From: Paenisporosarcina sp. FSL H8-0542
Lineage (GTDB): Bacteria > Bacillota > Bacilli > Bacillales_A > Planococcaceae
DNA: 64,000 nt
Reading direction: 5' to 3'
Assembly: GCF_038632915.1 (NCBI RefSeq)
Contig: NZ_CP152050.1
Span: 1,953,001-2,017,000 of the forward strand
Each line of letters begins with the position of its first letter. Position 1 is the first letter of the stretch. Positions 1 to 64,000 of this stretch are shown in pieces. The translations under genes were made by a program, and so were the position numbers. Below the pieces are notes generated by a model. It saw only the letters and a list, made by a program, of their open reading frames with translations, had not been told where the DNA came from and did no database searches.

Positions 1-165
1 AAGAAGTGCAGCTAGTTCTATTAAATCTGTACGAACGGTCCCTTCTTCCTGACTGATGATTCGGGCGTTTTTTCTCACACGTTCAATATGTTGAAAATCA
101 TGACTTGCGTCAAATTGATTGTATATATCTTTTACTAGTCGTTCACATTTTTCAATCGCATTCAA
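1..165 (-). CDS. ypgQ: HD-domain phosphohydrolase, YpgQ type (N-terminal fragment)
   Basis: The minus strand from a TTG codon at 163-165 gives 55 residues that run off the left edge of the window. An AAGGAAG ribosome binding site lies just upstream of the TTG. The fragment contains H22-D23 and H26 in the segment SHDFQHIERV, typical of the start of an HD metal-dependent phosphohydrolase, and ends in LAALL, just where the family normally has its second His-Asp pair. The HD family hydrolyses nucleotide or other phosphate esters using a divalent metal. Its position beside a cold-shock gene and ypdP matches the B. subtilis ypgQ neighbourhood. Only the start is visible, so substrate and completeness cannot be judged. 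Confidence 0.7.
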   Translation of the reverse strand, partial: MNAIEKCERLVKDIYNQFDASHDFQHIERVRKNARIISQEEGTVRTDLIELAALL

Positions 166-256
166 TTTGATCTTCCTTCCTTAACAGACAATACTTCACT
201 ATTAGTATCATTGCATAAATCAAGCTCAAACCGCAACACACTGAATCGACAGAAAA

Positions 257-285
257 TTGACTAGTTTCGACAATTCATGTATAGT
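257..285 (+). promoter_or_regulatory. SigA-type promoter of the first cold-shock gene
   Basis: A TTGACT -35 box (257-262) and a TATAGT -10 box (280-285) are separated by exactly 17 bp. The predicted transcript would have a leader of roughly 75 nt before the cold-shock start codon at 369, a leader length compatible with cold-induced mRNAs. Confidence 0.6.
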
Positions 286-368
286 ATATCCATCCATTCA
301 CGGAATATTTTGTAATCTGTGGTTGTGGAAATTGACATTTCACTCGAATAGTATGAGGAGGAACGTTC

Positions 369-572
369 ATGCACCAAGGCAAGGTAAAATGGTTCAACAA
401 TGAAAAAGGTTACGGATTTATTGAATACAATGATGGTGAAGATGTGTTCGTCCATTTTACTGGAATCCAAGGTGATGGATTCCGAACGTTAGATGAAGGT
501 CAAGTTGTCTCCTTCGAAATTATCGATGGCAATCGAGGTCCACAAGCCGCAAACGTTCTATTGATTACATAA
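369..572 (+). CDS. Cold-shock protein (CspA/CspB family)
   Basis: This 67-residue protein is a complete single cold-shock domain. It has the RNP1-like motif KGYGFIE (residues 13-19) and the RNP2-like motif VFVHF (residues 26-30), which bind single-stranded nucleic acid through aromatic residues. Family members act in the cytoplasm as RNA chaperones that melt mRNA structure at low temperature and help translation. The start follows an ideal GAGGAGG ribosome binding site at 355-361. The gene has its own promoter and terminator, so it is monocistronic. It faces a second, similar cold-shock gene at 2276-2476. Which B. subtilis Csp is the orthologue is not decidable. Confidence 0.93.
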
Positions 573-581
573 TAAAGTCGA

Positions 582-610
582 CCCACCAATCAGATGATTG
601 GTGGGTTTTA
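582..610 (+). terminator. Rho-independent terminator of cold-shock gene
   Basis: A 10-bp perfect stem (582-591 with 596-605) with an AGAT loop is followed by a TTTTA tract. It begins 9 bp after the cold-shock stop codon. Confidence 0.85.
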
Positions 611-619
611 TATGGTAGA

Positions 620-811
620 CTATTTGGTTTTTACTTTATTGAGTTCTTGCCCTAGAAACTGCAATTGGTCACCAACGGTACAGCTATTTATACAAAAACG
701 GTGAGCCAATGTTTTTCCACCGTTTATCTTGAGTTCTCTTTTAATGAAGCAACCATCGCAATAAGTCTCAAGCAAATCGTCAATTTCACTGATTACTGTT
801 AGTTTGTTCAA
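620..811 (-). CDS. Small zinc-finger protein (YpeQ-like)
   Basis: A 63-residue protein with a compact metal-binding pattern: C18-x2-C21 and H37-x2-C40-x3-C44. This matches the small 'zinc-finger' family of Bacillales that includes YpeQ beside cspD in B. subtilis. No function is established for the family; a structural zinc site is inferred from the Cys/His spacing only. The start is a TTG at 811, preceded by an AAAGGA sequence about 10 nt upstream, which is a rather long spacing. It converges with the first cold-shock gene, and the intervening hairpin probably ends both transcripts. Confidence 0.7.
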   Translation of the reverse strand: MNKLTVISEIDDLLETYCDGCFIKRELKINGGKTLAHRFCINSCTVGDQLQFLGQELNKVKTK

Positions 812-898
812 AATTGCTTCATCCTTTCATAGAAGTCACACACTTCTTAATTTTACACTCTATTCACTAAGAAAGTGCTACTTTATCTTACACCCTCA

Positions 899-927
899 TT
901 GCTTTTGCTTGCAACTGACATTATAAT
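899..927 (+). promoter_or_regulatory. SigA-type promoter of ypdP
   Basis: TTGCTT (899-904) and TATAAT (922-927) with a 17-bp spacer. Transcription would start near 934, leaving a leader of about 70 nt that contains the candidate preQ1 riboswitch. Confidence 0.75.
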
Positions 928-955
928 AGTCAAGTTGGAAATCAACACGTTTTTT

Positions 956-996
956 CGCGGTTCGTAACCTTCTCGCGTTATCAAAACTTCAGGAGG
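956..996 (+). promoter_or_regulatory. Candidate preQ1-I riboswitch overlapping the ypdP ribosome binding site
   Basis: The segment folds as an H-type pseudoknot of preQ1-I type. P1 pairs 956-960 (CGCGG) with 973-977 (TCGCG, closing G-U pair). The loop carries GTAACC, then an A-rich strand TTATCAAAAC, and the 3' arm AGG (991-993) can pair with CCT (968-970). The last element is part of the AGGAGG ribosome binding site at 991-996, so ligand binding would hide it. The loop and A-rich strand resemble the Thermoanaerobacter tengcongensis preQ1-I sequence as I remember it. The downstream gene is a queuosine-precursor transporter, the expected target. Confidence 0.65.
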
Positions 997-1002
997 ATAT
1001 CT

Positions 1003-1686
1003 ATGTTTAATGAAGTACTTGGATTAGGATTTGCAATAGTCAATATGATATTCGTGTTAATCATGTATAAATTTTTTGGAAGAACGGGATTATTTGTCTG
1101 GGTTGGATTCGCCACTGTTTTGGCAAATATACAAGTAACAAAGCTTATTGAAATTTTTGGCTTGACCGCAACTCTCGGCAATGCCGTTTATGGAAGCATT
1201 TTTTTAGTCACTGACATTTTAAATGAAAAATACGGCAAGAAAGAAGCCAAAAAAGCAGTATGGTTAGGTTTCACTTCTTTATTAATGATGACTGCCATCA
1301 TGCAATTCGTCATCCAGTTCCAGCCAGCCCCTGATGATATTGCACAGGAATCCCTATCGACGATTTTCGGATTGATTCCGCGTATTGCACTTGGAAGTAT
1401 GATTGCCTATCTTGTCAGTCAATACACCGATGTTCTCATTTTCAATTTCATACGCAAACTGTTTCCATCTGACGGTGCATTCTGGATTCGCAATAATGGA
1501 TCGACTATGCTCAGTCAATTACTGGATACACTAATTTTCACCTCTATTGCTTTCTTAGGTGTTTACCCAACTGAAGTTTGGTTAAGTGTATTTGTATCAA
1601 CTTATGTCTTGAAGTTCTTGGTGTCTATACTCGGAACGCCTTTTGGTTACATGGCCAAACGAATGACACCGCTGGATGAAAAATAA
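1003..1686 (+). CDS. ypdP: Queuosine precursor transporter, VUT/YhhQ family
   Basis: This 227-residue integral membrane protein belongs to the vitamin uptake transporter (VUT, formerly DUF165) family. In that family E. coli YhhQ imports queuosine precursors (preQ0/preQ1) for tRNA modification. About six hydrophobic segments are visible, the first at residues 6-26, and the charged motif DILNEKYGKKEAKKAV (around residues 70-85) is the family hallmark. The start at 1003 has an AGGAGG site 6 nt upstream. It is co-directional with the RNase H-like gene 12 bp downstream and probably forms an operon. A candidate preQ1 riboswitch in the leader supports the substrate assignment. Confidence 0.88.
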   Translation: MFNEVLGLGFAIVNMIFVLIMYKFFGRTGLFVWVGFATVLANIQVTKLIEIFGLTATLGNAVYGSIFLVTDILNEKYGKKEAKKAVWLGFTSLLMMTAIMQFVIQFQPAPDDIAQESLSTIFGLIPRIALGSMIAYLVSQYTDVLIFNFIRKLFPSDGAFWIRNNGSTMLSQLLDTLIFTSIAFLGVYPTEVWLSVFVSTYVLKFLVSILGTPFGYMAKRMTPLDEK

Positions 1687-1698
1687 GGAGTTGTTTTC

Positions 1699-2094
1699 AT
1701 GCTTGAAGTGTATATTGATGGAGCAAGTGCAGGAAACCCAGGTCCGAGCGGTATTGGTATATTCATCAAAGGCGAAGGTCATCAACTTCGCTTTTCAGAA
1801 TATATAGGAATTTATGATAATCATACGACAGAATTCATTGCCTTATTACGAGGTCTTGAAGAAGCACAGAAGCTGTCAAAAGAATTGATATCCGTCAGAT
1901 CAGATTCACAGATTGTTGTTGCTGCCGTTGAAAAACGATACGCTAAAAACCCAGTGTTTAAGGAATTGCTCGATAAGGCACTTGAAATTGCCGATACTTT
2001 TGATTTCTTCTTTATTAAATGGGTGCCGGATAGTTCTAATCTAACTGCCGATCAATTAGCACGAAAAGCCATTATAATACAAAAGGACTCATAA
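1699..2094 (+). CDS. ypdQ: RNase H-like protein (YpdQ type)
   Basis: A 131-residue single-domain RNase HI fold. The acidic residues expected for metal binding are visible: Asp7 in YIDGA, Glu in NHTTEFIAL (around residue 46), Asp in RSDSQ (around 71) and Asp in TADQLAR (around 119). The family cleaves the RNA strand of RNA/DNA hybrids, but some Bacillus members of this short type are reported to lack activity, so activity should not be assumed. It lies 12 bp behind ypdP with an AAGGAG site and ends in its own terminator. The same ypdP-ypdQ pairing occurs in B. subtilis. Confidence 0.8.
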   Translation: MLEVYIDGASAGNPGPSGIGIFIKGEGHQLRFSEYIGIYDNHTTEFIALLRGLEEAQKLSKELISVRSDSQIVVAAVEKRYAKNPVFKELLDKALEIADTFDFFFIKWVPDSSNLTADQLARKAIIIQKDS

Positions 2095-2122
2095 GCGTAT
2101 TACGCTTTTGAGTCCTTTTGTC
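2081..2122 (+). terminator. Rho-independent terminator of ypdPQ
   Basis: A long hairpin pairs 2081-2091 with 2109-2119, and an inner stem pairs 2093-2099 with 2101-2107. The hairpin overlaps the stop codon of the RNase H-like gene and ends in a T-rich tract. Confidence 0.85.
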
Positions 2123-2223
2123 TCTTTTTATTAATGGTTTGTGTTATATGTGAGCAATACAATAAAAGCTTCCGAAATATTAACCCTTCAGCTAAATTGC
2201 AGTGCATCTAATCATTAATTTTG

Positions 2224-2258
2224 CACAAAAAAACAGATTCTCCGAAGAGAATCTGTTT
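2224..2258 (-). terminator. Rho-independent terminator of cspD
   Basis: A perfect 12-bp stem (2231-2242 with 2247-2258) has a TTCG tetraloop when read on the minus strand. On that strand it is followed by a T-rich tract. It lies 17 bp beyond the cold-shock stop codon. Confidence 0.9.
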
Positions 2259-2275
2259 ATAGGTTATTCTTAAAA

Positions 2276-2476
2276 TTAAGCTTTGTTTACGTTAGTAGCT
2301 TGTAGGCCACGTTGTCCTTGCTCGATTTCAAAAGTAACTTCTTGACCTTCGTCAAGAGATTTGAAACCTTCGCTTTGGATAGCGCTGAAATGTACGAATA
2401 CATCGTCTCCGCCGTCACGTTCGATGAATCCAAAACCTTTTTCTGAGTTAAACCATTTTACTTTACCTTGTTCCAT
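2276..2476 (-). CDS. cspD: Cold-shock protein (CspB/CspD type)
   Basis: A 66-residue cold-shock domain with KGFGFIE (RNP1, residues 13-19) and VFVHF (RNP2, residues 26-30). It is an RNA chaperone of the cytoplasm, closely similar to B. subtilis CspD/CspB. I start it at the ATG at 2474-2476 because an excellent GAGGAGG site sits 7 nt upstream; an in-frame upstream start would place the ribosome binding site inside the coding region. The leader is about 110 nt, as usual for cold-shock mRNAs. The symbol cspD rests on neighbourhood (ypgQ, ypeQ-like, ypdPQ) more than on sequence. Confidence 0.93.
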
Positions 2477-2590
2477 GTGTGTTTCCTCCTCGTGTACTAA
2501 GTACACATTGTGTTACTATCCTTGCTCAAATCGTGGAGATAAAATCTCTTACAAGTCTTACTCTTATCCGAACAAAAATAATCCTCTATA

Positions 2591-2619
2591 AATGTAACAT
2601 GAAACCTGGGTTAATGCAA
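2591..2619 (-). promoter_or_regulatory. Promoter of cspD with long leader
   Basis: On the minus strand TTGCAT (2619-2614) and TACATT (2596-2591) are separated by 17 bp, with a TG dinucleotide just before the -10 box. The predicted leader of about 108 nt fits cold-shock gene architecture. Confidence 0.5.
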
Positions 2620-2665
2620 ATGAAAAGTTCATGTATTTTCCTAAAAATCAGTTTTTTATTAAGAA

Positions 2666-3496
2666 TTATTTTCCATCAAATTTGCTCAATAGAGCTCCGA
2701 TAGCCCCGCTGTATCCATTGTCACTCAAAAACACTGGTGTCCTGTTTTTTCGTCTTGTATAGCTACCAATAACCTTTTGAAGAGGGTCGTTTTCTGCCAG
2801 AGTTGATCCAATATATACAATATGTTCCACATTTTCAGCATCAGCACATTGAATACTTAAAGTTGAAATGACTTCACCAACCAGACCTTGAACTGTCGCT
2901 AGAATATCTTCTCTTGACCGTTCAAGGAACGGCCTTAATCCTGCATCACCAAAATTGCTTGCAGTCAGCCCTCCATCAATAGGCGTTTTATTGCCATAAT
3001 AGATATCACTTACCAACATGTCGACTTCAGCGCGGCTTCCAGTGGCAGATAGCTCAACAATTTGTTTGAACTCATTAACGCCAGTCATTAATGCTGACAT
3101 TCCAAGTAATGTCCCCCCACCAATTCCAGTCCCGGCAATTCGTACATGAGCATCTCCTTTAAGAGAATGAATGGATGTACCAGTTCCGATATTGGTGATG
3201 ACAGCTTCTTCGAAATTTTGGCCGTCCTTTTTCAACTGATATTTGACACCAGCAACTGTTGCATCAAATTCCACCAGATAATGTAGATTTTCATGGGATT
3301 TCAAAAAAGTCTTTAATTGTTCAGCACGGCCACCGGTAAGTCCGATTTGAATATCATCTTTAAATGTAGTAATCCAATCACTTACCTTTTGCAAATCAAC
3401 GGAAGGAAAGTGTATCAAATTCAACTGTTGGTCTTCTTCAAAGTAAGCGATTTTGGTTAAAGTACCACCGACATCTATTCCAATTGCTTGTACCAT
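2666..3496 (-). CDS. coaW: Type II pantothenate kinase
   Basis: A 276-residue kinase of the acetate/sugar kinase-hsp70-actin fold. The N-terminal ATP-binding motif is IGIDVGGTLTK (residues 5-15), and GTGTSIHS and AGTGIGGGTLLGM follow in the middle, as in Staphylococcus aureus CoaW. The enzyme phosphorylates pantothenate, the first step of CoA synthesis, and the type II class is generally insensitive to CoA feedback. B. subtilis uses other pantothenate kinases, so this gene separates the organism from that species. Pantothenate for it could come from the panBCD genes near the right end of this window. It is probably monocistronic. Confidence 0.92.
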   Translation of the reverse strand: MVQAIGIDVGGTLTKIAYFEEDQQLNLIHFPSVDLQKVSDWITTFKDDIQIGLTGGRAEQLKTFLKSHENLHYLVEFDATVAGVKYQLKKDGQNFEEAVITNIGTGTSIHSLKGDAHVRIAGTGIGGGTLLGMSALMTGVNEFKQIVELSATGSRAEVDMLVSDIYYGNKTPIDGGLTASNFGDAGLRPFLERSREDILATVQGLVGEVISTLSIQCADAENVEHIVYIGSTLAENDPLQKVIGSYTRRKNRTPVFLSDNGYSGAIGALLSKFDGK

Positions 3497-3518
3497 ATCT
3501 ATTCTCCTTTAAACACAC

Positions 3519-3545
3519 GAAAAAGCGTCGCTTTCGGGCGACGCT
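3519..3545 (-). terminator. Rho-independent terminator after the SRPBCC gene
   Basis: An 8-bp GC-rich stem (3524-3531 with 3538-3545) is followed on the minus strand by TTTTTCG. It lies between the SRPBCC gene and coaW, so coaW is transcribed separately or by read-through. Confidence 0.85.
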
Positions 3546-3553
3546 CAAAGTTG

Positions 3554-4006
3554 TTATGTGCGATTGCTCTCTGCCACTTGTTTTACACGTTCTACGAATT
3601 CGACAATTACTTTGTCATTGCCAAATAACAAGAATAGTTTAATGAACCATTTTAACGGATTATTTGTGGTTGTATAAACAAATTTCGTTTTAGAATCAGG
3701 TAATGCTTCGACTTCATATTTCGCAGTAATCTCAAATAATTTCGCAAGCGTAAATGCTACTTTCATATGTTTGTGAGTTGGAGTGTTTTCGTATTCGGTA
3801 ACGTGCACATCATAGGCTTCTACACGATTGCCTTCACGGTATTCTTGGCGATAAACACTGCCCACAACTTCTTGCGTTTCAGTGACGGGCGTATTGCTGA
3901 CTACTTTCGGCATGATTTGTTGCATCTTTTCCAAGTCGCCGTCCAAATACTTCCACACATCTTCAATTGGTGCATCAATAACAATTGATTTCGTCCATCG
4001 TTTCAA
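3554..4006 (-). CDS. SRPBCC/START-fold protein
   Basis: About 150 residues with the START/polyketide-cyclase-like fold: an N-terminal strand KSIVIDAPIEDVWKYL, a helix, then a run of beta strands and a long C-terminal helix. Such proteins enclose a hydrophobic ligand, but no ligand can be inferred here. The TTG at 4004-4006 is preferred as start because a GAGGAAG ribosome binding site precedes it; another in-frame TTG at 4022-4024 would overlap that site. It stands alone between the unknown gene to the right and coaW, with its own terminator. Confidence 0.7.
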   Translation of the reverse strand: MKRWTKSIVIDAPIEDVWKYLDGDLEKMQQIMPKVVSNTPVTETQEVVGSVYRQEYREGNRVEAYDVHVTEYENTPTHKHMKVAFTLAKLFEITAKYEVEALPDSKTKFVYTTTNNPLKWFIKLFLLFGNDKVIVEFVERVKQVAESNRT

Positions 4007-4070
4007 GTGGACACTTCCTCTCAAACTTCATACATATAGTTTAGAGAAAACTCCACATTTAGACAACCTC

Positions 4071-4994
4071 TTATTTTCGATACACATGTATTTTATAGGC
4101 ACTCCATTGTTCTTCCAACTCTCTCATGTGAACGGTTTTCCATGGGTTGAAAAATACTTGACCATTTTTATTGAAGAAGTAGTTTTGATCGATATGGAAA
4201 CTTGCATGAATGATTTGATTTTTGTCATCTTTCCACACGAGGATATCATGTTGGAAAATGGCATCCATGGACAAAGGCACTTCTTTATAACCAAGTTGTG
4301 TCAGGCCATTAATAAATGTGGTCGGGTGAACCCATTCCTTAATAATCCAGTCTAACGTATAACCCTCCTGAATCGATGCCGCAGCAAATAAAGTGGATGA
4401 CAAACAATTGGCTCCATGTTCGTTTGGATACGTGTTGACATATGTACTTGTGACACTTTCCGTAGGTACATACGGATCAAATATTCCTGGAGTATCGTAA
4501 TCAAAGGCAATGCGATTCAGTAAATCCGATTTTAACGACTTCGGCAATTGGTTCCATACTTCTTTCTGAATAGCTGTGTATTGTCGATCATTCGAAACAA
4601 ATTCGTATGGTGCCAACAGCGATTTGGCAGGCTCTCTCAAAATCCCTTCGAAATAACGGGCTTCAAATACCAGTCCTCTTCCTACCTGTTGCTGAATTTT
4701 CAATATCGCTGTCTTGACCTTTTGGTCCAAAGAAGGAAAGACACGATGTGGCAAGACAACTACTGTAGTAATGTCTTTCGACAATGTCCAATACGTGTAG
4801 CAGCTGGCATATGAAACCGCAGTATATGTCGGATGCTTCATAAATTCTTCTTTTGAAAAAAGTAAACAATTCTTGCCAAATTCTTTCAAAAAATGTTGAT
4901 CTTGCTCTCTGAGAAAGAACACATCTTTTTCTGGGACGAATGCTTCTTCCCATTTTTCCAATTTCCCTTGACTCAAATTAATACGCTTACTCAA
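4071..4994 (-). CDS. Uncharacterised protein with papain-like Cys/His pattern
   Basis: A protein of about 307 residues that I do not recognise. The C-terminal third contains an isolated Cys in HGANCLSSTLFAAA and, about 70 residues later, HASFHIDQNYFFNKNGQ. This Cys-then-His order, followed by a conserved-looking Asn, is reminiscent of NlpC/P60 or papain-like cysteine hydrolases, but the resemblance is only by eye. There is no signal peptide, so it is probably cytoplasmic. The start is uncertain: TTG at 4994, GTG at 5003 and TTG at 5006 are all in frame behind an AGAGG sequence at about 5007-5011. It lies between a SRPBCC gene and a helicase and is not obviously linked to either. Confidence 0.55.
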   Translation of the reverse strand: MSKRINLSQGKLEKWEEAFVPEKDVFFLREQDQHFLKEFGKNCLLFSKEEFMKHPTYTAVSYASCYTYWTLSKDITTVVVLPHRVFPSLDQKVKTAILKIQQQVGRGLVFEARYFEGILREPAKSLLAPYEFVSNDRQYTAIQKEVWNQLPKSLKSDLLNRIAFDYDTPGIFDPYVPTESVTSTYVNTYPNEHGANCLSSTLFAAASIQEGYTLDWIIKEWVHPTTFINGLTQLGYKEVPLSMDAIFQHDILVWKDDKNQIIHASFHIDQNYFFNKNGQVFFNPWKTVHMRELEEQWSAYKIHVYRK

Positions 4995-5059
4995 AAAAAC
5001 CACCAACCTCTATAGATTCCTACCTATACTACCAATACTTCATGACGTTCCTGTAACAT

Positions 5060-7225
5060 TCACTTTACAATCAAGTCCTTCGGAACCGCCTTAATGTCTT
5101 TTGCAAGCAAACCTTTGTCCAAAATCATTTGAATCGCCAACTCTTTTTGAGTTTCCCCAAATCGCAGGATGATTCGATCACTTTTTAGTTGAACGATATG
5201 ACCTTCACCAAATTTCTTATGGACAATCTTAAGACCAACTGTCATTTCTCGTATTTCACGAATGGTATTTGGATTCTCGGGGTCTACCTGTTTAGTCACA
5301 GCTTCACTTTGTTTGGAATTTTTCAGCAGGATACTTCTTACTTCACTAATAAACCGCGATTCAACCTTTTCTTTCCCATCCTTCTCTGCATACGTCAACA
5401 ATTCCAGATGTTGACGTGCTCTCGTCATTCCCACGTAAAATAAGCGTCTCGCTTCCTCAAGCTTGTCGGTGTCCCGCTGGTCTTCGTCAGATGGAATCGT
5501 TCCATTATGACAATCAATCATGTACACATGATCGAATTCCAACCCTTTTGCACTGTGAAAAGTGGATAACGTGACGGCGTTTGGATCTTTGATCTTTTTT
5601 GCTTTTTGCGTAAGCTCATCCAATTCTTTTAATCGCTTGGCAAATGCCTCCATCGTCGTGAATGGCTCAGCGATTTGTTCGAGTGTACGGATCATGTCGA
5701 GAAGCACTTCAATACGAAATCCAAATTTCTCTGCACGGTTTTGTAAAACTTGTTCATAACCGAGTTTTTCTCTTATTAAACGAATGACGCTTTTCGGACG
5801 CGATTCTTTCATTTGCTCATAGATCGTTGCATAGCTCTGCAATGATTTAATTTGATAATCCTTTAACGGGACGTGTCTAGAAAGAAGCTGAAAGACATTT
5901 CCTGCTTCTTCAATGCGCTCAAATTTACGAATTTGGTCGTTTGATAAATACAGATTGAATTTCCGTGCAATTTTCAGGAAAATATCTTTTCGTTCTAAAT
6001 TAAAACTTAATCGCATGAAATTCAATATATCGTCAACTACCCAATGAGAAAAAAATCGTTGATCGACATCTTTCATATAAAACGGAATGCCTCTTCGTTC
6101 CAACTCGCTTATATAAAGAATGGCACTTGCATTATTCCGGAAAAGAATGGCTGCACTGCTCGTTTCCTTTAAATCAAGCAGTCCATATATGACATATCTC
6201 ATTTGGGCTTGATCGTCATGCAATCGTTTTAATTCAATATCCAATACAGGGCTGTTTTTTGTAAACATTTCTTTCTTGTACCTGATAGTGTTTCTTTTGA
6301 TGAATTGATTGGCAACCGAGACGATATTGGCAGATGAACGATAGTTTTGTTCCATCTTCAATATTTTGGCGTCTGGATACGTCTCTTTAAAGTTAAGTAA
6401 GTATGAAGGGTCTGCAGCTCGCCACGAATAAATCGTTTGATCATCATCTGCCACGACACATAAATTCCGATGCCCTTCAACAAGCTTTTCAACAATTGCA
6501 TGTTGAACTCTCGAAGTATCTTGGCTTTCATCTGTTAACACGTAATCATACAATTTCGAGAAACTTTCCATGATGTGTCTGTCTGTAGATAAAGCTTCGT
6601 AAGCAATTACGAGCAAATCATCAAAATCCAGCCAAAGTTGAGAAGGATTTTGTGTTTTAATCGCTTCATATTGAATCGCAATTTTTACGGCTTCCGGATT
6701 TGGAAGTGCTTCGTCTTTCCATCGTGCTTCTGGAATCATTTTGTTTTTGATGAAACTGATAAACTGAATCATCTCTTGCAACTGATCGTCAGTACAATCT
6801 TCTTTTAGCGCTTGTTTATATAAATCCTTCAGAATTTGTGATTTCATCGGTGCATTATTGGTAGGAGTTCCTTCTATTAATGTAAATGAAATCCCTTGGC
6901 TCTTTAAAAAGCGTGATGTAATCGAAAAAGCCAAGCTATGAATGGTTGAAAAAGCGACTTGATTTAATGAAGGAAAAAACTGTTCAAAGCGTGATTTCAT
7001 ATCTTGGGCAGAAGCTCGACTGAATGTTATGGCTTTAATACGTCGGGGTTCTACACCTTTCTCTTCAATTAAATATCCTATGCGCATAATCAACGTCGTT
7101 GTCTTACCGGAACCTGGACATGCCAATAACAGAAGTGGTCCTTCCGTTTGGCAAACTGCTTTTTGTTGTACTTTATTTAAATGAACATTATGACTGATCG
7201 CTTGTCTTTCAAAAAACGTAGGCAT
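5060..7225 (-). CDS. UvrD/Rep-family ATP-dependent DNA helicase
   Basis: A 721-residue superfamily 1A helicase. Visible motifs in order are LNKVQQKAV (Q motif), CPGSGKTTTL (Walker A, around residues 36-45), TIHSLAF (motif Ia/Ib region), LTDESQDTS (motif II, DESQ), VVADDDQTIYSWR (motif III), QNYRSS (motif IV), LSTFHSAKGLEFDHVYMI (motif V) and EEARRLFYVGMTRAR (motif VI). These enzymes unwind DNA 3' to 5' in repair or replication restart. It is shorter and more divergent than PcrA and looks like the second UvrD-type helicase found in many Bacillales (YjcD class). The start codon at 7225 is an ATG with an AAAGGAG site upstream. It is transcribed alone. Confidence 0.85.
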   Translation of the reverse strand: MPTFFERQAISHNVHLNKVQQKAVCQTEGPLLLLACPGSGKTTTLIMRIGYLIEEKGVEPRRIKAITFSRASAQDMKSRFEQFFPSLNQVAFSTIHSLAFSITSRFLKSQGISFTLIEGTPTNNAPMKSQILKDLYKQALKEDCTDDQLQEMIQFISFIKNKMIPEARWKDEALPNPEAVKIAIQYEAIKTQNPSQLWLDFDDLLVIAYEALSTDRHIMESFSKLYDYVLTDESQDTSRVQHAIVEKLVEGHRNLCVVADDDQTIYSWRAADPSYLLNFKETYPDAKILKMEQNYRSSANIVSVANQFIKRNTIRYKKEMFTKNSPVLDIELKRLHDDQAQMRYVIYGLLDLKETSSAAILFRNNASAILYISELERRGIPFYMKDVDQRFFSHWVVDDILNFMRLSFNLERKDIFLKIARKFNLYLSNDQIRKFERIEEAGNVFQLLSRHVPLKDYQIKSLQSYATIYEQMKESRPKSVIRLIREKLGYEQVLQNRAEKFGFRIEVLLDMIRTLEQIAEPFTTMEAFAKRLKELDELTQKAKKIKDPNAVTLSTFHSAKGLEFDHVYMIDCHNGTIPSDEDQRDTDKLEEARRLFYVGMTRARQHLELLTYAEKDGKEKVESRFISEVRSILLKNSKQSEAVTKQVDPENPNTIREIREMTVGLKIVHKKFGEGHIVQLKSDRIILRFGETQKELAIQMILDKGLLAKDIKAVPKDLIVK

Positions 7226-7244
7226 TCTTAGACTCCTTTACAAG

Positions 7245-7279
7245 AAAAAAATCGCTATCTTTTTATAGATAACGATTTT
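7245..7279 (-). terminator. Rho-independent terminator after the AHSA1 gene
   Basis: On the minus strand a 14-bp stem with one mismatch (ATCG-TATCT against AGATA-CGAT) is followed by a T-rich tract. It separates the AHSA1-domain gene from the helicase. Confidence 0.75.
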
Positions 7280-7356
7280 ACATATTTTCGAGTATAACAG
7301 AACGTTTATTCTATGGCGAACGTTCATCACGCCTAATAAAAAGAGAATAAAAGGAT

Positions 7357-7812
7357 TTATGCTTGAATTGCTTTAAGTGTTTCTCCTGTTTCCAAATAAC
7401 TTTTCAAATTGCTCATAATTGCCGGCCATCCGTTATTAGCCCCCAAAAAAGTATCTGATGAATCGACTATATCACTTTCCGCTAAATTCGAGTGAATGAG
7501 CGTAAGTTTCACTGTATCATCCATCTCTTTTAGTGAAAATGTAACGACTGAGGGTTCATTACGTAAAGTAGGATTCTCAGGAGCTGACCACGTATACGAC
7601 AGCTTTTCATAGGGAATGACTTCCACAAGTTCACCTGTTACATCCAGTTTTTCTGCTCTAAAAAAAGAAACATACTCTCCCAATTTCCAAGATGATTGAA
7701 GTTTACTACCAAAGAAATAGCGCTCGGTATCTTCACTGTTTGTCAGTGCTTGCCAAAGTCTTTCCGGGTTGGTTCGGATATACGTGGTATAAACAAAAGT
7801 TTGGTTTGACAA
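7357..7812 (-). CDS. SRPBCC protein, AHSA1 (Hsp90 activator homologue) type
   Basis: A 151-residue single AHSA1/CalC-like domain. The N-terminal segment YIRTNPERLWQALTNSEDTERYF and the later WSAPENPT and VKLTLIHSNL strands are characteristic. Members of this fold bind small hydrophobic ligands; bacterial ones are mostly uncharacterised, and a toxin- or stress-related role is only a family guess. It is divergent from the lipid kinase at 7892, with about 80 bp between the two starts. It is the second START-fold gene within 4 kb, but the two are not close in sequence. Confidence 0.78.
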   Translation of the reverse strand: MSNQTFVYTTYIRTNPERLWQALTNSEDTERYFFGSKLQSSWKLGEYVSFFRAEKLDVTGELVEVIPYEKLSYTWSAPENPTLRNEPSVVTFSLKEMDDTVKLTLIHSNLAESDIVDSSDTFLGANNGWPAIMSNLKSYLETGETLKAIQA

Positions 7813-7891
7813 TTTCTTTCACTCCCACTAAGTATGTTAAAGTAATTTCAAATGATTTTATCAATATTATACTTCAAGAGAAGGTGAAAAG

Positions 7892-8791
7892 ATGTCCCGT
7901 TTCAATCATGGCGTTCTGTTATTTAATGGGCAAGCTGGACAGGACTCTGAAGAAGAAGCTTTATCACTTGTCGTTCCGGTTATTGCGACCCATTGTCACA
8001 AACTGACCATTGTACAAACGTTATCTCCTGACGAGTTTAAACAAGCATGCATGGACGCATCGTATGCGGATGTTTTATTTATAATGGGTGGAGATGGAAC
8101 GCTGCATACAGCTGTTCAAGTATTAGAAAAGATTGAAAATCTCCCTATCATCGGTTTACTTCCTGGAGGGACATGCAATGATTTTGCACGTACATTAGAC
8201 ATCCCGCCTTTTCTTAAAGAAGCAGCTGAAGCAATTGTTACCGGAGTCGTTCAAGATGTAGATTTAGCACAAATAAATGATGGCTTATTTATGAACTTCG
8301 CTGGAATTGGATTAATTGCCGACGCTTCCGAGAACATTAATCCCAATCTCAAAGAAAAGTACGGTAAGCTAAGTTATTTCATGAGTGCTTTACAAACGTT
8401 TAGTCAAACTGAACCGTTTTCTATTCATTTGGAGATTGATGGCACTACGTATAGTGAAGAAGCTGTCATGTTACTCGTTATGAATGGAAAATCCATCGGA
8501 ACCCATCGCTTCCCTCTCGACATCATTAATCCTAGTGATGGACAATTGGATGTGGTGCTCATACAAGCGTCAACTATGGCAGCCATACGTGAATGGTTTT
8601 CATTAAATCAACCAGATATAATGCCGGATGATTTAAAGAATGTGACCCATTATACCGGTAAACATATTGTGATTCGTACCGATGAACCGAAAAAAGTGGA
8701 TACTGACGGAGAAATTTATTTAGAAACGCCTGTTGAAATAACAGTAAAGCCAAAATCCGTTCGATTTTTGGTGCCGAATAAGAACAATTAA
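7892..8791 (+). CDS. Diacylglycerol/lipid kinase family protein (YegS/BmrU/DgkB)
   Basis: A 299-residue protein of the DAGK catalytic family. The nucleotide-binding signature GGDGTLHTAVQ (around residues 67-77) and LLPGGTCNDFART (around 90-102) are diagnostic, and VDTDGE near the C-terminus is the conserved second-domain motif. The family phosphorylates lipids such as diacylglycerol at the inner membrane face. Which lipid is used here cannot be told; B. subtilis has several paralogues. The start at 7892 follows an AGAAGGTG site. A strong terminator follows immediately, so it is monocistronic. Confidence 0.85.
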   Translation: MSRFNHGVLLFNGQAGQDSEEEALSLVVPVIATHCHKLTIVQTLSPDEFKQACMDASYADVLFIMGGDGTLHTAVQVLEKIENLPIIGLLPGGTCNDFARTLDIPPFLKEAAEAIVTGVVQDVDLAQINDGLFMNFAGIGLIADASENINPNLKEKYGKLSYFMSALQTFSQTEPFSIHLEIDGTTYSEEAVMLLVMNGKSIGTHRFPLDIINPSDGQLDVVLIQASTMAAIREWFSLNQPDIMPDDLKNVTHYTGKHIVIRTDEPKKVDTDGEIYLETPVEITVKPKSVRFLVPNKNN

Positions 8792-8825
8792 AAAAGCAGC
8801 TGCCTTTTTGGCAACTGCTTTTCGT
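8790..8825 (+). terminator. Rho-independent terminator of the lipid kinase gene
   Basis: A stem of about 13 bp (8792-8804 with 8810-8822) has a T-rich loop and a TTTT tract after it. It overlaps the end of the lipid kinase gene and probably serves dbpA from the opposite side as well. Confidence 0.85.
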
Positions 8826-8858
8826 TTTATTTTTAGTTTACATAATATTATTATCTTA

Positions 8859-10304
8859 TTATTTGTTAGCGATATGAACTTTTAACAGTTTTCCTTTGAT
8901 TGTCGTGTTTCTCATTTGCTTCAATACGAGCGGTCCTTTACCATTCAATATTTCCACATAAGAAACATTATCCTGAATGGTAATGATGCCGATATCTTGT
9001 GCAGTCATTCCATCAAGTTTTGCAATGGTCCCAACAAAGTCCACAGCACGGATTTTCTTTTTCTTCCCGCCGTTAAAATACAATTTCGTAATATCTTCAT
9101 TTAATTGTTCTTTCTTATCCACTTTGATTTCAGGTTGCTCATTCATTTTTTGTTTAAATGCAGCTTTCGCTCTAACTACTTGTTCTTTTGAAGGAGCATC
9201 TTTCAACGGGATGTCAAAACCAATATACTTTTCAACCGATGCAAGGAAACGATCTTCGTAAGGTGTAACAAGTGTAATTGCTTTACCGACTTCGCCTGCT
9301 CTACCTGTTCGACCAGTACGATGAACGTAGCTTTCATTTTCCAAAGGCATATCGTAATTGATGACATGCGTAATACGGTCAATATCAATTCCTCGAGCAG
9401 CAACATCAGTAGCGATTAAATAGCGGAAATCCCCACGTTTGAAATCGTTCATTACATCGAAACGCTCATTTTGTTCCATCCCGCCATGAATTTTATCAAC
9501 TGTATAGCCTTCATCATCCAGTAAGTCCACCAACTGATCGACGTTATCTTTCGTACGGCAAAAAATGATACAGCTATCTGGATTTTCAACCATCGTAATA
9601 TCTTTCAGCAACGCAAATTTCTCTGCTTCTTTTACGATATATACAGAGTGCTCTATTTGTTGGTTTACACTTTCTGTTTTTTCAATTTCGATGTCCACCG
9701 GATTGTCCATATATTTATGGCATAGTTTTTCCACGTCTTTTGGAAGTGTTGCCGAGAACAACATCGTTAATCGTTTTTTTGGCAAGTGACTGATTATGGA
9801 CTCGACCAATTCAATAAAGCCCATGCTCAACATTTCGTCCGCTTCGTCAATGACAAGAATTTCAACTTTGCTTAAATCCAGTGTATGGCGCTCAATGTGA
9901 TCCATGACACGACCTGGGGTTCCCACAACAACATGTGATTTTTGTTTTAACTCAGTACGTTGAAAAGCGAATGGCTGTTTCCCATAAATCGCCGTAGCTT
10001 TAATACGCTTAAAACGACCAAAACTCATGATATCTTGCGAAACTTGCATAGCTAATTCGCGTGTCGGGGTTAATACTAAAGCTTGTGGTTTGTTTTCATC
10101 CCAGTCCACCATCTCACAAATTGGAATACCAAAAGCAGCTGTTTTACCACTTCCTGTTTGAGATTTAACTGAAACATCCCGCTTTGATAGTGCTGTAGGT
10201 ATCACTTTTGATTGCACTTCTGTTGGGGATGTAAATCCCAGACCTTCTAGTGCGCGAATTATGTCGTCTGAAATACCAAAATCTTTAAATTGTGTGTTTG
10301 TCAT
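8859..10304 (-). CDS. dbpA: ATP-dependent RNA helicase DbpA (YxiN type)
   Basis: A 481-residue DEAD-box helicase. Motifs visible are the Q motif (GFTSPTEVQ), [11 protein letters not shown] (motif I, around residues 48-58), [21 protein letters not shown] (motif II, DEAD), FSATLP (SAT), [18 protein letters not shown] and [12 protein letters not shown] (motif VI). The C-terminal 75 residues form the DbpA RNA-binding domain, which targets hairpin 92 of 23S rRNA in large-subunit assembly. Length equals B. subtilis DbpA/YxiN (about 479). The start is an ATG behind AAAGGGAG. It is divergent from the YkvS-like gene. Confidence 0.93.
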
Positions 10305-10395
10305 TAAAATCTCCCTTTATTTAAGAGTTGTCCACTCTTCTTTGTATCTTAAGTATACCAATGAATCGGGTGTGATAGATTAAAACAGAAAACTA

Positions 10396-10404
10396 TGTTA
10401 TAAT
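10396..10404 (+). promoter_or_regulatory. Extended -10 promoter of the YkvS-like gene
   Basis: A perfect TATAAT (10399-10404) is preceded by TG one base upstream (10396-10397), the extended -10 pattern. No good -35 box is seen. The leader would be about 100 nt long; I see no recognisable riboswitch in it. Confidence 0.5.
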
Positions 10405-10513
10405 AGATACATAATAACTTCATAATACGACAAATTTTCATAAGAATCTTTCGACTTGTTTCGAGTAGTTTGTATTCGACATGACATCAGTGTTATAGAA
10501 ATGGGGAATTCAG

Positions 10514-10738
10514 ATGACGTTCCAAAAACATGAAAAAGAAGTATCCGAATTTGTACAAGCACGAAGAATTCGTGAAAAAATCACATTCGTTCGTCGTGAT
10601 GTAGAAGTTGAAGGAGCTATCTTCAAAATCCTTGAAAATTCTTGCATCGTTGAAATTTCTCAAGAAGACGCAAAAAAAATTGGTGCCGCATCAACTTTAA
10701 CAGTAGTATCACATAAAAATTATAAAGTATTCTCATAA
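10514..10738 (+). CDS. YkvS-like small protein (DUF2187)
   Basis: A 74-residue cytoplasmic protein. The core from residue 21 onwards, with ITFVRRDVEVEGAIFKILENSCIVEIS, is a small beta-barrel of the KOW-like type seen in DUF2187/YkvS proteins of Bacillales. No function is established for the family; a nucleic-acid-binding role would be a guess based on the KOW-like shape. A GGGGAATTC ribosome binding region precedes the ATG at 10514. It has its own promoter and terminator. Confidence 0.75.
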   Translation: MTFQKHEKEVSEFVQARRIREKITFVRRDVEVEGAIFKILENSCIVEISQEDAKKIGAASTLTVVSHKNYKVFS

Positions 10739-10744
10739 TACAAA

Positions 10745-10774
10745 AACGAAGAGCAAATTGCTCTTCGTTTTTTT
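10745..10774 (+). terminator. Rho-independent terminator after the YkvS-like gene
   Basis: A perfect inverted repeat of about 12 bp per arm (10745-10756 with 10758-10769) is followed by seven T residues. Confidence 0.9.
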
Positions 10775-10793
10775 GTTGATTATTTAATTTTTG

Positions 10794-11612
10794 CTACGTC
10801 AATTTATTGTCCACTGGATAAGCAGTAATCCAGTCACTATAACTGCCTACATATAATTTCACTTTTGGATATCCCGCTTCTTTAAGCATTGCATATAGAG
10901 GTGCTGCAGTTACTCCACTCCCGCAATACACAGTGATATCTTCATCTTGCTTAACAACCGCTTCTACTTCCGATATAACATCGACTGCTTCTTTAAAACG
11001 ACCATCTTCTTTCAACAGTTCCCAGTCCAAATTTCTCGCATTCGGAATATGACCAGCTACTGAATCAATCGGCTCATGAATGCCTGCATATCTTTCTGCT
11101 GATCGGGCATCCAGAAGAGCACCATTTGACGTCTCCGATACTACTTTAACTTGCTCGCGAGTCGAAAGAATGTCTTCATTCCACTGAAGGCTTAATGTCG
11201 AAGCCGGGTATGACGATGTTTCAGTTGACACTTCTAAACCCAGTTCAACCAATTCTTCATAGCCTTCCTTCACCAATGTTACTTGTGGGAAACCTGCATA
11301 ACAAAACATCCAGTAAGCTCGCGGTCCAAAGGGCATTCCGCCTTGGTCATAAATCACGACATGGTCTGTATACTGTAAACCATTTGATTCAAAAAGATAT
11401 TTCAACTTTTCTTTATCAGGCAGTGGATGACGTCCATTTGTCTTATTCATATCCGATAAATCTTTTTCAAGATCGAGATAGATGGCACCAGCTATATGAC
11501 CTTTATCATATAGCTTTTTGCCAGCATTAGGATCTTGTAGTGAAAAGCGAGTATCAATCCACCTCAAATTAGATTCTTTCAGTTCTTTTGCAGACTTCCA
11601 AACTTTACCCAT
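10794..11612 (-). CDS. Sulfurtransferase, two rhodanese domains (mercaptopyruvate/thiosulfate type)
   Basis: About 272 residues forming two rhodanese domains. The N-terminal domain (about residues 8-130) has WIDTRFSL, GHIAGAIYLD and DHVVIYDQGG. The C-terminal domain (about 160-265) carries the catalytic Cys in TVYCGSGVTAA. The CGSGVT loop is the form found in 3-mercaptopyruvate sulfurtransferases rather than classical rhodaneses. The enzyme moves sulfane sulfur to thiol or cyanide acceptors. I start it at the ATG at 11610-11612 behind AAGGGGAATGAG; a longer in-frame extension would overlap the dynamin gene. The start lies only 4 bp past the dynA stop, so the two are probably co-transcribed. 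Confidence 0.87.
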   Translation of the reverse strand: MGKVWKSAKELKESNLRWIDTRFSLQDPNAGKKLYDKGHIAGAIYLDLEKDLSDMNKTNGRHPLPDKEKLKYLFESNGLQYTDHVVIYDQGGMPFGPRAYWMFCYAGFPQVTLVKEGYEELVELGLEVSTETSSYPASTLSLQWNEDILSTREQVKVVSETSNGALLDARSAERYAGIHEPIDSVAGHIPNARNLDWELLKEDGRFKEAVDVISEVEAVVKQDEDITVYCGSGVTAAPLYAMLKEAGYPKVKLYVGSYSDWITAYPVDNKLT

Positions 11613-11616
11613 CAGC

Positions 11617-14600
11617 TCATTCCCCTTCAGATAAATTCTTGTACACAGCTCTCCACTCTTCAAGGCGGCTACCTTCTTGCATTGCCGCTCTTTCAGAGTC
11701 AAGTTGTTGCAGTGACTCACGGAGTAAATGTTGTCTTAATCCTTCTGCTTCCAAATCAATTACACCTCTAGCCCAATCTCTCATGCGGACATTTTGAGTA
11801 TTTAAATATTTCTCAGCTTCCGGTTTTGTTGCATCCTGCAATTCATCTCTTAGCTTTTCTTTTTCATTTTTCTCGAAGAAAGATTTATTGTTTTTATAAT
11901 GTGACTTCACATGTGAATACTTAGTTGAATCCTCGAAAGGTCCTTCAAAATCAAGCAGTTTTGCTTCCGCTATTTCATACGGCATAAACGAAAAACTGTT
12001 GTTGCTTTCTTTCAGTTCATGCATTTCATCTTTTTGTCGTTGTTGCAGTGCTTTGCCAATCCATTGATTTAAACGGAAATTCGTCACACGCATTTCCTGC
12101 TCAAAATCAAAACTTAACATGGCAAGTGTTTCTTTCAAGGCAAAATCAAGTGCTTCTGCTGATGATTTGTTCGAAAAAACAGACGGGTTATACGATTCTT
12201 TAAAGAAGTCAGGGTATCTGTAATAGACTCTTTGCAATACATAGTAAAGCAATTCGTCCAGTTCCTGATAGGAATTTTTCGTGATTACTCCTGCAGCTGA
12301 ACTCGTAAAACGTTGACGGATCTTTTGTTCCAACAGACGTAGTTCCTGCAACCGTTCTTCTTTTCTGGATAGATTGACTTCAGTTTGTTCAATCAAGGAA
12401 GCCAATCGGGCAACTGTTTTCTCTGTTTCTTCAGCGAGTGCTTGAACAGTCATCGCTTTTAAATCTTCGGATAAAAATTGTTGGAAAGATTGTTCGAAAA
12501 CTTCCATTCCTGAATTCAATTGAACCGACTCTTCTTTTTCTTTTAGCGCTTGAAGGCTCGAAACTCCATATACTCGTGGGAAGCGTATACCAAATCGTTG
12601 CAATTCATTCGTCACATAATTTTTGACATCATTTGCTTCCTCTTCGTTTGCAGCCAAGTCAATGGCGTTTACGATAAAGAACATTTTATCCAATTCAAAT
12701 GCATCTTTCACGCGACCAAGCTGAATCAAAAATTCTCTATCAGCACGAGCAAATGCGTGATTATAATACGTAATGAAAAGAATAGCGTCCGCATTACGGA
12801 TGTATTCAAATGCCACGCCTGTGTGTCGTGCATTAATAGAGTCTGCTCCTGGCGTATCCACCAGAGTGACCCCCATTCTCGTTAACTGACAATCATAGTA
12901 GAAATCAATGGTATCGACGAAACAGCTCTTGTTTTCCTGGGCAACAAACGCTTCAAATTCATCTCTATTTACGCGCAAAGTTTCACCTAGTTGTTCTTTA
13001 AACGTAGAATACCCTTCTTTAAAGGCACGAATGAATGCTTTGTGTACTTGCAAGCCTTCGTTTTCTAACGTCATATTTTCTATATCGTTCGCCTTTTTGT
13101 ACGCTTCATCTAAAGAAACGACATTGATTCCGATAGCATGGAATGAAGAAGCAACATCTTCAAAAAATTGATCTTTCGTTTTCAGCTTTACATCAGCCGT
13201 TTCGTGCGGATTATGTTCAGTGACGGGACGAATCTTATTTATTGCGGCAGTTGTTGGATTTGGGGAAACTGGCAACACATTTGCCCCCATTAAAGCATTT
13301 GAGAACGACGATTTGCCTGCACTGAAAGCCCCGAATAAGGCAATGGTAAAGTCCTGTTTCTCAAGACGCTGAGATTTAGTTTGCAGATACTGTGCAACCT
13401 CAGAGAAGCCTTGGATATGTTCAATCTGATTGGCAATGTATTTCGCACGTGACAGTGTATCATTCACTGCAATACCTGCAGTTTCCGGTCTGTCAGACGG
13501 ATGTTCCATAACATTATCTTCCGTGTCTTTTTCGACAATCATGGAAGAATCGAAAGGTACCATTTGTTGTTCAGCCAACTCATGATTTTGCACCCATTTT
13601 TTCACCAACTCAGCAGAGTTACTATTCGTATTTCTTGAAGGGTTGTCCCATTCTTTTGTGAAACCTACATGCTGTTTATGCAATTGTTCCAGCGTTTCAA
13701 TCGCTAATAATTTTTCTTGATAGGCACGAGATTTAGAATCAGCTTGACCAAAATCATCTTCTGGTAAGTCCTCTATAACTTTTGCGTGCACGTTTTTCCA
13801 GCCATCGGTTTGTTGGATGAACCATTTTTTCGTCGCATCTGTAACTCGGTTAGCAAAATTCAATACAGAATCCGCGGTAACCAGTGACCCTTTTTGAATT
13901 TGTTCATCTATAATTTGTATAGGTGGATGGAATTCCATCTGATCAATTGCCAGTGATTGTTCATCAGTCAATAAGCCCACATCTTTTAAAGACTGTTTCA
14001 TTAATGAACGCATATGTCCGGCAATTTGAGATTGTATGACCGTATCGTATTCTTTTTCGACAAGCTGTCCACGAGTATTTCTCTCTTCTTCCGTTTTCTT
14101 CCCACTGAAGAATAGGCCAACCTTAAAGTTTTCTTGTTTTGCTTCCAAATACGACTTTAATTTGTCTCGTAACTCGTATGGCATCATGGTGGCATTATCC
14201 AGTAAATTTTTTCGATTGGCTTCAAAGTTATCTGACCACGCTTTAGAACTAAGTAATTTTGCTTGGTTTTGATAGTGTGCGGCCGTCTTTCTGATTTCTT
14301 CTTTATCTTCCCATTCATCCTCAGATAGTACGTTGGCGAAAGTTGACTGGCACTCTTCAATTTCATCCGTTAAATATTCAAGATGTTCATCGTGTAATTT
14401 GATTAATGTATTGGTCGACGACTTCACTAATTGGTCTTGCCAATTATTCATGCTGTACATCACGATTTCCCGAACTTCGGTAAAGTCGTTATAAGGATGA
14501 TTGGCATCTTTTAAAGAAGTGAAAAAGATATCTTTTGGTATTACGCCCCATGCCTTGAAGGAGTCGTGTACAGACTCTTTAAATTGCGTAAACGTCAACT

Positions 14601-15231
14601 CATTTTCACGGTGTTTATCAATCTGATTTACAATCAAATAGAGATTGTCGTTATATTTCATAAGCTGTTTTGTAAACCCAAAGTTCAACTCTGATTGGAC
14701 GTGGTTATAGTCCATCATATAGAAAACGATATCTGCCAAGTGTAACGATGATTCTGTCGACATACGGTGTGCATCGTCAGTGGAATCAACCCCTGGTGTA
14801 TCCATGACCGTTATTCCTTCAGGTAGGACCGAAGATTCATGTCCAATTTCAATTTGCGAAACTGCATGTCCATCCTTACAAAATTCTTTTACCGTCTCAA
14901 AATCATAATCTCCCGAAAATTTAACTGGTTGTTGATCTTGCATGTACACAATGGCAAAATCGTTTGTTGCTTTATGTATTTTAACGATATTCGCGCTTGT
15001 TGGTATGGGACTGGATGGAAGGAGTTGTTCTCCCGTCAAGGCGTTGATCATACTCGACTTGCCCGCAGAAAAGTGACCTGCAAAACCAATTGTAAATTCC
15101 CGGTTCATTAATTTTTGTGAGAACAGATTCGTTTTGTTCATTCGTTCCACATCGTCTACTTCTTTAAATAATGTATAGGCTCTTGCCGTTTCTTGTAATA
15201 GGTGATTAATTTGATCTTCAAATGAATGCAT
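11617..15231 (-). CDS. dynA: Bacterial double-dynamin DynA
   Basis: A 1204-residue fusion of two dynamin-like GTPases. The first G domain has GHFSAGKSSM (G1, residues 52-61) and VMDTPGVDST (G3); the second has GAFSAGKSSF (around residues 632-641) and TLVDTPGADS. Each is followed by long helical stalk regions rich in coiled coil. B. subtilis DynA (YpbR, 1193 residues) has this architecture; it binds and tethers membranes, supports membrane repair under pore-forming stress and helps resist phage lysis. The start is the ATG at 15229-15231 with an AAAGGAG site; longer in-frame extensions lack one. It is followed by the sulfurtransferase gene. Confidence 0.93.
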   Translation of the reverse strand: MHSFEDQINHLLQETARAYTLFKEVDDVERMNKTNLFSQKLMNREFTIGFAGHFSAGKSSMINALTGEQLLPSSPIPTSANIVKIHKATNDFAIVYMQDQQPVKFSGDYDFETVKEFCKDGHAVSQIEIGHESSVLPEGITVMDTPGVDSTDDAHRMSTESSLHLADIVFYMMDYNHVQSELNFGFTKQLMKYNDNLYLIVNQIDKHRENELTFTQFKESVHDSFKAWGVIPKDIFFTSLKDANHPYNDFTEVREIVMYSMNNWQDQLVKSSTNTLIKLHDEHLEYLTDEIEECQSTFANVLSEDEWEDKEEIRKTAAHYQNQAKLLSSKAWSDNFEANRKNLLDNATMMPYELRDKLKSYLEAKQENFKVGLFFSGKKTEEERNTRGQLVEKEYDTVIQSQIAGHMRSLMKQSLKDVGLLTDEQSLAIDQMEFHPPIQIIDEQIQKGSLVTADSVLNFANRVTDATKKWFIQQTDGWKNVHAKVIEDLPEDDFGQADSKSRAYQEKLLAIETLEQLHKQHVGFTKEWDNPSRNTNSNSAELVKKWVQNHELAEQQMVPFDSSMIVEKDTEDNVMEHPSDRPETAGIAVNDTLSRAKYIANQIEHIQGFSEVAQYLQTKSQRLEKQDFTIALFGAFSAGKSSFSNALMGANVLPVSPNPTTAAINKIRPVTEHNPHETADVKLKTKDQFFEDVASSFHAIGINVVSLDEAYKKANDIENMTLENEGLQVHKAFIRAFKEGYSTFKEQLGETLRVNRDEFEAFVAQENKSCFVDTIDFYYDCQLTRMGVTLVDTPGADSINARHTGVAFEYIRNADAILFITYYNHAFARADREFLIQLGRVKDAFELDKMFFIVNAIDLAANEEEANDVKNYVTNELQRFGIRFPRVYGVSSLQALKEKEESVQLNSGMEVFEQSFQQFLSEDLKAMTVQALAEETEKTVARLASLIEQTEVNLSRKEERLQELRLLEQKIRQRFTSSAAGVITKNSYQELDELLYYVLQRVYYRYPDFFKESYNPSVFSNKSSAEALDFALKETLAMLSFDFEQEMRVTNFRLNQWIGKALQQRQKDEMHELKESNNSFSFMPYEIAEAKLLDFEGPFEDSTKYSHVKSHYKNNKSFFEKNEKEKLRDELQDATKPEAEKYLNTQNVRMRDWARGVIDLEAEGLRQHLLRESLQQLDSERAAMQEGSRLEEWRAVYKNLSEGE

Positions 15232-15360
15232 TCTTGGTTGAACTCCTTTATCAAAAACTATGTCTATCATATCATGTTTAAAACTGTCGCATCTTGTAGA
15301 AATGTAAGTTGTTGCGAATTTATGGAGAAGACTTCTATGATACATGAAAGTCCAGGAACA

Positions 15361-15399
15361 CGAAAAGACCGGTAACGGAATTTCCGCACCGGTCTTTCT
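15361..15399 (-). terminator. Rho-independent terminator after the 15409 gene
   Basis: A 10-bp outer stem (15364-15373 with 15388-15397) and an inner CGGA/TCCG stem are followed by TTTTCG on the minus strand. It separates the small membrane protein gene from dynA. Confidence 0.8.
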
Positions 15400-15408
15400 T
15401 CTGTTCAT

Positions 15409-15798
15409 TTACTCTTTCACTGTTATTACTGGAAACTTGACGTTCATTAAAACATTGAAAGCAAACAGGATAACGCTGATTACGACTAGCGTAGCACCTA
15501 TTGAAATAAATGTTACTGCCTGCTCTGCTCCGCTGAGTAAGAGTGTAGACAGGCCAACCATCATTAGTAGCAGGCCGATGTTAGATGCCCAAAAATGAAC
15601 TTTGGCAAGCGTATGATTTCCCGCTTTTGGAAATAAATAATAAATGAGTCCCGCTAGTGCAAATGAAACCCAACCTAATAAACTGATGTGAACATGGACG
15701 CCTTTGAGCGTATAGTCATGCCCCATGGACATATACATGCCCAGTATTACGCCAATGGTAAAATAAACGACCGAAACCTTGATAAATTTAATTCCCAC
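15409..15798 (-). CDS. Small four-helix membrane protein resembling haem-copper oxidase subunit I
   Basis: A 129-residue protein with four hydrophobic segments at about 8-25, 38-58, 66-90 and 93-118. The first loop and second helix carry GHD (His27), VHVH (His35, His37) and LLGWVSFALAGLIYYLFP. This pattern resembles the haem-binding helices of cbb3/NorB-type oxidase subunit I, and similar stand-alone proteins are annotated 'cytochrome-c oxidase' in Bacillales. A haem-binding or sensor role is inference; the protein is far too short to be an oxidase. The GTG start at 15798 follows AAAGGAGAG. Confidence 0.65.
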   Translation of the reverse strand: MGIKFIKVSVVYFTIGVILGMYMSMGHDYTLKGVHVHISLLGWVSFALAGLIYYLFPKAGNHTLAKVHFWASNIGLLLMMVGLSTLLLSGAEQAVTFISIGATLVVISVILFAFNVLMNVKFPVITVKE

Positions 15799-16034
15799 GC
15801 CTCATTCTCTCCTTTCAAAGTAAAAACATTAAAATTCCTTTATATAATGTATTTTTGAAAGTATAAGAGTATTCATTAACGAACTATTAATCACATTTAC
15901 AGGTTCTGTTAAATAAGAAATAAATCGATAATAATCTAAGAATTCTTACATTCGAAAATCTTAATCAAAAGGTTGCTCTAATTCATACTTCAATGGTATG
16001 TTTTTAAGCGGATTACATTATAAGGAGGCTTTTT

Positions 16035-16868
16035 ATGAAGAAAAAAAGATTATCACTATATATCGGGTTGGCTTCGATGGTATTTTTGACTGCATGTGGA
16101 AACGATAATGCAAAAGAATCAGCCAAATCAACTACAGCTTGGGATACAATCCAAGAAGAAGGTTCAATAACTGTTGCAACTTCCGGTACACTTTTCCCAA
16201 CTTCTTACCGGGACGAACAATCGGATGAATTGACTGGATTTGAAGTGGAAGTTGTACGTGAACTCGCAAAACGCTTGGAGTTGGATATAGAGTTCAAAGA
16301 ACTTGGATTTGATGAAATGCTTACAAGTGTCAAAACTGGGCAAGTTGATTTAGCCGCCAATGACATTGAAATCAGCGAAGACAGACTTGAAAATTTCATC
16401 TTCTCCACTCCGATTAAATATTCATATGGCACAGCAGTAGTTCGCAAGGATGATTTATCAGGCATTAAATCTCTGGAAGATTTAAAGGGTAAAAAAGCGG
16501 CTGGGGCATCTACATCAGTTTATATGGAAATGGCCCGTCAATATGGAGCAGAAGAAGTTACGTATGATAATGTACCGAACGAAGTTTACTTACGTGACGT
16601 ATCCATTGGGCGAACAGACGTTATTTTAAATGATTATTATCTTCAAACACTTGCTGTAGCTGCATTTCCTGAATTGAACATCACCATTCATCCGGATATC
16701 AAATACAGTCCGTCCAAGATTGGTCTTGTCATCAACAAAGAAAATTCAGAGCTCGAAGACAACGTCAATCGAGTGTTGAAAGAAATGCTTGAAGATGGAA
16801 CCATCAGTGAAATTTCCGCAAAATTCTTTAATGGTGCGGATGTTTCCAAAGAAGTTAATATTGATTAA
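16035..16868 (+). CDS. Amino-acid ABC transporter substrate-binding lipoprotein
   Basis: A 277-residue lipoprotein. The signal peptide ends in the lipobox LTAC (Cys21), so it would be anchored to the outer face of the membrane. The mature part is a SBP_bac_3 domain: TVATSGTLFPTSYRD at its start, LTGFEVEVVRELAKRL, and VDLAANDIEISEDR. This family binds polar amino acids, especially cystine, glutamine or histidine; the ligand here is undetermined. The ATG follows AAGGAGG. The permease gene lies 21 bp downstream, but no ATPase gene follows, as with the yckB-yckA pair in B. subtilis. Confidence 0.87.
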   Translation: MKKKRLSLYIGLASMVFLTACGNDNAKESAKSTTAWDTIQEEGSITVATSGTLFPTSYRDEQSDELTGFEVEVVRELAKRLELDIEFKELGFDEMLTSVKTGQVDLAANDIEISEDRLENFIFSTPIKYSYGTAVVRKDDLSGIKSLEDLKGKKAAGASTSVYMEMARQYGAEEVTYDNVPNEVYLRDVSIGRTDVILNDYYLQTLAVAAFPELNITIHPDIKYSPSKIGLVINKENSELEDNVNRVLKEMLEDGTISEISAKFFNGADVSKEVNID

Positions 16869-16889
16869 TTGAGCCAGGGGGATTAACGG

Positions 16890-17567
16890 ATGAATGAAAT
16901 TGAATGGGGACTTCTATTTGATCCTCAATTAGCTCTTGATTCTTTCCCCTACGTTCTTAGTGGCATTTGGTATACGCTTCTCATCGCAATTGTCAGTATG
17001 GTAGTCGGACTGATTATCGGATTTTTCATTGCTCTGGCAAGAACATCAAATCTTCTGTTCTTACAATGGCCAGCGAGATTGTACATTTCATTTATGAGAG
17101 GCGTTCCAATTCTGGTCATACTGTTCTTGTTATACTTTGGGTTTCCAGTCATCGGAGTTGAATTTACTGCGATGCAGGCTGCGCTGATTGGATTCAGTTT
17201 GAATAGCGCGGCATACATGGCTGAAATTCTTAGATCTTCACTATCTTCCGTTGATATTGGACAATGGGAATCTTCCAAAGCTCTTGGACTTACGTATTGG
17301 CAGTCCATGAGAAGAATTATTCTCCCACAATCCGTAAGAATCGCCGTACCTCCACTATCCAATGTATTAATGGATTTAATCAAAGCCTCTTCATTGGCAG
17401 CAATGATTACGGTGCCAGAAATGTTTCAAAAAGCACGAAGCGTTGGGGCAAGGGAATATGATTTATTAACCCTACTCATCCTTGTAGCTCTTATGTACTG
17501 GGCGATTTGTTCAGTCATGACTGTTCTACAGAACTATTTGGAAAAACGTTATGCGAAATATCTTTGA
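16890..17567 (+). CDS. Amino-acid ABC transporter permease
   Basis: A 225-residue His/Glu/Gln/Arg-type permease. It has about five membrane segments and the family's EAA-type loop around SSKALGLTYWQSMRRIILPQ (residues 129-148), which docks to the ATPase. The N-terminal helices start at about residue 22. It pairs with the substrate-binding lipoprotein upstream in one operon and is followed by a terminator, so the ATP-hydrolysing subunit must be encoded elsewhere. The GGGGG site at 16877-16881 precedes the ATG. Confidence 0.88.
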   Translation: MNEIEWGLLFDPQLALDSFPYVLSGIWYTLLIAIVSMVVGLIIGFFIALARTSNLLFLQWPARLYISFMRGVPILVILFLLYFGFPVIGVEFTAMQAALIGFSLNSAAYMAEILRSSLSSVDIGQWESSKALGLTYWQSMRRIILPQSVRIAVPPLSNVLMDLIKASSLAAMITVPEMFQKARSVGAREYDLLTLLILVALMYWAICSVMTVLQNYLEKRYAKYL

Positions 17568-17619
17568 ATTCGATGTACCGTTCTTGAATCCAAAGTAATG
17601 AATAAGTATTTTCAAACGA

Positions 17620-17656
17620 ATAAGGAGCCAAAACATAAACTGTTTTGGCTCCTTTC
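17620..17656 (+). terminator. Rho-independent terminator of the ABC importer operon
   Basis: A 14-bp perfect stem (17622-17635 with 17641-17654) and a short T-rich tail end the two-gene operon. Confidence 0.85.
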
Positions 17657-17738
17657 AGCTTGTTGACAAAAGAATATTAATCAATATAAAAGTATAAAAA
17701 TTCGCATTCTTATCTTTTGCACTCTATCGAAAAATTTT

Positions 17739-17866
17739 GGTCGGCTATTTCTTTCGCTTTCCGCGGACGAAACGCTAGCCTCCTCGGCTCAGCTGTCTAC
17801 GACAGCTGAGCCTGTGGGGTCTAGCTTATTTCGTTTTTCCGCAGGAGTCTTCAGAAATAGCCGACC
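17739..17866. repeat. Large palindromic extragenic element A
   Basis: A 128-bp element bounded by a perfect 14-bp inverted repeat (17739-17752 and 17853-17866). Inside are a second perfect 12-bp hairpin (17786-17797 with 17801-17812, loop TAC) and an intermediate pairing of CGAAA-GCTAG against CTAGC-TTTCG. The composition is much richer in GC than the flanks. The segments TTTCCGCGGA and TTTTCCGCAGGAGTC recall palindromic extragenic repeats that I know from Bacillaceae genomes, but copy number cannot be tested from one window. No protein-coding content is convincing. Confidence 0.7.
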
Positions 17867-17915
17867 ATCTTTCTAATGAAATAATATGAAGATATACGCT
17901 TACAGAAGTAAAGTC

Positions 17916-18037
17916 TGTTGATTGTGGAGGCGGCGACTTCAGCGGGAACAGCACGAGCTGAAGGCCCCGCAGGAACGTAGTGACGAGGAGACTGAAGCCG
18001 TGCCCGCGAAACGCGTCCGCCGCAATGGAAATCAACA
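17916..18037. repeat. Large palindromic extragenic element B
   Basis: A 122-bp element bounded by an 8-bp inverted repeat (17916-17923 and 18030-18037). Next to the ends GCGGCG pairs with CGCCGC, and an internal hairpin pairs CTTCAGC (17937-17943) with GCTGAAG (17957-17963). It is GC-rich in an AT-rich spacer and of a different family from element A, 49 bp away. It looks like an extragenic palindrome or a structured RNA rather than a gene. Apart from these two elements, the 18038-18217 stretch shows nothing recognisable. Confidence 0.65.
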
Positions 18038-18217
18038 TTTTCTTACATACGCTCTTTTTCATTAGTATACAGTTATATTCACTCTTTTTATTGTTTGTCT
18101 ACAGTCTGAAGGAGACAACTATCAGGGATTTACATTCTTTCCTCTAGGTTTCTATTTCTAAGACCACGAAATGTTTTCGGAATATTATTGAAATTAATAT
18201 TCGTTCTCGAGATGCAG

Positions 18218-18254
18218 TGAAAAAACCTTCCCAACGTCATCAGGAAGGCTTTTT
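18218..18254 (-). terminator. Rho-independent terminator after the VLRF1-like gene
   Basis: A hairpin pairing CCTTCC with GGAAGG plus flanking A/T pairs is followed by TTTTTT on the minus strand. It ends the nrnB/VLRF1 transcript. Confidence 0.8.
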
Positions 18255-18272
18255 ATACAATTTTTATGGCTT

Positions 18273-19067
18273 TTATTTCTCCAAAACTTGGTTAATGATT
18301 ATATGTGGTTTGCTGTTATTCAAGTTTTTATAGATACAGCTGTTCGGTTTTTCACTTAAGGTTTCTGCGAACGCAATCGCCAATTCCGTTTCACCAATAA
18401 CATGGACTTCTTTCCAGCCTCGTTCTTTCTTCAATTGTTTAACATTTGCTGCCATTCCTTTATAAAATCTGTGCAAATTTTCTTTTAGTCGGGACTCGAT
18501 AAAATCAACTTTACTGCCCCCAATTTTATGAGGTCCAGTTGGATCCATGTCTTTATCCTGACCCCAAAATTCAAGTTTCGGGTCGAAAATATATACCATA
18601 TCTTCTTTAACAAATCCCATCGAAGTATCCAAAACACGGACTTCACCGAAACTCGGCAAAATTATTCCCGCTTCTGGATATGCTTTGTACATATATTCAA
18701 ATTGTTCAACCACAGGACGATCTTCCCAATGGAAACCTGATTTTACTGGCACTTGAACATAATGAACGGACCATAAAGGTGGATTTTCCGAGGCAAATAT
18801 AACAGCCCCTTTGTGCAAATCATCTTTGTTTTGTTCAATTTCATCCATCACTTTTTTCTTGGTTTCCTTAAAGTACTTAAGCTCATTATCTTTTTCAGAA
18901 GCATTTAGACTCTTATCAATTTCTTTTAAGCCATTTTTCAAATGTATTTTCCATGCTCCATTTAATTGGTCAGGATCGCCTGGATTTGTATTCAAATAAA
19001 CACTCAATACATTACGATCACCGCTACGATGGTCCTTTAAATCCTGGATTTCTTTGCTCAATCCCAT
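18273..19067 (-). CDS. VLRF1-family aeRF1-type release-factor homologue
   Basis: A 264-residue cytoplasmic protein related to the archaeal/eukaryotic release factor 1 fold (bacterial aeRF1/VLRF1 group). The N-terminal segment VLSVYLNTNPGDPDQLNGAWKI is typical of the Bacillales members. KIGGSKVDFIESRL, around residues 180-195, sits where release factors carry their catalytic Gly-rich loop. Relatives such as yeast Vms1 cleave peptidyl-tRNA on stalled ribosomes. Function in Bacillales is not established, so ribosome rescue is a family-based inference. The start has an AAGGAGG site. It is 74 bp behind nrnB on the same strand. Confidence 0.65.
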   Translation of the reverse strand: MGLSKEIQDLKDHRSGDRNVLSVYLNTNPGDPDQLNGAWKIHLKNGLKEIDKSLNASEKDNELKYFKETKKKVMDEIEQNKDDLHKGAVIFASENPPLWSVHYVQVPVKSGFHWEDRPVVEQFEYMYKAYPEAGIILPSFGEVRVLDTSMGFVKEDMVYIFDPKLEFWGQDKDMDPTGPHKIGGSKVDFIESRLKENLHRFYKGMAANVKQLKKERGWKEVHVIGETELAIAFAETLSEKPNSCIYKNLNNSKPHIIINQVLEK

Positions 19068-19141
19068 AATGATTAAACCTCCTTGATATTCTCTACGCTT
19101 GTAGGATGCCCCGAGAGCCTTGAAATTAATAGTACTTCCTT

Positions 19142-20332
19142 CTATTCATTTTTCTTACCGCTTTTTACATGATGTATTAAATAAGCCACAAACGTGTCAT
19201 CTCTTACTAACCATGCCGAATGATTTCTTTTTAAGTGATTTTCTACTTCATCAAAGCTTGTAAATTTCTGGTCTAATATATGGTTATTATGATCAATTTT
19301 CCATTCTTGATCACTGATTGCATGAATAAAGAATGTTTCTTCCATAATATTTTTATAAAGAGATCCGAATGATGATTTTTTCAGGTTATATCGATTTCGC
19401 TGTGCATCTTCACGAATTGGTTCCAACTGAAACGTATCCGTCACAAACTGCTTGTATGCTGAATCAGTTAATGAACTACCGGATGCTTTGGCGTGCCCAC
19501 CACCACCGTATCTTCCCGCTATTTCTGATACATCAACATGGTCATGAACTGTTCGAAACCCCACTCTCTTTCCACCCATATTTAAAATCACGATATAATC
19601 GAGATGTGGATATACTTTGCCCAAGTCATTTCCGAGTTCTGAATGATATGATTCTGCATAAACAATACCAACCAAATGCTCTCCAACCTGTGCTTGTACG
19701 ATTTCTTTTTTCTTGCGTCTTATATAGCGTTCGATCTTATTTTCTTCCATGTCCAGTAGTTTCTTTTCAAAATCGTCAAAATCGAAATGATCGATAATTC
19801 TAAGCCGTTCAATCATTTTTTCTTCGAATTCTTCTATTGAAATTAAATAAAAGAGCGCATTCAATCGTTGCGCTTCAAAGTTTTCATTTTTCTCCCATTC
19901 CCATGTATCATACTGTCTGACAAGCTCAACAAACTCTGAAATGGCTTCCCTGTTCTCCAATAATTGTTGAGACACAAGGTAATGATGAAATAAAGAAGTT
20001 GCAGAAGTTAATTTTCCTTGTTCATCTTCAACCAGAACATGTCCCCACTCATAATCATTGAAGTGAAGTGATGTTTTATGATGATCGATAAGTTGGACAT
20101 TTCCAGTAGTTTGATAAAAATCATTCAGCTTTTGTTCATTTTCTTTATTTACAGACAGGTCAGTTATGAATAATAGCGTGTTTTTGTCATCATTCTCCAA
20201 AAACCAACCAACTTCACGATCCAGACTTGATACCGAATTATATCTGACCTTCACCTGCTTGCCAAAAGCAAGTTTCGCGAGAATCCCACACCCAACTCCA
20301 TCTAGATCGTTGTGCGACAAAAGTTTATACAA
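19142..20332 (-). CDS. nrnB: DHH-family oligoribonuclease NrnB
   Basis: About 396 residues of a DHH/DHHA1 phosphoesterase. SHNDLDGVGCG (residues 6-16) and FITDLSV supply metal-binding Asp/His, LIDHHKTS (around residue 82) is the DHH motif, and the C-terminal GGGGHAKASGSS is the DHHA1 nucleic-acid-binding loop. B. subtilis NrnB (YngD, 399 residues) is a nanoRNase that degrades short oligoribonucleotides. I prefer the TTG at 20330-20332 because GAGGTG lies 8 nt upstream, although a GTG at 20341 is also in frame. It precedes the VLRF1-like gene, so both may act on RNA or ribosome products. Confidence 0.82.
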   Translation of the reverse strand: MYKLLSHNDLDGVGCGILAKLAFGKQVKVRYNSVSSLDREVGWFLENDDKNTLLFITDLSVNKENEQKLNDFYQTTGNVQLIDHHKTSLHFNDYEWGHVLVEDEQGKLTSATSLFHHYLVSQQLLENREAISEFVELVRQYDTWEWEKNENFEAQRLNALFYLISIEEFEEKMIERLRIIDHFDFDDFEKKLLDMEENKIERYIRRKKKEIVQAQVGEHLVGIVYAESYHSELGNDLGKVYPHLDYIVILNMGGKRVGFRTVHDHVDVSEIAGRYGGGGHAKASGSSLTDSAYKQFVTDTFQLEPIREDAQRNRYNLKKSSFGSLYKNIMEETFFIHAISDQEWKIDHNNHILDQKFTSFDEVENHLKRNHSAWLVRDDTFVAYLIHHVKSGKKNE

Positions 20333-20511
20333 TTGATTCACCTCAACAGATAGTATGGATAAAAATGTTGAAAATTATTGATACTTTTTTTGTTCATATT
20401 AACAAATTCGACTAATTGATAGGTAGGATGATTAAGACGTGATGACTTATCATTTTTATTCTTGGAGTGCATTTAATTCAAGAGTGATACCCAAAATCAA
20501 AGACAAACAAA

Positions 20512-20546
20512 AAAACACCAAAGAGAAGGTTATCTTCTCTTTGGTA
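20512..20546 (-). terminator. Rho-independent terminator of bpr copy 1
   Basis: A perfect 12-bp stem (20517-20528 with 20534-20545) is followed by GTTTTTTTG on the minus strand. Confidence 0.9.
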
Positions 20547-20562
20547 TCTTTCTCATAGAACT

Positions 20563-23500
20563 CTACTTATTACTGTTACCTTTAATGTTCAGATATAGTT
20601 TACCTTTTGCCGTCTGGCGTGTTTCGTTATTGAAGCTATCGACTGCTTTTACTTCGATTACCGCACCATTAGCTACTGTACCTTTTGGAACCGTATAATA
20701 GCCAACATAATGGCCGTTCGCTTGCTCTGTCATTGGCAATTCTGTAGCGTTTTGAAGTTGTCCGCCCATATTTGTTAGTGGCATATGGATTACAAAAGTT
20801 GATTTTAATCCAGGTTCACTATCAAATTCGATTTTGACAGTCTTACCAGTTTTAAGATTGAGATCTTGGTCTGGTTTTAAGTTTGTAATGACAGGTGAAA
20901 CATATTTTGCATGTACTGTCACTGTTTTCGACATGCTGTTGTTTGCTTTATCTCTTGCTACAACAGTAATTTCATTTGCACCAGTATCCAAAAGTATACG
21001 TTTTGAATATTTTCCGTTTACAACTGCTGCAATTTGACCGTTTACTTTCACCCAATCAAGGTTGGCATCTGCGACACTACCTTCTACTGTAACCGTTTCC
21101 CGATTTGTTTTATCTCCGTTTTTCGGGCTGTCGATTGTTAGATTTGGTTTCACTGTGTCCAAGATAACAGATACCGGAGCAGATTCGCCCGTTACTTTAC
21201 CATCAAGAGATGAAGTCGCTGTAAATACATTCAATCCTTCTGTCAATTCGGTTTGAATGGCAAATTTACCATCATTTCCTACTACTACAGAACCTGCAAC
21301 TCCACCATTATTTTTAAGTTTAATTGTTGTTGTAGGTGATGCACTGCCTTCAATAGTAATAGCTGACTTATTCGTTGCTAAATCAGAAGTTGGCGAAGTA
21401 ATGACTGGTGCACTTACTTCATAACTTACACGAGCACGGATCATATAGTTTCCTTCCTCTGCAGGGGAAGCTGTCCATGTACCTGAAACAGATTGGTAAC
21501 TTCTTTCCGCGTTTGTTCCATCTTCATCAGCAGCAAGTCCTGGTGAGTTTGGATTCGCAACTGTTTGTCTGTAAACCATGTAGAAGTCACCATTTACAAC
21601 GATGTTATGTTCAGATAAGTCTACTACCGTCCATTGACCGTTGCGTAATGCTGTTGCATTAATTGATTCTGTGAGTTTTTTACCTGGTGTTCCATCAGGA
21701 CCAGTAGCATCCCAAACTTCCACTGCAAATGCTGTTCCACCTGGTACTGGCCACTCAGTGTCCCAGAAACGGAATACGCCATCAGTAACAATGCCATTTT
21801 CTTTCCCTTCAGGAAGAGACATTTTCACTGCCCAAGCATTACCCGCTGCATTGAATGCGTGTGCATTTTCAGCTGTTCCATCATCATAACCAATTTCACC
21901 ACCTGGATATGTGTAGAACGGATCAAGTGCAAGACTTAATTCAAGTGCGTTTGCACCGATTGTAACGGATGTTTCTTTACTATGGTAGCCGCGTGCAATT
22001 ACCTTGAGTGTATAATTTCCTTCGTAAGCTGTGATGCTGTAGTTTCCTGATGCATCTGTTTCAACAGGAGTGATATTGGCATCTTCAACAAGTAGAAGTG
22101 TCGCGCCTTCGATTCCTTCTCCTGTCGATTCGTCAGTAATTGTTCCACTTACAGTGTTTTGTGCAATTTCATCCAAAGTGAAATTCGCTTGTGCTGTTGC
22201 GTCAGCTTCGATTGTCACCGTCTGTTGATTTGTGTGGTATCCATAAGCTTCCGCTTTCATTTTGAATGTACCAGGAACATGCGTCATTGAATATGTGCCA
22301 TCTGCAGGATTTGTATATACTGAACGTCCTGATTCAAGCACACTGACTTGTGCACCAATAGGCAATAAAGTCGGATTAATCGGTGCCTCAGATACTGGCA
22401 ATTCTTCTTTTACAGGCATTGAAGGTCTGATTTTTGTTGGATCAATCGCTTCTTTCATTGCTTCTTTATCATCAACTTTGATTAAGTCTAGACCAATGTT
22501 GCCTTTATTATCTTTTGAAACATTCTCAGTTTGGGCAATATCGGTTAAAGCAACATCATCGATATACCAACCGTCTCTCACAACACTGCCATCGGAGAAT
22601 GCATTGAATGCCAAGTAAACTCGTTGACCACTATACGCTGACAAGTCTACTTCACCATCTATCCATGAACCCGAATCACCTTGGTACTTCTGTAATTGAG
22701 TCCACTCTTGTTGGTCAGTGGAAATAAAAACATGACCATAATCCCATGCTCTTCCTGTTGAAGATTGTTCAAAATTATGCCAGTGTTTAAACTGCAGATA
22801 CGAATTACCTTCTGGCAGATCAACTGGAGGGAGAACAAGTGTTGCGTTCATGTTACTGTCATACTTACCTTCTAAATTTGTTGCATATACTTTTTCACCA
22901 GATGCCGCATTTCCTGGTCCAGAAGTAGGAACTCCCCACTCCCAGCTGTTCATATTTCCGAATGAACTCCAGCCTATTGCAGCAGTTTCAAAATCTTGGA
23001 AGTAACCAACAGTAATACCCGGTTTCACTTCAACCAAATATTCTTCACTATTGACAACGTTGTTTCCGAAATCATTGATGATCCATTTATAAGTGAATGA
23101 TCCCCCTGTTACTGAAGTTCCAGGAACCGTAACAGCGTATTCACCAACTTTGTAGTCTCCAGAAATTCGTGGAGCCACCATAGTTTGCCATTCATTGTTT
23201 CCATCCAAATAACTTAATTCAACTGATGAAACGCTGATGTTATCTGTTACTGTTACAGCCAAGTCTAGATCCATACCTTCATACGTTTCTATAGGAGAAC
23301 TATGTTCAAAGACTGGTGCTTCATCATCTTCACCTTGTTTCGTAACTTGTCCACCAATTTTTCCAATACCGTTCATGATTGAAGACACCGCTTCATACGC
23401 ATTAACTAAACCATATCCATACCCGTGATTCGGTGTTTGTGGATATTGTGAGTCAGTTAATGGGATTGCTGTTTCAAGTAAAATTTGTTCCATTTCTTCA

Positions 23501-24903
23501 ACGGTTAAGTTAGCGTTTACTTGGCGCAACAATGCCGCGACCCCGGATATAGCTGGTCCAGCCATTGATGTTCCATTCCAGCCGCCTTCATAGCCACCAC
23601 CAGGTACAGAAGAACGGATATTTACTCCTGGAGCCGAGATATCTGGTTTGATTTCAGCATAAGGAGAAGGTCCTCGTAAAGAGAAATTACCTACTACGTT
23701 GTTAATATCAGTTGCACCTGTTGCAAATGATTCAGGATAGTTTGCAGGTGATGCAACAGAACCCGGACCACCTGGATTTGTTGGCGTTGTGTTTCCTGCT
23801 GAAAATTCAGGGAAAATTTCTGCTGCACGCCAGTTTCTGACTACATCACGATACCATTCGTCAAGACCTGGACCACCGCCCCACGAGTTGTTTACAACAT
23901 CTGGTGCTAAGTCTACGCGTGCATTTCCTTCAGAATCTGTTGGTGCTAAAATCCATTGTGCAGCTTCTAATAAATCCGCATCTGTACCACCATTTGCAGT
24001 AAAAGCTTTTACAGAAATGAATTTAGCACCAGGAGCTACTCCAACCTGGTTGGAACCGTTTGTTTCACTACCTACCATTGTTCCAGTCACGTGAGTACCA
24101 TGACCATGATCATCATAAGGTGTAGCTCGTCCAGCTGTAGCGTCAAACCAGTTAAAGTCATGATCTGTTTGACCTGTTGAAGAATTATAACCACGGTATT
24201 TTTCTTTTAATGCTGGATGATCCCATTGAACCCCCGTATCAATGCTCGCTACAACCGTTCCTGCTCCATCAATTCCCATCGCCCATACATCTGGAGCTTT
24301 AACACGTTGAACATTCCATTCAATATTGGCAACTTCAGATTCAGGCGCCACAGCTTCTTTCGTTTTTGTTGTGAAAAGTTGTCGCATTTCATTCGGTAGC
24401 ACTTTTTCAACTTCTGCAAATGATGCTACCTTTTCTGCAACTTCTTTCGTTGCTGTTACAGCCATCCCATTTACAATATAATACGAATTAATATCCTTAA
24501 CATTTCCTTTAGCTTCTTCTTGTTCAAGATAATCTTTTACATTTTGCTGCTCTTGAAGGGAAGTCGCTTTTAGCTCAGACACTAATGCAGAACGCTGGAC
24601 CATTAATGATTTTTTAGAAGATAATTTCGCTTTTTTAGAACTTTTCCTAGCCTCTTCCACCACTTTTTTCGTATCCGCTTTTTCTTTGAATTTTATTAAG
24701 AAGGTAACTTTCTCATCTTCTTTAAAATCCGACAGCAAACGTTTGCTCACTTTTTCGATTGTATTCACGTTCGAATTATTAAGCGACTGGTGCAGTTTAC
24801 TAGTTGTTTCGGCACTCGCGACTCCAGGTGCGATTAGAGACAAGGTCATGAGTAAAGAAACAGCAATGTTGAAAGACTTTTTAGAACTAATTTTCTTCGT
24901 CAT
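20563..24903 (-). CDS. bpr: Bacillopeptidase F-like secreted subtilase, copy 1 (active-site intact)
   Basis: A 1446-residue secreted serine protease. Domains in order: a signal peptide ending around ASA (residues 29-31), an inhibitor-I9 propeptide (about 60-175), a subtilase S8 domain (about 200-500), then MAM-like, two carboxypeptidase-regulatory-like, and Bacillus Ig-like/glucodextranase-B-like beta domains to the end. The catalytic triad is Asp222 (SIDTGV), His268 (GHGTHVTG) and Ser446 (NGTSMAGP). Architecture and length match B. subtilis Bpr (about 1433). There is no LPXTG or C-terminal anchor, so it is released. AGGGAGG precedes the ATG at 24903. It is the most diverged of the three copies in this window. 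Confidence 0.93.
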   Translation of the reverse strand: MTKKISSKKSFNIAVSLLMTLSLIAPGVASAETTSKLHQSLNNSNVNTIEKVSKRLLSDFKEDEKVTFLIKFKEKADTKKVVEEARKSSKKAKLSSKKSLMVQRSALVSELKATSLQEQQNVKDYLEQEEAKGNVKDINSYYIVNGMAVTATKEVAEKVASFAEVEKVLPNEMRQLFTTKTKEAVAPESEVANIEWNVQRVKAPDVWAMGIDGAGTVVASIDTGVQWDHPALKEKYRGYNSSTGQTDHDFNWFDATAGRATPYDDHGHGTHVTGTMVGSETNGSNQVGVAPGAKFISVKAFTANGGTDADLLEAAQWILAPTDSEGNARVDLAPDVVNNSWGGGPGLDEWYRDVVRNWRAAEIFPEFSAGNTTPTNPGGPGSVASPANYPESFATGATDINNVVGNFSLRGPSPYAEIKPDISAPGVNIRSSVPGGGYEGGWNGTSMAGPAISGVAALLRQVNANLTVEEMEQILLETAIPLTDSQYPQTPNHGYGYGLVNAYEAVSSIMNGIGKIGGQVTKQGEDDEAPVFEHSSPIETYEGMDLDLAVTVTDNISVSSVELSYLDGNNEWQTMVAPRISGDYKVGEYAVTVPGTSVTGGSFTYKWIINDFGNNVVNSEEYLVEVKPGITVGYFQDFETAAIGWSSFGNMNSWEWGVPTSGPGNAASGEKVYATNLEGKYDSNMNATLVLPPVDLPEGNSYLQFKHWHNFEQSSTGRAWDYGHVFISTDQQEWTQLQKYQGDSGSWIDGEVDLSAYSGQRVYLAFNAFSDGSVVRDGWYIDDVALTDIAQTENVSKDNKGNIGLDLIKVDDKEAMKEAIDPTKIRPSMPVKEELPVSEAPINPTLLPIGAQVSVLESGRSVYTNPADGTYSMTHVPGTFKMKAEAYGYHTNQQTVTIEADATAQANFTLDEIAQNTVSGTITDESTGEGIEGATLLLVEDANITPVETDASGNYSITAYEGNYTLKVIARGYHSKETSVTIGANALELSLALDPFYTYPGGEIGYDDGTAENAHAFNAAGNAWAVKMSLPEGKENGIVTDGVFRFWDTEWPVPGGTAFAVEVWDATGPDGTPGKKLTESINATALRNGQWTVVDLSEHNIVVNGDFYMVYRQTVANPNSPGLAADEDGTNAERSYQSVSGTWTASPAEEGNYMIRARVSYEVSAPVITSPTSDLATNKSAITIEGSASPTTTIKLKNNGGVAGSVVVGNDGKFAIQTELTEGLNVFTATSSLDGKVTGESAPVSVILDTVKPNLTIDSPKNGDKTNRETVTVEGSVADANLDWVKVNGQIAAVVNGKYSKRILLDTGANEITVVARDKANNSMSKTVTVHAKYVSPVITNLKPDQDLNLKTGKTVKIEFDSEPGLKSTFVIHMPLTNMGGQLQNATELPMTEQANGHYVGYYTVPKGTVANGAVIEVKAVDSFNNETRQTAKGKLYLNIKGNSNK

Positions 24904-25730
24904 CTTCTTTCCTCCCTTTTAATCTTCCTTTCTTGCCTTTCGTAAAGCGGATTGCATTTTACATTCCCACAAAAATGACCAAACAAAAACACCTATGGCC
25001 CCCTTTCCCTAATCATTTAGGCAAACAGTATCAGTGGTGTCGATCGTGAAGCTCTAGTTGTTAATCAAACTATAAAAGAAAGAAAGTAGTTTTTTTGTCA
25101 TAATTTGTCGCTAAAATTCATCGTTTTCAGAATTGATATTTAGTACCTATCTGGAGTTGGGTATAATGATACATTACATGATTTAATACGAGTTCAATAA
25201 AATTCTATAACCTCATGCTAGGATTGAGTTTTGATGTATAGATATTATTTCCCAATCACTACTCTATGTATAAAAAACCTATAAAATAAGTAATATAGAC
25301 TAATTGCTTGCATAATTGGGAAATTTGTATGTTCTTATGAGTTTTCCTCATACAAGACTTTTGTGCTATTTAATCCCCTTTGAATTTCCATTTTACAGTT
25401 AAATAAATGGCTAAATTTTCAAGTTTATCCTACTGCTTTAACAAATTTTTGAATTTCTTAATTAAGGTAAACTACTCCTCCTTCAAAACTATATTTTTAT
25501 AAAAGTTTCATTTGCACCTATGCCTAAAGAACCAAATTAACAATAATTGGAAATTTATTTATTTTAAAAATTATGCTAGTGTACTCGCTCTAAAACAAAA
25601 AAAGAAATATAAAAAGTCACCTTGCCAAACTCTCATCTCTTATTAATGAGTAACGATATTAGTAGAAAGTCGGGATTGGTTGCAACTGATTATCCCACTT
25701 TATCTCTATAATTCCCTTATCAAAGCCAAC
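24904..25730. other. AT-rich spacer upstream of bpr copy 1
   Basis: About 830 bp with no convincing gene on either strand, no recognisable RNA and no clear repeat. The 80 bp next to bpr hold its ribosome binding site. The rest may include the bpr promoter and decayed sequence, but I see no hexamer pair that I would call. Confidence 0.6.
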
Positions 25731-25763
25731 AAAAAAAGAAGCTCATTTTGCCTGAGCTTCTTT
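25731..25763 (-). terminator. Terminator of the metallophosphoesterase pseudogene
   Basis: On the minus strand AAGAAGCTCA pairs with TGAGCTTCTT across a short loop and is followed by a TTTTTTTG tract. It overlaps the last codons of the interrupted gene. Confidence 0.85.
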
Positions 25764-26489
25764 CTTTTGTTGACCTCTATATATGCAATCCATAATTTCT
25801 GCTTCATATACATCTATGTTCGGCATCCCGAGATCTTTTGCTTTTTGTAATACCGCTTGCTTATCATATGGTACCCGTACAAGTTGAACACTGATACTGT
25901 TTCCAACATACTCGATAATTCCGTATGAAGCTTCAGGAATCTCCAAAGGGTTTCCTACACTACCTACGTTGACCAAGATTCCTTTTCCGTCGATTGGTTT
26001 AATACACGCGTAATGAATATCCCCGTAAATATAATAATCCGGCGTTCGTTCTCCGCATATATTCATCGTGACTTCACTGTTTTCAAACAATGTTTCTTGC
26101 TTCTCCAACGGTTGAAACGGCGAAATTCGTTCGTGTACGGATCGAGGTGAAGCATGGACACATCGAATGAACTTTTCCCCGAGCATAATTTCATAACTGA
26201 ACGGTAATTGTTTTAAAAAGTTTTTATTATCTTCACTCAAATTGCTTTGCTACCACTGTATGGATTGGCTATCTGATTCTTTCAAAATAAATTCATCCCA
26301 ATTCCCGCGAATGACCACATCACAATGTTCTTTAACAAATTCAATTACTTCTGCTGGTTCTGGACCTTTACCGACAAGGTCGCCAATGCAGACAATTTCA
26401 TCAATATTGCGGAGTTGAATATCCTCAAAAACCGCTTCCAGCGCAGGCATATTTCCGTGAATATCTGAAATAATTGCAATTCTCTTCAT
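25743..26489 (-). pseudogene. Metallophosphoesterase interrupted by one in-frame amber codon
   Basis: Residues 1-79 and the following 168 residues lie in the same frame, separated only by a TAG at 26252-26250. Together they make a complete calcineurin-like phosphoesterase of about 248 positions. Metal ligands are visible on both sides: SDIHGN (Asp9, His11), GDLVGKG, GNWDEF in the first part; VHASPRS and GDIHYA in the second. No frameshift or deletion is present and both halves look well preserved, so the lesion is recent, a sequencing error, or read through. A TTG 10 bp after the stop could restart translation but has no ribosome binding site. Substrate is unknown. Confidence 0.85.
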
Positions 26490-26518
26490 GTGCGTCCCCC
26501 AATAGCAATCCTCCGATA

Positions 26519-28024
26519 TTATGAATTCAATTTATATAAACGAGAATACTTTTCCTCCAAATACTCAGCAAGATATGTTGCGTTCAACCCTTCACCTGTA
26601 GCTTCTGTTAGAATTTCCAAGGGCTTTTTCATACTGCCGTGACGGTGTACTTTATCTGTCAGCCAGTTTTTTACTGGTTCCAAATCACCATTAGCACATA
26701 ATTCATCGAAGTTAGGCAAATCTTTCAACATCGCTGCTTTTAATTGAGATGCATACATATAGCCGAGTGCGTAAGATGGGAAATAACCGAAGGCCCCTCC
26801 GGCCCAGTGCACATCCTGCAAAATTCCTTCTCCATCATTGGAAGGTTTAACCCCCAAATACTCTTCATATTTATCGTTCCAGATTTGAGGCAGATCTTCT
26901 ACTTTCATGTCTCCATTGAAGAGACCTTTTTCAATTTCATAACGAATCATGATATGCAATGGATATGTTAACTCATCCGCTTCAATTCGAATAAGCGAAG
27001 ATTTTGATTCATTGATTGCTGCCAGGAAATCTTCAACTGCAATATGACCAAACTGTTCCGGAGCATAGGACTGAAGTGTTTCATAATTATGCTCCCAGAA
27101 CTTTTCATTACGCCCGACAAAATTCTCGTAAAACAAGGATTGGGATTCATGAATACCCATAGATGTGCCACTTGCTAATGGGAGACCTTCGAGATCCTCT
27201 GAGAAATTTTGTTCATATAGTGCATGGCCACATTCATGAATCGTTCCAAATACCGCTGAACGGAAATCATTCTCATCATATTTTGTGGTAATGCGGACAT
27301 CTCCACGATTCAAACCAGTAGCAAAAGGATGGACCGTTTCATCCAAGCGTCCCGCTTCGAAATCATAACCTAGCTGCTTTAAAACATCCAAGCTGAATTG
27401 TTTTTGTTTATCTTTTGGGAACGTCTTGAATAAGAAATCAGTTTTTGGTTGATTTTGAGAATCTGCGATCTTTTTCGCCAATGGCACGATTCGGTTTCTT
27501 AATTCGCCAAATACTTCATCCAATATTTCAGTTGTCATTCCTGGTTCATATTCATCAAGGAGCGTATTGTAAGGATTGTTATCCTTTACACCCCAATAAG
27601 TAACGAATCTTTTTGTCGTTTCTACGATTTCTTTTAAATACGGATAGAACATCTTAAAGTCCGATTTGTCTTTTGCTTCTTCCCATGCGGATTCAGATTT
27701 CGAAGTCAAAATTACAAATGCTTTGTATTCATCAGCAGGAATTTTTTTGTTCATATCATATTCTTTTTTTACTTTTTTGTACGTTTGTTTTGTAATTGGA
27801 TCCAGTGATTCTAAATTATTTTCAAGTTCTTCAAGCATGCCCGCCAGTTCATCAGATGTTTGCATTGCAAATAATTCTGATGACATTGTCCCTATCACTT
27901 CGGAACGTTGATTGACTCCTTTTTTCGGAGCACCAGTACGTAAATCCCAATACATCAGACCAATTACTTCCGTGTAGGCCTGCATTTTTTTAACATAGTC
28001 TATAAATCTCTCTGTCGTTTCCAT
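26519..28024 (-). CDS. ypwA: M32-family metallocarboxypeptidase
   Basis: A 501-residue zinc carboxypeptidase, the same length as B. subtilis YpwA. The metal site is HECGHALYE (HExxH form, around residues 264-272) with HESQSLFYEN downstream, which supplies the third ligand. The family removes C-terminal residues from peptides in the cytoplasm and prefers long substrates. I place the start at the ATG at 28022-28024 behind AAGGGGG; in-frame upstream codons lack a ribosome binding site. In B. subtilis ypwA lies near ypvA, but here two giant protease genes separate them. Confidence 0.93.
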   Translation of the reverse strand: METTERFIDYVKKMQAYTEVIGLMYWDLRTGAPKKGVNQRSEVIGTMSSELFAMQTSDELAGMLEELENNLESLDPITKQTYKKVKKEYDMNKKIPADEYKAFVILTSKSESAWEEAKDKSDFKMFYPYLKEIVETTKRFVTYWGVKDNNPYNTLLDEYEPGMTTEILDEVFGELRNRIVPLAKKIADSQNQPKTDFLFKTFPKDKQKQFSLDVLKQLGYDFEAGRLDETVHPFATGLNRGDVRITTKYDENDFRSAVFGTIHECGHALYEQNFSEDLEGLPLASGTSMGIHESQSLFYENFVGRNEKFWEHNYETLQSYAPEQFGHIAVEDFLAAINESKSSLIRIEADELTYPLHIMIRYEIEKGLFNGDMKVEDLPQIWNDKYEEYLGVKPSNDGEGILQDVHWAGGAFGYFPSYALGYMYASQLKAAMLKDLPNFDELCANGDLEPVKNWLTDKVHRHGSMKKPLEILTEATGEGLNATYLAEYLEEKYSRLYKLNS

Positions 28025-28093
28025 ATATATCCCCCTTAACAATTCAAACACCTCTCTCATTTTACCATAATGACTGAAAAGTTCTTCAATTCT

Positions 28094-28140
28094 ATACAAA
28101 AAAACAAGACCATTTATCAGGGATAAGTGGTCTTGTTTTT
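28094..28140 (-). terminator. Rho-independent terminator of bpr copy 2
   Basis: An 18-bp stem with one G-T wobble (28101-28118 with 28122-28139) is followed by a T-rich tract on the minus strand. It lies 66 bp beyond the stop codon of bpr copy 2. Confidence 0.85.
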
Positions 28141-28205
28141 TAAAGTATTATTTGAGTCACGGAAATTTTTTATCAGCCATTGCAATTCTAATTGGGATAT
28201 AGGTT

Positions 28206-31200
28206 TTACTTGACATACACTTTACCAGCGGCTGTTCGACGAGATTCATTTCCATAAGCATCTCTCAACGCCACTTCGATCACAGCACCGTTGATCCTGT
28301 CTTTTGGTGCCTTCCAGGTACCAACATAGTGACCTTTTCCTTGTTCTGTTAATGGTATTTCAACAGAAGCGGCGGTTGCGGATGCAAAGGCTGAAGGTAC
28401 GCTTAACGAGAAGAAACCACTAATTCCTGGCTCACTATCTAGTTCGACGGTCAACGTCGTACCCCTTTTTATCACCACATCTTGAGCTGGTTTTAAGTTT
28501 TCGATCGCAGGTGGAATAAACTTGGCGTAAACAGTGACTTCATTGCTAGTTTCGTTTCCAGCACGGTCCTTTGCAGTGACAGTAAATTTATTTTCTCCAT
28601 TATTAAGCAGTATATCTAGGGAGTAGGAGCCATCTTCTGTGACATTCACTTTTTGACCATTTATAGTGACTTCTGATAGATATGGATCGGTCGCTTTTCC
28701 TTCGATCGTAACTGCTTGTTTATTTGTCTTTAAGCCATCAGCAGGTTTGGTGGTTAGTTCTGGTTTTGCTTGGTCAAGGGTAATCTTCACTGGCTCGGAC
28801 GGATCCGTACTGCCTCGATCAGTAGAAGATGAAGCTGTCAGCACGTTCTCACCATCTTGAAGGGTAACATCTACAGAGAAGGTGCCATCCTTTTTAGCTG
28901 TTGTGATAGCTACTTCTTCGCCTTTATTGAAAAGATGAACTTGAGTAGTTGGTGAAGCTTTCCCTTCTACTGTGAAGGTAGATTGATTGGTGTGGGCTGC
29001 ATCTTTAGGCGTTGTGATCACTGGAGCCGACGCATCATATTTTACCCGTGCCCGAATCATTACGTTTTCGTAACGGTCTGGGGAGAAAACTCCGTCAACC
29101 AGTTGCCAGCTGCGACTAGCGGTTGGACTGCTTTTATCAACACCGAGTCCTGGTGTATTCGGGTAGGAGCCTACTTGGATATAGACCATATAGAAGGTGT
29201 CGGTTACCACGACTCCTTCGCTTTCCAGATCGACAACCGTCCATTCTCCATTACGCAGAGCAGTCGCATCAAATGGACCCGCAATTTTTTTACCAGGAGT
29301 ATTATTCGGTCCATTATCATAGATGGCAACCTTAAAGGCTGTTCTACCTGGATCCGGCCAACTTTCATCCCAGAAGCGGAAGAGACCAGCGGTGACTAAG
29401 GCGCTTTTTTTACCTTCAGGTAAAAACATTTTTACAGCCCAACCATCTCCAGCAGTAAACGAAGCATTATGATTTTCTGCTGTCCCATCATCATAGCCGA
29501 TCTCATCAGGATAGCCGACAAATGGTTGTAACGGAACGTTTTGTTCGATATTTCCGTTTGCTGGTATGGTGATCGTGATATCTTGACTATGATAGAAAGG
29601 CGCGGTTACATGCAAGGAATAGGTTCCTTCATAGGCAGTGATGGAAAAGTGTCCGTTTTCATCTGTTTGTACAGGTTGAATGAGCGCGTCTTCGAGCAGA
29701 GAGAGCGTTGCGTTAGCTAGCGGCTGACCTGTTTGCTTATTTGTGACAGTTCCGCTAACCGTTCCTTTCGGGATCGGGTTTATAGTAAAGTTGGCTTCTA
29801 CTGTACCATTTTTAGGAATCGTCACTCGTTGATCTGCAGATTCATATCCATATGTTTCAGCACGTAAGGTGAACTCACCAGAAGGATGAGAATTAATAAC
29901 ATAGCTACCATCAATTGGGTTGGTGGTAACAGAACGTCCTGATTCGAGCACACTTACTGTAGCTCCAAGTGGCAGGGACATGGGTTGGACTGCTGTCGGC
30001 GTGATTGTCGCGGCGGGTGCCATCACGTTTTGTATTTTGGTTGGTTGGATGGTATCCGGGTTGACTGCTTTTTTATTGGTTTGTGGCTCATTTTCCAGTT
30101 GTTTAGCTAACAGTTTTTGTTGTTGTACATCTTCTAGTTCTATATTGGCTGTGGCATGTGGTGTATTGCTTAAGGCGACATCATCGATATACCAACCTGC
30201 GCTCCCATAAGCAGCGTCTGTAGTGACGTTAAAGGCGATAAAGATTTGTTGACCAGCATATGCGGATAGATCGATCTGGCGCTCCGTCCATGTGTCAGAT
30301 TTACCAGTGAAGCGGGACAGCTGTTGCCAATTTTGTTTGTCTGTCGACACAAGCACATGACCATAGTCGGCGAAGCCGTCCGCTGTGGCGTTGTCAAGTC
30401 GATACCAGTCTTTAAACTGTAGATAGGCGTTACCTTCAGGCAAGTCGATTGGAGGCATCATCAAGTTCATATTGGCATAGTTGGCATAGTTGCCATTTAA
30501 TTTGGTTCCGTATACTTTTTCACCAGAAGCGGCCATTCCTGGTCCACCGGTAGGTACTCCCCACTCCCAGCTGTTGTTGGTACCGTAGGAGATCCAACCA
30601 CTTGGTTGAGATTCAAAATCTTGATTGTACCCGGTGCTGATTCCAGATTTGACTGGTACTGCGTAATTGTCAGAAGTAACCACATGTTGCGCATAGTCCG
30701 TGATGCGCCAATGATAGGTAAGGGTTGGGACCTGTACGGCATCAGCCGGAATCACGGCTTGGTAAGTTCCGCTCTTATAGTCACCTGCTGTACGAGTTGC
30801 AGCTACAGTTTGCCATTCGGCAGATTCGCTTGCACGATATTTTAGCTCAACACTTCTTACATTGACATTATCTTGTACTTGAATAGTAAGAGGTAATGTC
30901 ATATTCGCATATAATTCAGTTGGAGCGGTATGCTGATAAGTTGGATTCTCTGTATCTTGACCTTCACGAACCACTTGTCCCTGAACTCGGCCTATTCCGT
31001 TGACAATGGCGGAGACAGCGTTATAGGCGTTTACTAGACCATGACCATAACCATTGTTTGGTGAAGTTGGATAGGTGGAGTCAGTTAATGGTATTGCCGA
31101 ATTCATTAAAATTGCTTCCATTTCATCAACGGTAAGAGAGGCATTCGCCTGCTTCATCAAAGCAACGACTCCAGCAACGGCTGGTGCAGCCATCGAAGTT

Positions 31201-32549
31201 CCTTGCATGCCTCGATATAGACTACCTGGTACGGAAGATCGGATGGCCACACCTGGAGCGGAAATGTCTGGCTTCCCTTCTCCATATGGCGAAGGACCGC
31301 GTGAGGAGAAACCAGCAATCCGATTCTCACTATCAGTTGCGCCAACAGCGAACGATTCCGGATAGTTGGCTGGGATAGAGATGCTTCCAGCATTCGGACC
31401 GACATTTCCAGCAGAGAAATTAGGGAAAATATCGGCTGCACGCCAGTTTTGCACCATTAGGCGGTACCATTCATTTATTCCATTTCCACCGCCCCAGGAG
31501 TTGTTCACTACGTCAGGTGCTTTTTCTGGATGTGGGTTGCCTTCTGCATCTTTTGGAGCTAGAATCCATTCTCCAGCTTTCAGTAGATCTTCGGCGGTTC
31601 CACCGGCCGAGGTAAAGGCTTTCACCGCGATCCATTTTGCACCTGGAGCGACACCGATTTGGTTCGTGCCATTAGGCTCAGAACCCACCATCGTACCCAC
31701 GGTGTGAGTTCCGTGACCAAGATCATCAAAAGGTGCAGATTTTCCCGTAATAGCGTCATACCAGTTGTAAGTGTTATCAGGTTGATTTGGATTGGCTGGG
31801 TTGTAACCCCGATACTTTTCTTTTAAAGCAGGGTGATTCCACTGGACTCCTGTATCGATACTAGCGACTACAGTTCCCGCACCATCAATGCCCATATTCC
31901 AGACATGTGGTACGTCGATTTTTGCAATATTCCATTCGATTGAAGTGGTGTCTGCTTGGGTATCAGCTGTTGGTTGGATGGGTGTTTTACTGCTTTCATT
32001 TGAGATCAGCTGTACCGTTTCGTTGGGCTGGATTTTTTCGACTTCAGGGAAGGCAGCAAGCTTCTCCATCACTTCTTTGGTTCCTGTCACCGCCATGCCA
32101 TTGACGATATAGAAGGATTGAAACTCTTTGACATTTCCCTTCTTTTTTTCTTGATCCAGATAGGTTTTGATCGAGTATTGAGTTTCGCTAGCTTTAGTGC
32201 GAAGGGAAGAAACGACAGCAGAGCGTTTCATCAATTCGGTTTTGGCAGCCGTTTGTTTTTGAGCTTTAGCCTTTTTAGCTGTTTCGGTGGCAACTTCTTT
32301 TGTATCCACTTGATCTTTTAATTTTACTAAAAAGGTAACCGTATCATTCTCACTAAACTGATCATTCAGTTTTTTATCTACCTTTGCTTTCACGTTTTCA
32401 GATGCTACATCCGAACTTTCAAGAAGAGAAATACTTTCTTCGGAGTTGGAATTAGCAAAGGTGAGTTGAGTTAGAAAGGTTGAGAGCAACAATAATGCAC
32501 ATAAAATAAAACTAAATGCAATGCGGTAATGTCTGTTCCTTTTTATCAA
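28206..32549 (-). CDS. bpr: Bacillopeptidase F-like secreted subtilase, copy 2 (active-site intact)
   Basis: A 1447-residue Bpr paralogue with the same layout as copy 1: signal peptide (to about residue 32), I9 propeptide, S8 domain, MAM-like domain, carboxypeptidase-regulatory-like domains and C-terminal Ig-like domains. The triad is Asp232, His279 (GHGTHTVG) and Ser452 (QGTSMAAP). Its DNA is very similar to copy 3 downstream on the window, including long near-identical stretches in the last two thirds, so the pair arose by a recent tandem duplication. Translation must begin at the TTG at 32547-32549 behind GGGGGG, because the ATG used by copy 3 is ATA here. Confidence 0.93.
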   Translation of the reverse strand: MIKRNRHYRIAFSFILCALLLLSTFLTQLTFANSNSEESISLLESSDVASENVKAKVDKKLNDQFSENDTVTFLVKLKDQVDTKEVATETAKKAKAQKQTAAKTELMKRSAVVSSLRTKASETQYSIKTYLDQEKKKGNVKEFQSFYIVNGMAVTGTKEVMEKLAAFPEVEKIQPNETVQLISNESSKTPIQPTADTQADTTSIEWNIAKIDVPHVWNMGIDGAGTVVASIDTGVQWNHPALKEKYRGYNPANPNQPDNTYNWYDAITGKSAPFDDLGHGTHTVGTMVGSEPNGTNQIGVAPGAKWIAVKAFTSAGGTAEDLLKAGEWILAPKDAEGNPHPEKAPDVVNNSWGGGNGINEWYRLMVQNWRAADIFPNFSAGNVGPNAGSISIPANYPESFAVGATDSENRIAGFSSRGPSPYGEGKPDISAPGVAIRSSVPGSLYRGMQGTSMAAPAVAGVVALMKQANASLTVDEMEAILMNSAIPLTDSTYPTSPNNGYGHGLVNAYNAVSAIVNGIGRVQGQVVREGQDTENPTYQHTAPTELYANMTLPLTIQVQDNVNVRSVELKYRASESAEWQTVAATRTAGDYKSGTYQAVIPADAVQVPTLTYHWRITDYAQHVVTSDNYAVPVKSGISTGYNQDFESQPSGWISYGTNNSWEWGVPTGGPGMAASGEKVYGTKLNGNYANYANMNLMMPPIDLPEGNAYLQFKDWYRLDNATADGFADYGHVLVSTDKQNWQQLSRFTGKSDTWTERQIDLSAYAGQQIFIAFNVTTDAAYGSAGWYIDDVALSNTPHATANIELEDVQQQKLLAKQLENEPQTNKKAVNPDTIQPTKIQNVMAPAATITPTAVQPMSLPLGATVSVLESGRSVTTNPIDGSYVINSHPSGEFTLRAETYGYESADQRVTIPKNGTVEANFTINPIPKGTVSGTVTNKQTGQPLANATLSLLEDALIQPVQTDENGHFSITAYEGTYSLHVTAPFYHSQDITITIPANGNIEQNVPLQPFVGYPDEIGYDDGTAENHNASFTAGDGWAVKMFLPEGKKSALVTAGLFRFWDESWPDPGRTAFKVAIYDNGPNNTPGKKIAGPFDATALRNGEWTVVDLESEGVVVTDTFYMVYIQVGSYPNTPGLGVDKSSPTASRSWQLVDGVFSPDRYENVMIRARVKYDASAPVITTPKDAAHTNQSTFTVEGKASPTTQVHLFNKGEEVAITTAKKDGTFSVDVTLQDGENVLTASSSTDRGSTDPSEPVKITLDQAKPELTTKPADGLKTNKQAVTIEGKATDPYLSEVTINGQKVNVTEDGSYSLDILLNNGENKFTVTAKDRAGNETSNEVTVYAKFIPPAIENLKPAQDVVIKRGTTLTVELDSEPGISGFFSLSVPSAFASATAASVEIPLTEQGKGHYVGTWKAPKDRINGAVIEVALRDAYGNESRRTAAGKVYVK

Positions 32550-32592
32550 TTTGATTTCCCCCCTAAAATTTGCTTACATTAAGACTTCATTT

Positions 32593-32642
32593 TAGAATCA
32601 TCTTTCACCTTTCACCTAAAAGGTAAGTGAAAGATGATTCTA
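32593..32642. other. Hairpin between bpr copies 2 and 3
   Basis: A perfect 16-bp inverted repeat (32593-32608 with 32627-32642) encloses an imperfect inner hairpin. It lies 12 bp past the stop of copy 3 and about 45 bp upstream of copy 2. It lacks the T-run expected on the minus strand, so it may be a weak terminator or an mRNA-stabilising end. Confidence 0.6.
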
Positions 32643-32654
32643 TCAATCTATGAT

Positions 32655-35600
32655 TTACTGAGGTTTTACGTTGACATACACTTTACCAGCGGCTGTTTGA
32701 CGAGATTCGTTTCCATGATCATCTCTCATCACCACTTCGATCACAGCACCGTTGATTTTTTCTTTTGGTGCCTTCCAGATACCAACATAGTGACCATTTC
32801 CTTGCTCTGTTAATGGTATTTCAACAGAAGTGGCGGCTGTCGTTGCGGTTGCAAAGGTTGAAGGTAATCGGACCAAGAAGAAGCCATTAATTCCTTGCTC
32901 ACTATCTAGTTCGACGGTCAACGTTTTACCCGTTTTTATCACCACATTTTGAGCTGGTTTTAAGTTTTCGATCGCAGGTAGATTAAACTTGGCGTAAACA
33001 GTGACTTCCTTGCTAGTTTCGTTTCCAGCACGATCCTTTGCAGTGACAGTAAATTTATTTTCTCCATTATTGAGTAGTACGCGTAGGGAGTAGGAGCCAT
33101 CTTCTGTGACATTCGCATTTTGACCATTTATAGTGACTTCTGCTAGATATGGATCGGTCGCTTTTCCTTCGACCGTAACCGCTTTCTGATTCGTTTTGAA
33201 ACCTTCAGCAGGTTTGGTGGTTAGTTCTGGTTTTGCTTGGTCAAGGATGATCTTCACTGGCTCGGACGGATCTGTACTACCTCGATCAGTAGAAGAGGTA
33301 GCTGTCAGCTCGTTTTCACCATCTTGAAGGGTAACATCTACAGAGAAGGTACCATCCTTTCTAGCTGTTGTGGCAGCAACTTCTTCGCCTTTATTGAAAA
33401 GATGAACTTGAGTAGTTGGTGAAGCTTTCCCTTCTACTGTGAAAGTAGATTGATTGGTGTGGGCTGCATCTTTAGGCGTTGTGATCACTGGAGCCGACGC
33501 TTCATATTTTACCCGTGCCCGAATCATAAAGTTTCCAGTCGTTCTACCCCATGGCCCTTCCACCTTTTGCCAGCTACGACCCGCGCTTGGACTGCTTTGA
33601 TCAATAGCAAGACCTGGTGTATTCGGGGCGACGCCTACTTGGATATAGACCATATAGAAGTCGTCGTTTACTAGAACTGGGTTTACCAGATCGACAACCG
33701 TCCATTCTCCATTACGCAGAGCAGTCGCATCTAATGGACCCGCCAATTTTCTACCAGGAGCACCATTCGGTCCACTGGTATCATAGATGGCAACCTTAAA
33801 GGCTGTTCCACCTGGATCCGGCCAACTTTCATCCCAAAAGCGGAAGAGACCAGCGGTGACGAAGGCGCTATTTTTGCCTTTAGGTAGAGACATTTTTACA
33901 GCCGCAACGTTGTTTTCTGCATTAGGAGCACCGAAAGCGCGAGCGTTTTCCGCTGTCCCATCATCATAGCCGATCTCATCAGGATAGCCGATAAATGGTT
34001 GTAACGGAACATTTTGTTCGATATTTCCACTTTCTAGGATAGTGATCGTTAAATCTTGGCTATGATAGATAGGCCCAGATACATGTAAGGTATAGGTTCC
34101 TTCATAGGCAGTGATGGAAAAGTGTCCGTTTTCATCTGTTTGTACAGGTTGAATGAGCGCGTCTTCGAGCAGAGAGAGTGTTGCGTTAGCTAGTGGCTCA
34201 CCTGTTTGCTTGTTTGTGACAGTTCCGCTAACCGTTCCTTTTGGGATCGGGTTTAAGGTAAAGTTGGCTTCTACTGTACCATTTTTAGGAATCGTCACTC
34301 GTTGATCTGCAGATTCATATCCATATGTTTCAGCACGTAAGGTGAACTCACCAGCAGGATGAGTCATACCATAGCTACCATCCGCTGGGTTGGTGGCAAC
34401 AGAACGTCCTGATTCGAGCACGCTCACTGTAGCTCCAAGTGGCAGGGACATGGGTTGGACTACTGTCGGCGTGATCGTGGCGGTAGGTGCCATCACGTTT
34501 TGTATTTTGGTTGGTTGGATGGTATCCGGGTTGACTGCTTTTTTATTGGTTTGTAGCTCATTTTCCAGTTGTCTAGCTAACATTTTTTGTTGTTGTACAT
34601 CTTCTAGTTCTACATTGGCTGTGGTAAGTGGTGTATTACTTAAGGCGACATCATCGATATACCAACCTGCTCTCTCGCCAATCTCGTCTGTGGTGACGTT
34701 AAAGGCGACATAGATTTGTTGACCAGCATATGCGGATAGATCGATTTGGCGCTCCGTCCATGTCATAGAGTTACCAGTGAACCTCGACAGCTGTTGCCAG
34801 TTTTGTTTATCTGTCGACACAAGCACATAACCATAATCGTAGCCGCTTTCAATTTGATACCAGTCTTTAAACTGCAGATAGGCGTTACCTTCAGGCAGGA
34901 CGATTGGAGGCATCATCAAGCTCATATTGGCAAAATTGTTATAGTTACCATCTAAATTGGTTCCGTACACTTTTTCACCAGAAGCGGCCTTTTCCGGTCC
35001 AGAGTCAAAGGCAGGCACTCCCCACTCCCAAGTGTTTTTGGTACCGTAGGAGATCCAACCAATTGGTTGAGATTCAAAATCTTGATGGTAACCGGTGTTG
35101 ATTCCAGATTTGACTGGTACTGCGTAATTGTCAGAAGTAACCACGTGTTCCCCATGGTCCGTGATGCGCCAATGATAGGTAAGGGTTGGGACCTGTACGG
35201 CATCAGCCGGAATCACGGCCTGGTACGTTCCGCTCTTATAGTCACCTGCGGTAAGAGTTGCCGCCGCTGTTTGCCATTCGGCAGTTTCGCTTGCACGATA
35301 TTGTAGCTCTACACTTCTTACACTGACAGTGTCTTGTACTTGAACAGTAAGAGGTAATGTCATATTCGAATATGTTTCAGATGGAGCGGTATGCTGATAA
35401 GTTGGATCCTCAGTATCTTGACCTTCACGAACCACTTGTCCCTGAACTCGGCCAAGTCCGCTGACAATGGAGGAGACAGCGTTATAGGCGTTTACTAGAC
35501 CATAACCATAACCATTGTTTGGTGAATCTGGATAGGTGGAATCAGTTAATGGCATTGCCGTATCATGTAAAATTTGTTCAATTTCATCAACAGTAATAGA

Positions 35601-37037
35601 TGGATTCGCCTGCTTCATCAAGGCAACGACTCCAGCAACGTGTGATGCACCCGCCGAAGTCCCATTCAATGCTTGATAGCCGCTACCTGACCAGGCAGAG
35701 CGGACGCCCACACCTGGAGCGGAAATGTCTGGCTTCATTTCTCCATATGGCGAAGGACCGCGTGGGGAGAAATAAGCACGCTGATTATTACTATCCGTTA
35801 CGCCAACAGCGAACGATTCCGGATAGTTGGCCGGGTTCCAGATGTTTCCCTCAGTCAAACCTGCTCCATTTCCAGCAACGAACACAGGGAAAATCTCAGC
35901 TGCACGCCAGTTTTGCACCATTGGACGGTACCATTCATCGTTTTCTGCTAGTCGTTTACCCCAGGCGTTGTTCACTAAGTCAGGTGCTTTTTCTGGATGT
36001 GGGTTGCCTTCTGCATCTTTTGGAGCTAGAATCCATTCTCCAGCTTCCAGTAGATCGACTTGGGTTCCGGTTCCACCTCGACTGTTAAAGGCTTTCACGG
36101 CGATCCATTTTGCACCTGGAGCAACCCCAATTTGATTTGAACCATTAGGTCCAGAACCTACCATGATTCCTGTGACGTGGGTACCTTGTTCAGCGTCATC
36201 ATATGGAGCCGACTTCCCATTAACAGCATCAAACCAGTTGAAGGTATTGTCAGGTTGATCTGGATTAGCTGGGTTGTAACCTCGATACTTTTCTTTTAAC
36301 GTAGGGTGATTCCACTGGACTCCTGTATCGATACTAGCGACTACAGTTCCCGTACCATCAAAGCCCATATTCCAGGCTTGTGGTGCGTCGATTTTTGCTA
36401 TATTCCATTCGATTGAAGTGGTGCCTGCTTGGATATCAGCTGTTGGTTGGATATCAGCTGTTGGTTGGTTGGATGTTTCACTGCCTTCATTTGAGGTCAG
36501 CTGTACCGTTTCATTGGGTGTTATTTTTTCGACTTCTGGGAAGGTAGCAAGCTTCTCCATCACTTCTTTGGTTCCAGTTACCGCCATGCCATTGACGATA
36601 TAGAAGGATTGAAACTCTTTGACATTTCCCTTCTTTTTTTCTTGATCCAGATAGGTTTTGATAGAGTATTGAGTTTCGCTAGCTTTAGCGCGAAGGGAAG
36701 AAACGACAGCAGAGCGTTTCATCAATTCGGTTTTGGCAGCCGTTTGTTTTTGAGCTTTAGCTTTTTTAGCTGTTTCAGTGGCAACTTCTTTTGTATCCAC
36801 TTGATCTTTAAATTTCAATAAAAATGTAACCGTTTCATTCTCACTAAACTGATCATTCAGTTTTTTATCTACCTTTGCTTTCATGTTTTTAGATGCTACA
36901 TCAGAACTTTCAAGCATTGAAATACTTGCTTTGGAGTTGGAATTAGCAAATGTGAGTTGAGGTAGAAAGATAGAGAGCAACAATAATGCACATAAAATAA
37001 AACTAAATGCGACGCGGTCATGTCTGTTCCTTTTCAT
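32655..37037 (-). CDS. Bacillopeptidase F-like protein, copy 3, catalytic His replaced by Gln (probable pseudoprotease)
   Basis: A 1460-residue full-length Bpr paralogue: signal peptide, I9 propeptide, S8 domain, MAM-like, carboxypeptidase-regulatory-like and Ig-like domains. Asp237 (SIDTGV) and Ser461 (NGTSAGASH) remain, but the catalytic His is Gln284 in DDAEQGTHVTG (codon 36188-36186, CAA). The Ser loop is also altered (GTSAGAS for GTSMAAP), and NNSWGGG has become NNAWGKR. Yet the frame is intact over 4.4 kb, so the protein is kept. A PTADIQ hexapeptide is repeated twice just before the S8 domain. The ATG at 37035-37037 follows GGAG with good spacing. Confidence 0.92.
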   Translation of the reverse strand: MKRNRHDRVAFSFILCALLLLSIFLPQLTFANSNSKASISMLESSDVASKNMKAKVDKKLNDQFSENETVTFLLKFKDQVDTKEVATETAKKAKAQKQTAAKTELMKRSAVVSSLRAKASETQYSIKTYLDQEKKKGNVKEFQSFYIVNGMAVTGTKEVMEKLATFPEVEKITPNETVQLTSNEGSETSNQPTADIQPTADIQAGTTSIEWNIAKIDAPQAWNMGFDGTGTVVASIDTGVQWNHPTLKEKYRGYNPANPDQPDNTFNWFDAVNGKSAPYDDAEQGTHVTGIMVGSGPNGSNQIGVAPGAKWIAVKAFNSRGGTGTQVDLLEAGEWILAPKDAEGNPHPEKAPDLVNNAWGKRLAENDEWYRPMVQNWRAAEIFPVFVAGNGAGLTEGNIWNPANYPESFAVGVTDSNNQRAYFSPRGPSPYGEMKPDISAPGVGVRSAWSGSGYQALNGTSAGASHVAGVVALMKQANPSITVDEIEQILHDTAMPLTDSTYPDSPNNGYGYGLVNAYNAVSSIVSGLGRVQGQVVREGQDTEDPTYQHTAPSETYSNMTLPLTVQVQDTVSVRSVELQYRASETAEWQTAAATLTAGDYKSGTYQAVIPADAVQVPTLTYHWRITDHGEHVVTSDNYAVPVKSGINTGYHQDFESQPIGWISYGTKNTWEWGVPAFDSGPEKAASGEKVYGTNLDGNYNNFANMSLMMPPIVLPEGNAYLQFKDWYQIESGYDYGYVLVSTDKQNWQQLSRFTGNSMTWTERQIDLSAYAGQQIYVAFNVTTDEIGERAGWYIDDVALSNTPLTTANVELEDVQQQKMLARQLENELQTNKKAVNPDTIQPTKIQNVMAPTATITPTVVQPMSLPLGATVSVLESGRSVATNPADGSYGMTHPAGEFTLRAETYGYESADQRVTIPKNGTVEANFTLNPIPKGTVSGTVTNKQTGEPLANATLSLLEDALIQPVQTDENGHFSITAYEGTYTLHVSGPIYHSQDLTITILESGNIEQNVPLQPFIGYPDEIGYDDGTAENARAFGAPNAENNVAAVKMSLPKGKNSAFVTAGLFRFWDESWPDPGGTAFKVAIYDTSGPNGAPGRKLAGPLDATALRNGEWTVVDLVNPVLVNDDFYMVYIQVGVAPNTPGLAIDQSSPSAGRSWQKVEGPWGRTTGNFMIRARVKYEASAPVITTPKDAAHTNQSTFTVEGKASPTTQVHLFNKGEEVAATTARKDGTFSVDVTLQDGENELTATSSTDRGSTDPSEPVKIILDQAKPELTTKPAEGFKTNQKAVTVEGKATDPYLAEVTINGQNANVTEDGSYSLRVLLNNGENKFTVTAKDRAGNETSKEVTVYAKFNLPAIENLKPAQNVVIKTGKTLTVELDSEQGINGFFLVRLPSTFATATTAATSVEIPLTEQGNGHYVGIWKAPKEKINGAVIEVVMRDDHGNESRQTAAGKVYVNVKPQ

Positions 37038-37053
37038 CAATTCGACTCCTCTC

Positions 37054-37067
37054 TGAAATCGCTTACA
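37054..37067 (-). promoter_or_regulatory. Catabolite responsive element (cre) upstream of bpr copy 3
   Basis: On the minus strand the 14-mer TGTAAGCGATTTCA fits the Bacillus CcpA consensus TGWAANCGNTNWCA at every position. It lies 17 bp upstream of the ATG, partly at the ribosome binding region, a position where CcpA would repress. In copy 2 the aligned sequence has an indel and lacks the central CG. Confidence 0.6.
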
Positions 37068-37911
37068 TTAAGACTTGCGTTACAAGGATATTTTTTATTG
37101 TTGTAGATGACCACCGACTTTCTATGGATAGATTTGATTCTTGACCTTAGCTTTCTTTTCCCCCCCTTGCATGATAATGAATACAATTCGAAGTGTACAT
37201 CCGCCTAAAAAAATAGTAAATTGGGGGATTTCACTTGAAACCATTAATATATTTTTTGAAAATTCAATAATAAAAAATGTTATTTAAGTCCTTATTTCAA
37301 AAGAATTTTCAGTTATTTTGTAGAAAAATGTTGTTAATATTGTCTGAAATTTTAGTTTTTTAATGAACTTAGTTTTAAAATTTGGGGGAATATAGAAATT
37401 TCTCGTAATTTTTTAGAAATACATTTAACAATAATAGATTAAAACAGGAAAAAAGTTCTATTTGTTGATATTCCAGATAAATAAAAAAACCTTGATAACA
37501 TATTGTTTACCAAGGCTCTGTATATAGTGGTTCACCCACATGTTAATTAGAAAAATCAAAGTAATTTCGCATTAATAATTTTGGCAATCTCATTAAATCT
37601 TCAAATGAAATCTATTTCCCAATTTTCTTCGTATCAATTAGGAATAATTGGTCTGCAACCTGCCGTTAGTTTAAGTGAAGACCTTCACAATCTCAATGAC
37701 ATATTCAAACTCGAATAATCTAATTAAACACCCCTTTAGATAACCATATCCAAAGGGATATAACGGTACATCTTTTTTATAAACGGTATGACTTTATTTC
37801 AAAGCTACACCAAGGGGAGAAACTGGATCAACACATAAAGGATTTTAGTACGAAACAATATTTGAAAGGAAATCGTTCTACTCCCCTTCAATGCTAACTT
37901 CCAAAAAATTT
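37068..37911. other. AT-rich spacer between bpr copy 3 and ypvA
   Basis: About 840 bp without an intact gene. It contains one orphan terminator-like hairpin (37484-37517). The stretch 37520-37900 read on the minus strand gives short coding-like scraps (for example DVPLYPFGYGYLKG) broken by stops, which may be remains of a lost gene. I do not assign them to a family. Confidence 0.5.
37484..37517 (-). terminator. Orphan terminator-like hairpin
   Basis: On the minus strand CCTTGGTAAACA pairs imperfectly with TGTTATCAAGG and is followed by seven T residues. No intact gene lies upstream of it within 400 bp, so it may mark the end of a decayed gene. Confidence 0.6.
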
Positions 37912-37960
37912 AATAAAAAAAACTGAAGACAAACTCAAAAATGCGAGGTTGTCTTCAGTC
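37912..37960 (-). terminator. Rho-independent terminator of ypvA
   Basis: On the minus strand an 11-bp stem, ACTGAAGACAA with TTGTCTTCAGT, is followed by TTTTTTTT-ATT. It lies 30 bp beyond the ypvA stop. Confidence 0.88.
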
Positions 37961-37989
37961 TGAGCCTATTTATCAGGATGGACTTTACT

Positions 37990-39900
37990 TTATACCCATG
38001 ATATTTCTACTGGGAGTATATGTGTAAAATCTGTACTCAATTGCTTTTCATCATCATTCAGTAACAAGTGGATGGATCCATGATCGGCAGATGTCCGTAT
38101 CAAACGGCCAATTCCTTGTTGAAGGCGCAACAACATAAACGGCAATTCGACTTCTGCAAAAGGATCATTAGAAAATTTTCGTTTCGCATCGAACAAAGGA
38201 TCATGCGGAGGGAAAGGTAAATCAAATATAATCACACGGGTTAAAGCTTCTTCAGGTAAATCAAGCCCTTCCCATAAATGGTATGAACATAATGTAGCGA
38301 TATGCCCTGCTTGGAAATCACGCACAATGGATGATAATTCACGTTCTCCTTCAAAAACCATACCCATTCTTTCTTCAACTGAAAGGGAATTTTCAAAATT
38401 CACCATATCACTCTTCGACTTGAACAATAACAAAGTGGGCTCATTAGATTGTAAGAGTAGTTCTCGTGCTTTCTTTGCTTTCGTTTCACTATCGACAGAA
38501 TGACCAAATATCTGCATTACTTGGTCGTAATCAAATGGAGATGGAACACTAAACGAATGGTACTGATCGATACCCAAAGCATCTGAAATATAGGTGAAGT
38601 CTTTATTAACCGATAAAGTGGCTGAAGAGAAAACAACAGGCAATTTATTTGTGAATAATTTTTCATTTAAAATATCCGTTACGAGACGTGGCATGATGAC
38701 TAATGTCTCAATACCATCTTTTTCTTCCAACCAATCGACCGCGTCTCCATTTTGAACAAATAATTGGAGTGAAAATACATATTGTTCCAAGTATTCTTCT
38801 ACCATACGAAGATCATATTCATCAATCGTATAAAGCTCTGATTCAAATACAAATTCTTCTAAAATTTGTTCTACTAATTTCACAAGCTGTTGGCCTAGCT
38901 GAAGAACGCGGTCTGTTTTATCTATATGGAGACGTTCTCCTTCTTCACCATGTGCATGAGTCAGCAATTCTTTGAAGAAATCATCATGTAAGTCCTGCAA
39001 TCTTTCTAGCAATTGCAATGTCTTTTCACGTACGCCATCTTGTGCGACACGGTCAATCAATGACACAAGCGTTTGGCTCTGTACTTCATAAGTCAATGCA
39101 CGTTGAGCAGCGAATTCCAATAAATGACCTTCATCCAGTACAATCATCGAAACGTCAGGAAGTAAAGGCATTTGTCCTTCACGTACACGCGATTCTTTTG
39201 TCCAAATGTGCTCCATTAAGAAATCATGCGAACAAATGATCAAATCTCCAGCTTCACGGTAATTTTGTCGATGAATAGTTTGACCGCAACGGTTGCGGAT
39301 ATCACAAACGGCACATTGCTGAATCGGATGATAATTTACTTTTTGCCAATCCTCGTCACTGACATCCGGAAAAGCACTGCGCTCTCCGTATGGATAAACC
39401 GATTGGAGCGACTGATGACCGTACACAAAATCAGGAATTCCATCTTCAATTTGTTCCAGGAACTCTTCATCATTCGTTTTTTGTTCGTGCTCAAGTCTCT
39501 TTAAACATAAATATTGGTCACGTGATTTCGCCAGACGGACATCAATGTTCCATCCTAGTGAATCTTGTAATTTTTGAATATCTCCTTCTTTTTTAACGAG
39601 CTGATCAATTAACGTCTCATCAGCACACGAAATCAAAGCAGGTTTTCCTGTGTATCGCGCATAGGAAATTGCCGGAAGTAAATAAGCAATCGTCTTCCCT
39701 GTTCCTACGCCAGCTTCGGCAAACAAAACATTTTTATTTTTCAGAGATTTTTCAATCTGATAGGCCATATAAATCTGCTCATCACGACATTCGAATCCTT
39801 TTTCAGGCAGTTCATCATAAAGAACATCTCCCATCCAATCACCTAGTGATTCAAAAAAAGAGCGGTCTTTCGTTAGTGCAAATGGTAATGTTTGTTTCAT
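37990..39900 (-). CDS. ypvA: DinG/XPD-family ATP-dependent helicase YpvA
   Basis: A 636-residue superfamily 2 helicase of the XPD/DinG class. AEAGVGTGKTIAYLLP (around residues 60-75) is Walker A, VLDEGHLLEF is motif II (DEGH), FSSATLS is motif III, and QGIGRLIRTSADHG near the end is motif VI. Cysteines in YLCLKRLE and CAVCDIRNRC (around 150-210) are placed to hold a 4Fe-4S cluster, as in XPD and YoaA. B. subtilis YpvA (about 645 residues) occupies the same place beside ypsC. It probably unwinds damaged DNA 5' to 3'. The start ATG at 39900 has AAAGGGG upstream. Confidence 0.88.
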   Translation of the reverse strand: MKQTLPFALTKDRSFFESLGDWMGDVLYDELPEKGFECRDEQIYMAYQIEKSLKNKNVLFAEAGVGTGKTIAYLLPAISYARYTGKPALISCADETLIDQLVKKEGDIQKLQDSLGWNIDVRLAKSRDQYLCLKRLEHEQKTNDEEFLEQIEDGIPDFVYGHQSLQSVYPYGERSAFPDVSDEDWQKVNYHPIQQCAVCDIRNRCGQTIHRQNYREAGDLIICSHDFLMEHIWTKESRVREGQMPLLPDVSMIVLDEGHLLEFAAQRALTYEVQSQTLVSLIDRVAQDGVREKTLQLLERLQDLHDDFFKELLTHAHGEEGERLHIDKTDRVLQLGQQLVKLVEQILEEFVFESELYTIDEYDLRMVEEYLEQYVFSLQLFVQNGDAVDWLEEKDGIETLVIMPRLVTDILNEKLFTNKLPVVFSSATLSVNKDFTYISDALGIDQYHSFSVPSPFDYDQVMQIFGHSVDSETKAKKARELLLQSNEPTLLLFKSKSDMVNFENSLSVEERMGMVFEGERELSSIVRDFQAGHIATLCSYHLWEGLDLPEEALTRVIIFDLPFPPHDPLFDAKRKFSNDPFAEVELPFMLLRLQQGIGRLIRTSADHGSIHLLLNDDEKQLSTDFTHILPVEISWV

Positions 39901-39921
39901 AGTGATCCCCTTTCAAACGAT

Positions 39922-39953
39922 AAGAAAACGGATAGGTTGACCTATCCGTTTTG
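39922..39953 (-). terminator. Rho-independent terminator of ypsC
   Basis: A perfect 13-bp stem with a 2-nt spacer (39925-39937 with 39940-39952) sits 5 bp past the ypsC stop; the stem itself ends in TTTT on the minus strand. Confidence 0.75.
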
Positions 39954-39957
39954 GGTG

Positions 39958-41094
39958 CTATTCACGAGGTGATTTTTTACCCCAATATTGATAATAGTTT
40001 GTTTCGATAAATCCATTAAATAATTTGCGTTTCTTAGTCGCTTTACGCCCGTATAACGTTTCGAAGTCTGCCATTGATGACAACATATAAACAGACCATG
40101 TAGGGTAACTATCCATTATACGCCCCATATCATGAATCATGTCTTCGATCGTTTCTTTTTCTCCGATACGCTCACCATAAGGTGGATTTCCAATCATAAC
40201 ACCGTCCAAAGACGAAGTTGTGAAATCTCTTAATTGACGCTGTTTAAAATGAATTAAATCGGCAAAGCCAGCTTCAATTGCATTGTTTTTTGCAACATCA
40301 ATCATTCGCGCATCTATATCAGAACCTGTGATATCTAATGGCTGATCATAGTTCGCTAACTCTTCAGCTTCCAGGCGAACATCTTCCCATATTTTTTTTG
40401 ACATCCATGGCCAGTCTTCACTAATAAAGCTACGGTTATACCCTGGAGCTAAGTTTTGACCAATCATCGCTGCCTCAATAGGAATTGTCCCAGACCCACA
40501 GAATGGATCAACAAACGGACGATTAGGATTCCATTTTGAAATATAGACCAGTGCTGCAGCCAATGTTTCTTTTAATGGAGCTTCCCCTTGATCTAAGCGA
40601 TACCCTCGTTTATGTAAGCCGACACCACTTGTATCAATGCTTAATTTTACTTGGTCTTTAAGTATACTAACTTCAATCTTAAATGTTGCACCGGACTCAT
40701 CCAAAAAACCAATTCGTTTATGAGCCAATTTTAAACGTTCCACAATGGCCTTCTTAACAATTGCCTGACAATCGGGCACACTGAATAATTTTGATTTAAC
40801 AGATTTCCCTTGAACAGGAAAAGCTGCATCTACCGGTAAATATTTTTCCCAAGGAATCGCTTTTGTTTGTTCAAATAATTGATCAAACGTGGTGGCTCTA
40901 AAGTCACCAGCTATTATTTTGACACGGTCCGCTACTCGTAGCCACATGTTTGCACGGGCAATGGCATGCTCGTCCCCTTCAAAATATATTTTTCCGTTTT
41001 CAGTCTGGGTTTCATACCCCAATTTTTTTACTTCATCTGCCACAATGGATTCTAACCCCATTGCTGATGTTGCTACTAATCGATGAGTCGTCAT
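39958..41094 (-). CDS. ypsC: THUMP-domain class I SAM-dependent RNA methyltransferase (RlmL/YpsC type)
   Basis: About 378 residues. The N-terminal part (about 1-160) is a ferredoxin-like/THUMP RNA-binding unit (LVATSAMGLESIVADEV at the start). The C-terminal half is a Rossmann methyltransferase with PFVDPFCGSGTIPIEAA (SAM-binding motif I, around residues 192-208), GSDIDARMID, and the catalytic-loop motif IGNPPYGER, which is typical of N2-guanine or N6-adenine methylation. It resembles the methyltransferase domain of RlmL, which modifies 23S rRNA G2445. The precise site in Bacillales is inferred. The start chosen has AAAGG 8 nt upstream; another ATG lies one codon earlier. rnpB lies just upstream, as in B. 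subtilis. Confidence 0.9.
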   Translation of the reverse strand: MTTHRLVATSAMGLESIVADEVKKLGYETQTENGKIYFEGDEHAIARANMWLRVADRVKIIAGDFRATTFDQLFEQTKAIPWEKYLPVDAAFPVQGKSVKSKLFSVPDCQAIVKKAIVERLKLAHKRIGFLDESGATFKIEVSILKDQVKLSIDTSGVGLHKRGYRLDQGEAPLKETLAAALVYISKWNPNRPFVDPFCGSGTIPIEAAMIGQNLAPGYNRSFISEDWPWMSKKIWEDVRLEAEELANYDQPLDITGSDIDARMIDVAKNNAIEAGFADLIHFKQRQLRDFTTSSLDGVMIGNPPYGERIGEKETIEDMIHDMGRIMDSYPTWSVYMLSSMADFETLYGRKATKKRKLFNGFIETNYYQYWGKKSPRE

Positions 41095-41146
41095 CATCTC
41101 ATCCTTTCTTTTAACGATCATTGTTTCATTTATTTGCTTATTTATT

Positions 41147-41177
41147 AATAAAAGCTCTCCGAATTAGTGGAGAGCTT
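41147..41177 (-). terminator. Rho-independent terminator of rnpB
   Basis: On the minus strand AAGCTCTCC pairs with GGAGAGCTT, followed by TTATTAAT. It lies about 13 bp past the 3' end of the RNase P RNA. Confidence 0.75.
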
Positions 41178-41189
41178 GTGTAGTCAAGT

Positions 41190-41592
41190 ATACCCATTAG
41201 AAAACCCAATAAGCCATGTTTTGTTATCACGTACTCAAACGGCTGATGCCTCGTACAAGTGAGTAGTAATCATCTATCTACAGACATTGTCTGTCCCTCA
41301 ATTCGTTCAATTCCTGCATGAGAGTGCCCCTACCATAATTTGGGTTTCTCGCTCGTGGGGTTTACCTCGTTCCACCTGAAACGTTTCCGAATCAGCTCCG
41401 TCACTGTGGCACTTTCAGAGAACATAGACCATATCCGAAGACTTAGGTGTTGTTCCCGCCGTCAGCTGTAACACTGCCTTAGCTTATTTTTTGGCTAAGC
41501 ACGAACACTACGGTCATCTCAGAACCGTGCGAGCATGGACTTTCCTCTACAACGTCAAGCGTTGCAGCGATTACCTGGATTATCTAAATGGT
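41190..41592 (-). ncRNA. rnpB: RNase P RNA, Bacillus type B
   Basis: The minus strand carries the catalytic RNA of RNase P, which trims the 5' leaders of tRNA precursors. Conserved blocks are plain: GAGGAAAGTCCATGCTCGCA near the 5' end, GTAGTGTTCGTGC, CCACAGTGACGGAGC, GGTAAACCCCACGAGCGAGA with AACCCAAAT, and ACAAAACATGGCTTA near the 3' end. The terminal helix P1 forms between about 41577-41592 and 41191-41206. The order agrees with the type B RNA of B. subtilis (about 401 nt), which also lies between gpsB and ypsC. The exact ends are estimated from P1 pairing. Confidence 0.95.
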
Positions 41593-41647
41593 TTCTTCAT
41601 TATACTTGATATTCATGTAATAAACAATCCATCCTTGGAATGTTGAA

Positions 41648-41941
41648 TTATTCGTACAACTTACTGCCGAATACATGTTTTTCTAGATTTGAAAGTCTCT
41701 TTAAAATATCAAAGTTAGTTGTTCCTGTTGAAGGTGCAGCAACTTGACGTCTTGGAGCTTCATCCAATTCGTCTCTCAATCGTCTATTTTCAGCTTTTAG
41801 TGTTTCAATTGTTTGCATAAAAGTATTGTAATCTTGAATGACTTCATCCAAGAACTGATCTACTTCATCTTGGTGATAGCCGCGTAATCCAGTTTTAAAT
41901 TCTTTTTCCAAAATGACTTCTGGCGTCAATTTCATATCCAT
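41648..41941 (-). CDS. gpsB: Cell-cycle protein GpsB (DivIVA family)
   Basis: A 97-residue DivIVA-domain protein. [10 protein letters not shown] is represented here by [24 protein letters not shown] near the N-terminus, the membrane- and PBP-binding part. A coiled coil follows (about 25-60), and the C-terminal segment [19 protein letters not shown] is the trimerisation region, nearly identical to that of B. subtilis GpsB. It shuttles the bifunctional PBP1 between side wall and septum, and its partner PonA is encoded 5 kb away. I start it at the ATG at 41939-41941 with GGAAGG upstream. Confidence 0.95.
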
Positions 41942-42015
41942 AATACATCGTCCTTCCATTGTTCATGCATGGATTTATTATAGCATAAAGAACGTTTTGT
42001 CGTTCGTTTCCTCAC

Positions 42016-43290
42016 TCATTTTCTGTCGAAACCTGCGCTTGCCCGGGAAATAGTTTGTTTCCTGATTATTCGTTCCAAACGCTTTTTACATGCATGTGTT
42101 CTTCTCCCTTTTTGTTGTTCTTTTAAAATCGGAGTTTTTTGTATGAGGATCAATGCTTCTTCAACATGAAGTTTGGCAAGATCAAAATCTTTTTTCACGT
42201 GTTCCGCTATTTTCGCCAGCTCTTCATACGTTTTTATCTTCCAACCATCTTGTACGTATCCGAGTGCCTTTTCAAATACTTCGTAAGCAAGGTCGTATTG
42301 CTTCGTGCGTTTATATTCGTAGCCTAAATAATAAAACGCCATAGCAGCTTCATCAGTACTATATTGGGTTGTAATTTGCTCAAAAACACTTTGCCCTTTT
42401 TCAAAGTCTTTCAGATCCGAAAACCATTTTCCAATGTTCGTTGATGAGATACTAGAATCCATGTATTGCTCTTGCAAAATCAATTTTGTCGTGTGAATAA
42501 ACAATGTAAGTAATGAGAGTATGTCCCATTCGTTGTGGTGTAGAACTTTTAATAAGGTCGCCGGATTCCCACTTTTTACAGCATCCATATAAATAATAGG
42601 AGCTAAATGTCCTGGAATATCCCCAACTCGTTTAAATCCAAGTTTATCTTCTTCAATTTTTGTTAGTTTGAATTGATCTAGTTCATTTCGCCATACTCTT
42701 CTAGACCCATGGAGTAAATCGATATGGGTAGGATCTGACAGTTTAGGTAGATGCTCTCGGTTCATTGTCCATCGTGTTTGCAATTGGGGCCAATCAAAAC
42801 TTTTGCCATTATACGTTATGACGGTCTGGCCAGCTTTCCACAAGCCTGATTCGTACAACATTGCCGCTTCATGGCTCGGATCCGCTAAAACATGTTGCGT
42901 CATCTCAAAATGATCTTTATTCCAAATTAACTGCCCGATTAAGAATATGTAGGTACCTGTTCCTTTTAGACCTGTTGTTTCCGTATCAAAAAAAACAACA
43001 TGCTGTCCATCTGTTGATATGGGGTGAACACCTTGAAAAGAATTCCACAATGCGAAAGCATCGAAAACTTCTTTTAATTGAAAATCACCGTGACAATATG
43101 TCCGGTCATAAACTATCTTTTTTTCAAAAACGATACCAAAATCATTTTCGATGATTTTCAGACCTGCCCGTTCCCACTCTTCCGTATACTTCGGTTTTTC
43201 TGGTATGACGAAAGGAGCCAGCGATTGAGATTTCGCTGGCTTTTTCTTAATCAGTTTCTTCATTTGTAAGAGATTTTTTTCAAATGACAT
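42016..43290 (-). CDS. mrfB: DNA-repair exonuclease MrfB (YprB)
   Basis: About 424 residues. A DnaQ-like RNase H-fold exonuclease domain occupies roughly 95-270: VVFFDTETTGL (DEDD first motif), VITYNGKSFDWPQ, and a final Asp in EWDILSLLTLF. The C-terminal third is helical with TPR-like repeats (AFYYLGYEYKRTKQYDLAYEVFEKAL). In B. subtilis MrfA and MrfB form a mitomycin C repair pathway independent of UvrABC. The ATG at 43288-43290 lies inside the end of mrfA (11-bp overlap), with GGTGATC as ribosome binding site, so translation is probably coupled. Confidence 0.9.
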   Translation of the reverse strand: MSFEKNLLQMKKLIKKKPAKSQSLAPFVIPEKPKYTEEWERAGLKIIENDFGIVFEKKIVYDRTYCHGDFQLKEVFDAFALWNSFQGVHPISTDGQHVVFFDTETTGLKGTGTYIFLIGQLIWNKDHFEMTQHVLADPSHEAAMLYESGLWKAGQTVITYNGKSFDWPQLQTRWTMNREHLPKLSDPTHIDLLHGSRRVWRNELDQFKLTKIEEDKLGFKRVGDIPGHLAPIIYMDAVKSGNPATLLKVLHHNEWDILSLLTLFIHTTKLILQEQYMDSSISSTNIGKWFSDLKDFEKGQSVFEQITTQYSTDEAAMAFYYLGYEYKRTKQYDLAYEVFEKALGYVQDGWKIKTYEELAKIAEHVKKDFDLAKLHVEEALILIQKTPILKEQQKGRRTHACKKRLERIIRKQTISRASAGFDRK

Positions 43291-45571
43291 ACGGATCACC
43301 AGTTGATTCTAATTGTAAATAAGCTAGAAGTTTCAACACTTCATCTTTCATTCCAACGCTTGCTTCCTGGGGTCCAATGCATGCGGGACACCCTTGATCA
43401 CACGGGCACGCCTCGACATGCTGTTCGACGTGTCCAAGTAATTCGGGCCAAACATCAAATACGCGTTCACTGATGCCAATCCCTCCTGGGTAGCTATCAT
43501 AAACGAAAAATGTAGGGAGTTCAGCATGAATCGATTTCACTTGTGGTACAACATGAATATCACGACGATCACAATGGACGAACAACGGGATGAACGATGC
43601 GATGGAAGTCGCTGCACCTGTCATGGCATCTGTGAGCATTGCATCCGTCCAGCCAGAGGGTCGATTGAAACTTAACCAACTCGATGAAGTATGCAATTCT
43701 TCCGGAGGAAGCTGGATAGGACCTGACCCGATATTGTCATGTGTATCAAACCGAATTTTTTTGAATATGGTCGCCATCGCTAAAATCGATACATCCCCAT
43801 AAAACACAGAGCCGTGTTTAAACGTTTTTTCTTTGTCTTCACTCATCACTTTTAATTCAACTGCAAGATTTGCATCTGTAAAGTAGTCTACATCCACTTC
43901 TCTTACAAAGGCTTTCTTTTCTTCCCAGTCCAGCTTTTCCACTTGGAACTGAATGCCCTGATGCAGATAAATCGCTTCTTCATGCAATAATGTCATAGCA
44001 CTGTAACGATCCATTTCTCCAATAACTTTAGTTGCAGCAGGGATGGTTTGGTCAATAATTACGACATTTTCCTGAGAGGCAGAACGTAAACTGATTTCAT
44101 GTGCAGGAAAGCGATCACTCATCCAATGCCATTTGTCAGAGGTTCGAACCAATATTCCTTCTTCTTCCAAATAGGCAAGTAACTCTTGTATTTCAAATTC
44201 CCCGTACTGTTCAGTCGTTTTGAAAGGCAATTCAAAAGAAGCACACTTTAAATGATCCATCAATATAACTAAATTGTCTGGATGAATGCGGGCTTCTTCT
44301 GGAGATTGACCGAGTAAGAATGAAGGGTGATTCACAATATATTGATCAAGTGCAGTTGATTGCGCAACATATATTATCAAGGCCTCATCCTGTCTACGTC
44401 CTGCACGGCCCGCCTGTTGCCAAGCACTTGCAATATTCCCAGGGTAACCGGTCATGATGCAGGCTTGGAGCTGACCAATATCCACACCCAGTTCCAATGC
44501 GTTTGTACTGACTACAGTCTGAATTGTTCCATCCCGCAAACCTTTTTCAATTTGTCGCCGTTCAGAAGGTAAATACCCTCCTCGGTAGCCACGAATGGAT
44601 TCATCATTTATTTTTTTCTTGGATAATTCTTTTAAGTACGTGACAAGCATCTCAACACGTACCCTGCTTTTCGCAAATACGATGGTTTGAATCCCTTCCT
44701 TGTATAGGCGTTTAGCTAGATCTCGAACTTCGAGAATAGCGCTACGTCTGACACCAAAGGTTGGGTGAACGATTGGCGGATTATAAAAAATGAAATTTTT
44801 CTTACCCGACGGTGCACCGTTTTCATCGATCAGTGTATGAGTTTCGTTAGTTAATGATTCGGCCAGTTCTTTCGGGTTTGCAATTGTTGCCGAAGTACAA
44901 ATAAAAACCGGATTACTTCCATAATATTGACAGATGCGTTTTAATCGACGCAAAACATGTGCCACGTGACTTCCAAACACGCCTTTGTATGTATGCAGCT
45001 CATCGACCACTATATACTTCAAATTTTCGAACAAGGAAACCCATTTCGTATGATGAGGTAATATACCCGAATGGAGCATATCAGGATTGGTCAAAACAAT
45101 ATGACCAGCCTTTCTTACTTTCGTACGAATTGCCGGTGAAGTGTCGCCATCATAGGTGTAACTCAAAATATCTTGATTCATTTGTTCAATCAATAAATTC
45201 AAGTCGGATTTTTGGTCTTGAGCGAGCGCTTTCGTGGGAAATAAATAAAGTGCCCTTGAAGAACTGTCTTCGACGATTGATTGAAGGACAGGCAAATGAT
45301 AGCAAAGGGATTTCCCCGAAGCAGTGGGGGTGATGGCTGTAAAGGATTGACCCATACGCGCTATATCATATGCAATTCTCTGATGGCTATAGAGTTGTGT
45401 AATGCCCCGTTCGTTCAGTGCCTGCTGGATGGACGGATGTAAATCTTCGGGGAAATCAGACAAGAATGCCTCTTTTTTCTCAATCGTATGCCAATGAACA
45501 ATTCGTTCTCGCATGACCGGGTCTTGCTTCCATTCACTTAATATGTCATTAATTGATTGTTTCCTGATCAA
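43280..45571 (-). CDS. mrfA: DEAD/DEAH-type DNA helicase MrfA (YprA)
   Basis: About 763 residues of a superfamily 2 helicase. Motifs: TPTASGKSLCYHLP (Walker A), PTKALAQDQ (Ia), TNPDMLH, VDELHTYKG (motif II), CTSATIANP (III), VFAKSRVRVE (IV), STNALELGVDIGQ (V) and QQAGRAGRR (VI). The C-terminal MrfA-specific domain ends in a zinc-binding CPCDQGCPACIG cluster with four Cys. B. subtilis MrfA is a 3'-5' helicase of mitomycin adduct repair that partners MrfB. I prefer the TTG at 45569-45571, 8 nt after AAGG; a GTG at 45578-45580 is in frame but overlaps the ribosome binding site. It overlaps yppE. Confidence 0.92.
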   Translation of the reverse strand: MIRKQSINDILSEWKQDPVMRERIVHWHTIEKKEAFLSDFPEDLHPSIQQALNERGITQLYSHQRIAYDIARMGQSFTAITPTASGKSLCYHLPVLQSIVEDSSSRALYLFPTKALAQDQKSDLNLLIEQMNQDILSYTYDGDTSPAIRTKVRKAGHIVLTNPDMLHSGILPHHTKWVSLFENLKYIVVDELHTYKGVFGSHVAHVLRRLKRICQYYGSNPVFICTSATIANPKELAESLTNETHTLIDENGAPSGKKNFIFYNPPIVHPTFGVRRSAILEVRDLAKRLYKEGIQTIVFAKSRVRVEMLVTYLKELSKKKINDESIRGYRGGYLPSERRQIEKGLRDGTIQTVVSTNALELGVDIGQLQACIMTGYPGNIASAWQQAGRAGRRQDEALIIYVAQSTALDQYIVNHPSFLLGQSPEEARIHPDNLVILMDHLKCASFELPFKTTEQYGEFEIQELLAYLEEEGILVRTSDKWHWMSDRFPAHEISLRSASQENVVIIDQTIPAATKVIGEMDRYSAMTLLHEEAIYLHQGIQFQVEKLDWEEKKAFVREVDVDYFTDANLAVELKVMSEDKEKTFKHGSVFYGDVSILAMATIFKKIRFDTHDNIGSGPIQLPPEELHTSSSWLSFNRPSGWTDAMLTDAMTGAATSIASFIPLFVHCDRRDIHVVPQVKSIHAELPTFFVYDSYPGGIGISERVFDVWPELLGHVEQHVEACPCDQGCPACIGPQEASVGMKDEVLKLLAYLQLESTGDPYVI

Positions 45572-45932
45572 GCTTTTCACCTTCTTGCTCTATGGCATGT
45601 ATAAAAGTTTGCAACGTGTAACAAGTTGACTGTATAGACTGCGCAAACCTCTTTTTTCCAGTCTCTTTATAAAATGATTGAACAACATATTGATTGAAAG
45701 CTTCAATTGCCGCATCTATTTGTTGGATTCGCATATACTTCGGACGGTGATGGTTAATCCAAGAGTTGGCATTTGCTCTCCATTCAATTAGGAAAGCATG
45801 CCAATAATCGGCATGGGGCTTCACTTGTGAAAAAAAATCAGGAGATGCCTCCCTATCACGCATCTCTTGATGACGTATTAGACAGTTTTGACTTTCTTCC
45901 AAAATTAATTTAGTATGTTCGTTTAACTTCAT
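45549..45932 (-). CDS. yppE: YppE family protein (DUF1798)
   Basis: A 127-residue all-helical cytoplasmic protein of the DUF1798 family, a four-helix bundle whose B. subtilis member YppE has 123 residues. The pattern KPHADYWHAFLIEWRANANSWI is typical. No function is known. The ATG at 45930-45932 has AAAGGGG upstream; a longer in-frame extension would run through the terminator of the gene to its right. Its 3' end overlaps the start of mrfA by 23 bp, so yppE, mrfA and mrfB probably form one operon. Confidence 0.8.
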   Translation of the reverse strand: MKLNEHTKLILEESQNCLIRHQEMRDREASPDFFSQVKPHADYWHAFLIEWRANANSWINHHRPKYMRIQQIDAAIEAFNQYVVQSFYKETGKKRFAQSIQSTCYTLQTFIHAIEQEGEKLDQETIN

Positions 45933-45963
45933 GTTCTCAGCCCCTTTGTTACTGTTTATAGTA

Positions 45964-45993
45964 ACAAAAAAAAGTGGTTTTAACCACTTTTTT
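45964..45993 (-). terminator. Terminator after the 61-residue gene
   Basis: A perfect 13-bp stem, AAAAAAGTGGTTA with TAACCACTTTTTT, has a near-absent loop and a T-rich tail on the minus strand. It overlaps the stop codon of the small gene. Confidence 0.8.
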
Positions 45994-46165
45994 GCGAACA
46001 GGTATTCCATTCTATCATTTGTTCCGTTTCTTTTAATGCTTTTCCTACTTGATGCCCTTTATCGATGACAGTTTGCGTTTGTGTAGATCTTTCCTGTATA
46101 AATCGTGCTTCCAAGATATGTTCAAGTAATGACAATTGTTCAATCAATTCTTCTATACGTTTCAT
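45980..46165 (-). CDS. Hypothetical protein, 61 residues
   Basis: I do not recognise this gene. It has an ideal GGAGGG ribosome binding site 8 nt before the ATG at 46165 and its own terminator, so it is likely real. The first 30 residues are a charged amphipathic helix (KRIEELIEQLSLLEHILEARF). It occupies the place of the small ypp genes next to recU in B. subtilis and is divergent from recU. Confidence 0.55.
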   Translation of the reverse strand: MKRIEELIEQLSLLEHILEARFIQERSTQTQTVIDKGHQVGKALKETEQMIEWNTCSQKSG

Positions 46166-46347
46166 GCTGCATCCCTCCAGTTGTTAGTGAAGTTCTCCAT
46201 AACATGATGAAATCCTTTGCCAACGACAAAACTAGAAGGATTAAGCTAATACTTACAACAATTCGACACACAAACTATGAAACCTTAAAGCGCGAATCAC
46301 GTCTAGTAGGGTGTGGTTATGATAAACTGGTATGCGAGGTGACGAGC

Positions 46348-46968
46348 ATGGCATTTAACTACCCGAATGGTAAGATTTATACGCCCACAAAAAATAATTC
46401 GGAAAAACGTGCAAAGAAGGATTATACCTTCAGTAACCGGGGAAAAACCTTAGAGGATGAGATTAATGAAACAAATGACTTTTATATGCAAAAAGGTACG
46501 GCAGTCATTCATAAAAAACCTGTACCTATCCAAGTAGTAAAAGTAGAATATCCTTCCCGAAGTGCAGCTGTCATAAGAGAAGCCTATTATCGGACTGCTT
46601 CGACAACAGACTTTAATGGTGTATGGCAAGGCATTCATGTGGATTTTGAAGCGAAAGAAACGAAAAATAAAACTTCCTTCCCTTTAAAGAATATCCATGC
46701 TCATCAAATTGACCACATGCGACTGGTAACGGAACAGAAAGGTCTTACCTTTTTAATCGTTCGTTTTTCATCCATCAATCGATATTTCATTTTACCTTAT
46801 CGTCCCCTTCAAGATGCATGGGATGAAATGTGTAAAGGTGGTCGCAAATCAATTCCGTTCGAATTTTTCGAACAACATGCCTTTGAAATAGTCCCAGGAG
46901 CTTATCCTCCAATTGACTATTTGCGGGGAGTAACAAAGATGCTTTCAGAGGAATCTGTGAAGCCGTGA
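46348..46968 (+). CDS. recU: Holliday junction resolvase RecU
   Basis: A 206-residue resolvase of the type II restriction-endonuclease fold. NRGKTLEDEINETNDFY (around residues 29-45) and HVDFEAKETKN (around 92-102) contain the conserved Glu/Asp/Glu/Lys active site. RecU binds and cuts four-way junctions in homologous recombination and chromosome segregation. The ATG at 46348-46350 has GAGGTGA upstream; in-frame upstream ATGs lack a site and would extend into the divergent promoter region. ponA follows 16 bp later, the same recU-ponA operon as in B. subtilis. Confidence 0.95.
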   Translation: MAFNYPNGKIYTPTKNNSEKRAKKDYTFSNRGKTLEDEINETNDFYMQKGTAVIHKKPVPIQVVKVEYPSRSAAVIREAYYRTASTTDFNGVWQGIHVDFEAKETKNKTSFPLKNIHAHQIDHMRLVTEQKGLTFLIVRFSSINRYFILPYRPLQDAWDEMCKGGRKSIPFEFFEQHAFEIVPGAYPPIDYLRGVTKMLSEESVKP

Positions 46969-46984
46969 AAGTGAGGAGACGTTC

Positions 46985-49690
46985 GTGAGCGAAAAAGCTA
47001 ACTCTCGTGGACAACGAAGAAAAGAATTAGAAAAACAAAAGAAATCGAAAAAAAGAAGTACAACAGGTTGGTTTAAACGTATTATTATGGCCTGTCTCAT
47101 TATTGGATTGGCAGGACTGTTATTCGGTGGAGGACTCTTTGTTTATTACGCAAGCTCTGCACCAGAATTAGATGAAGAATCATTAAAGGACCCAATTTCA
47201 TCTGAGTTTTATGATGTAAATGGCGATGTCTTTGCAACAATTGGATCCGAAAACCGAGATTATGTGAATTACGAAGATATCCCTAAAGAAATGGAAGAAG
47301 CCATATTGGCTACTGAAGACGCTCGTTTCTATAAACATAACGGAATTGATTTTTACCGCCTTGGTGGAGCAATTCTTGCTAACATTACAAGTGGATTTGG
47401 TTCTCAAGGTGCTAGTACTTTAACACAACAAGTGATAAAAAATTCATTTTTACAAAATGAAAAAACGTTAAAACGTAAAGCTCAAGAAGCTTATCTTGCT
47501 TATCAACTTGAACAAAAGTATGAAAAAGAAGAAATTTTTGAGATGTACTTCAACAAAGTCTTAATGTCAGGAAATATTTATGGATTTGGGACTGCATCTG
47601 AAAGCTTTTTCGGAAAAGAATTAAAAGACTTGGAGCTACACGAAATGGCGATGTTGGCCGGAATGCCTCAAAGTCCGAACAACTACAATCCTTTCAAGCA
47701 TCCCGAAGCCGCAGAAAAACGTCGAAATATCGTTTTACGCCTGATGGAACAGCATGGGAAAATTACAAAAGCTGAAATGGAAGAAGCACAAGCGATTCCA
47801 ATAACTGAAGGTTTACTAGCTGAAGAAAATCGCAAACCTTCGAATTCTACCAAGTATCTTGCCTTTTTGGATATTGTATTGAATGAACTGGCAGCTAAAA
47901 GCTCAGATGATTCTTTAGCTGATGGATTGAAAGTCTATACGACGCTTGATCCACAAGCTCAGGGTTCAGTAGAAGAGGCTTTTTCAGGAGATAACTTCCC
48001 TACTCAAGAAATGCAAGCAGGAATGACCGTATTGGATACGAAAACAGGTGCCATTGTTGCAGTAGGTGGCGGTCGTGATTATGGCCCAAGCTTCGAATTT
48101 AACTACGCGCAAGATGTTTCAAAACGTGGTATTGGTTCAACTGTTAAACCGATCCTGGATTATGGTCCTGCCATCGAATATTTGAATTGGTCTACTGGTC
48201 ACACCCTGGTTGATGAAAAAATGAATTATTCAAATTCAGATCAACAAATTTACAATTTCGATAATGAATATCTGGGAGCTATGACAGCGCGTGAAGCATT
48301 GTATCGTTCTCGAAATATACCAGCTGTTAAAGCCTTCAAAGAAGTCGAAAGTGGTGACCGCAAAGAATTTGCCAATAATTTAGGCATTACTGGTGACTAT
48401 CTCGATTATGAATCTGCTGCGATTGGAGCAACTACCGGAATCAACACGATTAAGTTGGCAGCGTCATATGCAGCTTTCGGGAATGACGGCATGTACTCAG
48501 ACCCTTACACTATTAGTGAAATTGTTTATCGTGATGGAGAAACGAAGAAAACATTTAAACCTAAATCAAAACCAGCCATGAAAGATTCAACTGCTTTTAT
48601 GGTGACCGATATGCTTCGAGATGTAGTTAGTGAGCGCAGAGGCGCATCTGGTAAAGCAGCAATCATTCCAGGCTTGGATGTTGCAGGTAAAACAGGAACC
48701 ACCAACTATACATCCAAAGAATTTAATGATTATAATTTGCCTGAAGGCTCAGCTCCGGATATTTGGTTTGCTGGTTATACGACAAATTATTCAATCGCCG
48801 TTTGGACTGGTTATAAAGAACGTAAACAAGCAATCAATACAGCCGATTCAACTGAACGCACTTTCGCCCAAAGATTGTTTAAAGATGTTATGACAAATAT
48901 ATCTGCAGACAAAGATACACCACGCTTTAAACGACCAAATTCAGTTGTAGAAGCAACTGTTGAAGTGGGCACTTCCCCTCTTCGTCTTGCAAGTGAATTT
49001 ACACCGGACAACTTGAAACGAACAGAATTATTTGTTCGTGGAACTGAACCAACTAAAGTTTCCGAGGAATATGAACAAATTGAAGTGGAAGCACCATCAA
49101 ATTTCAAAGCTGAATACAGTGAAGGCGATCAATCAGCTACATTATCCTGGAAGCACAAAGCACCAAAACGTGATAAAGACAAAGTGGATGTAGCATTTGA
49201 AGTTTCGTTTGCAGTGGATGGAGGCACTCCTTCGGTTCTACAAACCACTAGCCAGGAAGGCTTGATTGTCACAGGCATTACTCCAGGCAGTACCTATACA
49301 TTTACTGTAGTGGCAATAGCAGAAGGAGTACGAAGCGAACCAGCTAGTACAACACTTGAAATTGATGCCACTGAAGTACCTGAATCGGAAATTCCTGGTG
49401 AAGGGAATGGTAACGGGAACGGGAACGGAAATGGTAATGGTAATGGTAACGGGAACGGAAATGGTAATGGTAATGGCGGGTCAGATGGCGATGGAACGAC
49501 ACCTCCACCTGATGAAGGGACGACACCACCTGTCGATGGGACAACGCCTCCTCCTGAAGGTGAAACTCCCCCACCGCCAGAAGGTGGGGGCGATGATGGA
49601 TCAACTGAAGGTGCCGCAAACAGTACAGAAAATAAGACTCAAGCGAGAACCGCCTCAATATCGAATTCTGATTCCTCTATAAGTCCATAA
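46985..49690 (+). CDS. ponA: Penicillin-binding protein 1A (bifunctional transglycosylase/transpeptidase)
   Basis: A 901-residue class A PBP. A basic cytoplasmic tail precedes one membrane helix (about 33-55). The GT51 transglycosylase has ATEDARFYKHNGID and GASTLTQQVIKN. The transpeptidase has SxxK at Ser385 (GSTVKP), a SRN motif and KTG at Lys569. An Fn3 domain follows (about 700-795), then a tail of about 13 Gly-Asn dipeptides and a Pro/Gly/Asp-rich region outside the cell. It polymerises and cross-links peptidoglycan. It starts with GTG behind GAGGAG and forms an operon with recU. Partner GpsB is encoded nearby. Confidence 0.95.
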   Translation: MSEKANSRGQRRKELEKQKKSKKRSTTGWFKRIIMACLIIGLAGLLFGGGLFVYYASSAPELDEESLKDPISSEFYDVNGDVFATIGSENRDYVNYEDIPKEMEEAILATEDARFYKHNGIDFYRLGGAILANITSGFGSQGASTLTQQVIKNSFLQNEKTLKRKAQEAYLAYQLEQKYEKEEIFEMYFNKVLMSGNIYGFGTASESFFGKELKDLELHEMAMLAGMPQSPNNYNPFKHPEAAEKRRNIVLRLMEQHGKITKAEMEEAQAIPITEGLLAEENRKPSNSTKYLAFLDIVLNELAAKSSDDSLADGLKVYTTLDPQAQGSVEEAFSGDNFPTQEMQAGMTVLDTKTGAIVAVGGGRDYGPSFEFNYAQDVSKRGIGSTVKPILDYGPAIEYLNWSTGHTLVDEKMNYSNSDQQIYNFDNEYLGAMTAREALYRSRNIPAVKAFKEVESGDRKEFANNLGITGDYLDYESAAIGATTGINTIKLAASYAAFGNDGMYSDPYTISEIVYRDGETKKTFKPKSKPAMKDSTAFMVTDMLRDVVSERRGASGKAAIIPGLDVAGKTGTTNYTSKEFNDYNLPEGSAPDIWFAGYTTNYSIAVWTGYKERKQAINTADSTERTFAQRLFKDVMTNISADKDTPRFKRPNSVVEATVEVGTSPLRLASEFTPDNLKRTELFVRGTEPTKVSEEYEQIEVEAPSNFKAEYSEGDQSATLSWKHKAPKRDKDKVDVAFEVSFAVDGGTPSVLQTTSQEGLIVTGITPGSTYTFTVVAIAEGVRSEPASTTLEIDATEVPESEIPGEGNGNGNGNGNGNGNGNGNGNGNGNGGSDGDGTTPPPDEGTTPPVDGTTPPPEGETPPPPEGGGDDGSTEGAANSTENKTQARTASISNSDSSISP
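49402..49478 (+). repeat. Hexanucleotide repeat encoding Gly-Asn dipeptides in ponA
   Basis: About 13 hexamer units of the type GGN-AAY (GGGAAC, GGAAAT, GGTAAT, GGTAAC) encode a (Gly-Asn)n linker in PBP1A. Units differ by synonymous bases and in part recur as a higher-order block (49415-49444 and 49451-49474 share the order GGGAAC-GGAAAT-GGTAAT). Confidence 0.85.
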
Positions 49691-49694
49691 TATA

Positions 49695-49733
49695 AAAAAG
49701 AAGCAGATCCTTTTAGGATCTGCTTCTTTTTAG
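49695..49733. terminator. Bidirectional terminator between ponA and ypoC
   Basis: A perfect 15-bp stem (49696-49710 with 49716-49730) is followed by T-runs on both strands. It ends recU-ponA on the plus strand and the nth-ypoC series on the minus strand. Confidence 0.9.
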
Positions 49734-50083
49734 TTTGATTTTATGCGCAATCGAGCAATTTTCTTGATTGTTTCATCGAATAACTCATTTAACTGACTAG
49801 AAGCAACATAGCGATTCGAATTCGTAATGATAAATATATATCGTTCTTTCCCGTTTAGAGGAAGGATTTCGTAGTCTTGAATCTCTTCAGGCTTAAAACT
49901 TGTTGATTCTGATACTTGAACCAAGAAATCTTCATATAGCTTAATGCCTAAAAGCATCTGCTCATGAACACCCTTATTTTTCAGTTTAAAAGCATCTTTT
50001 ATCATTTCTTTTAAAGTCGACCATTGACTTAGAATGCCGCTAAGATGTTCTTTTTGTGCATGTTTGGCATCAAATCGAATCAA
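49730..50083 (-). CDS. ypoC: YpoC family protein
   Basis: A 117-residue cytoplasmic protein in the position of ypoC between ponA and nth, shorter than its B. subtilis counterpart as I recall it. It has an N-terminal helical part (WSTLKEMIKDAFKLK) and a strand-rich C-terminal part with KERYIFIITNSNRYVASSQL. Function is unknown. The start is a TTG that overlaps the nth stop (ATTTGA), a coupling signal, and its own end overlaps the shared terminator. Confidence 0.75.
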   Translation of the reverse strand: MIRFDAKHAQKEHLSGILSQWSTLKEMIKDAFKLKNKGVHEQMLLGIKLYEDFLVQVSESTSFKPEEIQDYEILPLNGKERYIFIITNSNRYVASSQLNELFDETIKKIARLRIKSN

Positions 50084-50739
50084 ATTTCTACCAATCCTTT
50101 GTTTAGCCTTTTTTTCCCTTCACGACACAAGGACAACAGTGGACACACTGGACATTGGGGGTTTTGTGCTTTGCAATGATAACGACCGAAGAAAATAAGT
50201 TGGTGATGTGTTCTTGACCACTTGTCCATAGGCGTCTTTTTCATGATTGTTTCTTCAACTTGCAGAACCGAATCTTTCCAGCGACAGAGACCCAGTCGTT
50301 TTGTCACTCGCTCCACATGTGTATCCACTGCCAATGCAGGGATATCAAACGCAACTGAAACGACAACATTTGCTGTTTTACGACCCACTCCAGGAAGTGT
50401 GGTTAACAAATCACGATTGGCAGGAACTTCACCATCAAATTGTTCAAGCAGCATTCGACACAATGCTTGTATGTTTTTTGCTTTGTTACGAAACAATCCA
50501 ATTGAACGTATATCATCCTGTAGTTCTTCCAGTGGCACACTTAAATAATCTTCCGGGGTTTGATACTTTGCGAATAAAGCCGGGGTCACTTTATTTACGA
50601 GTACATCCGTACATTGTGCAGAAAGCAATGTGGCGATTGTCAGCTCAAATGGATTGGCGTGAACGAGCTCACAATGAGCATCAGGGAACATTCTATCCAT
50701 TTCTGATAAACAATACTCCCATTGACTTTTTGTCAGCAT
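50080..50739 (-). CDS. nth: Endonuclease III
   Basis: A 219-residue base-excision repair DNA glycosylase/AP lyase. The helix-hairpin-helix LPGVGRKTANVV (around residues 114-125) contains the catalytic Lys, and the catalytic Asp is in AVDTHVERV (around 137). The four Cys of the 4Fe-4S cluster lie at the end in C-x6-C-x2-C-x5-C spacing. It removes oxidised pyrimidines and nicks abasic sites. It is flanked by dnaD and ypoC in the standard order, with only 12 bp to dnaD. Confidence 0.96.
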   Translation of the reverse strand: MLTKSQWEYCLSEMDRMFPDAHCELVHANPFELTIATLLSAQCTDVLVNKVTPALFAKYQTPEDYLSVPLEELQDDIRSIGLFRNKAKNIQALCRMLLEQFDGEVPANRDLLTTLPGVGRKTANVVVSVAFDIPALAVDTHVERVTKRLGLCRWKDSVLQVEETIMKKTPMDKWSRTHHQLIFFGRYHCKAQNPQCPVCPLLSLCREGKKRLNKGLVEI

Positions 50740-50751
50740 ATTTTCACTTCC

Positions 50752-51468
50752 CTACTCTCGCTCTTCTAACCAATTATAGAATGGTACTTTATTTGATTTT
50801 TGCGGTTGTGTTGGTGGCGATGTTCTTTCCGGTACTGTGCGGAATTGACTTGCTTGTTTTTCAACATCCTGCATGGTTTTGACATTTTTCTTTTTCCATT
50901 CAAACAAAATGCGATCGATGTAGCGTAAGCTCATTTTTTGTGCAAGTACAGCTTCTTTCAATGCTGCTCGAATCAACTCGGGTGATTGCTGATCTTGATC
51001 CATCCACATTGCAATAGTTTCACTTTCCATAGGGGAAAGGAAACGCCCGAATTCTTGTTCAAACAATCGGAAAATCTCGCCTTCTTGTTCTTTTTGAGTC
51101 ATTACTTTCTGTGACGTTCTTTCTTCCAGAACTGTGTCAATTAACCGATTCCATAATGAGTGAAAAGAAAAGGCTTCAATCAATACTCCTTTATCATCAT
51201 ATCTTTGTTGTATCGATAAATACCCTTTTTGGAACAATCTTTGCATATGTCGACTTACTTGTTCCGATGTAAAATGGGAACGTTCCACTAAATCATCTGG
51301 CGTGGGAAAATGATTTCCCTTATCGATAAACGCCACCATATGAAGAATTAAAAAGGCTTCATCATCCTGGATATCACACTTTTTGTAATGTTGAAAAAAG
51401 AGCTGGGAAATGGTTACATTTCCCTGCTCTGTCCACATACGGAGCCGATCTGGCTGTTGCTGTTGCAT
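50752..51468 (-). CDS. dnaD: DNA replication initiation protein DnaD
   Basis: A 238-residue primosomal protein. The N-terminal winged-helix DDBH1 domain occupies about 15-110 and the C-terminal DDBH2 domain about 130-205 (EEFGRxLSP form EQEFGRFLSPMESETIAMW, then LRYIDRILFEWKKKNVKT). The end VPFYNWLE matches B. subtilis DnaD. It remodels DNA and helps DnaB load the DnaC helicase at oriC and at stalled forks. It starts with ATG behind AAAGGAG. It may be co-transcribed with asnS, from which it is separated by a spacer carrying a hairpin. Confidence 0.95.
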   Translation of the reverse strand: MQQQQPDRLRMWTEQGNVTISQLFFQHYKKCDIQDDEAFLILHMVAFIDKGNHFPTPDDLVERSHFTSEQVSRHMQRLFQKGYLSIQQRYDDKGVLIEAFSFHSLWNRLIDTVLEERTSQKVMTQKEQEGEIFRLFEQEFGRFLSPMESETIAMWMDQDQQSPELIRAALKEAVLAQKMSLRYIDRILFEWKKKNVKTMQDVEKQASQFRTVPERTSPPTQPQKSNKVPFYNWLEERE

Positions 51469-51555
51469 ACCCGAACTCTCCTTTGTACTTATAATATTGA
51501 TAAAAAACTCATGTTACGAATTTTAGCTGTTTTCTTTACTTTCCTACATGTCTAG

Positions 51556-51609
51556 TTCCGAAGCCCAGCTCGTACCTTCCACCGTCGGAGTCGAGCTAGC
51601 GTGGGCTTC
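51556..51609. other. GC-rich hairpin between asnS and dnaD
   Basis: GAAGCCCA at one end pairs with TGGGCTTC at the other, and AGCTCG pairs with CGAGCT inside, leaving a loop of about 18 nt. There is no T-run on either side. It may be a processing or stability element, or a dispersed palindrome. Confidence 0.55.
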
Positions 51610-51623
51610 TGCACTTTTCTTGT

Positions 51624-52919
51624 TTATGGATATAAACGGTTTAATAAGCGTGGGAACGGAATCGCTTCACGGACGTGTTCTGCTCCACTGATCCATGCTA
51701 CTGTGCGCTCTAATCCTAGTCCGAATCCTGAGTGTGGCACGGAGCCTTGTTTACGCAGTTCCAAGTACCATGCATATGCTTTTTCATCCAGTTCGTGTTC
51801 TGCAAGACGTTGTTTCAATAAATCGTAATCGTGAATACGTTCTGAACCACCGATGATTTCGCCATAGCCTTCAGGTGCAATTAAGTCCGCACATAAAACG
51901 ACATCATCACGTTCTGGGTGTGGCTGCATATAGAATGGTTTAATACCAATCGGATAATGCGTGATGAATACAGGCTTGTCATAATGTTCAGCAATTGCAG
52001 TTTCATGTGGTGAGCCAAAATCATCACCCCATTGAATATCATCAAACCCTTTTGCATTTAAGAATGTGATGGCATCGTCATAAGAAATACGTGGGAAAGG
52101 AGCTTGAATATGTTCAAGTTTCGTTACGTCACGATCAAGACGCTCCAACTCCAACTTACAGTTTTTCAGGACTGATTGAACAACGTATGAAACATATTGC
52201 TCTTGCACCACAAGATTTTCTTCAAATTCCGTGAAAGCCATTTCCGGCTCGATCATCCAGAATTCAATCAGATGGCGACGTGTTTTTGATTTTTCAGCGC
52301 GGAAAGTAGGACCGAATGAGAACACTTTTCCAAGTGCCATAGCAGCCGCTTCCATATAAAGTTGACCTGATTGAGAAAGATATGCATCTTCATCAAAATA
52401 TTTGGTCTGGAACAATTCAGAAGTTCCTTCAGGAGCAGATCCTGTTAAAATCGGCGGATCTACTTTTGCAAATCCATTTTCATTGAAAAATTCATAAGTT
52501 GCACGGATGACTTCATTACGGATTTTCATAATGGCATGTTGTTTACGTGAACGCAACCATAAATGACGGTTATCCATCAAAAATTCAGTTCCATGTTCTT
52601 TTGGTGTGATTGGGAAATCTACTGCTTCGTGAATGACTTCGATATCTTTCACTTGAAGTTCAAAGCCAAACGAAGAACGCTCATCTTTAGTAACTTCTCC
52701 GACAACGTACATTGACGTTTCCTGTGTTAAAGATTTTGCTTTGATAAATAATTCTTCTGCCACATCTGCCTTAACAACAACGCCTTGTACGAAGCCAGAA
52801 CCATCGCGTAGTTGCAAGAATGCAATCTTTCCACTTGAACGTTTATTGGCTAACCAAGCACCTAATTTTACTGTTTCGCCTAAGTGTTTTGGCATTTCGT
52901 GAATCATAATTTTTTTCAT
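51624..52919 (-). CDS. asnS: Asparaginyl-tRNA synthetase
   Basis: A 431-residue class IIb aminoacyl-tRNA synthetase. An N-terminal OB-fold anticodon-binding domain (about 15-105, with [17 protein letters not shown]) precedes the catalytic domain. Motif 2 is [21 protein letters not shown] and motif 3 is [13 protein letters not shown] near the C-terminus. It charges tRNA-Asn directly. The ATG at 52919 has TGGAGGAA upstream, and the gene lies 15 bp behind aspB, so aspartate metabolism and Asn-tRNA charging share an operon, as in B. subtilis. Confidence 0.96.
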
Positions 52920-52934
52920 AAATTCCTCCAGAAA

Positions 52935-54140
52935 TTACAGCAAACCATCTTGCCATTTTGATCGTACAAATGTATCTATACGTGACACTGCTTCTTCAAG
53001 TAAGTCGAGTGAAGTTGCGTAGGATAATCGAATTGTTGATGGGGCTCCAAAACCAGAACCCGGAATGACCGCTACATTTGCCTCAGTCAGTAGTGCTTCT
53101 ACAAATGTGTCAACTGAATCATAACCTGTTTTTGATGCTGCTTCAGAAACATCTGGAAATAAATAGAATGCTCCTTGTGGTTTTAATACTTTGAAACCTG
53201 GAATAGCTACTATTTGCGGGAAAATAATTTCAAGACGTGATTCAAACGCAGAACGCATTTCTTCTACTGTGTCCTGAGGACCATTATACGCTTCAATTGT
53301 AGCGTATTGAGAAGTAGTGACAGGGTTTGATGTGGAATGGCTCGCTAAGTCTGTCATTGCTGTAATGATTTCCTTGTTACCCGCTGCATAGCCTATACGC
53401 CATCCTGTCATGGAATGTGATTTAGACACACCATTGATAATAATCGTACGCTCTTTTGCATCGTCTGAAAGTTGAGCAATGGAAATATGTTTGGCATCTC
53501 CATAAATCAATTTTTCATAAATTTCGTCAGATATTATCCAGATGTTCGCTTCTTTACAAACTTCTGCAATTTCCTGCAATTCAGTTTTTGAGTAAATCAT
53601 CCCGGTTGGGTTACTTGGAGAATTCAAGATAACGGCACGAGTCTTGTCAGTGATTGCTTGTTTAATTTGTTGGGCAGTGATTTTGTATTGTTGTTCAGCT
53701 GTACCTTCAATATAAATAGGTACGCCTCCTGCAAGTTTCACTTGTTCTGGATAACTTACCCAATAAGGGATGGGAATGATTACTTCGTCATTTTCATTTA
53801 ATAGTACTTGGAACAATGTGTATAAAACATGTTTCGCACCAATACCAATCAAAATTTCAGACGGTTGATATGTGATTTGTTGATCACGCTGTAACTTGTT
53901 GATAATTGCTTTTTTTAATGCTGGCAAACCGCCTGCTGGTGTATATTTTGTATAACCATCATTCATCGACTTAAATGCCGCATCCAAAATGTTTTGAGGA
54001 GTATTATAATCGGGCTCGCCTGCGCCAAGACCAATCACATCAATACCTTGTTCTTTTAATTCCTTTGCTTTTGCTGTAATGGCAAGTGTTGTTGACGGTG
54101 TCAATGTCTGAACACGGTTAGCTAATATAGGTTTCATCAT
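52935..54140 (-). CDS. aspB: Aspartate aminotransferase (PLP-dependent)
   Basis: A 401-residue class I aminotransferase, subgroup Ib. The PLP Lys is in NGVSKSHSMTGWRIGYAAG (around residue 240). NSPSNPTG holds the Asn that contacts the cofactor, and the N-terminal SLTP-type start here reads TLTPSTTLAITAKAKEL. It interconverts aspartate and oxaloacetate using glutamate/2-oxoglutarate. Two adjacent ATGs (54140 and 54137) are possible behind AAGGGG. It lies between ypmB and asnS in the conserved order. Confidence 0.94.
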   Translation of the reverse strand: MMKPILANRVQTLTPSTTLAITAKAKELKEQGIDVIGLGAGEPDYNTPQNILDAAFKSMNDGYTKYTPAGGLPALKKAIINKLQRDQQITYQPSEILIGIGAKHVLYTLFQVLLNENDEVIIPIPYWVSYPEQVKLAGGVPIYIEGTAEQQYKITAQQIKQAITDKTRAVILNSPSNPTGMIYSKTELQEIAEVCKEANIWIISDEIYEKLIYGDAKHISIAQLSDDAKERTIIINGVSKSHSMTGWRIGYAAGNKEIITAMTDLASHSTSNPVTTSQYATIEAYNGPQDTVEEMRSAFESRLEIIFPQIVAIPGFKVLKPQGAFYLFPDVSEAASKTGYDSVDTFVEALLTEANVAVIPGSGFGAPSTIRLSYATSLDLLEEAVSRIDTFVRSKWQDGLL

Positions 54141-54153
54141 CGATTGTCCCCTT

Positions 54154-54636
54154 TTACATATTCAATATACGTTTCCACCATTTTCCATTTTCAAATAATA
54201 AATAAACGTAATTAAGCTTGTCGTTTTCATTTAAAAATGTAATTTCCCATACTGCATGATTTTGTTCCCAGCCAAGTTTAGTATGTAGCACCTCTTTGAC
54301 TTCAAATTCATCTTGTACAGTTTTAATGGCTTGTTTTTTCGAAATGCCATCTTTCATAAGCACTTCTTCAATTTTTAATTTTTGATTGGAGGAAGGAATA
54401 AAAACAGCTTTTTCTTCTCCGTTTTCATCGTTTCCAAGTACAGTAATATATGTATTTGTACTACTGTACACCTGTGAATCTGTCACTTCTGTTAACATTT
54501 TCTCACTAATTGCCAATTGTTCAGCATCCTGTTTTGCGCTTCTGAAAGGTTGTCCTGCTTTCCAGATGACAAACAAGCTGATACAAAGAGTTAATGAAAG
54601 AATAAATACACTGATAAAAATAAACCATTTTTTCAT
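54154..54636 (-). CDS. ypmB: YpmB, membrane-anchored PepSY-like protein
   Basis: A 160-residue protein with one N-terminal membrane helix (about 4-26) and an extracytoplasmic domain of the DUF5590/PepSY type, visible as KDGISKKQAIKTVQDEF and WEITFLNENDKLNYVYLLFENGKWWK. The location in the dinG-ypmA-ypmB-aspB series is the same as in B. subtilis. The function is unknown; PepSY domains are often protease-inhibitory, which is only a family hint. Confidence 0.88.
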   Translation of the reverse strand: MKKWFIFISVFILSLTLCISLFVIWKAGQPFRSAKQDAEQLAISEKMLTEVTDSQVYSSTNTYITVLGNDENGEEKAVFIPSSNQKLKIEEVLMKDGISKKQAIKTVQDEFEVKEVLHTKLGWEQNHAVWEITFLNENDKLNYVYLLFENGKWWKRILNM

Positions 54637-54645
54637 TTCTGCACC

Positions 54646-54816
54646 TTACGTTTTATAAATTGTGAAAACGGCTTTCTCATGATTATCTTTTTCAAGTGCC
54701 AGGCCAAACATTAAATTTCTTTGTTTCAAAGTGCGATTCAAGGCGTCCACAATTTTATACAAGTCTGATTGATAGTCAACCGTAACTGTTGATATTACTT
54801 CAATTCTGCTTTCCAT
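54646..54816 (-). CDS. ypmA: YpmA, small conserved protein (DUF4264)
   Basis: A 56-residue protein. MESRIEV at the start and NLMFGLALEKDNHEKAVFTIY at the end match YpmA of B. subtilis in length and pattern. The start is the ATG at 54814-54816 with AGGGG upstream; a longer in-frame reading would overlap the dinG stop. The function is unknown. It sits between dinG and ypmB. Confidence 0.85.
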   Translation of the reverse strand: MESRIEVISTVTVDYQSDLYKIVDALNRTLKQRNLMFGLALEKDNHEKAVFTIYKT

Positions 54817-54839
54817 TTTGTAACCCCTACTTTCTTCGC

Positions 54840-57623
54840 TCATACTTTCTCATTATACCAATTTTCAAGGTCCAAGACCATATCTTCTAGGGATACTTTC
54901 TTAACTGGGATATCTGGCAAAGCACTAATAAACTCTTTCCCATAAGATTTCGACTCAATTCTGCGATCGAGGACAATAAATACGCCACGATCGGTTGATG
55001 AACGAATTAGACGGCCAAAACCTTGACGGAATCTAAGAATCGCTTCCGGCAATGCCAGTGATGTAAATGAATTGATTCCTTGTTTGGTCAGACGGTCAGC
55101 TTGTGTTTTGAATACAGGCTCATCCGGTGAAGAAAACGGCAACCGTACCAAGATGACTGCAGTTAATGCATCTCCCGGTACATCGACACCCTCCCAAAAA
55201 CTATTCGTACCAAACAATACGGACTTTCGGAACCTCTGGAATGATTTCAATAATTTCATGCGGCTACCTGATGTCATGCCTTGGGCGAATAACATATAAT
55301 CTTCAAGCAATCCTGTATCTTGAATTAAATCGACTGTTTTTCGCAACATGTCCTGTGATGTGAAGAGCACAAAACATCGGCCTTCCGTAATCAGAACCGT
55401 TTGAATGACTGCATCGGCAACTGCTTCGATAAAATCAGATTGTGAGACATGCTGAATATCCGGCATATCATCGACAATGAATAAATTGGCTCCTTGGTAA
55501 AAATCTTTTGGCGCAGAGTAATTTTTTATGGACACCGTCTCTGGAAGCCCCAGTTGATTGACGATGAAACGATTATTTCCTGGGACTGATAACGTACCTG
55601 ACGTCCAGACGATGCCAGCACTGCCTCTCCAATCGTTAAATATTTCATTGACCGCCTGTGTACTGTTAATCGGTTTTTTATACACTTGCAGGCTACCTGG
55701 AATGCTTCTGCGATCCATTTCCACCCATACTGAATGTTCTGCAGGAGAAGATAGGAAAATATCGACCCATTCACCTGTCTTGATTTTCATTTCGTTCAAC
55801 CAATATTGCCATTCGGCAGCAACTAGTTTATCGGCATGTGTTGATTCAAGCTGACTTTTAGACATTCTCTCGAGTAAGTGTTGGGCAATTGTCACCCACC
55901 TTTGAAGGTATTGGTAAACTTCATCGAGCAATTCATAATCCAGATCTAAATCTTCGAACAAAATCGTTTGTTTCGAATGAGATTTTGTCGCAGTCTTACG
56001 GCGGACACTCTGAATAATGGATTGAATCGCTTCATCAAACTTGTCACTACACCTCATATAAATCCGATCAAGTTCATCGAACGAATAAATCACATCCACC
56101 CCATGTTTCTCCAAAACATTGGCGAAAGAAAAGGTTAATTGTTCCTGATCGCGGGTTCCAAGTTGACCAAATACATATTTCCACTGCGTGTATGAAAAGA
56201 TTCTTTCATCACGTGTATTCGCAGCTTGTACAAATTGATGTGCTTCATCAATAATAAATCCACTGATTTCATTCTTGAGTAATGGTTCCAGCCTATGCCG
56301 ATCAGTAAAGAGCATGGCATGGTTGGTAATAAGAATATCTGCATGCTGACTTTGAAGCAATGCATATGCATGGAAATCATGGTCATTCACTTCCGTTGTC
56401 TTAACGGAAAATGCATTTTTCCGGACTTTGTCGAGGAAAAATTGACCGCCACTTGAAACGTTCAGTTCCCCAACATCACCTGTAGAAGTTCTTGTTAACC
56501 AAACTAACAGCTGGCAAATAGCAAACGTTTCATCATAAGATTCGTCTTTTGCACGCAGTAATTCCTCGAAACGGTGCAAGTCGAGATAATGTCTAGCACC
56601 TTTCAAAATCGCAACTTGAACACTATTTTTTACAATGGCTTCTAATTTCGGTATTTCAACGTCATATAGTTGCTCCATTAAGTGAGTAGTGTACGTGCTG
56701 ATTAATACTTTTTTGTTTTGTTGTTTTGCATAGAAGTAACTTGGAATTAAATAACTTAGCGTCTTTCCGAGTCCCGTCGATGCTTCAATGGCCAGTTCAT
56801 TTTTTTCCTGAAAGGTTTGCCATATGGCATCCATCATCTGAAACTGCCCTTCACGTTCTTTGAAGTCCTGTAACCCTTCTGAAAAATAGAGACGTTTCTG
56901 GTTCTTGGTTTCAGGATAGAAAATGGAAGATTCCACTGGACCTTGCATGAAATACTTCTGTCGAAGCGGAATGCCTTTATAAAAATCGTAATTTTCGGAT
57001 TTGAGCATCTTTCGCTTTCTTTGAAGAGCTTCGAAAAATAAAGCAGAGATGTCGAATTTCATCTGAAAAGATCGTTTATGAATTAGTTCTAATGTTTGAA
57101 TCGGCAGTTTTTCAATTTCTTTCATACACTCTATAAATAATTCAGCGGTCGCATAGGCATCATCGTCTGCACGATGGGCATTTGTTAGTTGGATGCCCCG
57201 CTCTTGGGTAATATCCTGTAATTTATAACTGAAAGACGTCGGAAACAGTAAGCGTGACAGTTCAACGGTATCCATTTTTTTGCCTTTCCATAAAGGGAAT
57301 CCCGTACGCTTGAATTCGGCTTGTACAAAAGATAAATCAAAATTCGTATTATGCGCAACAAAGATACAATCTTCCAGCATGTCATAAATGTCTCCGGCCA
57401 CATCTTCAAAAATCGGTGCATCTTTGACGTCATCATCTGAAATATTGGTCAAGTCTTGTATGAATAAAGGGATTTTTTTACCTGGTTGAATGAAGGTTGA
57501 AAAAGTAGATTGGATTTGCCAATCTCGTACGAATACAACGGCAAATTGAATCATCCGATCCCCTTTTGCAGGCGAATGACCCGTCGTTTCAATATCTACA
57601 ACGGCATAAGTAGGGCTTAACAT
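54840..57623 (-). CDS. dinG: DinG: 3'-5' exonuclease fused to XPD-like helicase domain
   Basis: A 927-residue protein of the Gram-positive DinG type. The N-terminal DEDD exonuclease (about 1-165) has VVDIETTGHS, VAHNTNFDLSF and HRADDDAYAT. The helicase-like part has ASTGLGKTLSYLIP (Walker A), IIDEAHQF (motif II), WTSGTLS, and RQGFGRLIRSSTDRG (motif VI). Unlike YpvA, no cluster of four Cys between motifs I and II is seen. Staphylococcal DinG of this type acts as a nuclease rather than a helicase. The ATG at 57623 has only a weak ribosome binding site. It leads the dinG-ypmA-ypmB series. Confidence 0.93.
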   Translation of the reverse strand: MLSPTYAVVDIETTGHSPAKGDRMIQFAVVFVRDWQIQSTFSTFIQPGKKIPLFIQDLTNISDDDVKDAPIFEDVAGDIYDMLEDCIFVAHNTNFDLSFVQAEFKRTGFPLWKGKKMDTVELSRLLFPTSFSYKLQDITQERGIQLTNAHRADDDAYATAELFIECMKEIEKLPIQTLELIHKRSFQMKFDISALFFEALQRKRKMLKSENYDFYKGIPLRQKYFMQGPVESSIFYPETKNQKRLYFSEGLQDFKEREGQFQMMDAIWQTFQEKNELAIEASTGLGKTLSYLIPSYFYAKQQNKKVLISTYTTHLMEQLYDVEIPKLEAIVKNSVQVAILKGARHYLDLHRFEELLRAKDESYDETFAICQLLVWLTRTSTGDVGELNVSSGGQFFLDKVRKNAFSVKTTEVNDHDFHAYALLQSQHADILITNHAMLFTDRHRLEPLLKNEISGFIIDEAHQFVQAANTRDERIFSYTQWKYVFGQLGTRDQEQLTFSFANVLEKHGVDVIYSFDELDRIYMRCSDKFDEAIQSIIQSVRRKTATKSHSKQTILFEDLDLDYELLDEVYQYLQRWVTIAQHLLERMSKSQLESTHADKLVAAEWQYWLNEMKIKTGEWVDIFLSSPAEHSVWVEMDRRSIPGSLQVYKKPINSTQAVNEIFNDWRGSAGIVWTSGTLSVPGNNRFIVNQLGLPETVSIKNYSAPKDFYQGANLFIVDDMPDIQHVSQSDFIEAVADAVIQTVLITEGRCFVLFTSQDMLRKTVDLIQDTGLLEDYMLFAQGMTSGSRMKLLKSFQRFRKSVLFGTNSFWEGVDVPGDALTAVILVRLPFSSPDEPVFKTQADRLTKQGINSFTSLALPEAILRFRQGFGRLIRSSTDRGVFIVLDRRIESKSYGKEFISALPDIPVKKVSLEDMVLDLENWYNEKV

Positions 57624-57738
57624 AAAATATCAGCTCACAATTTAGACTTCTAACAAAAAAATTGTATCACAAAACATCTATGGAAGTGTAACTGACACGA
57701 TGTGATGAGGTCTATTTCAAGAAGGAGGTTATTGCCAA

Positions 57739-57989
57739 ATGGACATATGGAAACATTTCACCGCCATTTTTATCCTGGCTTTTTCATTATCTGCTTGCAA
57801 AACGGAATAAGAGGTACTTCGTGACCAACATCCTGTTGGCCCAAGTAAGCTTGCTAGTTCGTCTGCGTAAAGGGTGCAGATTCCATTTTTAATAAATTTA
57901 AAAAAGCCAAAGAAAATAATAATATCGCATTTTCCACAAAAATGGTAGATGAAAAAGAAATGATTGAAACATTACGATTCACCCTATAA
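57739..57989 (+). pseudogene. Decayed lipoprotein gene
   Basis: Behind a perfect AAGGAGG, an ATG at 57739 opens a 23-residue reading frame with a lipoprotein signal peptide and lipobox LSAC, then stops at 57808-57810. Downstream, another frame from about 57870 to 57989 encodes a well-formed charged stretch including IAFSTKMVDEKEMIETLRFTL before a TAA. Between them are stops in every frame. It looks like a small lipoprotein gene broken by frameshifts and stops. Its family is not recognisable. Confidence 0.55.
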
Positions 57990-58210
57990 AAAGACACTAT
58001 TCCAGACTGGATTCCGGTTTGCTTTTGACTTCCCCCTGTATAACTTACCTGAGCAAAAAACCTCCCGATGTTGTAAATTTGGCAGGTTCCTTCATTTTAC
58101 TCCGTTTAATTTCATCATTCCTTATAATCAAAAAGGTTATTTGGAATTTTTATGGAATATATATTTATATCTATTACATTATTCTCATTCCGAATAACTT
58201 TTAAGATTAT

Positions 58211-58741
58211 TTGAAAGGAAGTTGGCTTATAAAAAAAGAGAAAAAGATAAGAATCATATACTCACTCATATCATTAACAATGATATCAGTTATTTTGTTT
58301 ATGCTTTATTTGAATAGCTGGCATCAAAAACAATACTTTCTAGATAATATCCAATATCCCTTAGTCGAATTACAAGGAATTTTGCAACAACAAGAAACAG
58401 AAGGTTGGAACAACCCTCAGATTGTTTCGAACCAATTAAATCTTATTCTTGATGATCTATGGTATGGAACGGCTTCCCATACATTCCCCTCCAAAGGACT
58501 GAGTAAAGAAGAAATGGAAACCATCCAAAAGATTGCTTCTGCATTAAATCAATTACCGACAAATTCAAATTACCAACTAAGCACTTGGACAGAAGAAGAT
58601 ATAAAGAAAGCTCAATTTGTAAATCAAGCACTAATTAAAGCTGAACTGAAAATGGAGAATACAATTTCTGTTGACTGGGACTACTTCATGGCGCAATGTG
58701 AAATATTGCAACAAGAATTACTATTTATTAATCAACCTTGA
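58211..58741 (+). CDS. Hypothetical membrane-anchored protein with unusual start region
   Basis: I do not recognise this 176-residue protein. It has a basic N-terminus and one membrane helix (about 15-33), then an extracytoplasmic helical domain with Gln/Glu-rich segments (LVELQGILQQQETEGW). The only in-frame standard start, TTG at 58211, lies upstream of the only ribosome binding site (AAAGGAAG, 58213-58220), and the codon at the right distance is ATA (58229). So the original ATG may have mutated, or initiation is unusual. It is followed by a strong terminator, and the broken lipoprotein gene lies just upstream. Confidence 0.6.
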   Translation: MKGSWLIKKEKKIRIIYSLISLTMISVILFMLYLNSWHQKQYFLDNIQYPLVELQGILQQQETEGWNNPQIVSNQLNLILDDLWYGTASHTFPSKGLSKEEMETIQKIASALNQLPTNSNYQLSTWTEEDIKKAQFVNQALIKAELKMENTISVDWDYFMAQCEILQQELLFINQP

Positions 58742-58767
58742 GCAGTTACCTAAAATGAATTACATCA

Positions 58768-58811
58768 TAAAAAAGAGGAAAGAAGTGAGATCACTTCTTT
58801 CCTCTTTTTAT
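58768..58811. terminator. Bidirectional terminator between the hypothetical gene and panD
   Basis: A perfect 19-bp stem (58770-58788 with 58791-58809) ends in T-runs on both strands. Confidence 0.9.
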
Positions 58812-58839
58812 TCTGTACATGTTGAAATACAGTTTTTAC

Positions 58840-59223
58840 TTACATTACTGTTGCTTCAGGTTCGTAGCTGATGATTTCACGAATTGAATTATTCTCACCC
58901 ATGATGGCAACAGTTGGTTTATGTTCTTTTGCTTCATCGTTCATCACGTATGCATACGACAAAATAATGACGACGTCGCCTTTTTGAACAAGACGGGCAG
59001 CTGCTCCATTAACACAAATAACTCCACTGCCTCTTTCGCCGGCAATGATATACGTTTCAAAACGTGCACCGTTATTGTTGTTTACGATATGCACTTTTTC
59101 ATTTGGCAGCATACCGACTGCATCCAAAAGATTTTGATCGATAGTGATACTGCCTACATAATTTAAATCCGCTTCGGTCACGACAGCGCGGTGAATTTTT
59201 GAATTTAACATCATTCGTAACAT
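58840..59223 (-). CDS. panD: Aspartate 1-decarboxylase
   Basis: A 127-residue pyruvoyl-dependent enzyme that makes beta-alanine for pantothenate. The self-cleavage site Gly24-Ser25 is visible in NYVGSITID; Ser25 becomes the pyruvoyl group. The conserved [20 protein letters not shown] follows. It is the last gene of the panB-panC-panD operon, 3 bp after panC, and ends at a bidirectional terminator. Confidence 0.96.
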
Positions 59224-59226
59224 GGA

Positions 59227-60078
59227 TTATTCTCCTTTATTGTTCAAAATTAAATTATCGATCAGCCGTGCTTTTTCGAAAAAGACAGCTACCGCTAAAA
59301 TAATGGACTTGTTATTTGATAAATTATTTGTCAGGTCGGGATAGCTCAACAGTTCCACATAATCAATATTCCCAGACGTGCCATTTTCGATGTGTTGTAT
59401 GGTTACTAATGTAGCTTTCTCGGCATCCTGGTTCTTTTGATAATCTTCCAGTCCCATTTGTATCGCTTGTTGGATAAGTGGCGCTTCGACACGTTCTTTT
59501 TCACTTAAGAATACATTTCTTGAACTTTTAGCTAAACCGTCCTCTTCCCTAACTGTTGGGACTCTGCGAACTTCGAGAGGGAAATTATAATCTCTTACAT
59601 ACGTTTCAATGATAGCTAGTTGCTGAGCATCTTTTTGGCCAAAATATACTTTAGTCGGCTCAACTAGATGGAAAAGCTTTGTGACAACTTTCAAGACACC
59701 ATCAAAATGTCCAGGTCTTGAAGCACCACAAAGAACATCAGCTTGAGCACCTGCACGGATTGTAATTCCGCCATCTTGCGGATACATTTCTTCCGCTTGC
59801 GGGAAGAACAACAAATCGACTCCTGCCTCAACGGCCATTTTCGTATCCCTTTCTAAATCTCGGGGATATCTGTCCAAATCCTCATTCGGACCAAATTGTG
59901 CAGGATTGACAAAAATACTCATGATCACAAAGTCATTTTCTTCTCTTGCATGTTTAACTAAAGACATATGCCCTTCATGCAAAAAGCCCATCGTTGGCAC
60001 AAAGCCGATGCTTTTACCGGCTTGTTTCGCTGCTTTTACGTTTTCTTTTAGATCGTTGATTAACTGAACTTGAATCAT
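59227..60078 (-). CDS. panC: Pantothenate synthetase
   Basis: A 283-residue ATP-dependent ligase joining pantoate and beta-alanine. [15 protein letters not shown] (around residues 26-40) includes the HxGH nucleotide-binding motif, and KSSRNVFLS corresponds to [17 protein letters not shown] is the family-specific signature. Its ATG overlaps the panB stop by 4 bp (ATGA), so the two are translationally coupled. Confidence 0.96.
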
Positions 60079-60911
60079 TGTTTTCCTCCGTATAACTGTT
60101 GGAATTCTTCATCTTTCATTGTGAATCGGTGTTCAACTGCTGGAAATTCACCAGATTTCACTTCATCAACATATTGTGTCAAGCCGTCTTCAATTTCTTT
60201 GCCTGCACTCGCATAAGCTTTAACAAACTTAGGCATATGATGGCTACCATAAGTCACGGTGTCATGGAATACTAGAACCTGACCATCCGTTTCAGCGCCA
60301 GCCCCAATGCCGATGACAGGAATCGTCAAAGATTCTGTGATTGTTTTAGCGAGTTGGTAAGGAATACATTCCAGAACTACCATAATGGCACCTGCCGCTT
60401 CACATGCCTTGGCATCTTCAATTAGTTTTTGAGCAGCTTCCGCAGTTTTCCCTTGTACTTTATAGCCACCTGATACGCTTGCAGATTGTGGAAGCAACCC
60501 AAGATGAGCCACTACGGGAATACCAGTACGTGACAATAAACGGATGACGTCGATCATTTCATCCGCACCTTCAATTTTCAGTGCTTGTGCATTTGTTTCC
60601 TGGAAAAGGCGAATGGCATTCGAAAGTGTAGTGTCCGTTGTCCCGTGGTAGGTTCCAAATGGCATATCCACTACAAGGAAGGTATCTTTTGCACCGCGTC
60701 TTGTTGCTTTTCCATGATGAATCATATCTTCCATTGTGACAGGAATCGTCGAATCATATCCAAGCACAACCATGCCCAGGGAATCTCCCACAAGCAAAAT
60801 TTCAACGCCTGCACTTTCTGCAATTTTTGCAGATGGATAGTCATAAGCAGTTAACATAATAATTTTATCGTTCTCTTTTTTCATATTAATAAAATCGGTC
60901 GTCGTTTTCAT
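60075..60911 (-). CDS. panB: 3-methyl-2-oxobutanoate hydroxymethyltransferase
   Basis: A 278-residue (beta/alpha)8 enzyme that makes ketopantoate, the first committed step of pantothenate synthesis. [17 protein letters not shown] near the start and [21 protein letters not shown] carry the Mg2+-binding Asp residues; [15 protein letters not shown] follows later. It opens the panBCD operon and has a leader of about 190 nt with a structured element and terminator, so its expression is probably attenuated by a metabolite. Confidence 0.96.
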
Positions 60912-60939
60912 TTCCTAGCTCCTCTCTTCGGAGAGAAAA

Positions 60940-61017
60940 CCAAAATAAAAACCCTACTGACCAGGAATGGACAGAAGGGTTGCGTAGGATAAGTAATTGG
61001 TTTCCTCCGTCCCTGTC
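60940..61017 (-). promoter_or_regulatory. Structured panBCD leader (pan-motif candidate) with overlapping terminator
   Basis: On the minus strand GACAGGG (61017-61011) pairs with CCC-TT-CTGTC (60979-60970). Further pairs CG/CG and AGGA/UCCU are separated by small purine internal loops, giving a bulged stem. The 3' arm also forms the 5' arm of a terminator: AACCCTTCTG (60981-60972) with CAGTAGGGTT (60959-60950) and a TTTTTATTTT tail. The two folds exclude each other, an attenuator design. The location upstream of panB fits the published pan motif of Firmicutes; I cannot check the covariance model. The terminator may also serve birA. Confidence 0.55.
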
Positions 61018-61106
61018 GATTAAGATCAAGGCAGAATTATTAAATTTATAAAGATCTTCTTGTATTCATCAGGTGCAGTTCTACAAAGATACTGCCCTTC
61101 GCTTTT

Positions 61107-61115
61107 ACTATAACA
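61107..61115 (-). promoter_or_regulatory. Extended -10 promoter for panBCD
   Basis: On the minus strand TGT precedes TATAGT (61112-61107), an extended -10. The -35 region (TGGAAT) is poor. It lies after the birA stop, so panBCD could be transcribed independently with a leader of about 190 nt. Confidence 0.4.
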
Positions 61116-61151
61116 GAAATAAATTGCACATTCCATCTTGATTTACTTTTC

Positions 61152-62135
61152 TTAATTTTGTATTTCGATATCAGCAGAGTAAATTCCGTGAATCTGACCA
61201 TCGTCGGTTTTGACTTGTAATACCCCATCATTTGTAATGCCGAGAGCCAAGCCTTCAATTTGCTGATTAATCATGCTCGCTTTTATTCGTTTACCGAGTG
61301 TGCACGAATAACTTTCCCATAGGATCTTCAATGGCTCAAAACCGTGCGTTATATATAAATCTGTATAAATTTCTAAATGATGCAAAATTCGTGCAATCAG
61401 TTGAGCACGATCGACTGGTTGTCCAGAAACCATTTGAATGGAAGTGGCGATCGATTGTATTTCTTCAGGGAAATCTGTTTCTAACTGGTTAACATTCACT
61501 CCGATTCCCAAAATGATGGCATGAACACGGTCCATGTCGGCCTGGAGCTCTGTCAATATTCCAGTACATTTCTTCCCATTTATTAATAGGTCATTCGGCC
61601 ATTTAATCTCTGCGCGAATGCCTGCTATATCTTCTATGGCTCTTGTGACTGCTACTGCTGCAACCAACGTGAACTGCGGTGCTTTTGTAGGCGGTATTTC
61701 CGGTCGAATGATTACACTCATCCAAATGCCTTTTCCTTGAGTAGAGGTCCATGCTCGTGCCAAACGACCTTTTCCTGCCGTTTGTTCTTCACAAACGACA
61801 ATCGAGCCATCAGGTGCTCCCGATTGTGCAAGTCGATGGGCGATAGGCTGAGTCGAAGGGCAAGTTTCTTCATAATGAATTGACTGGCCAAACCGTTTGG
61901 ATGTCAAATACTGATTAATTTTGGCGGCTTGCAATGAGTCTGGAGAGGATGTCAATACATATCCTTTTTTCTTAATGGAATTAATCACAAATCCTTCTTC
62001 TTCAAGTTCCTTAATATGTTTCCAAATAGCTGTTCGAGATAATCCAAATTCATCTGCTAATTGTTGGCCCGAGACAGGCTGACCCTTTGCAGATAATAAA
62101 CGTTTCTTAATTTCATATTTCACTGTTGGATTCAT
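61152..62135 (-). CDS. birA: Biotin-protein ligase and biotin operon repressor BirA
   Basis: A 327-residue bifunctional protein. The N-terminal winged helix (about 15-60, VSGQQLADEFGLSRTAIWKHIKEL) binds the biotin operator. The central ligase has the biotinyl-AMP loop AGKGRLARAW (usually GRGRRG) and IKWPNDLLINGKK with the biotin-contacting Lys. A small SH3-like C-terminal domain follows. It biotinylates carboxylases and represses biotin genes when loaded. Its start lies within the end of cca (23-bp overlap), so the pair is translationally linked. Confidence 0.95.
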   Translation of the reverse strand: MNPTVKYEIKKRLLSAKGQPVSGQQLADEFGLSRTAIWKHIKELEEEGFVINSIKKKGYVLTSSPDSLQAAKINQYLTSKRFGQSIHYEETCPSTQPIAHRLAQSGAPDGSIVVCEEQTAGKGRLARAWTSTQGKGIWMSVIIRPEIPPTKAPQFTLVAAVAVTRAIEDIAGIRAEIKWPNDLLINGKKCTGILTELQADMDRVHAIILGIGVNVNQLETDFPEEIQSIATSIQMVSGQPVDRAQLIARILHHLEIYTDLYITHGFEPLKILWESYSCTLGKRIKASMINQQIEGLALGITNDGVLQVKTDDGQIHGIYSADIEIQN

Positions 62136-63309
62136 TCATTATCCATTCCTTTATTTTGGTAGCATCATTCACTACTTTTTTATGAAGCACAGCCATTTCA
62201 ATCTCTGCCAATGCTTCTTTGAGCCAAGGACCACCACGCTTGCTAAACCAATCCATCAAGTCTTTCCCTGAAATGACAAGATCAGCTTTTGATTGAATTG
62301 GTAAGGAACGCTTGAGTTTTATTATTGTATCGATTGGCATCGGTGGGATCTTATCTCTCAATACATGAACGAGGCTCTCCGCCTTGATAAGAATATCTTC
62401 ATTAAAAGAGTATAGGTCATCTCTCGTAAACAAACGTTCAAATCGAATTTGAGTGGCTTTAACCAGTTGACCAATTTGTTGTTTCGATTCATTCGATAAT
62501 TTAAACGTTCTGGTCAGTTCGGACACAGATGAGGTTTCCTGCAATAAACAAAGAAAGGACCAACATATCAAGCTGTTGCGAGGATTTCCTAGTTGCGCCC
62601 ATTTTTCATGTTGGAATGGGAAACCTCCTGGCAATTGATCGGACAATTTGCTTGTGACGAGATAGCTCATTCCATTTTGTAAGTTCGAGCTATCCCACAT
62701 TTTTTCAAGTTCAGCAGTCACTCGTTCAACAGATACATATGTAAGATTTTCCGCGCAAAATTGGATGGCTTCCAACGATTTGTCGTCAATTGTAAAACCG
62801 AGCTGAGCACTGAAACGTACAGCTCTTAGCATACGTAGAGCATCTTCCTGAAAACGATCAGTAGGATTGCCGACAGTTCGAATGATTCGGTTTTCTAAAT
62901 CAAGTCTTCCATCGAACAAATCGATAATCTGAAAACTTTCAGTCATGGCTAGTGCGTTCATTGTGAAGTCTCTACGCTTCAAATCTTCTTCGAGAGACAG
63001 GACAAACTTTACATCCGTTGGTCTTCGGTAATCTGCATATTCCCCGTCGCTCCTAAATGTTGTGACTTCAATGGGAATATGACTTTCGAGAACAAGGATA
63101 GTTCCATGGGCAAGTCCGACATCGACCGTCCGTTTGAATATTTTTTTTACTTGTTCTGGTAAAGCGCTGGAAGCGATGTCGATATCATTGGCTTCTTTTT
63201 GACGCAAAAAATCGCGCACTGCTCCTCCAACAAATACGGCTTCATATCCATTTTCTTTCAGCTTATTTATAATTGCTGTACCAGCTTGCCAATGTTCAGT
63301 TGTTAACAT
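62113..63309 (-). CDS. cca: CCA-adding enzyme (tRNA nucleotidyltransferase)
   Basis: A 398-residue class II nucleotidyltransferase. VFVGGAVRDFLRQKEANDIDIAS (around residues 23-45) contains the GG-x-x-R motif and the two catalytic Asp of DxD. RRDFTMNALAM is motif B, and DPxR-type residues in EDALRMLRAVRFSAQLGF follow. It builds or repairs the CCA end of tRNAs without a template. Start and end overlap bshA (14 bp) and birA (23 bp), a tightly packed operon conserved in Bacillales. Confidence 0.95.
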   Translation of the reverse strand: MLTTEHWQAGTAIINKLKENGYEAVFVGGAVRDFLRQKEANDIDIASSALPEQVKKIFKRTVDVGLAHGTILVLESHIPIEVTTFRSDGEYADYRRPTDVKFVLSLEEDLKRRDFTMNALAMTESFQIIDLFDGRLDLENRIIRTVGNPTDRFQEDALRMLRAVRFSAQLGFTIDDKSLEAIQFCAENLTYVSVERVTAELEKMWDSSNLQNGMSYLVTSKLSDQLPGGFPFQHEKWAQLGNPRNSLICWSFLCLLQETSSVSELTRTFKLSNESKQQIGQLVKATQIRFERLFTRDDLYSFNEDILIKAESLVHVLRDKIPPMPIDTIIKLKRSLPIQSKADLVISGKDLMDWFSKRGGPWLKEALAEIEMAVLHKKVVNDATKIKEWIMNESNSEI

Positions 63310-64000
63310 ATTGACGAACCACTTTCTCGTACAGTTTTTCGTATTGGTTCACGATGATTGAAGAATGGAATTTTCGAGACACCGCTTCAATGGAAGCATT
63401 TCTCATGCGTTTATGTAAGTCATTATTCTTTAATATCTTCAAAGCATTACATGCCACTGCTTCAACATCGTTTAAAGGGACAATGTAGCCATTTTCTCCG
63501 TGGTCTATTACTTCTGGTATTCCGCCTACATTTGTGCCGATACAAGGTACTCCACAGGCCATTGCTTCTAATAATACCAACCCGAACGCTTCCTTTTCCG
63601 ACAGAAGTAATTTCAAATCACTTATAGAGTACAATTCAGACACATTATTCTGTTTTCCTAAAAACAGCACATCATTTTGTAATCCCAAGGAATCGACTTG
63701 TTTAATGATGTTATTCATTTCAGGCCCATCTCCGACAAGAAGTAATTTAGATGGCATTTCTTTTCGTATATAAGCAAAACTTGAAACAACATCTTCAACA
63801 TGCTTCACCTTTCGGAAATTCGAAACATGAATGACTACCTTTTCATCCTCATGAATATTGAAATAAGACTTTACATTCGTTGATTTGGATGGAACATATT
63901 CGCGTTCATCAACAAAATTATAAATGGTTTCAATCGTCTGAGATGGTTGTATTAATTGATACGTTTCTTCCTTCAATGAATTGGAAACTGCCGTTACCAC
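63296..64000 (-). CDS. bshA: N-acetyl-alpha-D-glucosaminyl L-malate synthase BshA (C-terminal fragment)
   Basis: The last 234 residues of a GT4 glycosyltransferase; the frame continues past the right edge. IHVSNFRKVKHVEDVVSSF and the nucleotide-binding loop SEKEAFGLVLLEAMACGVPCIGT, with its E-x7-E motif, are visible, then GGIPEVIDHGENGYIV. These match BshA (YpjH) of B. subtilis, which also precedes cca. The enzyme joins UDP-GlcNAc and malate in the first step of bacillithiol synthesis. The N-terminal acceptor domain is outside the window. Confidence 0.9.
   Translation of the reverse strand: MVTAVSNSLKEETYQLIQPSQTIETIYNFVDEREYVPSKSTNVKSYFNIHEDEKVVIHVSNFRKVKHVEDVVSSFAYIRKEMPSKLLLVGDGPEMNNIIKQVDSLGLQNDVLFLGKQNNVSELYSISDLKLLLSEKEAFGLVLLEAMACGVPCIGTNVGGIPEVIDHGENGYIVPLNDVEAVACNALKILKNNDLHKRMRNASIEAVSRKFHSSIIVNQYEKLYEKVVRQYVNN

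Follow-up and report, generated by a model that had tools for sequence, protein, structure and literature searches.

A bacillopeptidase F-like gene without its catalytic histidine, found in tandem with an intact paralogue in nine genomes, as a candidate secreted pseudoprotease

Here, we describe a bacillopeptidase F-like gene of Paenisporosarcina sp. FSL H8-0542 in which glutamine replaces the catalytic histidine and which stands in tandem with a paralogue whose catalytic triad is intact. The window that we analysed, a stretch of 64,000 nucleotides at positions 1,953,001-2,017,000 of a single-contig 3.63-Mb genome, holds three such genes, all on the minus strand (Table 1). We take them to be copies of the gene for bacillopeptidase F (Bpr), no family of that name having come out of the profile matches. 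Copy 3, hereafter gene A, has the altered site, and copy 2, gene B, is its neighbour. We lean, if only slightly, towards the reading that A is a functional exported pseudo-subtilase whose former catalytic cleft has become a non-catalytic binding site working with B. Gene A would then be the first gene of a mobile two-gene cassette, and B would provide a bacillopeptidase F-like protease with an intact triad. The A protein would be secreted, would fold with its prodomain like an unprocessed pro-subtilisin, and would be unable to process itself. Its remodelled cleft would bind a changing ligand without cutting it, either a substrate, a protein of a prey or competitor organism, or some factor that acts on B, and proteolysis would be done by B. 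We infer both the A:B partnership and the existence of this ligand; the least certain step is that the two proteins would touch each other or act on the same target.

Table 1. Features of the window discussed in the text, with positions counted from its first letter
Feature	Position	Strand	Remarks
Gene A (copy 3), candidate pseudo-bacillopeptidase F	32655..37040	-	1460 codons from ATG 37037; TTG 37040 also possible
CAA (Gln) replacing the catalytic His	36186..36188	-	codon read, and alignment to solved subtilisins
Catalytic Asp codon, kept	36327..36329	-	residue 238 (TTG = 1), by alignment
Oxyanion-hole Asn codon, kept	35868..35870	-	residue 391, by alignment
Catalytic Ser codon, kept, in NGTSAGAS	35655..35657	-	residue 462, by alignment
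I9 prodomain match of gene A	36498..36698	-	residues 115-181, Pfam; confident in the structure model
S8 domain match of gene A	35499..36356	-	residues 229-514, Pfam
Gene B (copy 2), intact triad	28206..32549	-	directly downstream of gene A
Copy 1, ordinary Bpr orthologue	20563..24903	-	common to other Planococcaceae; outside the insert
Insert of about 9.85 kb	28121..37972		holds A, B and the stretch upstream of A; relatives G005, G003, G004 and G006 lack it at the matching place

The initial annotation had noticed a glutamine at the catalytic histidine position of copy 3, an intact frame of 1460 codons, and the GHGTH histidine retained in copies 1 and 2, and each of these observations was confirmed. 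The plus-strand letters at the site are TTG, which give CAA on the minus strand, and this glutamine (residue 284 counted from the ATG, 285 from the TTG) sits opposite the catalytic histidine of solved subtilisins, while copies 1 and 2 carry His268 and His279 in GHGTH. The frame from 37040 to 32655 is open, with 1461 codons from the TTG or 1460 from the next codon, ATG. The remodelled surroundings that had been pointed out are equally real in the alignment: the serine loop reads NGTSAGAS in copy 3 versus QGTSMAAP in copy 2, NNAWGKR replaces NNSWGGG, and the loops around the kept aspartate, asparagine and serine are unlike those of copy 2. The copy 3 of Paenisporosarcina sp. HGH0030, a second strain of the species, with 98.3% protein identity over 1462 aligned positions, has the same glutamine in a separate assembly, and a sequencing error is therefore an unlikely source of the codon. 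Neither such an error nor an ordinary lone mutation was retained as an explanation, since eight further A genes also lack the histidine.

The domain content of gene A is Bpr-like. Above their cut-offs, its Pfam matches are I9, S8, InhA-like MAM, CarboxypepD_reg, Glucodextran_B and Big_6, so that Ig-like and CarboxypepD-like domains are both present, and a choice-of-anchor J domain also passes its own cut-off. All three copies match I9, S8, MAM-like, CarboxypepD-like, Glucodextran_B and Big_6 models, some of them below cut-off in copy 1. Thus, copy 3 has the complete Bpr-like architecture of I9 prodomain, S8 domain and Bpr-type tail, and shares with Bpr the series of I9 prodomain, S8, InhA-like MAM, CarboxypepD-like and Ig-like or related domains; it differs from Bpr in its replaced histidine, its altered cleft loops, its tandem arrangement with an active copy and its fast evolution. 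As it lacks the Asp/His/Ser triad through the change from His to Gln, it ought not to be classed with the active S8 peptidases. None of the Pfam and NCBIfam models that it passes above cut-off marks it as dead, and such proteins are therefore easily annotated as peptidases. The fold itself appears to be kept: an AlphaFold model of residues 33-545 (mean pLDDT 80.1) has a predicted subtilase fold with a confident prodomain and a low-confidence linker, and its best Foldseek matches are pro-subtilases, several of them solved unprocessed. The model of copy 2 has a like fold (pLDDT 78.1).

The A-B tandem was found as ten pairs in nine genomes: the window genome, HGH0030, Cytobacillus citreus, Neobacillus niacini, Sporosarcina globispora DSM 4, Peribacillus alkalitolerans, Bacillus sp. 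7884-1 and two further genomes, G685 and G655, the latter with two pairs. The overlapping searches covered 261 genomes of the family, 398 of the class, 397 of an order and, from two other families, 193 and 43, with only the best few candidates scored in each genome; a scan with one genome per species gave eight loci, six of the A-B lineage and two ordinary Bpr-like. In Bacillus sp. 7884-1 the contig ends remove the start of A and cut B, whose start is visible after A, so the set comprises 10 A genes and nine complete B genes. B lies directly downstream of A in the nine loci (9/9) where both are complete; in the tenth, A is followed by the start of B. Every A gene has the tail and an open frame over at least 1372 codons (10/10, one of them cut by the contig start). 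Gene A is about 47-65% identical to ordinary full-length Bpr-like proteins.

Aligning many Bpr homologues had been proposed as a check on the dead copy. The catalytic histidine is lost in all 10 A genes, to Gln in eight and to Arg in two, and the second histidine of the HGTH motif is also gone in six of them. The serine is lost in eight of the 10 (Met in five, Tyr in two and Gln in one), being kept in the two Paenisporosarcina copies, and the aspartate is kept in all. Asp, His and Ser are all present in the nine complete B genes, and the triad is likewise kept in 59/59 other Bpr-like proteins, in an alignment of 71 rows of which 12 are pair genes and from which rows identical over 400 residues, matches weaker than E 1e-100 and matches not covering the domain were left out. 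Judged from this alignment, the loss of the histidine in the A lineage is more than chance. Thus, catalytic residues have been lost in a conserved lineage with open frames, and copy 3 fits the description of a subtilase pseudoprotease, with its lack of catalysis deduced from the altered residues. One could argue that the A of the window still cuts, slowly or by substrate-assisted catalysis, as the copies of the window and of HGH0030 keep Asp, Ser and the oxyanion Asn and have lost only His. Indeed, engineered His-to-Ala subtilisins with residual or substrate-assisted activity exist. The loss of Ser in most A genes, however, indicates that, taken as a whole, the lineage does not rely on catalysis, and we consider residual cutting very improbable.

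The window genome contains 30 S8 subtilase genes in 3.6 Mb (31 Pfam matches, one gene being in two pieces). Besides copy 3, one S8-like protein of this genome (L157:1-1449), with a long C-terminal region, has Lys at the His column in a weak alignment, and a subtilase gene at L153 (G000:C1:3028414-3029132) has its pieces in two frames.

How did the pair reach this species? In the relative G005, the sequences flanking the pair can be aligned at 88-90% identity and window positions 28120 and 37973 meet within 4 bases, and in three others the same flanks lie 43 (G003), 437 (G006) and 1184 (G004) bases apart with the pair absent. As these relatives lack both genes at the matching place, A and B arrived together, as a unit. 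Scoring the two best candidates per genome, we found the pair in 2 of the 261 family genomes, both of this species. Vertical inheritance in Planococcaceae, which this distribution and the four relatives without the pair led us to reject, is unlikely. The G+C content is 0.39-0.49 inside the genes versus 0.32-0.43 in the neighbours, copy 1 included, a modest difference. A 10-base direct repeat, ATTTATCAGG, is present at both ends of the insert (window 28112-28121 and 37968-37977). Between the two genes, in the stretch 32550-32654, a long hairpin without a T run was read by eye.

The trees leave room for more than one history of the dead state. The catalytic-domain tree unites the eight Gln-type A genes in a single clade (support 100/99) and joins the two Arg-type A genes to their own Bs (94/91). 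A single A clade is not rejected by the AU test for the catalytic domain (p 0.127), is borderline for the MAM-like region (p 0.063) and is rejected for the C-terminal tail (p 0.007). This conflict among regions points to either partial homogenisation between A and B or a second origin of A, and on the sequences at hand both are possible.

Gene A is kept, and it evolves fast. The dN/dS comparison of copy 3 with copy 2, another check that had been proposed, gave 0.62 for the catalytic domain, 0.21 for the prodomain, 0.54 for the MAM-like region and 0.63 for the tail. Across the lineage, the M0 omega of the catalytic domain is 0.69 in A and 0.61 in B versus 0.055 in four ordinary orthologues (ordinary Bpr orthologues: 0.05-0.07), and that of the prodomain is 0.25 in A and 0.45 in B. 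The A prodomain is under purifying selection. Site-class models, run with custom code and a fixed topology on nine A, eight B and four ordinary sequences (HGH0030 left out as near-identical), favoured M2a over M1a in the A genes with 2dlnL of 122.6 for the catalytic domain, 24.2 for the MAM-like region and 62.2 for the C-terminal tail. The corresponding values in B are 32.4, 15.3 and 23.9, and the catalytic domain of the ordinary orthologues gives 0.0. Codons above a posterior of 0.95 number 19/319 (catalytic), 19/271 (MAM-like) and 9/586 (tail) in A, and 3, 2 and 2 in B.

Within the catalytic domain of A, the fast change is concentrated in the former cleft. We placed the cleft ranges by subtilisin numbering, which we take to hold here, and with a cleft set fixed in this way after the site list had been seen, 16 of the 19 fast codons fall inside it (Fisher p 1.5e-8), including the former catalytic serine and its neighbours. 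Protein change in the A cleft is 2.4-5 times faster than in the rest of the domain. In a site-class test with own branch lengths, 2dlnL is 69.7 for the A cleft, 16.2 for the B cleft and 18.2 for A outside the cleft. Fitting separate branch lengths to the nine A genes, omega is 1.40 in the cleft (p 0.09) versus 0.44 outside it (p 1e-8 against 1); B has 0.71 and 0.53, and ordinary orthologues have 0.07 both inside and outside. For the five Neobacillus-type A genes the values are 1.58 (p 0.25) and 1.27 (p 0.48), and as the latter is not below 1, purifying selection outside the cleft is not supported in this clade. Strong positive selection averaged over the cleft was rejected as a description: the omega of 1.82 (p 2e-6) obtained on a shared synonymous scale falls to the 1.40 above once the scale is separate. 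Moreover, pairwise Fisher tests did not find dN above dS in the cleft (p 0.07 or more in 10/10 A pairs), and in eight of the 10 pairs the cleft has the higher synonymous change. Together, the tests on the cleft's own synonymous scale and the raised synonymous change mean that loss of constraint explains part of the signal.

The cleft of A has thus been released from ordinary constraint, and a mean cleft omega above 1 is only suggestive. That some of its codons change faster than neutral is supported, with the caveats that the A sequences number only nine and that gene conversion or multi-base changes can look like positive selection. Nor is the dead cleft alone in changing fast: B and the MAM-like region of A do so too, less strongly.

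Could A simply be a decaying duplicate caught early? The raised omega of the catalytic domain, about 1 across it in the Neobacillus-type A genes, is what decay would give, but the ten open frames, the presence of one and the same dead state across nine genomes from several genera and the low omega outside the cleft over the nine A genes argue so strongly against it that we give it hardly any credence. The initial annotation had proposed a pseudoprotease under selection, and the open frames, together with the omega values outside the cleft and in the prodomain, indicate a gene that is kept. Of the pattern that it regarded as speaking against this idea, a dN/dS near 1 accompanied by decay, only the first half was found: omega is raised, and near 1 in places, and there is no decay.

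It is also conceivable that the cleft was merely freed from constraint, and that A is a structural, adhesive or substrate-binding protein acting through its beta-domain tail. This idea, whose tail-based role had also been raised by the initial annotation, would agree with the presence of the tail in all A genes, with the choice-of-anchor J, Ig-like and CarboxypepD-like domains, and with a cleft omega that, given a separate synonymous scale, does not significantly exceed 1. The MAM-like region, with as many fast codons as the catalytic domain, partly bears it out; the catalytic domain, however, has the strongest site-class signal, with weaker ones in the MAM-like region and the tail. The signal within the cleft itself and the cleft insertions and residues (GGTGTQVDL-like, SWGK or SWGS) common to Gln-type A genes of several genera are also difficult to reconcile with a role of the tail alone, which we judge rather unlikely.

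Another explanation would be that A regulates B in trans, its I9 prodomain, which A would be unable to remove by itself, acting as a chaperone or inhibitor of B, or the two proteins forming an A:B complex. The prodomains of A and B are 80-93% identical, and in 9/9 genomes none of the other three regions compared is as similar between A and B; the A prodomain is, as noted, under purifying selection, and 7/8 Gln-type A genes have a longer linker from prodomain to S8 domain than B. CspC and CspA of Clostridioides difficile form a heterodimer, a precedent for a complex of subtilase pseudoproteases, but one that excludes the active CspB (PMC12880746). Moreover, the A prodomain may be kept only as an aid to the folding of A itself, the B prodomain shows no greater conservation, the linker is not lengthened in the two Arg-type A genes or in the A of Bacillus sp. 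7884-1, and the fast cleft is left unexplained. We regard regulation in trans as unlikely, although not negligibly so.

Finally, A could serve as a decoy, taking up protease inhibitors that target B; a decoy role had been suggested for copy 3. A dead paralogue adjoining an active enzyme, with fast-changing codons in both clefts, is what one would expect of such a system. As a mimic of B, however, A is not supported: its cleft does not track its own B (54.7% identity versus 53.2% to other Bs, a comparison of whole-cleft identity only), and most A genes have lost residues that are fixed in B, such as the Phe and Ser/Met at positions 424, 462 and 463. The chance that A is such a decoy seems to us slight. 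A partner role for A, the first half of the earlier idea of a partner processed by copy 2, is plausible given the constant adjacency of the two genes, and it belongs to the reading that we favour, in which the remodelled cleft would bind and B would cut.

Several of the pairs have a regulator gene close by. Its best solved-structure match is NprR (E 1.7e-13), and no NCBIfam family was found for it at E 1e-5. The distance between this NprR-like gene and the pair is 0.5-2.1 kb in C. citreus, N. niacini, P. alkalitolerans, G685 and pair i of G655, and a partial, partly masked copy of the gene is present by the S. globispora pair. None was seen beside the pair in the window, in HGH0030 or at pair ii of G655, and the Bacillus sp. 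7884-1 contig is too short to judge. In selected intergenic stretches beside these regulators, we saw no convincing candidate for a pheromone gene. That the NprR-like protein regulates the pair is only a guess. In the window genome, four of the five NprR-like genes lie within 2.6 kb of a subtilase domain (G000:C1 1658112, 3259095 (L165), 3394931 and 3484608) and the fifth is 223 kb away; were the genes placed at random, the probability of at least four falling within 5 kb would be about 2.5e-4. Just upstream of B, two tandem copies of a 20-base sequence resembling GTTGGTGGCCATCTACAACA occur at L052:5903-5941, L055:10485-10523, L057:8508-8546, L142:10142-10180, L143:4759-4797 and L144:9230-9268, and the window has a single variant upstream of A (37100-37118). 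These repeats are a possible operator.

Inactive proteases are known from other systems. The scabies mite has a serine-protease group of inactivated paralogues, with binding roles. To our knowledge, the inactivated paralogues of the mite are not paired with one active neighbour, and they differ from A in belonging to other protease folds and to an animal parasite. A multicopy family of inactivated cysteine-protease paralogues is also described in the mite, and these resemble A in being inactive paralogues of secreted-type proteases (PMC5956821). The best studied relatives in kind of copy 3 are CspC and CspA of C. difficile, which like A are subtilase-fold pseudoproteases with an active relative (CspB), and which differ from it in being spore germination proteins. 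Copy 3 scores far below the NCBIfam cut-offs for both CspC (36.6 of 675 bits) and CspBA (40.9 of 1250 bits). Among the matches listed from open-licence papers, those on bacterial subtilase pseudoproteases concern the Csp proteins of C. difficile and its relatives, and none deals with the A-B pair or with a Bpr pseudoprotease.

It is tempting to speculate further that the cleft of the dead twin is a diversifying recognition surface, and that A is a secreted pseudoprotease serving as receptor, adaptor or anti-competitor protein and co-evolving with its protease in a mobile cassette, at several loci by an NprR-like quorum-sensing regulator gene; this is a tentative proposal, possible rather than probable. 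If our reading is true, the A-B cassette would be a protease/pseudoprotease pair separate from Csp, horizontally moved and probably secreted, with a clear testable site in its dead cleft.
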